The position numbers were made by a program, and so were the translations under genes. A stretch of DNA of 38,190 bases from an uncultured Bacteroidota bacterium. GTDB lineage: Bacteria; Bacteroidota; Bacteroidia; Flavobacteriales; Flavobacteriaceae. Positions within the stretch are counted from its first letter, which is position 1; the number at the start of each line of letters is the position of its first letter. The notes under the pieces are model-generated. The model was given only the letters and a program-made list of their open reading frames with translations. It had not been told where the DNA came from and did not search any database. Below are positions 1 to 38,190 of this stretch, in pieces. The stretch covers positions 1 through 38,190 of the forward strand of contig CABXGL010000014.1 in assembly GCA_902511755.1 (NCBI GenBank), read 5' to 3'.

Positions 1-1
1 T

Positions 2-670
2 ATTTTGAGATCTATTCCTCAAGAAAATGTTCTATTTGTATCTAATCATCAAACTTATTTTGCAGATGTTTGTGCCATGTTCCATGTTTTCAATGCTAGC
101 TTGAGTGGAAGAGATGATTCTATTAAAAATATGACTTACCTATGGCAACCAAAATTGAATATTTATTTTATTGCTGCAAAAGAAACAATGAAGGATGGTT
201 TATTTCCTCGAATTTTAGCTTATGTTGGATCTGTTTCAATTGACAGAACATGGAGATCACATGGAGAAGATATAAATAGGCAAGTTAAAATTAGTGATAT
301 AACAAAAATAGGTACAGCACTTGATAATGGATGGGTAATTACTTTTCCTCAAGGAACTACAACTCCTTTTAAACCAATAAGAAAAGGGACGGCTCATATA
401 ATTAAAAAATATAAGCCAACTGTTGTTCCTATAGTTATAGATGGTTTTAGAAGATCTTTTGATAAAAAAGGAATAAGAATAAAAAAAAGAGATATTTTAC
501 AATCAATGGAAATTAAAAAACCTTTAGAAATAGATTATGAAAATGAATCTGTTGATAGCATAGTTGAAAAAATAGAATTTGCAATTGAGCAGCATCCTTC
601 ATTTTTAAAAGTATTATCTCAAGAACAAATTTCATTGCTTGAAGAAAGCAATAAAAAAAGAGAATGGTAG
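2..670 (+). CDS. PlsC-like 1-acyl-glycerol-phosphate acyltransferase family protein, 5' truncated
   Basis: This is the C-terminal part of a phospholipid/glycerol acyltransferase. The reading frame is open to the left edge, so the true start lies outside; the TTG at position 5 is not a convincing start. Seen: a catalytic-type block NHQTYFAD near the beginning and FPQGTT about 100 residues later, matching the NHxxxxD and FPEGTR blocks of the family, followed by a VPIVIDGF strand. The family transfers acyl chains to glycerol- or lipid-type acceptors at the inner face of the cytoplasmic membrane. The His-to-Asp spacing here is HX5D rather than the usual HX4D. The stop codon directly abuts the stop of the convergent sodC gene, with no spacer and no obvious terminator. 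The family call is confident; the exact acceptor lipid is unknown. Confidence 0.85.
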   Translation: MLRSIPQENVLFVSNHQTYFADVCAMFHVFNASLSGRDDSIKNMTYLWQPKLNIYFIAAKETMKDGLFPRILAYVGSVSIDRTWRSHGEDINRQVKISDITKIGTALDNGWVITFPQGTTTPFKPIRKGTAHIIKKYKPTVVPIVIDGFRRSFDKKGIRIKKRDILQSMEIKKPLEIDYENESVDSIVEKIEFAIEQHPSFLKVLSQEQISLLEESNKKREW

Positions 671-1207
671 TTAGTTTTTATCAGAAATTAATACATTTTC
701 ATTAATAATTCCTCCACAACTTATTCTAGAGCCTGCTGCTCCTGAGGGTTGAGAAGAGAAATCATCAATCCCCTGATGAACTATTATAGCTTTACCTATT
801 ATATTTTTTGTTTTATCATCACAATTTAAGCACCAAAGGTCTGTTTTAAAGGTAATAGTTCCAATTCCATTTTCATCAGCAATGAAATTCCCTATGTCTC
901 CTCTATGAAAACCACTTTCTTCTCCCCATTTTCCATGTTTAGTTAAAGTTGGATTCCAATGTCCTCCAGTGGATTTTCCATCATTTGAAGAGCAGTCAGA
1001 TTTTTCATGTAAATGAATGGCATATTCTTCAGGATCTAAGTTTTCTATTTTAGCAACCATAGTAACCTTATTATCCTCTTCAATAAATATAACGTTTCCA
1101 TTAACATCTGTTGAATTTTTTGATTCAAGTTCAACTATAATCATATTGGGTATACTACAACTAAATAAAAACAAAGATGTAATTAAAAACAGACAAGATT
1201 TTATCAT
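671..1207 (-). CDS. sodC: Cu/Zn superoxide dismutase, lipoprotein
   Basis: Cu/Zn superoxide dismutase, converting superoxide to hydrogen peroxide and oxygen outside the cytoplasm. The Met at 1207 is preferred over a longer in-frame Met at 1252, because it gives a clean lipoprotein signal (MIKSCLFLIT... ending LFSC, Cys17) and a purine-rich AAAAGGA upstream. The mature part has the copper-ligand block HLHEKSDC, the metal-loop block GGHWNPTLTKHG, FHRGD with the zinc-ligand Asp, and the C-terminal IVHQGIDD ... SRISCGG signature carrying the last copper His, the conserved Arg and a disulfide Cys. At 178 residues the length is normal for a bacterial SodC. The gene is divergent from the DUF3089/TonB/HMA run across 69 bases, which fits a shared metal theme. 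All key residues seem present. Confidence 0.95.
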   Translation of the reverse strand: MIKSCLFLITSLFLFSCSIPNMIIVELESKNSTDVNGNVIFIEEDNKVTMVAKIENLDPEEYAIHLHEKSDCSSNDGKSTGGHWNPTLTKHGKWGEESGFHRGDIGNFIADENGIGTITFKTDLWCLNCDDKTKNIIGKAIIVHQGIDDFSSQPSGAAGSRISCGGIINENVLISDKN

Positions 1208-1217
1208 AAGGATCCTT

Positions 1218-1249
1218 TTTGTTATAAAATTAGTAAAATATTTATTTTG
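1218..1249 (+). promoter_or_regulatory. Putative Bacteroidota promoter for the 1277 operon
   Basis: TTTG at 1218-1221 is followed after 21 bases by TATTTTG at 1243-1249, close to the Bacteroidota sigma-A pattern TTTG / TAnnTTTG. The start codon at 1277 lies 27 bases downstream. The stretch sits in the short divergent region shared with sodC. Seen by eye only. Confidence 0.45.
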
Positions 1250-1276
1250 CATGATTTTTGTTGTTAATTTTACATT

Positions 1277-2329
1277 ATGAAACGTTATTTTTTAATTGTC
1301 ATTCTTCTCTGTTTTTCTTCATGTGGTTTATTGTCAGAATTCAATAATGCTTCTGAATATTCTAGTGAGGAATATGGAAATTTTAAACCATCTGAACCTC
1401 CCAACTATAATAAATTAGATTCATGGGCGGTCCATCCTTTAAAAAAGAATAGTGAAATAAATTCTTTTATTAATCAAAATGATAAATTAGAAGTAAACGT
1501 TTTTTTTATTCATCCAACTTTATTTTGGGATAATAAAAACACATCATGGAACTCTGATATTTATGATCCCAAGATGAGAGACTTTGTAAGTTCTTCAAGC
1601 GTTAAATATCAAGCTTCAGCTTGGGCTAGTGTTGGAGATTTATATGTCCCTCATTATAGACAAGCCCATATAAGAGTTTTTAGAGAATCTTTTTGGTTAA
1701 ATGGAGGTGAGCAAGCCTATGAATTAGCCTATAATGATGTTAGAAATGCTTTTAAAATATTTTTAGAAAAATATAATAACAACAAACCAATCATATTAGC
1801 TGGACATAGTCAAGGAGCTGGTCACGCTAAAAAAATATTGCAGGAATTTTTTGATGGAAAACCACTTCAAAATAAATTGGTTGCTGCGTACTTAATTGGT
1901 ACTAAAATTACTGATAAAGATTTCGTTAATTTAAGATTAATGGATTCCAAAGATGAAACAGGTGGTTTTGTTACATGGAATACATATCGATTAATGTCTG
2001 AGAGGAAGACAAATAAAGCTTCACTTACTGTTGATAGAGATTGGATAAAAGGGGCATTGTGTTCTAATCCTATAACTTGGGACAATAATAAAACCTCTAC
2101 CTATGAAGAGCATAAAGGTTTTCTTTATTTTAATAAAAAAATATATCCAAACACTGTAAAAATTGAAGATATAGATGATAAAGTTTATGTCAAATTACCC
2201 AAAATGGGGATACTTAAAAAAATATTGGTTTCAACAGTCAAGGATTATCATAAAGCTGATATTAATTTATTTTGGGAAGATATTAGAATCAATTCAATTG
2301 ATAGATCAAAAGCATTTCTAAATAGATGA
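1277..2329 (+). CDS. DUF3089 alpha/beta-hydrolase-like lipoprotein
   Basis: A 350-residue predicted lipoprotein (signal MKRYFLIVILLCFSSC, acylated Cys16) resembling the DUF3089 family, which has an alpha/beta-hydrolase fold. The nucleophile elbow is GHSQG at residues 176-180 with Ser178 as likely catalytic serine. The conserved early block VFFIHPTLFW (about 75-84) and a WASVGDLYVPHYRQA region (about 116-130) also fit the family. The substrate is unknown; esterase or lipase activity is an inference from the fold. Its stop overlaps the start of the TonB receptor (ATGA), so the two are translationally coupled. It heads the run that continues through the HMA proteins. The role in a metal locus is unclear; it may process an organic ligand. 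Confidence 0.8.
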   Translation: MKRYFLIVILLCFSSCGLLSEFNNASEYSSEEYGNFKPSEPPNYNKLDSWAVHPLKKNSEINSFINQNDKLEVNVFFIHPTLFWDNKNTSWNSDIYDPKMRDFVSSSSVKYQASAWASVGDLYVPHYRQAHIRVFRESFWLNGGEQAYELAYNDVRNAFKIFLEKYNNNKPIILAGHSQGAGHAKKILQEFFDGKPLQNKLVAAYLIGTKITDKDFVNLRLMDSKDETGGFVTWNTYRLMSERKTNKASLTVDRDWIKGALCSNPITWDNNKTSTYEEHKGFLYFNKKIYPNTVKIEDIDDKVYVKLPKMGILKKILVSTVKDYHKADINLFWEDIRINSIDRSKAFLNR

Positions 2330-4563
2330 GAATAAGATTTTTTCTTATTGTTTTACTTTTATTTTCAAAATCTCATTCTCAAGAGTTATTAAATGGAAAA
2401 GTATCATTTATAAATAATGAAAATAAATCAATCCCTTTAGAAGGAGTAAGTATTTATTGGCAAGAATCTTCTGTAGGAGTTATTTCAGATGTAAATGGAA
2501 ATTATTCCATACCCTTTATTAAATCAACTAATTTATTAGTATTTAAAATGCTGGGGTTTAAAGAAGATGTAGTTACAATTAATAAGATTATAAATTATGA
2601 TCATATATTAAAAAATGAATCTAATGATTTAGATGAGGTTATTGTTTCGAAACGAAAAAATACAATTCAAAAATCATATTTTAAAACACAAAATATTGTT
2701 AATGTTTCAAGTGATGAATTATTAAAGGCAGCTTGTTGTAATATTTCGGAAAGTTTTGAAACAAATCCATCGATCGATGTAAGTTATTCAAATGCAATTA
2801 CTGGGGTAAAACAGGTTAGAATGCTTGGTTTAGAAAGTCCATACTTATTGATTACAGAAGAAAATATTCCTATGGTAAGAGGAGCCTCTCAAGTTTTTGG
2901 ATTGTCATTTATTCCCGGAACTTGGGTAGAAAGTATGCAGATTACTAAGGGAATGGGAAGTGTTGTAAATGGATTTGAAAGTATTTCAGGCCAAATAAAC
3001 GTAGAATTAAAAAAACCAATAAATGATGCACCTATTTTTATAAATGTTTTTAGTTCTAATATGGGAAGAAAAGAAATGAATTTACATTTAAATAAAAAAC
3101 TAAATGAAAAATTTAGTACAGGACTTTTTCTTCATGCTGATAAGAACTCTACTATTCATGATAATAATTCTGATGGATTTTTAGATCACCCAAAATACAA
3201 AGGATTCAATTTTTTTAACAGATGGCAATATACAGATTTGGAAAAAGGAGTAGTAGGTTTTTTAGGATTCAGGTTTATGAAAAATGAAAAGGATTCAGGT
3301 GAAGATGTTGATAATATGAAAGTTAAAAGGTTGCCATGGCTAAGCGAAATTAATACTAATAGATTTGATTCAAACTTTAAATTTGGATATGTAAATCCAG
3401 AAATTCCTTATGAGACCATTGGAGCTCAAATTGCTTATTCAAGTCACGAACAAAAATCTTTTTTTGGAATAAGAAATTATGATATAAATCATAATAGTTT
3501 TTATTCAAATTTTATTTATAATTCAATTCTAGGAAATACAATGCATAAGTTTAAAGGAGGCTTTAGTTACTCTTATGATGATTTTGATGAAATTGTTGAT
3601 ACTGAAAAAAGAAATTATAACAGAAAAGATAAATCATTTGGAAGTTTTTTTGAATATAGTTATGATGATTTAGAAAAGTTAAGTTTGGTGGCTGGTTTGA
3701 GATACGATTTTCATAATAATTTAGGTTCTTTTTTTACTCCCAGATTTCATATTAGATATCAGCCATTAGAAAGATCAGTTTTTAGATTTTCAGTTGGATC
3801 TGGAAGAAAATCCTCTAATATTTTTTCTGAGAATCAGGGAGTTTTTTCAACTGGTCGAAAGATTTATATTGATAATAATAATGGAAATTTTTATGGATTA
3901 AAATCTGAAAAGGCCTCAAATTATGGCATTAGTTTTCGACAAGGTTTTTTACTTAATAATCAAGAGGGTGATATAACTGTGGATTATTACATTACTGATT
4001 TTATAAATCAAATTGTTGTTGATTGGGAAAAACAAGGAGAATTACATTTTTATAATCTCGAAGGAAAAAGTTTTGCTAAGAGTTTTCAAATAGAATTAGA
4101 TTATCAAATATCAAAAGATATAAGAATTAAATCAGCTTATAAAAATTATGTTGTTAAGAAACAATATAATTCAGGTTTTAAACAAAATCCATTGACTCCT
4201 AAAAACAGATTTTTTACCAATATAGATTTTTCATCAAAACCTATTGAAAATGGTTCTTATTGGAGATACGATATTACCTATAACTGGATAGGGAAACAGA
4301 GGATGCCACTGCATTCTATGTATCCTTCTTTAATTACATCAAATGGACTTTCACCTTCATATAATTTAATAAACACTCAATTAACCAGAGTGTTTTCTTC
4401 AAAATTTGAGATATATATTGGTGGTGAAAATATAGGTAATTATAACCAGATTAATCCTATTTTGGATTCTACAAACCCATTTGGATTAAATTTTGATAGC
4501 TCTCAAATTTATGCTCCAATTATGGGTACAATGCTGTATATAGGAATTAGATTAAAATTGTAA
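2326..4563 (+). CDS. TonB-dependent outer-membrane receptor with carboxypeptidase-like N-domain and CC motif
   Basis: Outer-membrane active transporter of 745 residues. Order: signal peptide (1-18, ending SHSQ), carboxypeptidase-regulatory-like beta domain (about 20-100, containing the typical DVNGNYSIPF turn), plug (about 115-230, with QVRMLGL, SGQINVELKKP) and a beta-barrel to the C-terminus, which ends in aromatic/hydrophobic alternation (YIGIRLKL). Within the plug, LLKAACCNISESFE has adjacent cysteines at 137-138, unusual for a receptor and matched by CC pairs in the two following HMA proteins. Start overlaps the DUF3089 stop by four bases. The family imports metal chelates, cofactors or glycans using TonB energy. 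The HMA neighbours and nearby sodC point to copper or another soft metal; the substrate is inferred. Confidence 0.9.
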   Translation: MRIRFFLIVLLLFSKSHSQELLNGKVSFINNENKSIPLEGVSIYWQESSVGVISDVNGNYSIPFIKSTNLLVFKMLGFKEDVVTINKIINYDHILKNESNDLDEVIVSKRKNTIQKSYFKTQNIVNVSSDELLKAACCNISESFETNPSIDVSYSNAITGVKQVRMLGLESPYLLITEENIPMVRGASQVFGLSFIPGTWVESMQITKGMGSVVNGFESISGQINVELKKPINDAPIFINVFSSNMGRKEMNLHLNKKLNEKFSTGLFLHADKNSTIHDNNSDGFLDHPKYKGFNFFNRWQYTDLEKGVVGFLGFRFMKNEKDSGEDVDNMKVKRLPWLSEINTNRFDSNFKFGYVNPEIPYETIGAQIAYSSHEQKSFFGIRNYDINHNSFYSNFIYNSILGNTMHKFKGGFSYSYDDFDEIVDTEKRNYNRKDKSFGSFFEYSYDDLEKLSLVAGLRYDFHNNLGSFFTPRFHIRYQPLERSVFRFSVGSGRKSSNIFSENQGVFSTGRKIYIDNNNGNFYGLKSEKASNYGISFRQGFLLNNQEGDITVDYYITDFINQIVVDWEKQGELHFYNLEGKSFAKSFQIELDYQISKDIRIKSAYKNYVVKKQYNSGFKQNPLTPKNRFFTNIDFSSKPIENGSYWRYDITYNWIGKQRMPLHSMYPSLITSNGLSPSYNLINTQLTRVFSSKFEIYIGGENIGNYNQINPILDSTNPFGLNFDSSQIYAPIMGTMLYIGIRLKL

Positions 4564-4580
4564 CTTTAAATTACTTTATT

Positions 4581-4925
4581 ATGAGATATTTATTTGTTTT
4601 ACTTTTTTTTATTAGCAGTTTCATTTACAGTCAAGATATTAATAATAAATCTGTAAAGACCTCCTTTAAGGTTAGTGGAGTTTGTGAAATGTGTAAATTA
4701 AGAATTGAAAAGGGAGCAATCAAAATAAAAGGAGTTAAGTATGCTAGTTGGGATGTAAATTCAAATAAACTCTCTATTATATATAATTCAAACAAAATAA
4801 ATATTGATAATATTCATAAAAACATTGCCAAATTTGGCCATGACACTGACAAATACAAAGCAACTGATGAAGTATATCAAAGTTTACCTGAGTGTTGCTA
4901 TTATAAAACATTGTCAATTCATTAA
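4581..4925 (+). CDS. Secreted heavy-metal-associated (HMA) domain protein 1
   Basis: A 114-residue exported protein: signal peptide (about 1-18, ending IYSQ), then one HMA-like beta-alpha-beta domain. The metal site is GVCEMC (Cys35, Cys38), with the CxxC form of Cu(I)/heavy-metal chaperones but Met inside the pair and no preceding GMT. The segment VKYASWDVNSNKLSIIY matches the second strand region, and IHKNIAKFGHDT the last helix. A second cysteine pair, LPECC (Cys105-106), lies near the C-terminus. It sits 17 bases after the TonB receptor and 9 bases before a paralogue with the same layout. Probable role: periplasmic binding or hand-over of a soft metal. The metal is not identified. Confidence 0.85.
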   Translation: MRYLFVLLFFISSFIYSQDINNKSVKTSFKVSGVCEMCKLRIEKGAIKIKGVKYASWDVNSNKLSIIYNSNKINIDNIHKNIAKFGHDTDKYKATDEVYQSLPECCYYKTLSIH

Positions 4926-4934
4926 ATTAAAAAC

Positions 4935-5336
4935 ATGAAAAAGAACTTACTAATTGTTGGTATTATACTAATAGCAGGATATACTATTATTGTATTTGGT
5001 TCCAAATCTTCAAAAGTTGAACCTTCTCCTGAAAAAATAGTTGAACTTATGGGTACGGAAACTTCTTTCGGAGTTAAGGGTAATTGTGGAATGTGTAAAG
5101 AAACAATTGAATCAGCTGCAAATTCATTAGATGGAGTAATTACAGCAAATTGGAATAAAGAAACTAAACAACTTAGCTTAGTTTATGATTCTCAAATTAC
5201 AGATTTACTGAGCGTTCATCAAGCTATTGCTAATTCAGGGTATGGTACTGAATTAGTGGATTACGATATGGATAAATATGAAAATTTACCATTGTGTTGT
5301 AAATATGATCCTGATATGGAAGTGAAAATAAATTAA
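4935..5336 (+). CDS. Membrane-anchored heavy-metal-associated (HMA) domain protein 2
   Basis: Paralogue of the preceding gene, 133 residues. An N-terminal hydrophobic segment (about 4-21) lacks a clear cleavage or lipobox site, so it may stay as a membrane anchor. The HMA-like domain carries GNCGMC (Cys51, Cys54), followed by ESAANSLDGVITANWN and a final helix VHQAIANSGYGT. The C-terminal LPLCC (Cys121-122) repeats the CC pair of its neighbour. Only nine bases separate the two genes, so they are cotranscribed. Together with the receptor it suggests a relay of a soft metal such as copper through the periplasm. Function is inferred from the domain and context. Confidence 0.85.
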   Translation: MKKNLLIVGIILIAGYTIIVFGSKSSKVEPSPEKIVELMGTETSFGVKGNCGMCKETIESAANSLDGVITANWNKETKQLSLVYDSQITDLLSVHQAIANSGYGTELVDYDMDKYENLPLCCKYDPDMEVKIN

Positions 5337-5372
5337 TTTTTATTAAATTTAAATTAACAAAACAAAAACATT

Positions 5373-6059
5373 ATGAAAAAACTAATATTATTATTTACAT
5401 TATGTATGCTTACATCTTGTAATAACACTGCTGTTAAAAAAATAACTGACTCATTTACTCCTGAGCCAGAAATTATTGAGATAGAAAAGGTTGTATCCAA
5501 TGGAGAACCTGAAGGTCCACATACATCAACTGAATGGAAAGTTTGGGCTTATAGTACAGCTGCACCTTCTTATATAGCTGCTAACTGTACTGTTCTCGAT
5601 GTAGATGGTACAGTTCTAAGAGAAGGAACTAATGGTTGGACAGCAATGGCAGCTAACCCTAGAGGAATGTCTGATCCAGAAAATGGATGGAAAGATCCAC
5701 ACGAAGCTATGCCGATGGTTGGAGATGGTCCAGCTATGCAATGGGCAATGGCTTATATGTCTGGGAAAACCCCTGAAATGGATAAAGATGGATGGGCTTG
5801 GATGTTACACGGAGACATGGGTGAGGATAATAGAAAACATCTTGTTATTGATGAAGAAGGTGTTGCAAAAGCAAAAGCTGATGGGGAATGGATTGAATCA
5901 GGCGCTCATTTAATGTTATTTCCTAAGGATCCAGCTAGTTTAGAAGGTCAAACAACTGACTTTAATACTGGAGCTCCTTACGTTATGTTTAAAGGAACTG
6001 GTTATGATCACTTAATGATTCCTGTACAAGATTACTACAAATATCAAGCTCCTAAATAA
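5373..6059 (+). CDS. Uncharacterised lipoprotein rich in Trp, Gly and Met
   Basis: A 228-residue lipoprotein (MKKLILLFTLCMLTSC, Cys16) that I do not assign to a named family. The mature part is acidic, with a Pro/Glu-rich linker (about 27-50) and then a compact domain with many Trp, Met, Gly and Asp. Features include EWKVWAYSTAAPSYIAANC (about 53-71), VLDVDGTVLREGTNGW (about 72-88), and HEAMPMVGDGPAMQWAMAYM (about 111-130). It lies 36 bases after the HMA pair, in the same direction, and is followed by a strong terminator, so it is probably the last gene of the metal-linked run. The Met- and His-containing stretches could bind metal, but that is speculation. Codon use and composition look native. 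Confidence 0.8.
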   Translation: MKKLILLFTLCMLTSCNNTAVKKITDSFTPEPEIIEIEKVVSNGEPEGPHTSTEWKVWAYSTAAPSYIAANCTVLDVDGTVLREGTNGWTAMAANPRGMSDPENGWKDPHEAMPMVGDGPAMQWAMAYMSGKTPEMDKDGWAWMLHGDMGEDNRKHLVIDEEGVAKAKADGEWIESGAHLMLFPKDPASLEGQTTDFNTGAPYVMFKGTGYDHLMIPVQDYYKYQAPK

Positions 6060-6081
6060 AAGTAAATTATTACTTAATTAC

Positions 6082-6112
6082 AAAAAAAACCTTCTATTAA
6101 GAGGGTTTTTTT
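6082..6112. terminator. Bidirectional intrinsic terminator between convergent genes
   Basis: Left arm AAAAACCTTC and right arm GAGGGTTTTT (6101-6110) pair around the loop TATTAA (6095-6100), with one G-T wobble. A-tracts on the left and T-tracts on the right make it work in both directions. It serves the 5373 gene and the convergent permease, whose stop codon (6097-6099) lies in the loop. Confidence 0.8.
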
Positions 6113-7401
6113 ATTTTCATTATGTAATAAAATGGTATTCCAATTAATAATAATATAGAACCATAATATATAGATTCAATTCCTGAACCAAAAATTGCCC
6201 ATAAAGAATAACTAAGACCTAAAAACCCTAGTATGGTAGATTTAAGAATTTTAATTTTTAAATATTTTTTTCCAATATGATATAGTATATAAGAAGCACT
6301 AACAAATAAATATGGAATAAGAGTAGATAATGTAGTTAATAGAATCAAAAATTCAAACCTATCAACTAATCCTTCTGTAAAATTCATAGTCATTACAAAT
6401 GATGTAAGTATACTACCTACAAGCAAACTAATCACTGGAAAACCTTTTTTATTTTTTTTATTAAAAATTTTTGGAAAAAGTTTATCATTAGCCATAGTCA
6501 TAGGCATATAACTTGTTATTAAAATCCACCCATTAAGTGCACCAATTGCTGAAATTGCTGCCCCTGCTGAAACAAAATAACCTGCATATTTACCTCCAAT
6601 AACTTGACCAGCTTCTGCAAATGGTGCAGGAGAATTAATTATTATTTCAGTAGGTAATATGCCAAATAAAATTACCGTTCCAAAAATGTAAACCAGAGTA
6701 GAAATTATAGTCCCTATCATAGTAGCCTTAGGTATATTCTTTTCAGGATTTTTAATGTTTTCTGCTGGAATACTTGCACATTCTATCCCTAAAAAAGCAT
6801 AGAGGGTCATAACACATACAATCGGTAAAATTTCAAAATCACTTTGGTCTGTTATATTAAACTTGGGAAAGACATTATAATCAAAGACAAATAATCCAGC
6901 AATAATAATGAAGATAAGAGGGATTAATTTTGCAATTGTTGTAAAAATTTGAATATTTCCAGATGATTTAAAACCTTTTGATGAAGTATATGTAAATAGC
7001 CAAATAAAAAAAAGTCCTGTTAATGTAGCATAAAATGAATTTGTTGCTAGTTCTGGAATAAAAAAACTTAATGCACTTACTATAGCAACAGCAATTGCTG
7101 CATTATTAATCCAACAAGAAATCCAATACCCCCATGCAACTAAAAAACCAATAAAATCTCCAAAGACTACTTTTGAATAAATGTAAGGCCCACCACTTTG
7201 TCCTTTAAGTATTTTACTAAAATTACTGAATATTTTGGCTAAGATTAAAGCTCCAGTAGCAGTAAGTACCCAACCTAAAATACTTATACTTCCAAATTTT
7301 CCTAGACTGGCTGGAAGAACAAAAATTCCTGCACCAATCATATTTCCAATTATTAGTGAAGTTGCTGCTAATAATCCTATTTTTTCATTTTGTTGAGTCA
7401 T
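6097..7401 (-). CDS. APC-family amino acid/polyamine permease
   Basis: A 434-residue integral membrane transporter of the amino acid-polyamine-organocation (APC) superfamily. The N-terminal GNMIGAGIFVLP (residues 19-30) is the characteristic unwound TM1 substrate-binding segment. GWVLTATGALILA follows (TM2), and WGYWISCWINNAAIA is typical of the AdiC/PotE/YjeM-type branch. About 12 hydrophobic segments are visible and the length matches the family. Likely function: exchange or proton-coupled uptake of an amino acid or its decarboxylation product; the substrate cannot be read from the sequence. It is divergent from the Rieske oxygenase with only 31 bases between start codons, so co-regulation is possible. 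Its stop codon lies inside the terminator at 6082-6112. Confidence 0.9.
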   Translation of the reverse strand: MTQQNEKIGLLAATSLIIGNMIGAGIFVLPASLGKFGSISILGWVLTATGALILAKIFSNFSKILKGQSGGPYIYSKVVFGDFIGFLVAWGYWISCWINNAAIAVAIVSALSFFIPELATNSFYATLTGLFFIWLFTYTSSKGFKSSGNIQIFTTIAKLIPLIFIIIAGLFVFDYNVFPKFNITDQSDFEILPIVCVMTLYAFLGIECASIPAENIKNPEKNIPKATMIGTIISTLVYIFGTVILFGILPTEIIINSPAPFAEAGQVIGGKYAGYFVSAGAAISAIGALNGWILITSYMPMTMANDKLFPKIFNKKNKKGFPVISLLVGSILTSFVMTMNFTEGLVDRFEFLILLTTLSTLIPYLFVSASYILYHIGKKYLKIKILKSTILGFLGLSYSLWAIFGSGIESIYYGSILLLIGIPFYYIMKIKKPS

Positions 7402-7432
7402 AATAAAAATTTATATTCAATAAAATTTCTTT

Positions 7433-8533
7433 ATGTCAATTAAAGATAAATATAATATTGATCCAGATATATCAAAAGCCGAAACTTTACCATCTTCATT
7501 TTATAAAGATGCTTCAGTTTTTGAAGAAATTAAATCAAAAATTTTTTTAAAATCTTGGCAATGGATTGGTGATTCAGACCTTGTTCCGGAGAAAGATTCC
7601 GTATACCCACTTTTCCTTTTGCAGGATTATTTATCTGAACCTATTGTGATTACTAGATCAGATGATGATAATATAAATTGCATGACAAATGTATGTACAC
7701 ATCGTGGAAATATAATGGTATTGGAACCAGGAAAAATGAAAAAACTGATATGTATGTATCACGGAAGAAGATTTGATAATAAAGGAAAATATGAATATAT
7801 GCCTGAATTTAAAGATGCTAAAAATTATCCAAGAGCATGTGATAGTTTACATAATTTTCCATTAAGAAAATGGGGTAAATTACTTTTTGTTGGATTAAAC
7901 CCAGCTTTTGATTTTCAACAGGTAATCGATAAAATGAATGAAAGGATTGGATTTCTTCCAATTGATAAATTTAAATTTGATAATTCACTATCAAAAGATT
8001 TTAATATAAAATCTCATTGGGCTTTATATTGTGACAATTATTTAGAAGGCTTTCATATCCCTTTTGTTCATAAGGATTTAAATGAAGTTCTAGACTATAA
8101 AAATTATACTACTGAAGTTTATAAGTATTGTAATTTACAAATTGGTTATAGTGAAGATGATTCTGAAGTTTTTGATCTTCCTAGAGGACATATTGACTAT
8201 GGGAAAAATGTTGCCGCTTACTATTATTGGGTTTTCCCAAATATGATGTTTAATTTCTATCCCTGGGGTGTTTCAATTAACCTTGTTCAACCTATCTCTG
8301 AATCATTTACTAAAGTTTCATTTAGATCTTATGTGTTTGATAATACTAAATTAAATAGGGGAGCGGGGAATGATCTTCAAAAGGTAGAGGAAGAAGACGA
8401 GTTTGTTGTGGAAAATGTACATATAGGGTTAAATTCTTCCTTTTATAAAGCTGGAAGGTTTTCTCCTACAAAAGAACAAGGAGTGCACCATTTCCATAAT
8501 TTAATTTCAGACTTTATGAACTCTGAATATTAA
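7433..8533 (+). CDS. Rieske [2Fe-2S] ring-hydroxylating-type oxygenase, alpha subunit
   Basis: A 366-residue terminal oxygenase component. The N-terminal Rieske domain has C88-x-H90 (CTH) and C107-xx-H110 (CMYH), the four ligands of the [2Fe-2S] cluster. The C-terminal catalytic domain has a non-heme iron site: CDNYLEGFHIPFVH provides His208 and His213, and EED at about 320-322 probably gives the Asp ligand. GRFSPTKEQGVHHFH near the end is typical of the choline/betaine/carnitine and aromatic oxygenase branch. Such enzymes oxidise a small organic substrate with O2 and need a ferredoxin/flavin reductase; none is encoded in this window. Divergent with the APC permease, which may import the substrate. 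Substrate unresolved. Confidence 0.9.
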   Translation: MSIKDKYNIDPDISKAETLPSSFYKDASVFEEIKSKIFLKSWQWIGDSDLVPEKDSVYPLFLLQDYLSEPIVITRSDDDNINCMTNVCTHRGNIMVLEPGKMKKLICMYHGRRFDNKGKYEYMPEFKDAKNYPRACDSLHNFPLRKWGKLLFVGLNPAFDFQQVIDKMNERIGFLPIDKFKFDNSLSKDFNIKSHWALYCDNYLEGFHIPFVHKDLNEVLDYKNYTTEVYKYCNLQIGYSEDDSEVFDLPRGHIDYGKNVAAYYYWVFPNMMFNFYPWGVSINLVQPISESFTKVSFRSYVFDNTKLNRGAGNDLQKVEEEDEFVVENVHIGLNSSFYKAGRFSPTKEQGVHHFHNLISDFMNSEY

Positions 8534-8556
8534 AATAATTAATTAACATTATAGTT

Positions 8557-8655
8557 ATGAAAGTAAAATGGCAAAAGGTTCTAATAGCAGTGTCAATTCT
8601 CGCTGTTTCGGCTATGATGCTTTATGAGGCTATAATGAGAGTAGTTAATTCTTAA
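8557..8655 (+). CDS. Putative 32-residue single-pass membrane peptide
   Basis: A small ORF in the gap between the Rieske oxygenase and the PHP-domain gene. It encodes 32 residues beginning MKVKWQKVLIAVSILAVSAM and ending RVVNS. The N-terminus is basic (Lys2, Lys4, Lys7) and is followed by a hydrophobic stretch of about 15-16 residues (8-23), the pattern of a single membrane span with a cytoplasmic N-terminus. The start at 8557 follows an AT-rich leader (AACATTATAGTT) like other starts here, and the next gene starts six bases after its stop. No signal-cleavage motif or family is recognised. It may be a small accessory subunit or an expressed leader, or not expressed at all. Confidence 0.5.
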   Translation: MKVKWQKVLIAVSILAVSAMMLYEAIMRVVNS

Positions 8656-8661
8656 ATTATT

Positions 8662-9837
8662 ATGAAAAAACTAATTCTACTATCAATAATATTAATATCA
8701 TGCAATTCTAATGTGAAAGAGCAACATTGGCAAAAAGGCAATTTACATACTCATTCATTTTGGAGTGATGGAGATGATTTTCCAGAAATGATTATTGATT
8801 GGTATAAAAAAAATGATTACCAATTTATTGCTTTATCTGACCACAATACTATTGCTAATGGTGTTTTTTGGTATAAAATTAAACAGTCAGATATTGAAAA
8901 TAATACATTAAAAAAATATAAAAAAAGGTTTGGGGATTGGGTGGAATCAAAAAGTGATTCTACAGGTATTTTTGTCAGATTAAAAACTTTTGAAGAATAT
9001 AAGTCGAAACTAGAAGATTCAAACAAATTTGTTATTATCAGATCAGAAGAAGTGACATCATCTTTTGAAAATAAACCAGTCCATATTAATGTCACGAATA
9101 TACAAGAGAAAGTCAATCCTTTTAAAGGAAATTCAGTCTATGATGTTATGCAAAAAACTATTGATGCTGTTAATGAACAAAGAGAAAAATTCAATATTCC
9201 TTTATTTGCTCATATTAATCATCCAAATTTTGGTTACGGCATTAATGTTGAAGATTTAAAAAAACTCAGTGGTGAAAGGTTTTTTGAAGTCTATAATGGA
9301 CATCCAGCAGTACACAATGAAGGAGATGATACCCATATAGATCTTGAAACTATGTGGGATTTAATTAATATTTCTTATTACGATAATAATAAGCCCTTGT
9401 TACTTGGGCTTGCTACTGATGATAGTCATAGTTACCATAGAAAATCTACAAATCTAAGTAATACAGGCAGAGGGTGGGTTATGGTAAATTCAAAACAAAT
9501 AGAAACTTTAAGTTTGATTGAAGCAATGGAATCGGGTAACTTTTATTCTTCATCTGGGATTAATTTAAAAAAAGTCATACATGATGAAAAAAAATTTAAA
9601 ATTGAAATTGATCCAAATAAAGGGATTAACTATGAAATAATTTTTATGGGTTACAGAAAAGAGGGTTTTCAAGTTGAAGAATTAAAAAGGGTCAAAGGCA
9701 CTTCAGCTGAATATATATTCAATGAAAATGATCTTTTTGTAAGAGCAAAAATCAGTTCTAATGAAATTAAAAAAAATCCATACCGTGAAGGTGAAACAAC
9801 TCAGGCATGGACTCAGCCAATAATTATAAATAATTGA
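8662..9837 (+). CDS. PHP-domain phosphoesterase-like lipoprotein
   Basis: A 391-residue predicted lipoprotein (MKKLILLSIILISC, Cys14) with a polymerase-and-histidinol-phosphatase (PHP) fold. Metal-binding motifs are visible: NLHTHSFWSDG (His29, His31, Asp36), ALSDHNT (Asp60, His61), RSEEVTS (about 120-126), FAHINHPNFG (about 182-191) and ATDDSHSYH in the second half, the usual set for a trinuclear metal centre. PHP proteins hydrolyse phosphoesters; exported lipoprotein versions are common in Bacteroidota, usually with unknown substrates. The C-terminal ~90 residues form a beta-rich extension ending TTQAWTQPIIINN, typical of this subgroup. It starts six bases after the small peptide gene and probably shares its transcript. 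Confidence 0.88.
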   Translation: MKKLILLSIILISCNSNVKEQHWQKGNLHTHSFWSDGDDFPEMIIDWYKKNDYQFIALSDHNTIANGVFWYKIKQSDIENNTLKKYKKRFGDWVESKSDSTGIFVRLKTFEEYKSKLEDSNKFVIIRSEEVTSSFENKPVHINVTNIQEKVNPFKGNSVYDVMQKTIDAVNEQREKFNIPLFAHINHPNFGYGINVEDLKKLSGERFFEVYNGHPAVHNEGDDTHIDLETMWDLINISYYDNNKPLLLGLATDDSHSYHRKSTNLSNTGRGWVMVNSKQIETLSLIEAMESGNFYSSSGINLKKVIHDEKKFKIEIDPNKGINYEIIFMGYRKEGFQVEELKRVKGTSAEYIFNENDLFVRAKISSNEIKKNPYREGETTQAWTQPIIINN

Positions 9838-9904
9838 CATTCAACTAGATAATAGTGAGCTATATCGCCTCCTTTTTCAAGATAACTCTTAAAAAACTTG
9901 ACCT

Positions 9905-9948
9905 TAAAAAAAAAATCCCCTGTAAATCAATGACTTACAAGGGATTTT
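9905..9948 (-). terminator. Intrinsic terminator of tRNA-Arg
   Basis: On the minus strand AAAATCCCTTGTAA pairs with TTTACAGGGGATTTT around a loop of about 9 bases: a 14-bp stem with one wobble, followed by an unbroken T-tract. It begins immediately after the tRNA 3' end. On the plus strand it may also stop transcription from the PHP gene. Confidence 0.85.
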
Positions 9949-9949
9949 G

Positions 9950-10023
9950 TGATCGCGAGAGGATTCGAACCTCTGACCGTCTGCTTAGAAGGCAGATGCT
10001 CTATCCAGCTGAGCTACGCGACC
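9950..10023 (-). tRNA. tRNA-Arg, anticodon UCU
   Basis: A 74-nt cloverleaf on the minus strand. The acceptor arm GGTCGCG pairs with CGCGATC (one G-T wobble), with discriminator A. The anticodon stem TCTGC/GCAGA closes the loop CTTCTAA, giving anticodon TCT (reads AGA/AGG Arg codons, the commonest Arg codons in this window). The T-arm AGAGGTTCGAATCCTCT is canonical. The CCA end is not encoded (the next bases are CAA), so it is added enzymatically. No integrase or duplicated tRNA 3' end is seen nearby. Confidence 0.97.
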
Positions 10024-10035
10024 TTTTTTGCGCTG

Positions 10036-10043
10036 CAAATTTA
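10036..10043 (-). promoter_or_regulatory. -7 promoter element for tRNA-Arg
   Basis: On the minus strand TAAATTTG matches the Bacteroidota -7 consensus TAnnTTTG exactly. It lies 12 bases before the mature tRNA 5' end, which would leave a short 5' leader. No clear -33 TTTG is seen upstream. Confidence 0.6.
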
Positions 10044-10095
10044 AAAAAATATGTTTAAATTTAAAGATTTCTAAGGAGTTTATTAGATATATTAT

Positions 10096-11337
10096 ATGGA
10101 TACTTATGCTGCGATTTTATTATGGGTAATTCCAGGTTTTTGGGTTTTAATGACAATTGAAATTTTATATGGTCATTTTACTAATAAACAAACCTATTCA
10201 TTTATGGACACTATCTCAAGCCTAAGTTCAGGAATGACCAATCTCCTTAAAGATTCTTTAGGTTTAGTATTAATTATTGTTTCCTATCCATACATTCTTG
10301 ATTCTATAGCTGTTTTTAACTTGGAATCCAGTCTTACTTTATACTTTGTTGCTTTTATATGTATTGATTTTGCTAGTTATTGGAACCATAGGCTTAATCA
10401 TAAAGTAAATATTTTTTGGAACAGACATGTGATTCATCATAGCAGTGAAGAATTTAATATGGCTTGTGCCTTAAGGCAAAGCATTTCTGCATGGATTGGA
10501 TTTGGAGCTATATTTTTAATTCCAGCTGCCATTTTTGGAATTCCTCCAAACATTATTAATGTACTAGCTCCATTACATTTATTTGCTCAATTTTGGTATC
10601 ATACTCAGCATATAGGAAAATTAGGGTTTTTAGAATATATAATTGTGACTCCTTCACAACATAGAGTTCACCATGCCATAAATCCAATTTATATTGATAA
10701 AAACTTATCAGCTATCTTTTGTATCTGGGACAGAATCTTTGGAACTTTTCAAGAAGAATTAGATGAAGAAGCGCCAGTTTATGGCGTCTTAAAACCAGTT
10801 AATACCTGGAATCCTATTTTCATTAATTTTCAACATGCCTATCATTTAATTCAGGATGCATATAACACAAGAAGTATTAAAGATAAGTTGAGACTATGGT
10901 TCATGCCTACAGGCTGGAGACCAAGTGATGTAATTGAAAAATTTCCAAGACCTATTATAACTGATTTAGAGAATAGAGTTAAATACAATCATAATTATTC
11001 AAATAAATTTAAATGGATTGCACTTTTTCATTTTATTTCAATTAATATTTTAGTGTTTTTCTTTTTGTCTAATTTTTCCTATTTATCAACAAGTTTTCAA
11101 ATTTCTTTTGGCTTTGTAATCTTTGCTTCTATTTTTGGTTTTACTTCTTTTTTAGATTTATATGCATGGGCATCAAAATTTGAAATTTTTAGAGGTATAG
11201 CATGTATATTTTTTCTTGTTCATCCTTCCAATGAATTTTTAATAGAGAATTATTTTTTCTTTTATATATATATGTTTATATACTTCATATGTACTATACT
11301 TATTTCAATCACTTATAGAAATAAATTAAAAAAATAA
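10096..11337 (+). CDS. Fatty acid hydroxylase / sterol desaturase family membrane protein
   Basis: A 413-residue multi-pass membrane enzyme of the fatty acid hydroxylase superfamily. All histidine boxes of the di-iron centre are present: HRLNH (His98, His102), HVIHH (His111, 114, 115), HTQH (His169, His172) and HRVHH (His189, 192, 193). Two to three spans precede the boxes and about four follow after residue 300, so the C-terminal half (about 270-413) is an extra membrane region beyond the core. The family hydroxylates or desaturates lipids, carotenoids or alkylglycerols using O2; the substrate is not evident. It is alone on its strand after the tRNA, with about 70 bases upstream, and is likely monocistronic. 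Confidence 0.88.
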   Translation: MDTYAAILLWVIPGFWVLMTIEILYGHFTNKQTYSFMDTISSLSSGMTNLLKDSLGLVLIIVSYPYILDSIAVFNLESSLTLYFVAFICIDFASYWNHRLNHKVNIFWNRHVIHHSSEEFNMACALRQSISAWIGFGAIFLIPAAIFGIPPNIINVLAPLHLFAQFWYHTQHIGKLGFLEYIIVTPSQHRVHHAINPIYIDKNLSAIFCIWDRIFGTFQEELDEEAPVYGVLKPVNTWNPIFINFQHAYHLIQDAYNTRSIKDKLRLWFMPTGWRPSDVIEKFPRPIITDLENRVKYNHNYSNKFKWIALFHFISINILVFFFLSNFSYLSTSFQISFGFVIFASIFGFTSFLDLYAWASKFEIFRGIACIFFLVHPSNEFLIENYFFFYIYMFIYFICTILISITYRNKLKK

Positions 11338-11374
11338 GAACAATGAAGTTTTGTTTAGAAATTATTAAAAAGGA

Positions 11375-11411
11375 TTGACAATAATTCCTATTTAGGATTT
11401 CATTATATTTA
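11375..11411 (+). promoter_or_regulatory. Putative promoter close to the start of the CocE-like gene
   Basis: TTGACA (11375-11380) and TATATTTA (11404-11411) lie 23 bases apart, a near match to the Bacteroidota pattern. The -7-like box ends only four bases before the ATG at 11416, so a transcript from it would have almost no leader. No clear terminator of the preceding gene is seen in this 78-base gap. Confidence 0.35.
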
Positions 11412-11415
11412 GTAT

Positions 11416-13299
11416 ATGAAGAAAATACATAATATTTCCGTTTTAATTTTTTTACTTATTTTTTCCTATACATCGCAATCACAGGAAGAAATATATTCCA
11501 AACTCAATGAAATTGCTTTTATTGATCAAAAAGTAATGATGCCGATGAGAGATGGTGTTAGATTAGCTACAGATATTTATCGACCTAGAACAAATAATAA
11601 GGTCCCAATAATTTTTTCAAGAACTCCTTATAATTTTAACTCATGGGGTGATGGAGAAGAAAAAACAAGAGCTTATTATTCCGCATATGAAGCTGTAAAA
11701 AGAGGTTACGCCTATGTTGTACAAAATGAAAGAGGAAGATATTTTTCTGAAGGTGAATGGGATATTTTAGGTGTCCCATTAACAGATGGTTTTGATGCTT
11801 TTAGTTGGATGAGTAACCAGCAATGGTCTAATGGAAAAATTGGAACAATTGGATGTTCTTCAACAGCTGAATGGCAAATGGCTGTTGCTGCTTTAGATCA
11901 TCCTTCACACGCTGCTATGGTTCCACAAGGTTTTGGAGCAGGGGTTGGAAGAGTTGGTGAGTATTATGAACAGGGCAATTGGTATAAAGGAGGAGTGGAA
12001 CAACTTTTGTTTCCATCATGGCTTTATGGTGTTGAACATGATAAATTTAAACCAAGAATTCCTAGTGGAGCAACACAAGAAGATTTGATAAGAATCTCTA
12101 GATTTTATGATTTAGCACCAGAAAATCCTAATGTAGATTGGTCAGAGGCATTTAAGCATTTACCTATACAAGATTTGCTTAAAAATGTTAATGGAAAGAA
12201 AGAGATTTATGATAAAATGATAAGAAGAAAACCTAACGATCCAGATTGGTACACTGGGGGACTTTATCATGATGATATGGAATTTGGAGTTCCTAGTTTT
12301 TGGTTTGTTTCTTGGTATGATATTGCAACTAGTCCAAACATTGCTTTATTTAATCATGTTAGAAATAATGCTAAAGATCTAAAAATAAGAGATGATCAAT
12401 ATTTAATAATTGCTCCTACATTACATTGTGGCTTTAAAAGAGCAACCGAAAATACAATTGTAGGTGAATTAAGTGTTGGGGATGCTAGACTAAATTATGA
12501 TGATCAGATTTATTCATTTTTTGATCTAATGCTAAAGAATGTTGATAATGATTTTAAAGAAGAAACTCCAAGAGTTCAATACTACACAATGGGCTCAAAT
12601 AAATGGCAAAACTCAGAACAATGGCCGCCAGAAAATATTGAAATGACAAATTTTTATCTTACAAGTAGTGGAAATGCTAATACTTTAAATGGAGATGGAA
12701 AATTAACCACTTTAAAAAGAAAAGTAAAAAATGATACGGATTCATTTATATATGATCCTATGAATCCAGTTCAATCAGTTGGAGGAGGAGTTTGTTGTAT
12801 GGGAAATGCATTAAAAGGAGGATCTTTTGATCAGCAAGAAGTAGAATTGAGAGACGATGTACTAGTTTATTCAACTGATAAACTTAAAAATGGATTTGAA
12901 GTAACGGGTTTTATAAATTCAACAATTTATTTATCCTCAGACGTCAAGGATACAGATATTACTTTAAAATTTATAGATGTTTATCCTGATGGTCGAGCTT
13001 TTAATATTGATGAAACAATACAACGAGTAAGATATCGTGAAGGATATGATAAAGAAGTTATGATGGAAAAAAATTCAGTTTATAAGGTAGATTTAACTCC
13101 AATGTCAACAAGTTATTACTTTAAAAAGGGGCATCAAATTAGAATAGAAGTTTCAAGTAGTAACTTTCCAAGATTTGCCAGGAACTTAAATACAGGTGGT
13201 AATAATTATGATGAATCAGTTTCTCTTATAGCAAATAACAAAATTCATCATTCAAAAAAATATCCTTCATTAATAACTTTACCTATAGTAAAAAAATAA
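11416..13299 (+). CDS. CocE/NonD family (S15-like) alpha/beta hydrolase, secreted
   Basis: A 627-residue exported hydrolase of the CocE/NonD or X-Pro dipeptidyl-peptidase S15-type family. It has a signal peptide (about 1-22, ending SQSQ), a start strand [18 protein letters not shown] (about 40-57), the alpha/beta-hydrolase core, and a C-terminal jelly-roll domain (about 400-627, including [20 protein letters not shown]). Nucleophile region: [11 protein letters not shown], with Ser148 the likely nucleophile in G-C-S-S-T, lacking the last Gly of GxSxG. Asp in VSWYDIA and His in APTLHCGF could complete the triad. The family cleaves esters, beta-lactams or proline peptides; the substrate is unknown. 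It stands three bases before the Gfo/Idh gene and heads the 11416-19057 run. Confidence 0.88.
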
Positions 13300-13302
13300 A
13301 TT

Positions 13303-14661
13303 ATGAAAAATAACTCTAGAAGATCATTTTTAAAATCAACATCTGCATTATCCACAGGATTATTAATTATTCCAGGTCTTTATTCATGCTCTCCAAATAG
13401 TAAACTAAATTTTGCAGTAATTGGAGTTGGTGGAAGAGGTAGAGCTAATTGGAGTAAAGTTGAGAATGAAAATATAGTTGCTATGTGTGATGTTGATGAT
13501 AATCGAGCTGCAGAAGGTTATAAAATGTATCCAAAAGCAAGAAAATTTAAAGATTTTAGAGTAATGTTTGATAAAATGCATAATGAAATTGATGCAGTTA
13601 TTATTAGTACACCAGACCATACACACTTTGCAGCTACTATGGCTGCTATGGAGTTAGGTAAACATGTTTATGTAGAAAAGCCCCTTGCGCATAATATTTG
13701 GGAATTAAGAACAATGAAAAAAGCTGCTAGATACTATGGTATTGTTTCCCAAATGGGTAATCAAGGTCATACAACCAATGGTATTAGATTAATTAAAGAA
13801 TGGTATGATGCAGGAGTTTTAGGGGAGGTTAAAGAAGTTCATGCTTGGATTGGGACATTTGATTTTAGACCAGGTCATTATTGGACTAAACCTGAAAGTT
13901 TTCCACCTCCAACTGATCCAGTCCCCAAATATTTAGATTGGGATTTATGGTTAGGTCCAGCAAAATATAGAGATTTTAATAATGCATATGCACCAAAATC
14001 TTGGAGAGGTTTTTATGATTTTGGAAATGGACAACTAGGAGATTGGGCTTGTCATACTTTGGATGGCCCATTTTGGGCTTTGGATTTAGGTATGCCTAAT
14101 TCCATTGGGGTTAAAATTCCGAATCCTATGACTGAGCATAATTTTGTTTCTGAGCAATCTGAAGTTACTTTCAACTTTAATAAGAAAAAAAATAAACCAC
14201 CAGTGACATTAAAATGGCATGAAGGTGGTCTTAAACCTGATATTTTAAAAGATTTAGGTGTTGATAAAATGAAAGATTATCAAAGACATGGAATGGTAAT
14301 GGTCGGTGATAAAAATACTTTAATTACAGGAGGAAGGCCCAATAATCCTAAGCTATTAATGTCTGAATCAGAATGGGAAGAGTTTTTGAAAAATGCTCCT
14401 GAAAAAACTATTCCTAGAATTGTTGATGAAACCCCAGTTCAAGAATGGGTTCACGCTATTAAAAATGACATATTACCTCTCTCCAATTTTGATTATGGAG
14501 CAAGTCTTACTGAAATGGCATTATTAGGATGTTTAGCTCAAAGATTTAATGCTGATTTAAAATATGATTCTGACAACATGCAAATTACAAATAGACCAGA
14601 TGTAAATGAATATATAAAAGAACCAGTTAGAAAAGGTTGGTCATATGGTGAATCTTTATAA
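13303..14661 (+). CDS. Tat-exported Gfo/Idh/MocA family oxidoreductase
   Basis: A 452-residue NAD(P)-dependent oxidoreductase. The N-terminus MKNNSRRSFLKSTSALSTG is a twin-arginine signal, with a possible lipobox at GLYSC, so the folded, cofactor-loaded enzyme is probably exported. The Rossmann motif is GVGGRG (41-46), then MCDVDD; EKPLAH (about 125-130) holds the conserved Lys of the family. The C-terminal alpha/beta domain includes WDLWLGPA and GDWACHTLDGPFW. Exported Gfo/Idh proteins of Bacteroidota oxidise or reduce sugar hydroxyls with tightly bound NAD. Position directly before a GMC oxidoreductase and its small subunit supports a sugar or glycoside redox route. The exact substrate is not readable. 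Confidence 0.92.
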   Translation: MKNNSRRSFLKSTSALSTGLLIIPGLYSCSPNSKLNFAVIGVGGRGRANWSKVENENIVAMCDVDDNRAAEGYKMYPKARKFKDFRVMFDKMHNEIDAVIISTPDHTHFAATMAAMELGKHVYVEKPLAHNIWELRTMKKAARYYGIVSQMGNQGHTTNGIRLIKEWYDAGVLGEVKEVHAWIGTFDFRPGHYWTKPESFPPPTDPVPKYLDWDLWLGPAKYRDFNNAYAPKSWRGFYDFGNGQLGDWACHTLDGPFWALDLGMPNSIGVKIPNPMTEHNFVSEQSEVTFNFNKKKNKPPVTLKWHEGGLKPDILKDLGVDKMKDYQRHGMVMVGDKNTLITGGRPNNPKLLMSESEWEEFLKNAPEKTIPRIVDETPVQEWVHAIKNDILPLSNFDYGASLTEMALLGCLAQRFNADLKYDSDNMQITNRPDVNEYIKEPVRKGWSYGESL

Positions 14662-14679
14662 ACAAGATTATTTTATATT

Positions 14680-16371
14680 ATGAATAGTGATTTTGATGCA
14701 ATTGTTATAGGAACTGGTGTTAGTGGCGGATGGGCAGCTAAAGAATTATGTGAAAATGGTTTGAAAACTCTTGTCTTAGAAAGAGGAAGAATGATAAACC
14801 ATCCCTCAGATTATACAACAGCAAACATGGATAAATGGGATTTCCCTTCAGGAGATAAAATAACTAATGAAATTAGGAAAAAGCAACCTAAACAAAGTAG
14901 GACAGGATATGTGAATACAGAATCAACAAAACATTTATTTGTTGATGACATAAAACATCCATATAATGAGGATAAACCTTTTGACTGGATTAGAGGATAT
15001 CATGTTGGTGGAAGATCTTTACTTTGGGGAAGACAAAGTCACCGATTAACAAAATTTGATTTTGAAGGAAATGTAAAAGAAGGTATTGCCGTTGACTGGC
15101 CAATAAGATATAATGATTTAGCACCATGGTATGATTATGTAGAAGATTATATTGGAGTAAGTGGAGAAAACTTAGGTCTTCCTCAGTATCCTAGTGGTAA
15201 ATTATTAAAACCTATGGAAATGAATTGTGTTGAGGAAGTTTTAAAAGATACACTTTCCAAAAAATATAATGATAGAGTTTTAACTTTAGGTAGAGTTGCT
15301 AATATTACAGAAGGAACTAAACCAGGAAGAGGAAGAGTAACATGTCAATATAGAAAACTTTGTAGAAGAGGTTGTCCATTTGGAGCTTATTTTAGTAGTA
15401 ATTCATCTACACTTCCTGCAGCTGAAGATTCAGGAAATATGACTTTAAGAACTAATTCAGTTGTTTACGAGATTATGTATGATGAAAATAAAAAAAGAGC
15501 CACTGGAGTTAAAATAATCGATTCAGAAACTAAACAGACTTATGAATATAGGGCTAAAGTTATTTTTGTTTGTGCTTCTACTGTAGGCTCGACTTCTATT
15601 TTAATGCAATCAAAATCTAATAGATTTCCAAATGGAATGGGAAATGATTCTGGAGAACTAGGTCATAATTTAATGGATCATCATTTTAAAGCTGGTGCTA
15701 GTGGAAAATTTGATGGATTTAAGGATAAATATTATACAGGGAGAAGACCTACAGGAGTTTATATTCCTAAGTTTAGAAATATAGGTGGAAATACTAATCA
15801 AAATGATTTTATTAGAGGATATGGTTATCAAGGAGGTGCTAGTAGATCAGATTGGACTCAATCTATTGCAGAACTTTCTTATGGAAAAGATTTAAAAGAA
15901 GCGATTTTATCTCCTGGAGACTGGAAGATGGGATTAACAGGTTTTGGTGAAATTCTACCATATCACGACAATAGGATGTATTTAAATTATGAGAAAAAAG
16001 ATAAATGGGGATTACCAACTGTGACATTTGATGCTAAGATTAGAGAAAATGAATTAAAAATGAGAAAGGACATGAAAAATCAAGCTATTGAAATGTTAGA
16101 AAAAGCTGGTTTTAAAAATGTAGTAGGGAAAGATGAAAAATATTCTTTAGGATTAGGAATTCATGAAATGGGAACAGCACGAATGGGGCGTGATCCAAAA
16201 ACATCTGTTTTAAATAAATACAATCAAATTCATTCTGTTAAAAATGTATTTGTTACGGATGGCTCTGCTATGACTTCATCTGGAAATGTGAATCCTTCAT
16301 TAACTTACATGGCACTGACAGCAAGAGCGGTTAAACATGCTGTATCTGAATTAAATAAGAATAATATTTAA
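14680..16371 (+). CDS. GMC oxidoreductase, glucoside/gluconate dehydrogenase-type catalytic subunit
   Basis: A 563-residue FAD-dependent GMC-family dehydrogenase. The FAD-binding motif GTGVSGG is at 11-17, with LVLERG after it; VGGRSLLWGRQSHR (about 109-122) is the family's second flavin block. C-terminal HEMGTARMG gives the active-site base His495, and GNVNPSLTYMALTARA gives Asn538 and the FAD-pyrophosphate segment. Cysteines at 222, 228 and 232 (TCQYRKLCRRGCPFGA) resemble the [3Fe-4S] ligand region of FAD-glucose dehydrogenases and glucoside 3-dehydrogenases. No own export signal is visible; it could be co-exported with the RR-containing small subunit encoded just downstream. Probable reaction: oxidation of a sugar hydroxyl, electrons passed to a cytochrome. 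Confidence 0.92.
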   Translation: MNSDFDAIVIGTGVSGGWAAKELCENGLKTLVLERGRMINHPSDYTTANMDKWDFPSGDKITNEIRKKQPKQSRTGYVNTESTKHLFVDDIKHPYNEDKPFDWIRGYHVGGRSLLWGRQSHRLTKFDFEGNVKEGIAVDWPIRYNDLAPWYDYVEDYIGVSGENLGLPQYPSGKLLKPMEMNCVEEVLKDTLSKKYNDRVLTLGRVANITEGTKPGRGRVTCQYRKLCRRGCPFGAYFSSNSSTLPAAEDSGNMTLRTNSVVYEIMYDENKKRATGVKIIDSETKQTYEYRAKVIFVCASTVGSTSILMQSKSNRFPNGMGNDSGELGHNLMDHHFKAGASGKFDGFKDKYYTGRRPTGVYIPKFRNIGGNTNQNDFIRGYGYQGGASRSDWTQSIAELSYGKDLKEAILSPGDWKMGLTGFGEILPYHDNRMYLNYEKKDKWGLPTVTFDAKIRENELKMRKDMKNQAIEMLEKAGFKNVVGKDEKYSLGLGIHEMGTARMGRDPKTSVLNKYNQIHSVKNVFVTDGSAMTSSGNVNPSLTYMALTARAVKHAVSELNKNNI

Positions 16372-16372
16372 A

Positions 16373-17014
16373 ATGAATAGAAGAAAAGTAATTAAAAAAT
16401 TAGGATTAAGTCTAGGTACTATAACATTATCACCTGCAGTATTGAGCTTATTACAAAGCTGTAAAAATGATTTAGACTGGAATCCTGTTTTTTTTAATTC
16501 AAGTCAAGTAAATATTATATCTGAATTAACAGACTTGATAATTCCTTCTGATAAAGAAATTCCTGGTTCAAAAGATTTAAACCTTATAAAATTTATTGAT
16601 CTATATATATATAATGTATCTAAAAAAAGAGGGCAAATATTATTAAAAAAATCTCTAGATTCTTTTTTGAATGATTGTTTAATAAGATCTAAAAAAATTG
16701 CCCTTAGTAATTTGGATAGAAACGATTTAGAAGTAAGCTTAATATATTTTTTAAAAACTAATATAAATTCACACAGTAAATGGAGTAAAGCCTACAGAAA
16801 ATTTTCAAATGACTTTAATGATTCAGATAAGAGTGTTTCTAATGAAATACTTTCATATAATTTTATAACTACTATTAGACAATTAACGATAACAGCTTTT
16901 AAGGGATCAGAATATATAGGTGAAAATGTATTAGTTTATAGGCCAATTCCAGGAGAGCAAGAAGGTTGTGTTGATTTAGAAGAAACAACAGGAGGAAGAG
17001 CTTGGTCAATTTAA
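16373..17014 (+). CDS. Gluconate 2-dehydrogenase subunit 3 family protein
   Basis: A 213-residue small subunit partner for the GMC enzyme encoded one base upstream. The N-terminus MNRRKVIKKLGLSLGTITLS is a twin-arginine-like signal, ending in a possible lipobox (LLQSC, about 23-27). Family features: ELTDLIIPSDKEIPGSKDLNLIKFIDLYI (about 50-78), and a C-terminal GENVLVYRPIPGEQ followed by a GGRAWS end, typical of this family. In the glucoside 3-dehydrogenase and gluconate dehydrogenase systems this subunit carries the Tat signal and helps export and stabilise the catalytic subunit. The cytochrome c third subunit is missing from this window. Confidence 0.9.
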   Translation: MNRRKVIKKLGLSLGTITLSPAVLSLLQSCKNDLDWNPVFFNSSQVNIISELTDLIIPSDKEIPGSKDLNLIKFIDLYIYNVSKKRGQILLKKSLDSFLNDCLIRSKKIALSNLDRNDLEVSLIYFLKTNINSHSKWSKAYRKFSNDFNDSDKSVSNEILSYNFITTIRQLTITAFKGSEYIGENVLVYRPIPGEQEGCVDLEETTGGRAWSI

Positions 17015-17019
17015 TTTAT

Positions 17020-17910
17020 ATGAAAAATTTTTTGTTAATTCTTCTTCTTATTTCTTTAAAATCTTATAATCAAAATAATTATCCTCCTAAAAAAGTTAGT
17101 GATGCATTAGAATATACATATAAAACTACAATAGACGCTGACTTAAAAGTTTGGGTTTTTAATCCAAAAGGACATAAGATTTCTAATAAGAAACCTGCAA
17201 TAGTTTTCTTTTTTGGTGGTGGATATAAAGCAGGAAATCCAGATCAATTTGTTGAGCATGCTAAATATTTGAGTGCTAGAGGAATGGTAGCTGTTATAGT
17301 TGATTATAGAGTTTCAAGTAGACATAATGTAAACGTTATTAATTCTATTTCTGATGGTAAGTCTTCAATTAGATGGATAAAAGAAAATTCTGATAATTTA
17401 GGTATTGATAAAAATAAAATTATTGCAAGCGGAGGATCTGCAGGTGGACATTTAGCTGCTTCAACAGCTTTACTTAACGATTATGATGATCAAAGCGAAA
17501 TAAATAGTCCTTATGATTCAAAACCAAATGCTTTAATTCTTTTTAATCCAGGTTTAAATACAAAATCTGAACCATGGATTAACAATGAACAAGCCCAAAA
17601 AAGAATAGGAACAAAAGATTATTATAGTGTTTCACCATATCATAATGTTAAAAAAGGTGTAGTTCCAACTATTATTTTTCATGGTACATCAGATAAAACA
17701 GTTCCATTTTTATCAGCTGATCTTTTTACTAAAAGAATGATTGAATTTGGAAATTCATGCATTTTATATGCATACAAAAACAAGGAACATGGTTTTTTTA
17801 ACTTTGGAAGAGATTCAAATGGTCCATTTGTAGATACCATGAATAAAGTAGATGATTTTCTTGTATCTTTAGGATACCTAGAACCTTTACCAGAAGTAAC
17901 CGTAAAATAA
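17020..17910 (+). CDS. Secreted alpha/beta hydrolase, BD-FAE/esterase-like
   Basis: An esterase-like alpha/beta hydrolase. The ATG at 17020 is chosen over 17002 because it gives a clean signal peptide (MKNFLLILLLISLKSYNQ) and avoids overlap with the preceding gene, leaving five bases between them; length then is 296 residues. The oxyanion-hole block FFFGGGY is at about 63-69, the nucleophile elbow GGSAGG at about 138-143 (Ser140), the acid in IIFHGTSDKTVPF and the catalytic His in KEHGFFNF. This matches the family that includes bacterial feruloyl/acetyl-xylan esterases and related carbohydrate esterases. Context with a sugar dehydrogenase suggests removal of ester groups from a glycan or glycoside, which is an inference. 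Confidence 0.88.
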   Translation: MKNFLLILLLISLKSYNQNNYPPKKVSDALEYTYKTTIDADLKVWVFNPKGHKISNKKPAIVFFFGGGYKAGNPDQFVEHAKYLSARGMVAVIVDYRVSSRHNVNVINSISDGKSSIRWIKENSDNLGIDKNKIIASGGSAGGHLAASTALLNDYDDQSEINSPYDSKPNALILFNPGLNTKSEPWINNEQAQKRIGTKDYYSVSPYHNVKKGVVPTIIFHGTSDKTVPFLSADLFTKRMIEFGNSCILYAYKNKEHGFFNFGRDSNGPFVDTMNKVDDFLVSLGYLEPLPEVTVK

Positions 17911-17913
17911 TTA

Positions 17914-18513
17914 GTGAAAAAGATTTTATTAATTTTTATTGTCTTTTCGATTGCAATAAATTATTCTCAAGAAAAAGAAGATCTTTTTAGTCTGATTTCT
18001 GAAGAAAAAAATCAAATAGAATTGCTTCCTGAAAGAATGGTTTTTACTCAAAGTTTACTTTGGGGAAAAAATGGTTTATTTAGAAAAACAGGAATTTCAG
18101 ATCTTAATATTGAGAATAGAGAAAAAGAACTTAGGATTAGAAAAAATATGCTTAATGCTCATCAAGTAATTGGGTATATTACTTTAGCTTCTATGGTTGC
18201 GCAAGGAATCATTGGAGGTAAACTTTATAATGGTGATGAGAGTTTACGTAATACTCATAAAACAATGGGTAATATTGTTAATATTGGATATTTCACTGGA
18301 GCAGGACTTTCATTATTTGCACCACCTCCTTTAATTAATAAAAAAGTTCAAGGCTTTAATTCAATTAAAGCTCACAAAATATTAGCAACCATCCATTTTT
18401 CAGCAATGGTAGCTACTAACCATTTTAAGGATCGGAATAAAGACACCCATAAAGCTGCAGCTTATACTGCATTTGCAAGTTATGCAACTGCTGTTTTAGT
18501 TATAAAATTTTAA
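17914..18513 (+). CDS. Histidine-rich membrane protein, cytochrome b561-like
   Basis: A 199-residue protein with a GTG start at 17914, three bases after the esterase stop. It has a signal peptide (ending about 18), a soluble N-terminal part (about 20-75) and about four hydrophobic helices (about 83-102, 117-135, 153-168, 180-198). Histidines recur at similar helix starts: NAHQVIGY (His83), NTHKTMGN (His115), KAHKILATIH (His154, His161), NH (His170) and DTHKAAAY (His179). That spacing resembles bis-heme cytochrome b561-type domains, so it may carry electrons across or along the membrane. The next gene is YceI, a common b561 partner. The heme role is inferred; an unclassified membrane protein is the alternative. 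Confidence 0.65.
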   Translation: MKKILLIFIVFSIAINYSQEKEDLFSLISEEKNQIELLPERMVFTQSLLWGKNGLFRKTGISDLNIENREKELRIRKNMLNAHQVIGYITLASMVAQGIIGGKLYNGDESLRNTHKTMGNIVNIGYFTGAGLSLFAPPPLINKKVQGFNSIKAHKILATIHFSAMVATNHFKDRNKDTHKAAAYTAFASYATAVLVIKF

Positions 18514-18514
18514 T

Positions 18515-19057
18515 ATGAGAAAGAATATTCTAATATTTTTAATATTAATAATTCCATTAATTAATTCTTTCTCTCAAGATAATTTTCAGTGGATGTTAGA
18601 TTCTAAGAAATCCTCCATTGAATACCAAGCAAAACATTTGCTTCATAAGTGGATAGGAAAAAATAATAATGTAAAAGGTATCTTTCTATTAAAAGAAGAT
18701 GATAGTAGAATTGCAATAGCTGCTAATATTGCTAATTTTGACAGTGGAATTAGTAATAGGGATTCAAATGCCCTTAGAGTTTTAGACGCTTTCAATCATC
18801 CACAAGTAAAATTTTATTCTGATCAAATTTTAATTTCAGAAAAAAAAATTACTCTAAAAGGAGAATTAGATTTTCATGGAATAAAAGTAAATAAAAATAT
18901 AGAAGGTTCATTTTTAAAAGATGAAAAAAACATCCTTATTGAGGGGAGTTTTCCAATAGTTCTTACAGATTTTAAAATAGAACTTCCTTCTTTAATGCTT
19001 AAAAAGATCGAAGATTTTGCAAAAATATCTTATAAATTAGTTTTTAAAAGGAATTAG
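18515..19057 (+). CDS. YceI family periplasmic protein
   Basis: A 180-residue exported protein with a signal peptide (about 1-20, ending NSFSQ) and the YceI-type lipocalin-like beta-barrel. Typical pieces are WMLDSKKSSIEYQAKH (about 25-40), ANFDSGISNRDSNALRVLDA, FNHPQVKFYS (about 94-103) and the late ITLKGELDFHGIKVNK. YceI proteins bind isoprenoid-type lipids such as polyprenyl quinones in the barrel. It starts one base after the b561-like gene, so the two are almost certainly cotranslated, which fits quinone or electron handling. It ends six bases before the convergent TolB-like gene, with no clear terminator. Confidence 0.9.
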   Translation: MRKNILIFLILIIPLINSFSQDNFQWMLDSKKSSIEYQAKHLLHKWIGKNNNVKGIFLLKEDDSRIAIAANIANFDSGISNRDSNALRVLDAFNHPQVKFYSDQILISEKKITLKGELDFHGIKVNKNIEGSFLKDEKNILIEGSFPIVLTDFKIELPSLMLKKIEDFAKISYKLVFKRN

Positions 19058-19063
19058 ATTTAT

Positions 19064-20119
19064 CTAATCTTTCCACTCAGCTATAAATACATTGGTATCT
19101 CTTGTACCCCCATTGTTTCTATTAGATGAAAAAGCTAATCTTTTACCATCATTTGAGAACACTGGAAATGCATCAAAAGTTTCACCATGTGTTATCCTAG
19201 TTAGGTTTTTCCCATCTAAATCTATCATATAAAGATTAAAGGGAAAACCTCTTTCAGCTTCATAATTTGAAGAAAAAAGAACTTTTTTCCCAGAAGGATG
19301 AAAAAAAGGACTCCAATTTGCATTACCTAAATCAGTTAATTGACGTAAATTATCTCCGTTTGAATCACATATAAATAATTCCATTTCTGTCGGTTGTACT
19401 AATCCTTGACTTAATAATTCTTTATATTCTTTTATTTCTTTTTCATTTTTTGGTCTTGAAGATCTAAAAATTAACTTCGATCCATCTGGTGAAAAAAATG
19501 CTCCTCCATCATATCCTAGCTCAAAGGTTATTTGCTTAACATCTGAACCATCAATATTCATAGTATATAAATCTAAATCACCATTTCTAGTAGATGTAAA
19601 TACAATTTTATCACCATTTGGAGAAACTGTTGCTTCAGCATCATAACCAATTTGATTGGTTAATTTTCCTTTTATATTTCCTTCTAAATCAGAGATATAA
19701 ATATCAAAAGAATCGTAAATAGGCCACACGTATTTTCCTTCTTTTCTTAGCGGAACTTCAGGACAATTTTTGTCTTTTTCATGAGTTGATGCATATATAA
19801 AATGTTTATTGTCAGGAAGAAAATAAGAACATGTTGTTCTTCCAAGACCTGTACTAACCATTTTTGGAACAGTTTCATCAAAAGTATCAGAAGAATTCAT
19901 TAAAAACATTTGATCACATTCCAGATTCCAATTATTATTATTAGATTGAAAAATAAGTTGTTTATCATCATTACTCCAATATGCTTCTGCATTATCGCCT
20001 CCAAAAGTTACTTGCCTAATAGACTTAAAATTTAACTCATCTTCATAGATTAAGGAATTAGAATTTTCTTTACAGGAAAATAGAGTAAATAAAATTAAGC
20101 TTACCAATAAATATTTCAT
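19064..20119 (-). CDS. TolB-like PD40 beta-propeller lipoprotein
   Basis: A 351-residue lipoprotein (MKYLLVSLILFTLFSC, Cys16) made of TolB/PD40-type beta-propeller repeats. Repeats show the pattern xWSxDGxxLxFxSxR..DxYxMxxDG: WSNDDKQLIFQSNN, FLPDNKHFIYAST, VSPNGDKIVFTSTRNGDLD, FSPDGSKLIFRSSR, FHPSGKKVLFSSN, FSNDGKRLAFSSNR, about six blades. Such propellers bind proteins, peptides or glycans; no catalytic residues are seen. Divergent from the M28 peptidase with 40 bases between starts, so the two may be controlled together. The exact partner is unknown. Confidence 0.9.
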   Translation of the reverse strand: MKYLLVSLILFTLFSCKENSNSLIYEDELNFKSIRQVTFGGDNAEAYWSNDDKQLIFQSNNNNWNLECDQMFLMNSSDTFDETVPKMVSTGLGRTTCSYFLPDNKHFIYASTHEKDKNCPEVPLRKEGKYVWPIYDSFDIYISDLEGNIKGKLTNQIGYDAEATVSPNGDKIVFTSTRNGDLDLYTMNIDGSDVKQITFELGYDGGAFFSPDGSKLIFRSSRPKNEKEIKEYKELLSQGLVQPTEMELFICDSNGDNLRQLTDLGNANWSPFFHPSGKKVLFSSNYEAERGFPFNLYMIDLDGKNLTRITHGETFDAFPVFSNDGKRLAFSSNRNNGGTRDTNVFIAEWKD

Positions 20120-20159
20120 AATTAAAATTTGTAATTTGCGGCAAAAATAAATACAAATA
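20120..20159. promoter_or_regulatory. Divergent promoter region with imperfect dyad
   Basis: A 40-base intergenic region between divergent genes. On the minus strand TATTTTTG (complement of 20142-20149) matches TAnnTTTG, 22 bases before the TolB-like start. On the plus strand TTTG then TAATTTGC is seen at about 20128-20139. The left half ATTTGTAATTTGC and right half GCAAA...TACAAAT form an imperfect inverted repeat, which could be an operator. Confidence 0.4.
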
Positions 20160-21395
20160 ATGAGAAATCCATTGACTTATGTTATCTTATTGTTAATTAT
20201 TGCATTTTCCTGTAATTTACCCTATGAATATCAAAACAATTTAAAAGTAGATGTTGAATTTCTGTCATCAGATGCTTTAGAGGGAAGAGGAACTGGATCT
20301 GAAGGTGAAAGAAAAGCAGCAGATTATATTTCACAAAGATTTTCTGATCTTGATTTTATGAAAAAAGGAAATAATGAATTCTTACAGAGCTTTTCTTTTA
20401 AACCTAAGTTAAATCCTCATGAAGAAATTAAATTTAATGATTCTATAATTGATTCAAGTATTACAGGAAATAATGTATTGGCATTTATGGATAATAATGC
20501 ATCATCTACTGTTGTAATAGGTGCTCATTATGATCATTTAGGATATGGGGGAGAAGGTTCATTATATAGAGATCCAGAAATAAAAATACATAATGGTGCT
20601 GATGATAATGCAAGTGGGGTTGCATTAATGTTAGACCTAGCTTCTAAACTTAAAGACAATAACAAGGTTAACAACAATTATTTATTTATTGCTTTTTCTG
20701 GAGAAGAATTAGGTTTATTAGGATCTAATTATTTTGTAAAAAATCCTACAATTGATATTAAAACTATTAATTATATGATTAATATGGATATGGTTGGAAG
20801 ATTAAATAATGAAAGATCTTTAGCAATTTATGGATTAGGAACTTCTCCAATATTTAAACAAACTATAAAATCAAACAATGAAAATTTTAAAATAATTGAA
20901 AATGAATCTGGTGTAGGTCCATCTGATCACACTTCTTTTTATTTACAAGATATCCCAGTGCTACATTTTTTTACTGGCCAACATGCCGATTATCACAAAC
21001 CTAGTGATGATAGTAATTTGATCAATTATTTTGGGATGGAATTAATATCAAACTATATATATTCAATTATTTCTGATTTAGATGATAACGGAAAGCTGTC
21101 TTTTAAAAAAACAAAAAATGAAAGTCAAGATGTCCCAAGATTCAAGGTTACACTAGGTGTTATCCCAGATTATTTATTTCAAGGAAAAGGTATGAGGATT
21201 GATGGAGTTTCCAGTGGTAAGCCTGCTGAAAAAGCCGGTTTTGAAAAAGGTGATATAGTAATTAAATTAGGAAATACTGATATTACTGATATGATGTCAT
21301 ATATGAAAGGTCTATCAAAAATTAAAAAAGGGGATAAGGTTATAGTTCAAGTTAAGCGTAAAAATAAAATCTTATCTAAAAATGTAATATTCTAA
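20160..21395 (+). CDS. M28 family zinc aminopeptidase with C-terminal PDZ domain
   Basis: A 411-residue lipoprotein (possible lipobox AFSC, Cys18) of peptidase family M28. Zinc ligands and catalytic acids are visible: GAHYDHLG (His123), NGADDNASG (Asp148), SGEELG (Glu182/Glu183), NMDMVGR (Asp210) and HADYHKP (His279), the full co-catalytic di-zinc set. A PDZ domain occupies about 325-411 (GMRIDGVSSGKPAEKAGFEKGDIVIKLG). The N-terminal LSSDALEGRGTGSEGERKAADYI is typical of M28 proteins. It would remove N-terminal amino acids from peptides in the periplasm. Its stop overlaps the next start by one base (TAATG), so it is the first gene of the run to 26518. Confidence 0.95.
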   Translation: MRNPLTYVILLLIIAFSCNLPYEYQNNLKVDVEFLSSDALEGRGTGSEGERKAADYISQRFSDLDFMKKGNNEFLQSFSFKPKLNPHEEIKFNDSIIDSSITGNNVLAFMDNNASSTVVIGAHYDHLGYGGEGSLYRDPEIKIHNGADDNASGVALMLDLASKLKDNNKVNNNYLFIAFSGEELGLLGSNYFVKNPTIDIKTINYMINMDMVGRLNNERSLAIYGLGTSPIFKQTIKSNNENFKIIENESGVGPSDHTSFYLQDIPVLHFFTGQHADYHKPSDDSNLINYFGMELISNYIYSIISDLDDNGKLSFKKTKNESQDVPRFKVTLGVIPDYLFQGKGMRIDGVSSGKPAEKAGFEKGDIVIKLGNTDITDMMSYMKGLSKIKKGDKVIVQVKRKNKILSKNVIF

Positions 21396-23587
21396 TGAGA
21401 AAACTATTTTTTTTTTTAATATTTTTTACAATTTCTTGTACTAATAATGAAATCATTATTAGTAAAGGCGAATTCTCAAATTTCTCGATAATTTCTAATG
21501 AAAATAATTTTGATATTGCAGATTCTCTAAATGTTTATCTAAATAAAACAATTGGTGTAAAACTTAATGTATCTAATCAGATTATAAATAATAAGGCTAT
21601 TGTTTTATCTATAGATGCTGATTCTAAAGACGATTTTATCTCAATTTCATTTAAAGATTCATTAGTTAATATTTCTGCTAATAATAAAAAACTTTTATTT
21701 TTTGCTACTTATGAGTTTATTGAAAAATATTTAAATGTAAGATGGTTATCAAGTAATTATACTTTCTACAAGAAAATAAATTCATTAAAGATTCCAAAGT
21801 CACTTAATTTTTTATATAAACCTCCTGTTAAAACAAGAACTGTTCATTCTAGACTTTTTTATAATGATTCAATTTTTGCTGATAAATCAAAAGTAACTAC
21901 AAGTGCATTTCCAAATTATATACCTGAAGCGAGAGTTCATACTTTTCATAGGTTTGTTCCGGAAGAAATTTATTATGAATCCAATCCTGAATTTTATGCT
22001 TTAAGAAATGGTAAGAGATTACCAACTCAACTTTGCTTAACCAATAATGAGGTTTATAATATAGTTGTAGATAAAGTTTCAGATCTTTTTGAAAAATATC
22101 CTGGATATGATGTTGTTTCTGTAAGTCAAGATGATAATACATCCTATTGCAAATGCGATAAATGTGAAAAACTTCACAATGATTTTGGTGGTCCAGCTGC
22201 AAGTATGATATCATTTGTGAACAAAATAGCAGATAATTTTAAGGATAAGACAATTTCTACTCTTGCTTATCAATATACTCGAAAACCGACTACAATTATT
22301 CCAAAAGATAATGTATTAATAACTCTTTGCTCTATAGAATGTAATAGAAGAATACCTATTTCAGAAGGTTGTGTAGATTTTTATGAAGATTTAAAAGGTT
22401 GGTCAAAATTAACCAATAATATTCGTATATGGGATTATACTACTCAGTTCACAAACTTTTTAGCTCCTTTTCCAAATTGGAATACAATTAAACCAAATAT
22501 CAACTTATTTGTTGAAAATAATGCAAAATGGATTTTTCAACAACACAGCAAAAATCCAAGTGAATTATTTGAATTAAGAAGTTATATAATGGCAAAATTA
22601 TTGTGGAATCCAGACTTGTCTTTCAATGATTTACTAGATGATTTTTGTAATCATTATTATGGGAATGCTTCTAGATATATAAAAGAATATGTAATCGATA
22701 TTTCTGAAGAAATAAGTAAAGACACAAATTTTTTCCTTTTTTTATATGGTGATCCATCTCAAGGTTTTAAATCTTTTTTGAGACCTGAAAAACTTGTTTA
22801 TTATAATGAATTATTTGATAAAGCATACAATGAAGTAAAAGAAGATAAAAGACATTCAAATAGAGTTGAAAAAGCTAGATTGTCTATTGATTATGCTTCT
22901 TTGGAAGCTCATAGGAAAAATTTTTCAGAAAATTTTCCATTAACAGTTTTTGATAATGGGACAAAAGTAATTCCTCAAATAGTTCTTAATAGAATAAAAA
23001 GGTTTAAAAATGTAACGAAAAATAATAATATTGATTTAATGAATGAAATGGGTTTTACTGTTGATGAATATGTGTATTATTATGAAAAAGCACTTAAACT
23101 AGCAGTTAAAGATAATTCTGCCAAGTCTAAAGAAGTTACCTTATTAACCAAACCTACAAAATATGCTAATGAAGATCCTCAGGTACTTACTGATGGTGCT
23201 TTAGGTGGAAGTAGTTTTTACTCCAATTGGCTTGGTTTTGTTGGCAATGATATGGATGCAATTATTGATTTAGGTGAAGAAAAAATGATTAAAAATATTT
23301 CAACTAGTTTTCTTCAGGTTACAAATCACGTTGTCTTTTTTCCCCCTAATGTAGAGTTTTTGATTTCAAATGATAAAATAGATTGGATTACATTTAATCC
23401 AATAATTAATAAAAAACCACTTAGTAAAAAAAGTAAAGTAAACGATATTCAAACTTTTTCTCAACCAGTTAATAAATTAGGAAGATTTGTTAGGGTTAAA
23501 GCTAATAATTATGGTCCAGCACCATATTGGCATTTTGCTGCAGATAATCCATCATGGATTTTTGCTGATGAAGTAATAGTAGAATAA
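21395..23587 (+). CDS. DUF4838 lipoprotein with discoidin-like C-terminal domain
   Basis: A 730-residue lipoprotein (MRKLFFFLIFFTISC, Cys15). The first part (about 30-140) resembles the beta/alpha N-domain found before alpha-glucuronidase and hexosaminidase-type catalytic domains. The middle (about 150-450) fits DUF4838: HTFHRFVPEE, FYALRNGKR, VSVSQDDNTSYCKCDKCEKL (Cys252, 254, 257), WDYTTQFTNF. The C-terminal ~140 residues (from about 590) look like an F5/8 type C (discoidin) carbohydrate-binding domain, including AIIDLGEEKMI and RFVRVKANNYGPAP. DUF4838 is thought to be a glycoside-hydrolase-like TIM barrel; the Asp pair at 246-247 could be part of the site. Substrate unknown. Cotranslated with the M28 peptidase. 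Confidence 0.85.
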   Translation: MRKLFFFLIFFTISCTNNEIIISKGEFSNFSIISNENNFDIADSLNVYLNKTIGVKLNVSNQIINNKAIVLSIDADSKDDFISISFKDSLVNISANNKKLLFFATYEFIEKYLNVRWLSSNYTFYKKINSLKIPKSLNFLYKPPVKTRTVHSRLFYNDSIFADKSKVTTSAFPNYIPEARVHTFHRFVPEEIYYESNPEFYALRNGKRLPTQLCLTNNEVYNIVVDKVSDLFEKYPGYDVVSVSQDDNTSYCKCDKCEKLHNDFGGPAASMISFVNKIADNFKDKTISTLAYQYTRKPTTIIPKDNVLITLCSIECNRRIPISEGCVDFYEDLKGWSKLTNNIRIWDYTTQFTNFLAPFPNWNTIKPNINLFVENNAKWIFQQHSKNPSELFELRSYIMAKLLWNPDLSFNDLLDDFCNHYYGNASRYIKEYVIDISEEISKDTNFFLFLYGDPSQGFKSFLRPEKLVYYNELFDKAYNEVKEDKRHSNRVEKARLSIDYASLEAHRKNFSENFPLTVFDNGTKVIPQIVLNRIKRFKNVTKNNNIDLMNEMGFTVDEYVYYYEKALKLAVKDNSAKSKEVTLLTKPTKYANEDPQVLTDGALGGSSFYSNWLGFVGNDMDAIIDLGEEKMIKNISTSFLQVTNHVVFFPPNVEFLISNDKIDWITFNPIINKKPLSKKSKVNDIQTFSQPVNKLGRFVRVKANNYGPAPYWHFAADNPSWIFADEVIVE

Positions 23588-23596
23588 AATAGAATT

Positions 23597-25072
23597 ATGA
23601 AAAAATATGTATTAGCAATTGATGCTGGAACGACAAGTTCAAGAGCCGTTATTTTTGATAAAAAAGGAACTCAAATTTCTATTTCACAGTTTGAATTTAC
23701 ACAAATATTTCCAAAAGAATCCTGGGTTGAACATGATCCAATAGAAATTTGGGAAACTCAATTAAAAGCAATTCACGATGTAGTTAAAAAATCTAAGATT
23801 AATGTTAATGAAATTGATTCAATTGGAATTACTAATCAGAGAGAAACTACGGTAATTTGGAATAAAAATACAGGTGAACCAGTATACAATGCTATTGTCT
23901 GGCAAGATAGAAGAACCTCATCAATATGCGAGGATTTAGATAAGAGCGGTTATAAAAAAATATTTTATGATAAAACAGGATTGGTTCTCGATGCATATTT
24001 TTCAGGAACTAAAATTAAATGGATATTAGATTCAGATAATAAAATTCGTGAGTCTGCTGAAAATGGGGATTTGCTTTTTGGAACAATTGATTCATGGTTG
24101 ATATGGAATTTAACTAATAAAAAACACCATGTTACTGACTATACCAACGCTAGTAGAACCTTACTTTTTAATATACACTTACTACAATGGGATAATGAAT
24201 TACTTTCAATATTAAATATTCCTAAAAATTTATTACCTAAAGTTTTAGATAGTTCTCAAAAAGTAGGATTAATTGACAGATCAATTTTAAATGCTGATAT
24301 TCCAATCTGTGGTATAGCCGGTGATCAACAAGCTGCATTATTTGGTCAGATGTGTATTAAACCAGGTGATGTTAAGAATACCTATGGGACAGGATGCTTT
24401 TGTATGATGAATACAGGAAATATAGCAGTAAGATCTAATAATAAAATGCTAACAACTATTGCTTGGAAAATTAAAGATGAAACAGTTTATGCTTTAGAGG
24501 GGAGTATTTTTATAGCAGGAGCATTAGTACAATGGTTAAGAGATCAGTTAAAAATTATCAAGGAATCATCGGAAATAGAATTACTGGCTAAAACGGTTAA
24601 AGATAGTGGAGGAGTTACTTTTATTTCAGCTCTTTCAGGACTTGGAGCACCTTACTGGAATCCTAATGCTACAGGTGCAATAATGGGTATAACAAGAGGA
24701 ACTGAAAAGGGTCATATTGCTAGAGCTGCTCTTGAAGCTATTGCTTTACGTTCTAGGGAAATCATTATTGAAATGGAAAAGGATTCAGGTACAAAATTTA
24801 ATAAACTAAAAGTTGATGGAGGAGCAAGTAATAATGATCTATTAATGCAAATTCAATCAAACCTATTAAATGCTAATGTAATAAGGCCTAAATTGACAGA
24901 AACAACTGCACTAGGTGTTGCTTTTTTATCTGGATTAGCTTCTGGTTTTTGGTCATCATTGGATGAGCTTAAAAATATATGGGAAATTGATCATGAATTT
25001 TTACCAGAGGAGGATAGTAATAATGAAAGAATTATTAATAATTGGAATTTAAGAATTGACAAAATTCAATAA
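23597..25072 (+). CDS. glpK: Glycerol kinase
   Basis: ATP-dependent glycerol phosphorylation to sn-glycerol 3-phosphate in the cytoplasm. At 491 residues the length is normal for the FGGY family. Seen: N-terminal phosphate loop DAGTTSSRAVIFD, glycerol-site block TNQRETTVIW, WQDRRT, GDQQAALFGQ with the catalytic-type Asp, the GTGCFCMMNTG loop, APYWNPNATGAIMGITRGT and the C-terminal KVDGGASNNDLLMQIQSN signature. All are typical of GlpK. It lies nine bases after the DUF4838 gene and 46 bases before the glycerol facilitator, forming a glycerol uptake unit. No glpD (glycerol-3-phosphate dehydrogenase) is encoded in the window. Confidence 0.97.
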   Translation: MKKYVLAIDAGTTSSRAVIFDKKGTQISISQFEFTQIFPKESWVEHDPIEIWETQLKAIHDVVKKSKINVNEIDSIGITNQRETTVIWNKNTGEPVYNAIVWQDRRTSSICEDLDKSGYKKIFYDKTGLVLDAYFSGTKIKWILDSDNKIRESAENGDLLFGTIDSWLIWNLTNKKHHVTDYTNASRTLLFNIHLLQWDNELLSILNIPKNLLPKVLDSSQKVGLIDRSILNADIPICGIAGDQQAALFGQMCIKPGDVKNTYGTGCFCMMNTGNIAVRSNNKMLTTIAWKIKDETVYALEGSIFIAGALVQWLRDQLKIIKESSEIELLAKTVKDSGGVTFISALSGLGAPYWNPNATGAIMGITRGTEKGHIARAALEAIALRSREIIIEMEKDSGTKFNKLKVDGGASNNDLLMQIQSNLLNANVIRPKLTETTALGVAFLSGLASGFWSSLDELKNIWEIDHEFLPEEDSNNERIINNWNLRIDKIQ

Positions 25073-25084
25073 TATTGCAATATT
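25071..25084. repeat. Perfect 14-bp palindrome at the end of glpK
   Basis: AATATTGCAATATT is a perfect inverted repeat that overlaps the glpK stop codon and sits 34 bases before the glpF start. It could be an operator or a chance AT-rich palindrome; there is no T-tract making it a terminator. Confidence 0.3.
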
Positions 25085-25118
25085 TTTATAAAATAAATAA
25101 CTAATATAAATTATAATT

Positions 25119-25853
25119 ATGGACTCTTTTTTAGCTGAATTTATTGGTACAACAATATTAATGTTACTTGGTGTTGGAGTAAATGCAAACACAAGTTTAA
25201 AAAACACTATCGGAAGTGAGAACTCCAATTGGGTTTTAGTAAGTATGGCCTGGGGACTTTCAGTATTTGTTGCCGTATTTATTACTGGCCAATTTAGTGG
25301 TGCACATTTAAATCCTGCCGTTACAATTGGTTTAGCCACTATAGGTAAATTTTCTTGGTCTCTAGTTCCAACCTATATATTTATTCAACTTTTAGGAGCA
25401 ATTTTTGGAAGTTGGTTGGCATATTTGGTTTACATTGATCACTATAGAGCAACTGAAAATGAGGATACTGTAAGGGGATCTTTTTGTACAGGACCTGCAA
25501 TTAAGAATTATAAGAATAATTTTTTCAGTGAAGCTGTTGCAACATTTATTTTAGTTTTTGGAATTTTTTATATAGTAGAACCAAATTTAGAGATCCAAGG
25601 TGAGGTTGTTAATTTTGGATTAGGAGCTTTAGCTGCACTTCCTGTAGGTATTTTAGTTTGGGTTATTGGAATGACATTAGGCGGAACAACAGGCTTTGCT
25701 ATTAATCCAGCAAGAGATTTCGGACCTAGACTAGTTTATTCACTTCTACCTAGAAAAAATAAAAATGCTGATTGGTCTTATAGTTGGATTCCTATTTTTG
25801 GACCTTTTTCTGGAGCAATTACAGCAGGATTATTATATAATTTTATTATGTAA
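25119..25853 (+). CDS. glpF: Glycerol uptake facilitator (aquaglyceroporin)
   Basis: A 244-residue MIP-family channel with six membrane spans and two half-helices carrying NPA motifs: HLNPAVT (Asn65-Ala67) and INPARDFGPR (Asn196-Ala198). The Asp after the second NPA-Arg (NPARD) is the glycerol-facilitator signature that separates GlpF from water-only aquaporins. The protein lets glycerol cross the inner membrane passively; glycerol kinase encoded just upstream then traps it. The stop overlaps the next start by one base (TAATG). Function is well supported by sequence and context. Confidence 0.95.
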   Translation: MDSFLAEFIGTTILMLLGVGVNANTSLKNTIGSENSNWVLVSMAWGLSVFVAVFITGQFSGAHLNPAVTIGLATIGKFSWSLVPTYIFIQLLGAIFGSWLAYLVYIDHYRATENEDTVRGSFCTGPAIKNYKNNFFSEAVATFILVFGIFYIVEPNLEIQGEVVNFGLGALAALPVGILVWVIGMTLGGTTGFAINPARDFGPRLVYSLLPRKNKNADWSYSWIPIFGPFSGAITAGLLYNFIM

Positions 25854-26518
25854 TGATAGATAAAAAAAAAATTCCATGTGTTGCTGGGTCTTCTGGCTTA
25901 GTGGGGTCTTATCTAGTAAAAAATTTATCAGAATTATATCCAAAAGTTATTTCTATTTCTAGAAGAGAAATTAAATTTTCAAAACATAATGTTTCTAATG
26001 TTATAGTAGATTTTGAAAATCTAGAAAATGAAAATATTTTAAAGGAAATAGATCACCTTTATATTGCACTAGGAACAACTAGAAAGAAAGCTGGAAGTGC
26101 AAAAAATTTTGAGAAAGTTGATTATCACTATTGTTTAAATCTAGCTAGAATTGCTTGTGATTGCGGAGTAAAAAGAATTTCTATAGTATCTTCTGTTGGA
26201 TCAAATTCTAATTCTAATTTATTATACCCTAGAACAAAGGGAAAATTAGAAGATGAAATATCTAAATTATCTTTTGATCATATAAGTATAATGAAACCTG
26301 GAATTATATTAGGTAATAGAAAAGAAAGTAGAATTGGTGAAAAAATAGCAAAATCTATATTTTCTATTATAAGCCCCTTACTTTTAGGAGGTTTAGCTAA
26401 GTATAAATCTATTCATGCTAATGATATTTCTAAAGCTATGATTTATCAAATCTCTAGTGAAAAAAATGGTTTTTTTCAATTAGAATTTGAAAAAATAATA
26501 GAATTTTCAAAAAAATAG
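25853..26518 (+). CDS. NAD(P)-binding Rossmann oxidoreductase/epimerase-like protein
   Basis: A 221-residue atypical short-chain-dehydrogenase-like protein. The N-terminal cofactor motif GSSGLVG (12-18) fits the GxxGxxG of NAD(P)H-binding, HTATIP2/NmrA-type proteins. LYIALGTTRKKAG (about 68-80), VDYHYCLNLARIA and ISIVSSVGSNSNS (about 118-130), with LLYPRTKGKLEDEI supplying a Tyr/Lys pair (YPRTKGK), complete the family pattern. MKPGIILGNRKE follows. The substrate is unknown. Translational overlap with glpF suggests cotranscription, but there is no obvious tie to glycerol metabolism. Confidence 0.85.
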   Translation: MIDKKKIPCVAGSSGLVGSYLVKNLSELYPKVISISRREIKFSKHNVSNVIVDFENLENENILKEIDHLYIALGTTRKKAGSAKNFEKVDYHYCLNLARIACDCGVKRISIVSSVGSNSNSNLLYPRTKGKLEDEISKLSFDHISIMKPGIILGNRKESRIGEKIAKSIFSIISPLLLGGLAKYKSIHANDISKAMIYQISSEKNGFFQLEFEKIIEFSKK

Positions 26519-26538
26519 CTTTTTCTTATTCTATATTG

Positions 26539-26571
26539 TTTGTAGAGATTAAAGAATGAATATTATATTTA
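26539..26571 (+). promoter_or_regulatory. Putative promoter of the giant adhesin gene
   Basis: TTTG at 26539-26542 is followed after 21 bases by TATATTTA at 26564-26571, close to TTTG / TAnnTTTG. The box ends four bases before the start codon at 26576, so the mRNA leader would be very short. Confidence 0.5.
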
Positions 26572-26575
26572 TAGT

Positions 26576-29500
26576 ATGAGAAAAATACTTTTTTCTTTGC
26601 TTTTTTTATTTTCCGGATTAGTTTTTTCTCAGACTAAGCCTATTGCATCAGACGTGTCTGCTGCTCATTTTAAGGATACAGATGGGCTAATCCACTTAGT
26701 TGGCTCAGATGCAGAATTTAATGCATTAACTTATACAATAGTTACTTTACCTTCACATGGAATATTAAAAGATCCTAATAATAGTGATGCTGTTGTTAGT
26801 GCGGGAGGTTCATTGTCAGGCAATTCGGTAACATTTGTTCCTCACTCTAATGAAAATCATAAATACATTTTTTCTGGAACTAATTCTTTCACATATAAGG
26901 TAACAGATTCTGATGGAGATAGTAATACTAAAACAGTAACTGTTAAAATATTTGATGAATATCTTAATCCACCTACATTGATTGATGTTGAAATTGATGG
27001 AGAAGCAGCGGGAGATAATTTTGGACGTGCTGTTTCTTTAAATGAAGATGGAACTATAATGGCAGTAGGTGCTCCATTTAATGATGCTGGCACAACAGAC
27101 TCTGATAAAGGAAGTGTAAGGGTCTTTCAGAAAATATCTGGTGGTGGCTGGTCAAAATTGGGAGACGATATTGATGGAACTACTGATCAAGATTATTTTG
27201 GATCAAGTATTTCTTTAAGTGGTGATGGTACAATACTAGCTATAGGAATTCCTTATAATGATACTGCAAATTCAAATGCAGGACAAGTTAAAGTATATCA
27301 ATATAATTCAGCAACTACTACTTGGGATATAATAAGTACAATAACTCCAACTATTGTTTCATCTGGTTCAAACAAAGCTGTCTCAGAGCAATTTGGAAAT
27401 GATGTTAGGCTTAGTAGTGATGGAAAAACTTTAGCTGTTAGCGATATTTGGTTTGATAGATCTGGCGGAACCAATTCAGGTAGAGTTGTAGTTTATCGTT
27501 ATGATGGTACTAACTGGAACTCCCTTGGAAATGAGACTGCTTTATATGGTGAAAGTGGAGATAATTTAAGTTGGGGACTTTCTTTGAGTGCTAATGGAAA
27601 TATTATGGCAGTTGGTGCTCATGATTATTCATCCAACAATAAAGGTCAAGTTAAAATATTTGAATATGATTCAGCCAATACAGAGTGGGATGTGAAAGCA
27701 ACCTTAGTAGGTGATAAATCTGCTGAAAAATTTGGAGCTGCTGTAGATTTAAGTAGTGATGGATTAATTGTTGCGGTTGGAGCGCCCTACCATAGAGTAT
27801 CAGGATCTGGAAGTGAATTTGTTGGAAAGGTTAGCATTTATAAGTGGGACGGTTCAACATATTCAGCACTTGGATCAGATCTAATAGGTTCAGATAAGTA
27901 TGATTATTTTGGAGCTCACTTATCATTAGATAATGAGGGAAATACTCTTGCTGTAATGGGACCAGGCCATGATGCTAATTCTGGAAGCAGTTCAGGAAGC
28001 TATTTAAATAAAGGTAGAGTTCGGGTTTTTAATTACGATTCAGCTTCTACTAGTTGGGTTCAATCTCCCACAAGTTATGATTTTGATGGAGAAGCAGATG
28101 AAGATCAAAGTACGGGAAGTAATAATGAGTCTAAGGGGCAAAGAGTGTTTTTGAGTGGGGATGGATCAGTATTAGCTATTGGTGCTGATGAAAATGATGG
28201 TAATGGAACAAATTCAGGCCATGTAAGGGCCTACAAATTATTTCAGCCTCAAATTATTCCCCTAGCTAACTCACAAGATGTATCTTTTCTATTATATGAG
28301 CAGGTAACTTCTGATGAAATTACCTTAAAAGGAACGGATAGTGATGGAGATGATGCAGATTTAGTGTATATAATTACTGAGCTTAACACTGCTAAGCTTT
28401 TTGAGGGTACTACAGAAATCACTTCTTCCGATATACCACATACTTTAACTGCAAACAAGGTAAAGTATAACAGTAATTCGGATGTATTGGTAAATGATTC
28501 ATTTAAGTTTATAGTTCATGACACTAAAGCTAGTAGTGTGCCCGCTACGGTAACTTTAACAATAATTCCCGATAATGATCCTCCTGTTGCAACTGGACAA
28601 TCTGTAACTAGTGATGAAGATGTTGCTAAGGATATTGATCTTGCTGGAACAGATGTAGATAACGCTGATACCAATTTAAATTTTTTAATTTATTCTTTAC
28701 CAGCTAATGGAACTTTAACAGATAAAAATAATGGTAATTCCGCTGTTACATTAGTGACTAAACATTCAGGAACAACAACTTCGGCTAATACTGATAAGCT
28801 AGAAGATAGTTCTCAAAATTTTACAAGTACAGTTGTTCCTGGAGATTTTCTTATTAACACAACTGATAACACATATGCTGATATAAAAGCAGTCGATAGT
28901 GATACAACCTTATCTCTTAGTGCTGATATTATGGCATCTGGAGAAGAATATACCATAAAAAGAGGAACCTCTTTAGTTGTTAGTTCAGGAACTGCAAAAG
29001 TAACTTATACTCCAAATTCTAATTATATAGGTTCAGATTCATTTAAATTTAAAGCAAGAGATAAAGGAGTAGCTGATGATGAATTAACTGATGTTGAAAA
29101 TAGTGTTGATGCAGCTACAGTATCTCTAACGGTAAACAATGTAGATAATGATCCTCCAGTTGCTGAAGATCAAACATTATCAACAAATGAAGAAACAGAG
29201 ACAGGATCAATTACATTAGTTGCAGTGGATCCTGATTTAGACGATACTCCTAAACCCGGAACTCCTGTCTATAAGGACACAAGTGGAAGTGCATATGGTG
29301 TTACTGTGGTTGGTAATTACGCTTATGTGGCGGATGGAGATTCAGGTTTAGCGATTATAGATGTTACTGATAAGGCAAACCCTGGAACACCAGTATATGA
29401 GGATACAAGCTTTGCTAATAATGTTGCTGTGGTTGGTAATTACGCTTATGTGCCGAATTTGGCGTCAGGTTTAGCGATTATAGATATTTCAGATAAGGCA

Positions 29501-32500
29501 AACCCTGGAACACCAGTATATGAGGATACAAGTAACTGTGCTGTTGGTGTTACTGTGGTAGGTAATTACGCTTATGTGGTGACTATGGAGTCAGGTTTAG
29601 CGATTATAGATATTTCAGATCCAACAAACCCTGGAACACCAGTCTATGAGGATACAACTGGAACTGCATATGATGTTACTGTGGTTGGTAATTATGCTTA
29701 TGTGGCGGATGGAGATTCAGGTTTAGCGATTATAGATATTTCAAATAAGGCAAACCCTGGAACACCAGTATATAAGGATTTAAGTAAAAGTGCTAGTGGT
29801 GTTACTGTGTTTGGTAATTACGCTTATGTGGCGGATTTCGAATCAGGTTTAGCGATTATAGATATTACAGATAAGTCAAACCTAGGAACACCAGTCTATG
29901 TGGATACACAGTGGTATGCACGTGATGTTACTGTGGTTGGTAATTACGCTTATGTGGCGGATTCAAGTTCAGGTTTAGCTATAATTCCATTAAATATGTC
30001 ATCTTTAACTTATACCATAGCATCTTTACCTACAAGTGGTAAATTAAAAGATGGAGGAACAGAAATTACAGCTGCTGGAGATATATCTGGTGCACTAACT
30101 TATTTGCCAAATGCAAATTTTACAGGTAATGATACTTTTAAGTTTACTGCAAAAGATGATGAATCCACTCCTGCTGTTAGTAATCAAGCTACAGTTACAA
30201 TTAATGTAGGTAATTTAAACGATGCACCAGTAGCAACAGCACAATCTGTTGATTTTCTAGAGGATACTGAAAATGAAATTACTCACGAAGGAACGGATCC
30301 TGATGGGGATACATTAACTTATATAATTATAACATTACCTTCTAAAGGAATTTTAAAAGATAATGGAACAGAAATAGTTACTGCAGATCTTCCTAAAACT
30401 TTATCTTCTGCCAAGGCTACTTATGTACCTCAAACTAATTATAATGGATCAGATTCTTATACTTTTAAAGTAAATGATGGTACTGTTGATAGTACACTTG
30501 CTGCTACTGTTGATATTACAGTTAAAGAGGTTAATGATCCTCCAATTGCTAATTCTCAAAGTTTAACAACGGATGAGGATACTGCTTTGACAATTAAGTT
30601 TACTGGAAGTGATATTGAAAATGATCCTTTAACTTATCTAATTAAAACTCTTCCAATAAATGGAAAACTAAAAGATGGTAATACTGAAATATTAGCTAGT
30701 GAATTACCTAAACTTTTGCCAGCTGACGAAATAACCTATATACCTAATGCTAATTATGTTGGAGATGATTCCTTTGATTTTTTGGTAAATGCTAATTATT
30801 TAAACTCTTTTACTAAGGCAAATAATTTAAAGTATATCACCCAAAATGGAGTGCCAGTAACTTATCAAAAACCCGAAGGAAAAACTTATTTTTTAATTCA
30901 AGAAAATACAGGGGTTTCAGGGTCACCTATAGATTGGACTACTGCTCGTACTTTAACTAATTCAATTAAGGGTGCTAAGATGTACGTTGTTTTGAATGCA
31001 ACAATGGAATTATTGGTTTGGAATGGTTTAAAATCTATGGGCTTGACTGGTCAAAATGGTCTTTATTATTGGCTTGGACTTTATCAAGATAAAACATCTC
31101 CTGACTATGCTGAGCCAGGATTAGAAAATCAAAATTGGGGTGGATGGACTTGGGTCGATGGAGTTACTCTAAAAGATAGAGGATATCATAATTGGTATAC
31201 AGCTGAGCCAAATAATGCTGGAGCAGAAGATTATGCTCAATTTGAATTTAGTAGTAATGGACCAGATGGTATTAAATGGAATGACATGTCTATTGGTAAT
31301 GCACAATCATGGCCTTTATTTGAATTCTCTATAAGTAGTACTACTCAAAGTGCTCCTGCTAAAATTTCTATTAATATTGGAGCAGTAAATGATCCTCCAG
31401 TTGCTAATGCACAGACCATAACTACAAGTGAAGATGTTACTACTCCAGCTGCAATAACTTTAACTGGAACAGATCCAGAGAGTCAGCCATTAACATATAT
31501 AGTTACTGCACTTCCAAATAATGGAACTTTAAAAGAGGGTGGAACCGCAATTGCAACTGTAGATTTACCAAAAACGTTAAGTGGAAATGCATTAACCTAT
31601 AGCCCAGAACCTGATTACAACGGAAAGGATGCTTTAACTTTTAAAGTTAATGATGGAGTTAATGAAAGCGGCTCTGCTATTGTATCAATTGTTGTTAACC
31701 CAGTTAATGACCCTCCCGAAGCGGATGATCAGACTGTAAATACCGACGAAGATGTTGCAGTGGATATTACCCATGTTGGAAGAGATAAGGATTTAGTAAA
31801 TATTTATACTAAACATACAAAGATGGGATCAGATATTAGTTTAGGAAATGGTTGGGGAGAATTTATAGAAATTTCTGCTGATGGTGAGACAATGGTAATT
31901 GGTGGTTGGACAAATAATAAAGTAAAAGTTTATGGTTGGGATGGTACTGCATGGAATCAATTGGGAAGTGATATAGATGGATCCAATTCTGGAGATAATT
32001 TTGGAGAATTTGTTTCCATATCTAGTGATGGTAAAAGAATTGCAGTAGGAGCTCATTTACATGATAGTAATAGAGGGGAAGTTCGAGCTTTTGATTGGGA
32101 TGGAACTAGTTGGACCCAAGTTGGATCTGCAATGGATGGTGGTTCTGGTGGAGATGAAAGTAGTTATAGAGGAGTTCATATTTCAGGAGATGGAAATGTA
32201 ATAGCAGCAGCAGCTTTTAAAAAAGGGTATGTTGATACATACAAATGGGATGGAACAAACTGGAATAAAACAGGAAATATTTCAGTTTTCGCAGGTGGTG
32301 GAGATTCACCAGGACAAGTTTCCTTATCGAATAATGGAAATAGATTAGCAATAGGTACTGGTGGTTATAGTGGAAATAAAGGCCAAGTAAAAATATTTGA
32401 TTGGGATGGCACGAATACTTGGAATCAATTTGCAGCAGTAGACGGCAAAAATGGTGGAGATAAATTTGGAGGCACCCTAAGTATTTCAAGGGATGGTAAA

Positions 32501-34444
32501 AAAGTTGCAGTTGGTGTAAATGGAGCAGGTTCAGCTAGAGTATATGATCTTTCTAGCTCAAATGTTAGTCAAGTTGGTTCAGACATCAATTATGGTTCAG
32601 GTTCAGCTTGGAGAGCTATTTCTCTTTCAGATAATGGAAAAAGGATAGCAATTCCAGTACTAGATCAAAAAATAGGAGTATTTGATTGGGATGGTACTAA
32701 ATGGAATCAACTTGGTGAGGATTTAACAAAACCTTCTAGCAGTCCAGGTCTTTGGGGAGAAAGTTTAGATATGTCTGGAGATGGAGAAACGTTGGTCGTA
32801 GGTGGTCATACTGGTTTTATAAGGGCGCATAAAATATTAAATTTAACTTATATTATTACTTCCTTACCTAGTAATGGTATTTTAAAAGAAGGTACTAAAA
32901 CCATTACTGCTTCTGACCTTCCATTTACTTTAAAAGATACAGATGCTACATATGTGCCTAATACTGGTTTTTCTGGTGATGATAAATATAATTTTAAAGT
33001 AAATGATGGAGAATTGGATAGTAACATTGCAACTGTAACTATAAAGATTAAAGAATTTGTATTACAGCTTCCTTTATCAAATTATAAAATAACACCTACT
33101 GAAACATGTAAAGGTTTTGCATATGGAATAATAGATATTGAAGTCACAGCAACGTCCTATAAAAAAACTCCTTCAGGAGCAGATATTCCTATTACCTACA
33201 ATATAGCTATTGAAGGTAAAGGTCAGCTTGCAACAATTGTATCTCCAGATAAAACAGCTCAAATTAAAGATTTAGCAGAAGGAACACATAAACTTGTTTT
33301 TACTGTAGTGGGACAACCAAAATATGAACAAAAAATAGATGTTCAAATTATAGGTACTGATCCTCCTGTTGCCTATGCTGTTGGTAAAATTGAAAACTGT
33401 GATGATGATGTTGATGGGGATGATGCGAACGGTAAGGTCAATTTTGACACATCATCAATTTTAGATAAGTTATTAAAGAATCCTTCTACAGGAGTTTTAC
33501 AAGATAAAAATTTATTTGATTTTGAATTTACTTACTATGATGAGGCTACATCTACTAATGTCACAAAAGCTACTCTTCCAAATCCTCTTTATTCTGCATC
33601 TCAAACATTATCAGTTAAATTTAAAAGTAAGATAAATGGAAAATGTGAAGCTAATCAAACTATAGATTTCGTTGTTAATACTCTTCCTAAAATTAAAAGA
33701 ATTGAAGATACCAAAAGTGTGTGTACTAATTTACCTCCAGTAACCATTGGAGTAACAAATGAAGACAATAGAAAATACACCTATACTTGGACAAGAAACG
33801 GAACTGATTTTCCTCCTAATATTACAGGAATTGATAGTAGTATTTTAATTGGTTTAGGTGGTGAATATATTGTAACTGCAACCACTATGGATGGAACTAA
33901 TTGTTCTAAGTCTATGAAAATTACAATGAAGGAATCTAGTATTGCTACTTTACTTAGAACAGATATAGTTATTAAAGATCTTTTAGCAGGTCCAAATAAC
34001 ACTATAACTGTTAAAACGGCAACTTTAGGAATAGGTGATTATGAATATGCTTTAGATGATCAAATAGGTCCTTATCAAGATGAGCCTGTATTTAATAAAG
34101 TAAGACCTGGAAAACATACTGTTTATGTTCGAGATAAAAATGGATGTGGAGTAGCAAACATGGATGTTTGGGTTATTGGATATAAGAAATTCTTTACTCC
34201 TAATAGTGATGGTTACACTGATACATGGAATGTTATAGGTATTACTAAAGATTATCAAGCTAGATCTAAAATTTATATTTTTGATAGATTTGGAAAACTT
34301 TTAAAAGAATTAGACCCACTTACACCAGGATGGGATGGAACCTTTAATGGTAAACCAATGCCTCAAACAGATTACTGGTTTAAGGTAATTCTGGAAGATG
34401 GTAGAATGTTCAAAGGACATTTTAGTCTTATTAGAGCTTGGTAA
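26576..34444 (+). CDS. Giant T9SS type B secreted adhesin with nested beta-propeller and lectin modules
   Basis: A 2622-residue surface protein. Order: signal peptide (1-19); cadherin/Big_9-like domain (about 20-130); seven-bladed FG-GAP-like propeller (about 135-555); seven further Big_9-like domains separated by DPPVA linkers (DNDPPVA, LNDAPVA, VNDPPIA, VNDPPEA). Four of these hold insertions: a small module (about 728-801), six LVIVD repeats (895-1138), a C-type-lectin-like domain (about 1436-1583) and a second seven-bladed propeller (about 1741-2089). Then Ig-like domains with cysteines (about 2160-2520) and a type B sorting domain (2536-2622) with FFTPNSDGYTDTW and IYIFDRFGKLL. T9SS would carry it through the outer membrane, the PorP/SprF protein downstream being a likely partner. 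Role in adhesion is inferred. Confidence 0.93.
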   Translation: MRKILFSLLFLFSGLVFSQTKPIASDVSAAHFKDTDGLIHLVGSDAEFNALTYTIVTLPSHGILKDPNNSDAVVSAGGSLSGNSVTFVPHSNENHKYIFSGTNSFTYKVTDSDGDSNTKTVTVKIFDEYLNPPTLIDVEIDGEAAGDNFGRAVSLNEDGTIMAVGAPFNDAGTTDSDKGSVRVFQKISGGGWSKLGDDIDGTTDQDYFGSSISLSGDGTILAIGIPYNDTANSNAGQVKVYQYNSATTTWDIISTITPTIVSSGSNKAVSEQFGNDVRLSSDGKTLAVSDIWFDRSGGTNSGRVVVYRYDGTNWNSLGNETALYGESGDNLSWGLSLSANGNIMAVGAHDYSSNNKGQVKIFEYDSANTEWDVKATLVGDKSAEKFGAAVDLSSDGLIVAVGAPYHRVSGSGSEFVGKVSIYKWDGSTYSALGSDLIGSDKYDYFGAHLSLDNEGNTLAVMGPGHDANSGSSSGSYLNKGRVRVFNYDSASTSWVQSPTSYDFDGEADEDQSTGSNNESKGQRVFLSGDGSVLAIGADENDGNGTNSGHVRAYKLFQPQIIPLANSQDVSFLLYEQVTSDEITLKGTDSDGDDADLVYIITELNTAKLFEGTTEITSSDIPHTLTANKVKYNSNSDVLVNDSFKFIVHDTKASSVPATVTLTIIPDNDPPVATGQSVTSDEDVAKDIDLAGTDVDNADTNLNFLIYSLPANGTLTDKNNGNSAVTLVTKHSGTTTSANTDKLEDSSQNFTSTVVPGDFLINTTDNTYADIKAVDSDTTLSLSADIMASGEEYTIKRGTSLVVSSGTAKVTYTPNSNYIGSDSFKFKARDKGVADDELTDVENSVDAATVSLTVNNVDNDPPVAEDQTLSTNEETETGSITLVAVDPDLDDTPKPGTPVYKDTSGSAYGVTVVGNYAYVADGDSGLAIIDVTDKANPGTPVYEDTSFANNVAVVGNYAYVPNLASGLAIIDISDKANPGTPVYEDTSNCAVGVTVVGNYAYVVTMESGLAIIDISDPTNPGTPVYEDTTGTAYDVTVVGNYAYVADGDSGLAIIDISNKANPGTPVYKDLSKSASGVTVFGNYAYVADFESGLAIIDITDKSNLGTPVYVDTQWYARDVTVVGNYAYVADSSSGLAIIPLNMSSLTYTIASLPTSGKLKDGGTEITAAGDISGALTYLPNANFTGNDTFKFTAKDDESTPAVSNQATVTINVGNLNDAPVATAQSVDFLEDTENEITHEGTDPDGDTLTYIIITLPSKGILKDNGTEIVTADLPKTLSSAKATYVPQTNYNGSDSYTFKVNDGTVDSTLAATVDITVKEVNDPPIANSQSLTTDEDTALTIKFTGSDIENDPLTYLIKTLPINGKLKDGNTEILASELPKLLPADEITYIPNANYVGDDSFDFLVNANYLNSFTKANNLKYITQNGVPVTYQKPEGKTYFLIQENTGVSGSPIDWTTARTLTNSIKGAKMYVVLNATMELLVWNGLKSMGLTGQNGLYYWLGLYQDKTSPDYAEPGLENQNWGGWTWVDGVTLKDRGYHNWYTAEPNNAGAEDYAQFEFSSNGPDGIKWNDMSIGNAQSWPLFEFSISSTTQSAPAKISINIGAVNDPPVANAQTITTSEDVTTPAAITLTGTDPESQPLTYIVTALPNNGTLKEGGTAIATVDLPKTLSGNALTYSPEPDYNGKDALTFKVNDGVNESGSAIVSIVVNPVNDPPEADDQTVNTDEDVAVDITHVGRDKDLVNIYTKHTKMGSDISLGNGWGEFIEISADGETMVIGGWTNNKVKVYGWDGTAWNQLGSDIDGSNSGDNFGEFVSISSDGKRIAVGAHLHDSNRGEVRAFDWDGTSWTQVGSAMDGGSGGDESSYRGVHISGDGNVIAAAAFKKGYVDTYKWDGTNWNKTGNISVFAGGGDSPGQVSLSNNGNRLAIGTGGYSGNKGQVKIFDWDGTNTWNQFAAVDGKNGGDKFGGTLSISRDGKKVAVGVNGAGSARVYDLSSSNVSQVGSDINYGSGSAWRAISLSDNGKRIAIPVLDQKIGVFDWDGTKWNQLGEDLTKPSSSPGLWGESLDMSGDGETLVVGGHTGFIRAHKILNLTYIITSLPSNGILKEGTKTITASDLPFTLKDTDATYVPNTGFSGDDKYNFKVNDGELDSNIATVTIKIKEFVLQLPLSNYKITPTETCKGFAYGIIDIEVTATSYKKTPSGADIPITYNIAIEGKGQLATIVSPDKTAQIKDLAEGTHKLVFTVVGQPKYEQKIDVQIIGTDPPVAYAVGKIENCDDDVDGDDANGKVNFDTSSILDKLLKNPSTGVLQDKNLFDFEFTYYDEATSTNVTKATLPNPLYSASQTLSVKFKSKINGKCEANQTIDFVVNTLPKIKRIEDTKSVCTNLPPVTIGVTNEDNRKYTYTWTRNGTDFPPNITGIDSSILIGLGGEYIVTATTMDGTNCSKSMKITMKESSIATLLRTDIVIKDLLAGPNNTITVKTATLGIGDYEYALDDQIGPYQDEPVFNKVRPGKHTVYVRDKNGCGVANMDVWVIGYKKFFTPNSDGYTDTWNVIGITKDYQARSKIYIFDRFGKLLKELDPLTPGWDGTFNGKPMPQTDYWFKVILEDGRMFKGHFSLIRAW
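26978..28240 (+). other. Coding region for FG-GAP-like beta-propeller 1 (seven blades)
   Basis: Seven repeats of about 55-65 residues with the pattern G-x-FG-x-x-(V/I)SLSxDG-x-x-(L/M)AVG ... G-x-V-x-(V/I)-(Y/F) ... W-x-x-LG, resembling the FG-GAP_2 type. This propeller lies between two Big_9-like domains and is not nested in one. Confidence 0.75.
28757..28977 (+). other. Coding region for small beta module inserted in a Big_9-like domain
   Basis: About 74 residues, including KLEDSSQNFTSTVVPGDFL and an ending GEEYTIKRG, interrupt a host domain between TLTDKNNGNSAVT and SSGTAKVTYTPNSN. Other copies of the domain run straight through this point. The module type has no certain name. Confidence 0.55.
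29258..29989 (+). repeat. Six tandem LVIVD-type repeats (about 126 bp each) within the adhesin gene
   Basis: Each unit encodes 41-42 residues: GTPVYxDTS...VTVVGNYAYVADxxSGLAIIDISDKANP. The bases are very similar between copies, e.g. GGTAATTACGCTTATGTG and TCAGGTTTAGCGATTATAGA recur nearly unchanged. The repeat type forms beta-propeller blades. Units are bounded by VAVDPDLDDTPK before and SSLTYTIASLP after, both parts of one Big_9-like host domain. Confidence 0.9.
30881..31330 (+). other. Coding region for a C-type-lectin-like domain inserted in a Big_9-like domain
   Basis: Residues about 1436-1583 show the C-type-lectin-like order: WTTARTLTNSIKGAKMYVV, GLYYWLGLYQD (the WIGL core), GGWTWVDG, then EPN (1544-1546) and WND (1568-1570). 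EPN and WND are the Ca2+/sugar-binding motifs of mannose-type lectins. The usual disulfide cysteines are absent. The domain sits between SFDFLVNA and SAPAKISINIG of the host. Confidence 0.85.
31797..32842 (+). other. Coding region for FG-GAP-like beta-propeller 2 (seven blades), nested
   Basis: Seven blades of about 45-55 residues with ISxDGxxxAVG and DWDGTxWxQxG repeats, shorter than in propeller 1. It enters the host Big_9-like domain after THVGRDKDL and leaves before LTYIITSLPSNG, the same loop used by the LVIVD propeller. Confidence 0.8.
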
Positions 34445-34480
34445 TAATCTATTTCTGATACTATTGAATTACAATTTATA

Positions 34481-35110
34481 ATGGATAACTTTTTAAATTT
34501 TTGTGATTTAAATAATTTTGAATATTGGTTAGTAATTCGTCTTTATTTTGCTGCAACTCTTCCAATATTGTTAGCTATATATTATTTTATTAATAAGAAA
34601 GTTTCTTATTCTACAGCCTATACATTAATGTGTGCTTTTTTTATTGTTGCATTAGGTTGGGAAATATGGCTAACATATGGATTATCTGGAGGTCTACCAG
34701 TAGATCAAAGAAGAAGTGCAATGTTAACTTGTGCCATTCCGGTAAATATAAATTGGCTTTTGAACTCACTCGCTGATGTATTAATTGTTTGGATTGGTTT
34801 ATTTTTTGTTAAAAATTATTATAGGAACAAGATATCCCCCTTTATAAAATGGAAATGGGGTGCATTTTTTATTTTATTAACGTGGTTTATTATTCAGAAT
34901 GTTTATATAGAAGCTTTCTTTTATCATCTTCAATTGGGCTCAAGTGGAGATTTATCATGGGCTCCTTTAATGCCTTTAGGATCATGGTATAATCCAACAA
35001 TTTTTACAATAGGAGGTAATCCTATTACTTTGCAATCTCAATCTAGTTGGATTATAATGACTCCAATAATTTATTTTTTATCTATTTACTTCAATAAAAT
35101 AAAAACATAA
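34481..35110 (+). CDS. Uncharacterised multi-pass membrane protein
   Basis: A 209-residue inner-membrane-type protein with about five hydrophobic spans (about 18-37, 45-62, 90-110, 126-146, 188-204). I recognise no family. Aromatic-rich features stand out, such as LGWEIWLTYGLSGGLPVDQRR (about 64-84, at a loop) and NVYIEAFFYHLQLG (about 145-158), with polar residues inside otherwise hydrophobic segments. No cleavable signal or catalytic motif is clear. It lies 36 bases after the giant adhesin stop and 104 bases before the PorP/SprF gene, in the same direction, so it is probably part of the adhesin locus or carried along with it. Composition looks native. It could be a general metabolic membrane protein and unrelated to secretion. 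Confidence 0.8.
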   Translation: MDNFLNFCDLNNFEYWLVIRLYFAATLPILLAIYYFINKKVSYSTAYTLMCAFFIVALGWEIWLTYGLSGGLPVDQRRSAMLTCAIPVNINWLLNSLADVLIVWIGLFFVKNYYRNKISPFIKWKWGAFFILLTWFIIQNVYIEAFFYHLQLGSSGDLSWAPLMPLGSWYNPTIFTIGGNPITLQSQSSWIIMTPIIYFLSIYFNKIKT

Positions 35111-35199
35111 TTATTTATTTTTTAAAATTTGAACTATTAAATTTTATAATAGAGATATATCGAACCATTATTTTTATTAATTTAAACTATAGGAAATGG

Positions 35200-35207
35200 T
35201 ATATTTG
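35200..35207 (+). promoter_or_regulatory. -7 promoter element of the PorP/SprF gene
   Basis: TATATTTG matches TAnnTTTG exactly and ends seven bases before the start codon at 35215. No clear -33 TTTG is seen. It gives the PorP/SprF and SprB-repeat genes their own start of transcription with a leader of only a few bases. Confidence 0.55.
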
Positions 35208-35214
35208 CACTCTT

Positions 35215-36198
35215 ATGAAAAAATTTTTCATATTATTTTTATTTATTGTAAAAATTTCTTTTTCTCAGGATCCTGTATTTACTCAGTTTTATAATATTCC
35301 TGAGTCTTTAAATCCTGCTTTTGCTGGTGGAGGTGGTGGCTCTGAATTAGGAATATTAAATAGAACCCAATGGCCTGGATTAGATTATTCATTAAATAGT
35401 CAATTTTTTTATTTTGATAATTATATCGACACCTATAATAGTGGAATAGAATTAACAATTTTAAATCAGATAGAAACGGTTACTAGATATAATTTTACTC
35501 AAATAAATTTAAATTATTCATATCAATTACAATTAAATAATGAATGGTTTTTTTATCCAGCAATTTCTGTTGGTTTTGCCAATAAAGACTATGCCTTTAA
35601 TAATTTGGTTTTGGAAGATCAGATTTTAATATCTTCTGGAATTATAAATTTTGATTCAACAGATCCATTTCTAAATAAATTGAATGAAAGTAAAAGTTTT
35701 TTAGATATAGGAGCAGGATTTCTCATATTTAATGAAAATATATGGTTTGGCGGTAGTTTTAAACATTTAAATACTCCTAACATTTCTTTTGAACCTGATG
35801 GTGAAGTATTATTAGACCCTTTTATTTCAATTCATGGAGGTTATAAATTACCATTAAGTCAACGATTTTCTAATTCAGATTTAGCTTTACATTTTAATTT
35901 TAATTATCTCAGACAAAATGACTACGATAGATTTGATCTTGGTTCTAGATTTGAGTATAATGATTTTAGATTTGGAGTTTTTGGAACTTTTGCACCAACT
36001 TCTGTTCAAAGTGATTCTCATAAGCTTACTTCTTTAAATTTTATTACAAATTTTGATTACAGACAATTTAGTTTTGGATATTCATATGATTATAATATGA
36101 GTACTTTGGCTAATACCAAGGGCGTATTTGAGATTTCTGTATCTTATAAGTTTGACTCTTTATTTAATGATAACCCAATTCCTTGTGGATGTAAGTAG
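35215..36198 (+). CDS. PorP/SprF family type IX secretion outer-membrane protein
   Basis: A 327-residue outer-membrane beta-barrel of the PorP/SprF family. After the signal peptide (about 1-18, ending SFSQ) comes the family signature DPVFTQFYNIPESLNPAFAG with a GGGGG insertion, then LGILNRTQWPGL and many alternating-pattern strands. The C-terminus ends NPIPCGC. In Flavobacterium johnsoniae SprF is needed to export and attach SprB, and such genes commonly sit beside adhesins with a type B sorting domain. Here it lies between two giant adhesin genes; the downstream start codon directly abuts its stop (no spacer), pointing to coupled translation with the SprB-repeat protein, its likely main client. 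Confidence 0.93.
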   Translation: MKKFFILFLFIVKISFSQDPVFTQFYNIPESLNPAFAGGGGGSELGILNRTQWPGLDYSLNSQFFYFDNYIDTYNSGIELTILNQIETVTRYNFTQINLNYSYQLQLNNEWFFYPAISVGFANKDYAFNNLVLEDQILISSGIINFDSTDPFLNKLNESKSFLDIGAGFLIFNENIWFGGSFKHLNTPNISFEPDGEVLLDPFISIHGGYKLPLSQRFSNSDLALHFNFNYLRQNDYDRFDLGSRFEYNDFRFGVFGTFAPTSVQSDSHKLTSLNFITNFDYRQFSFGYSYDYNMSTLANTKGVFEISVSYKFDSLFNDNPIPCGCK

Positions 36199-38190
36199 AT
36201 GAAAATATTTTCTCAACATATAAAATTAATTCTCTTTCTATTTATAGTACAAACTAATTTTATTTATAGTCAGACATATAATCCGCAAACTCAAAATAGA
36301 AGTTGGAACTCGAATTCTGATATTAACACTGTTTTTTTAAAATCCAATGGAGTTAATATAACTATTACACCAAACTTGAAAATGATTCAGTTTGTTGATT
36401 CTAATGGAGCTACTTATGGATACAATGGTACTAATGGTATACCAACAGACTGGACATATGAAATTTCTGATTCAGCTGCTGATGTGCCAGCAGATACAAC
36501 TGTCTCTGGTGATAAGAAGAGTATAACATTCACTGCAGATCCAGACAGAGACGTAATTATTTATTTAAAAGTATCTGATACTAATGGAGTCGTTGCTAAT
36601 TTATCTAGAGTTCAATTAACACTCTACGTAAGAGGAAAGTTAACTGTAGCTACTGCTAAATGGAATGCTTGTGAGCAAGCATATATACTTTCAGTAAATG
36701 AACAAGTTGTTAATAGCGCTAAAGTTTGTTCACCCTACAGAATAATAGTATATAAGGTTCTTAATGGTGCAGTTGATACAAATACTGTAATATATGATTC
36801 CAATAGTGACAATAATCATGATCCAAATAATAATAGATTTTCTTTAAGCATTGGAGTTGGAAGTTATGCAGCTATTATTACAAATAGTTGTAATGAAACA
36901 GTTAATAGTGCAGGGGATGGATATTATTACTTTTCTATAACTGATGCATATAGTTTTGGTGCTACAGCATTATTTAGTGGGTTTGAGTGTATAACAGATA
37001 GTGTTGGAAAAGCAATAATAAAGGTTGAGGGAGCAGCAAAGCCTATTACTTGGACATTAAAAGATTCAAATGGTACAGAGGTTGTTAATAATTCAAGTTC
37101 TAATCAATTTAGTCTTGATGGTTACAATGATAATTTTGATATTCAGAATTTCACAATTACGATACCAAATCTTGCTCAAGGTACTTATACATTTACTTTC
37201 ACTGATGGGAATAGCTGTACTGAAGAGATAACGGTTAAGATTGAGAAACCAGCAGAAGCTCTTGAAGTTAGTGTACTAGAAAACAATTCTCCATTAAGTT
37301 GTAATGGTGATTCAGATGGAAAATTTACATTTATAGCCAGTGGGGGTTGGACTGAGCCATGGAGTGGAAATTATATCAATCCAAATGGTTGGGGAAATCC
37401 ATATATTTTTACTTTAACTAAAGGAGGTGTAACATATAGCTCCGGAGATGTTTTGAGTCACTTTGTTAACGGAACTCAAACAGGATATAAAACCTCTTTT
37501 ACTGGATTATCTGCAGGAACTTACACATTAACTATTAGAGAAAATATAGCAACAAACCCTTTTGGTTCAAATACAATTTATTATTGTGAAAAACAATTTG
37601 CACAAACTTTCACAATAACAGAGCCTGCACAATTAACTTCATCAGGATCTATTACAAATATTGCTTGTAATGGTAATAATACTGGATCAATAGATTTAAG
37701 TGTTAGTGGAGGTACTACAAATTACACTTATGCATGGACTAAGACAGGAGATGCTTCCTTTAATGAAACTACTCAAGATATAAGTGGCTTGTCACCTGGA
37801 GAATATAAAGTTACAGTTACAGATGCTAAGAATTGTACAACTACTAATAGTTTTACAATCACTCAACCCGCTGAATTAACAATTGCTGATGCGGCTTTAC
37901 CAACCGCTATTGCCTGTTTTGGAGATAATGGACAAATTAAGGTGAACATAACACAGGCTTCTGTAGCCAATTACAAATATGATTTAATCCAAGGGGGTAG
38001 TGTTGTTCAAACTATTACTAACAGTAATTTGAATCATACTTTTAGTGCACCAGCAGGAACATATAAAGTGAGAGTAACTGACGCTAATGGTTGTTTTAAA
38101 GAAACAAATAACATCACATTAACTCAACCAAGTGCTGGTTTATCAATTTCAAATGATAGTCTTATTAATATTACTTGTAATGGTGATGAT
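36199..38190 (+). CDS. Large SprB-repeat surface adhesin, 3' truncated by the window
   Basis: An open reading frame of at least 664 codons, still open at the right edge. It begins MKIFSQHIKLILFLFIVQTN with a signal peptide ending at about 24 (IYSQ). The first ~350 residues contain Ig-like stretches with paired cysteines (KWNACEQAYIL, KVCSPYRIIV, FECITDSVG). From about residue 353 on there are SprB-type repeats with the pattern (L/I)xCNGxxxGxIxxxxxGG ... GLSxGxYxxTVTDxxxCxxTxxFTITQPAxLT. In gliding flavobacteria such repeat proteins are filamentous adhesins moved along the cell surface and exported by T9SS. It starts directly at the PorP/SprF stop, so secretion partner and client are cotranslated. 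The C-terminal sorting domain lies outside the window. Confidence 0.92.
   Translation, partial: MKIFSQHIKLILFLFIVQTNFIYSQTYNPQTQNRSWNSNSDINTVFLKSNGVNITITPNLKMIQFVDSNGATYGYNGTNGIPTDWTYEISDSAADVPADTTVSGDKKSITFTADPDRDVIIYLKVSDTNGVVANLSRVQLTLYVRGKLTVATAKWNACEQAYILSVNEQVVNSAKVCSPYRIIVYKVLNGAVDTNTVIYDSNSDNNHDPNNNRFSLSIGVGSYAAIITNSCNETVNSAGDGYYYFSITDAYSFGATALFSGFECITDSVGKAIIKVEGAAKPITWTLKDSNGTEVVNNSSSNQFSLDGYNDNFDIQNFTITIPNLAQGTYTFTFTDGNSCTEEITVKIEKPAEALEVSVLENNSPLSCNGDSDGKFTFIASGGWTEPWSGNYINPNGWGNPYIFTLTKGGVTYSSGDVLSHFVNGTQTGYKTSFTGLSAGTYTLTIRENIATNPFGSNTIYYCEKQFAQTFTITEPAQLTSSGSITNIACNGNNTGSIDLSVSGGTTNYTYAWTKTGDASFNETTQDISGLSPGEYKVTVTDAKNCTTTNSFTITQPAELTIADAALPTAIACFGDNGQIKVNITQASVANYKYDLIQGGSVVQTITNSNLNHTFSAPAGTYKVRVTDANGCFKETNNITLTQPSAGLSISNDSLINITCNGDD
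37255..38190 (+). repeat. SprB-type tandem repeats in the second adhesin
   Basis: At least three full repeats and the start of a fourth: CNGDSDGKF... (from about 37255), CNGNNTGSI... (from about 37630), CFGDNGQI... (from about 37876) and CNGDD at the edge. Units are about 80-125 codons and are divergent at the DNA level, unlike the LVIVD repeats in the first adhesin. Confidence 0.85.

What the first reader, a model, noticed from the sequence alone, without database searches (positions are those of the whole stretch)
28577..33055. Nested domain architecture: functional modules inserted inside loops of tandem Big_9/cadherin-like domains
Comparing the host domains by eye shows four cases where a repeated Ig-like/cadherin-like domain is split by a foreign module and then resumes in register. 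The intact reference is the domain at about 30217-30525 (GTDPDGDTLTYIIITLPSKG ... ATYVPQTNYNG ... FKVNDG). Split copies carry a small module, an LVIVD propeller, a lectin-like domain and an FG-GAP-like propeller. This is a plug-in arrangement rather than beads on a string. It suggests the loops of the repeat act as sockets for different binding heads along a fibre. I know of no described example with this set, but could not search.
Basis: partly seen in the sequence, partly recalled or inferred. Interest (0 to 1): 0.88.

Follow-up and report, generated by a model that had tools for sequence, protein, structure and literature searches.

The report
Adhesin with swappable loop-inserted domains
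A large secreted protein of a flavobacterium carries different domains, probably binding heads, plugged into the loops of its repeated Ig-like links, and close relatives show the same sockets empty, filled or filled with something else, so evolution appears to swap the heads without breaking the rod.

Summary
ORF 26576-34444 (2622 aa) is a type IX-secreted (type B CTD) protein with eight Big_9/tandem-95 domains, D0-D7. Four are split and resume in register: D2 (66-aa module), D3 (six-repeat LVIVD propeller), D5 (C-type-lectin-like domain) and D7 (FG-GAP-type propeller). A profile built only from other genera finds complementary halves in D3 and D7; D2 and D5 rest mainly on relatives.

Genus relatives give the best evidence. 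Of copies covering each site, D3 is continuous in 5 of 5 others. D7 is empty in 1 of 9, although that copy's tandem neighbour is filled and nearly identical downstream of the junction. D2 is filled in 4, empty in 1 and holds an unrelated ~130-aa module in 2. D6, empty here, holds a fifth module in 4 of 9.

The sites fall in the BC, DE or FG loops. AlphaFold2/Foldseek supports both propellers, but packing of the halves was not measured and binding is untested.

The layout is not new in kind: RTX adhesins project ligand-binding domains from split Ig-like domains. New here are the T9SS setting, propellers as inserts, and exchange of modules at the same sockets. The small module recurs in 12 viral protein contexts.

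The parts
26576..34444 (+). whole gene: secreted 2622-aa protein, signal-like N-terminus (by eye) to T9SS type B CTD
26636..26965 (+). D0, intact Big_9/tandem-95 domain (res 21-130)
26978..28243 (+). first FG-GAP propeller (res 135-556), linear bead between D0 and D1
28244..28573 (+). D1, intact host domain (res 557-666)
28574..28765 (+). D2, N-terminal part (strands A-D)
28766..28963 (+). 66-aa phage-type module in the D-E loop of D2 (res 731-796)
   Evidence: absent in G010a, replaced in G017 and G011
28964..29146 (+). D2, C-terminal part (strands E-G)
29147..29251 (+). D3, N-terminal part (strands A-B)
29252..30004 (+). six-repeat LVIVD propeller in the B-C loop of D3 (res 893-1143)
   Evidence: absent in 5 of 5 other D3 copies
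30005..30217 (+). D3, C-terminal part (strands C-G)
30218..30532 (+). D4, intact reference domain (res 1215-1319)
30533..30793 (+). D5, N-terminal part (strands A-F)
30794..31333 (+). C-type-lectin-like module in the F-G loop of D5 (res 1407-1586), EPN and WND motifs
31334..31387 (+). D5, strand G after the lectin
31388..31705 (+). D6, intact here; its F-G loop carries a ~190-aa module in 4 of 9 family copies
31706..31795 (+). D7, N-terminal part (strands A-B)
31796..32842 (+). FG-GAP-type propeller, seven blades by my strand count, in the B-C loop of D7 (res 1741-2089)
   Evidence: empty in G015a
32843..33058 (+). D7, C-terminal part (strands C-G)
34175..34435 (+). T9SS type B sorting domain (res 2534-2620)
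35215..36198 (+). PorP/SprF-like outer-membrane protein gene, likely anchor partner
   Evidence: PF11751, E 8e-50; anchoring role from PMC9143113, abstract

Best explanation
This is a T9SS-exported surface adhesin of SprB-like logic. A rod of Ig-like tandem-95 domains is anchored through its type B C-terminal domain and probably a PorP/SprF-like partner. Several rod domains act as 'split' carriers: the chain leaves the Ig fold at one of three loops (B-C, D-E, F-G), folds a self-contained module and returns to finish the Ig fold, so the module stands off the rod axis. Modules are gained, lost and exchanged at these same sockets between close species and between tandem gene copies, probably by recombination among the many similar host domains. 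SHOWN: split register (D3, D7; D5 by its displaced strand), empty and alternatively filled sockets in relatives, propeller folds in models. INFERRED: packing of each pair of halves into one Ig fold, the recombination route, surface display, and a binding role for the lectin and propellers.
For: Split register with an HMM from other genera. In tandem-95 proteins of other genera (21 proteins with hits in loci L232-L251) the same HMM finds 18 gaps of 35-700 aa, in 9 proteins; 0 of 18 are complementary splits and 9 of 18 have complete domain ends on both sides. A split search over 828 ORFs of 116 loci gave 18 split calls, every one in this family; some are one gene fetched twice or one site called by both HMMs. 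Socket states in the family copies that cover each site: D3 empty in 5 of 5 other copies; D7 filled in 8 of 9; D2 small/alternative/empty in 4/2/1 of 7; D6 filled in 4 of 9; D5 filled in 9 of 9. G015 tandem copies: last 1632 nt 99.4% identical, identity stopping at the D7 module junction, one copy empty and one filled; their C-termini pair in the tree at 100/100. Module folds: 9 of the top 10 Foldseek hits of the D5-D7 model are propeller proteins with TM to target 0.71-0.80; for the LVIVD model the best TM among the 50 listed hits is 0.71, a Campylobacter propeller at rank 46. Lectin: DC-SIGN-type C-type lectins at E 4.9e-5, and a homologue passes Pfam Lectin_C. Strand map of D4 in the model puts the sites in BC, DE and FG loops. 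Second gene downstream is PorP/SprF-like, third has an SprB repeat.
Against: No coordinates were available and the DALI-like library was not on the machine, so packing of the halves was not measured. The models rest on 10-11 sequences; the lectin (pLDDT about 40-62) and small module (41-63) are poorly modelled, and the higher-ranked LVIVD hits have TM below 0.6. D2 of the window is not a complementary split for either HMM. The lectin alone is below Pfam's cut-off in the window. The ~190-aa D6 module starts with a G-strand-like stretch and the outside HMM calls it linear in G003, G010a and G017; its nested status rests on comparison with empty copies. The first lectin-bearing domain of G017 is also called linear. 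No binding, surface or motility data exist. In three family copies the ORF is broken inside the D7 propeller.
Confidence: 0.78

Rival explanations
1. Beads on a string: modules are linear neighbours and the host halves are separate short or degenerate repeats.
For: Linear modules do occur: in this protein (first FG-GAP propeller) and at 9 of 18 gaps in other genera. The outside HMM calls the D6 module of three relatives linear.
Against: Halves are complementary in HMM register in D3 and D7; close relatives carry the same domain uninterrupted, e.g. D3 of G016 and D7 of G015a.
Confidence: 0.05
2. The inserts are chance or assembly products (chimeric contigs of a MAG), not inherited architecture.
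For: The window is from a 68%-complete assembly. The LVIVD insert was seen in this genome alone and is richer in G+C than the D3 halves (0.398 against 0.33-0.37; GC3 0.231 against 0.057-0.086).
Against: Small module, lectin and D7 propeller recur in separately assembled relatives. The LVIVD junction keeps one open frame with complementary halves. The insert itself is coherent, with six repeats.
Confidence: 0.05
3. The modules are structural, not ligand-binding: they stiffen or space the rod, or serve T9SS passage, and exchange is neutral.
For: No ligand is known to me for the LVIVD or FG-GAP_2 modules here. Module sets vary among close species without obvious pattern. The small module sits in phage proteins of several kinds, which fits a structural role for that one.
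Against: Published RTX adhesins use the same layout for ligand binding (passages). The lectin keeps EPN and WND motifs (recalled as sugar/Ca2+ motifs) and related lectins sit inside a second Ig-like host fold in 13 of 17 lectin-bearing loci listed.
Confidence: 0.2

Closest known systems
Split Ig-like domain plus ligand-binding domain units of RTX adhesins (Marinomonas MpIBP, Vibrio FrhA, Aeromonas AhLap)
   Same: Ig-like domain discontinuous in sequence; a ligand-binding module leaves it and projects from the rod; module termini lie together (PMC12077191, PMC10865825, passages read).
   Different: Those are T1SS proteins with RTX C-termini; AhLap has three ligand-binding domains near its C-terminal end. 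Here: T9SS type B protein, tandem-95 hosts, propellers among the inserts, six module/site combinations across close relatives, and empty/filled/exchanged states at the same site.
SprB-type gliding adhesins of Bacteroidota
   Same: T9SS type B CTD and a PorP/SprF-like gene nearby; SprB is bound to SprF (abstract of PMC9143113).
   Different: This protein is built of tandem-95 domains with inserted modules; no gliding data.
Tandem-95/Big_9 surface proteins of other Bacteroidota
   Same: Same host domain family.
   Different: 0 of 18 gaps in such proteins from other genera are complementary splits.
Flavobacterial type B proteins with a C-type-lectin-like module inside an Ig_7-like domain
   Same: Related lectin module nested in an Ig-like fold, 13 loci, some of them other proteins of the same genus.
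   Different: Other host fold; the site is between strands B and C, not F and G. Pfam matched only the preceding, intact Ig_7 domain in the two examples scanned; the split domain and its strands are read by eye.

Membership tests
RTX adhesins with split domains | Ig-like domain split in sequence by a module | tested here: met
   empty relatives
RTX adhesins with split domains | C-terminal RTX repeats and type I secretion signal | tested here: not met
   C-terminus is a T9SS type B CTD; Pfam at E 1 lists no RTX repeat. So it works like one and is not a member.
RTX adhesins with split domains | module binds a ligand | not testable with these tools
   no binding data
T9SS type B surface proteins (SprB-like) | type B C-terminal sorting domain | tested here: met
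   TIGR04131 E 2.1e-34
T9SS type B surface proteins (SprB-like) | PorP/SprF-like partner gene nearby | tested here: met
   PF11751 E 8e-50 at 35215-36198
T9SS type B surface proteins (SprB-like) | cell-surface display and role in gliding | not testable with these tools
   -
Big_9 / tandem-95 repeat proteins | tandem domains above family cut-offs | tested here: met
   Big_9 199.3 bits (cut-off 23.6), NF012211 185.6 bits (cut-off 90)
C-type lectin domain | match to Lectin_C above cut-off | tested here: inconclusive
   window module 15.7 bits against 22.6; homologue L127 28 bits; phmmer to CD209 chains E 4.9e-5
LVIVD propeller | LVIVD repeats forming a propeller | tested here: met
   six stretches, 188 bits; propeller match TM 0.71, the best of 50 listed

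The most novel reading that the evidence does not exclude
The tandem-95 rod is an evolvable display scaffold: foreign modules are accepted only in the loops at one pole of the Ig fold (B-C, D-E, F-G, the loops that antibodies and FnIII binders use), and heads are exchanged there by recombination between tandem copies. The exchange pool reaches into phages: the 66-aa module is a promiscuous plug-in shared with many unrelated phage proteins, carried in frame inside its hosts.
Probability: 0.4. Interest if true: 0.78.

Novelty: new variant of a known kind. Interest (0 to 1): 0.6.

Why it matters
Split Ig-like carriers have been described in T1SS adhesins of single species. Here close species and two tandem gene copies show the same socket empty, filled and refilled, which makes the evolution of adhesin specificity directly testable: which loops accept inserts, what the junction needs, and whether the change of head changes the surface bound. 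It also warns that binding domains in Bacteroidota surface proteins can be missed when domain finders expect contiguous repeats.

Tried and rejected
Linear arrangement: rejected from HMM register and empty relatives. Search for LVIVD donors in the genus: 3 of 22 genomes match and only the window's own strongly. Viral LVIVD hits (4 loci; 2 used) were misplaced by the aligner and dropped from the structure alignment (then). Alignments A2, A4 and A6 were made and not used: rows were misplaced in A2 and A4, and A5 was preferred to A6. A5 (10 rows) and A3 (11 rows) were folded. Target-site duplications at the LVIVD junction: none seen by eye. Plasmid collection: six records with short matches in the first 25 kb, the listed ones at a tRNA-Arg gene; none for the D5-lectin unit as protein. 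Paper searches aimed at nested inserts in T9SS or Ig-like proteins listed no description of this layout in Bacteroidota, but the longer lists were capped (12 of 5,049, 8 of 193) and I saw titles and starts of abstracts only. One search found 9 papers that mention tandem-95 repeats, on phage inserts, found none.

Full report
What it is. The finding lies in one ORF, 26576-34444 (+), 2622 aa, in a small, 68%-complete genome assembly of 1.41 Mb. Record titles of relatives call them Flavobacteriaceae, Flavobacteriales or Cryomorphaceae MAGs; a marine home is my inference. Pfam and NCBIfam show Big_9/tandem-95 domains, LVIVD repeats, FG-GAP_2 repeats, and a T9SS type B sorting domain at the end. The second gene downstream is PorP/SprF-like and the third carries an SprB repeat. 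Type B proteins were found bound to their PorP-like proteins (abstract of PMC9143113), so a surface-anchored protein is the likely reading.

The splits. The host domains run D0 (res 21-130), D1 (557-666), D2 (667-857), D3 (858-1214), D4 (1215-1319), D5 (1320-1604), D6 (1605-1710), D7 (1711-2161). With a family HMM of 102 columns, D3 is matched at columns 1-31 and, after 252 aa, 31-102; D7 at 1-32 and, after 346 aa, 32-102. Two unlike modules thus break the domain at the same place. An HMM made only from 89 intact domains of other genera (picked with the family HMM) again gives complementary halves for D3 and D7, and shows D5 ending at column 80 of 91 before the lectin. Neither HMM gives a complementary split for D2 of the window; there the case rests on relatives. 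In 21 tandem-95 proteins of other genera the outside HMM finds 18 gaps of 35-700 aa; none is a complementary split and 9 have complete domain ends on both sides. Nesting is thus not the rule for this domain family. A split search over 828 ORFs of 116 loci gave 18 calls, every one in this gene family, with some repeats of one gene or site. Shuffled sequences gave 5 hits in 50 runs at iE 0.01, so the weakest half (D7 N-half, iE 7e-4 with the outside HMM) rests also on the relatives.

Relatives with the socket empty, filled or refilled. Genus relatives were found and fetched. Reading the copies that cover each site: D3 holds LVIVD only in the window; 5 of 5 other copies (G016, G012, G015a, G010a, G017) run straight through, e.g. 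DPDPNDT-NLTYTI in G016, whose protein is 90-91% identical to this one on both sides of the insert. D7 holds the propeller in 8 of 9 copies (in three of them the ORF is broken within it) and is empty in G015a. D2 holds the 66-aa module in 4 of 7 copies (window, G016, G012, G015a), an unrelated ~130-aa module at the same loop in 2 (G017, G011), and nothing in G010a. D6, intact here, holds a ~190-aa module in 4 of 9 (G003, G017, G010a, G015b), with Cys residues on both sides of the insert that are kept in the empty G015a copy; the outside HMM calls this module linear in the three copies tested, because it begins with a G-strand-like stretch. D5 holds the lectin in 9 of 9; G010a, G010b and G017 have two lectin-bearing domains in a row. 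The LVIVD search over the genus matched 3 of 22 genomes, strongly only the window's own. Its coding DNA is richer in G+C than the D3 halves (0.398 against 0.33-0.37; GC3 0.231 against 0.057-0.086), in line with a recent gain, though other parts of the gene also vary (for example D1 GC3 0.236).

A recent event caught in one genome. G015 carries two copies in tandem. Their last 1632 nt are 99.4% identical, and the near-identity stops at the D7 module junction; upstream blocks are 82-84% identical, one D7 being empty and the other filled. The C-terminal tree pairs the two at 100/100 with almost no branch length. This fits exchange or conversion between tandem copies with an end point at the socket. 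The direction is not proven; since 8 of 9 copies are filled, loss in G015a is the simpler reading.

Where the sockets are. In the model of D2-D4 the strands of D4 are A 553-561, B 567-574, C 582-585, D 592-600, E 614-619, F 625-634, G 644-650 (model numbering; 549 is residue 1215). LVIVD and the D7 propeller sit in the B-C loop, the two D2 modules in D-E, the lectin and the D6 module in F-G. Of 17 lectin-bearing loci listed (those numbered L074 and up), 13 have a related lectin between strands B and C of a second Ig-like fold, read by eye as Ig_7 (Pfam matched only the preceding, intact Ig_7 domain in the two scanned); several are other proteins of the same genus. The other four (L106, L103, L095, L135) have a different context. 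So 7 of 7 module/host/loop combinations use B-C, D-E or F-G. From general knowledge of FnIII and Ig folds these loops lie at one pole. If six loops were equally likely the chance would be 1 in 128, but the idea arose after looking, the sample is small, and the D6 module is the least certain member.

Structure. Two AlphaFold2 jobs gave mean pLDDT 77.9 (D5-D7, 11 rows) and 74.8 (D2-D4, 10 rows). Foldseek's top 10 for the first are propeller proteins, 9 with TM to target 0.71-0.80 and one 0.30. For the second, many of the 50 listed are propellers, the best by TM a Campylobacter protein at rank 46 (0.71); the higher ranks are below 0.6 and include cadherins. Most of D3 and D7 has pLDDT of about 70-93, the lectin about 40-62 and the small module 41-63. 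In D3 and D7 each half alone lacks strands that the other supplies.

The modules as heads. The lectin is C-type-like: phmmer to CD209 chains E 4.9e-5, a homologue above the Pfam cut-off, with EPN and WND motifs (their sugar/Ca2+ role is recalled). For the propellers I know of no ligand. The 66-aa module has relatives in 57 viral contigs in 12 protein contexts by flank clustering, among them a phage minor tail protein in which the Pfam match stops at profile position 76 of 108, just before the module, a virion structural protein family and, weakly, a tail-fibre family. Among relatives of two such phage proteins its HMM hits 74 of 74 and 80 of 80, though those were fetched with queries that contain it.

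Known or new. RTX adhesins project ligand-binding domains from split Ig-like domains (passages of PMC12077191 and PMC10865825). The layout here works the same way, but this protein is not an RTX adhesin: its C-terminus is a T9SS type B domain and Pfam lists no RTX repeats. I found no description of such nested modules in T9SS proteins in the library searched (capped listings only). I file it as a new variant of a known kind.

Noticed in passing
28766-28963; L142-L198; L056 2213-6976: The 66-aa module is a promiscuous in-frame module: 57 viral contigs, 12 protein contexts by flank clustering, conserved TLSLSADIM core; two more copies near the N-terminus of another T9SS protein of the own genome. 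In L320 and L321 an ~80-aa insert sits inside the module itself.
   Followed up: partly
L045/L064, L048, L049/L066: In three family copies from two MAGs the ORF is broken inside the D7 FG-GAP propeller (in one also, apparently, near D5); sequencing indels or real frame breaks, not decided.
   Followed up: no
L074, L076, L078, L082-L085, L089-L091, L096, L126, L127: 13 loci carry a C-type-lectin-like module between strands B and C of an Ig_7-like domain (read by eye) in other flavobacterial proteins, some of the same genus.
   Followed up: partly
L054 1946-3145 (-), own genome C21: Short 400-aa ORF with a signal-like start, one tandem-95 domain and the lectin inside its F-G loop: a minimal socket-plus-head protein.
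   Followed up: partly
26978-28243: A second FG-GAP propeller in the same protein stands as a plain linear bead between whole domains; the two propeller types are 29-33% identical when compared across with G016.
   Followed up: partly
34481-35110: 209-aa protein between the adhesin and the PorP/SprF gene with no Pfam match at E 1.
   Followed up: no
36199-38190: Next gene, running off the window, carries an SprB repeat.
   Followed up: no
9949-10023: tRNA-Arg (tct) gene on the minus strand; it explains the short matches to Acinetobacter plasmids.
   Followed up: yes
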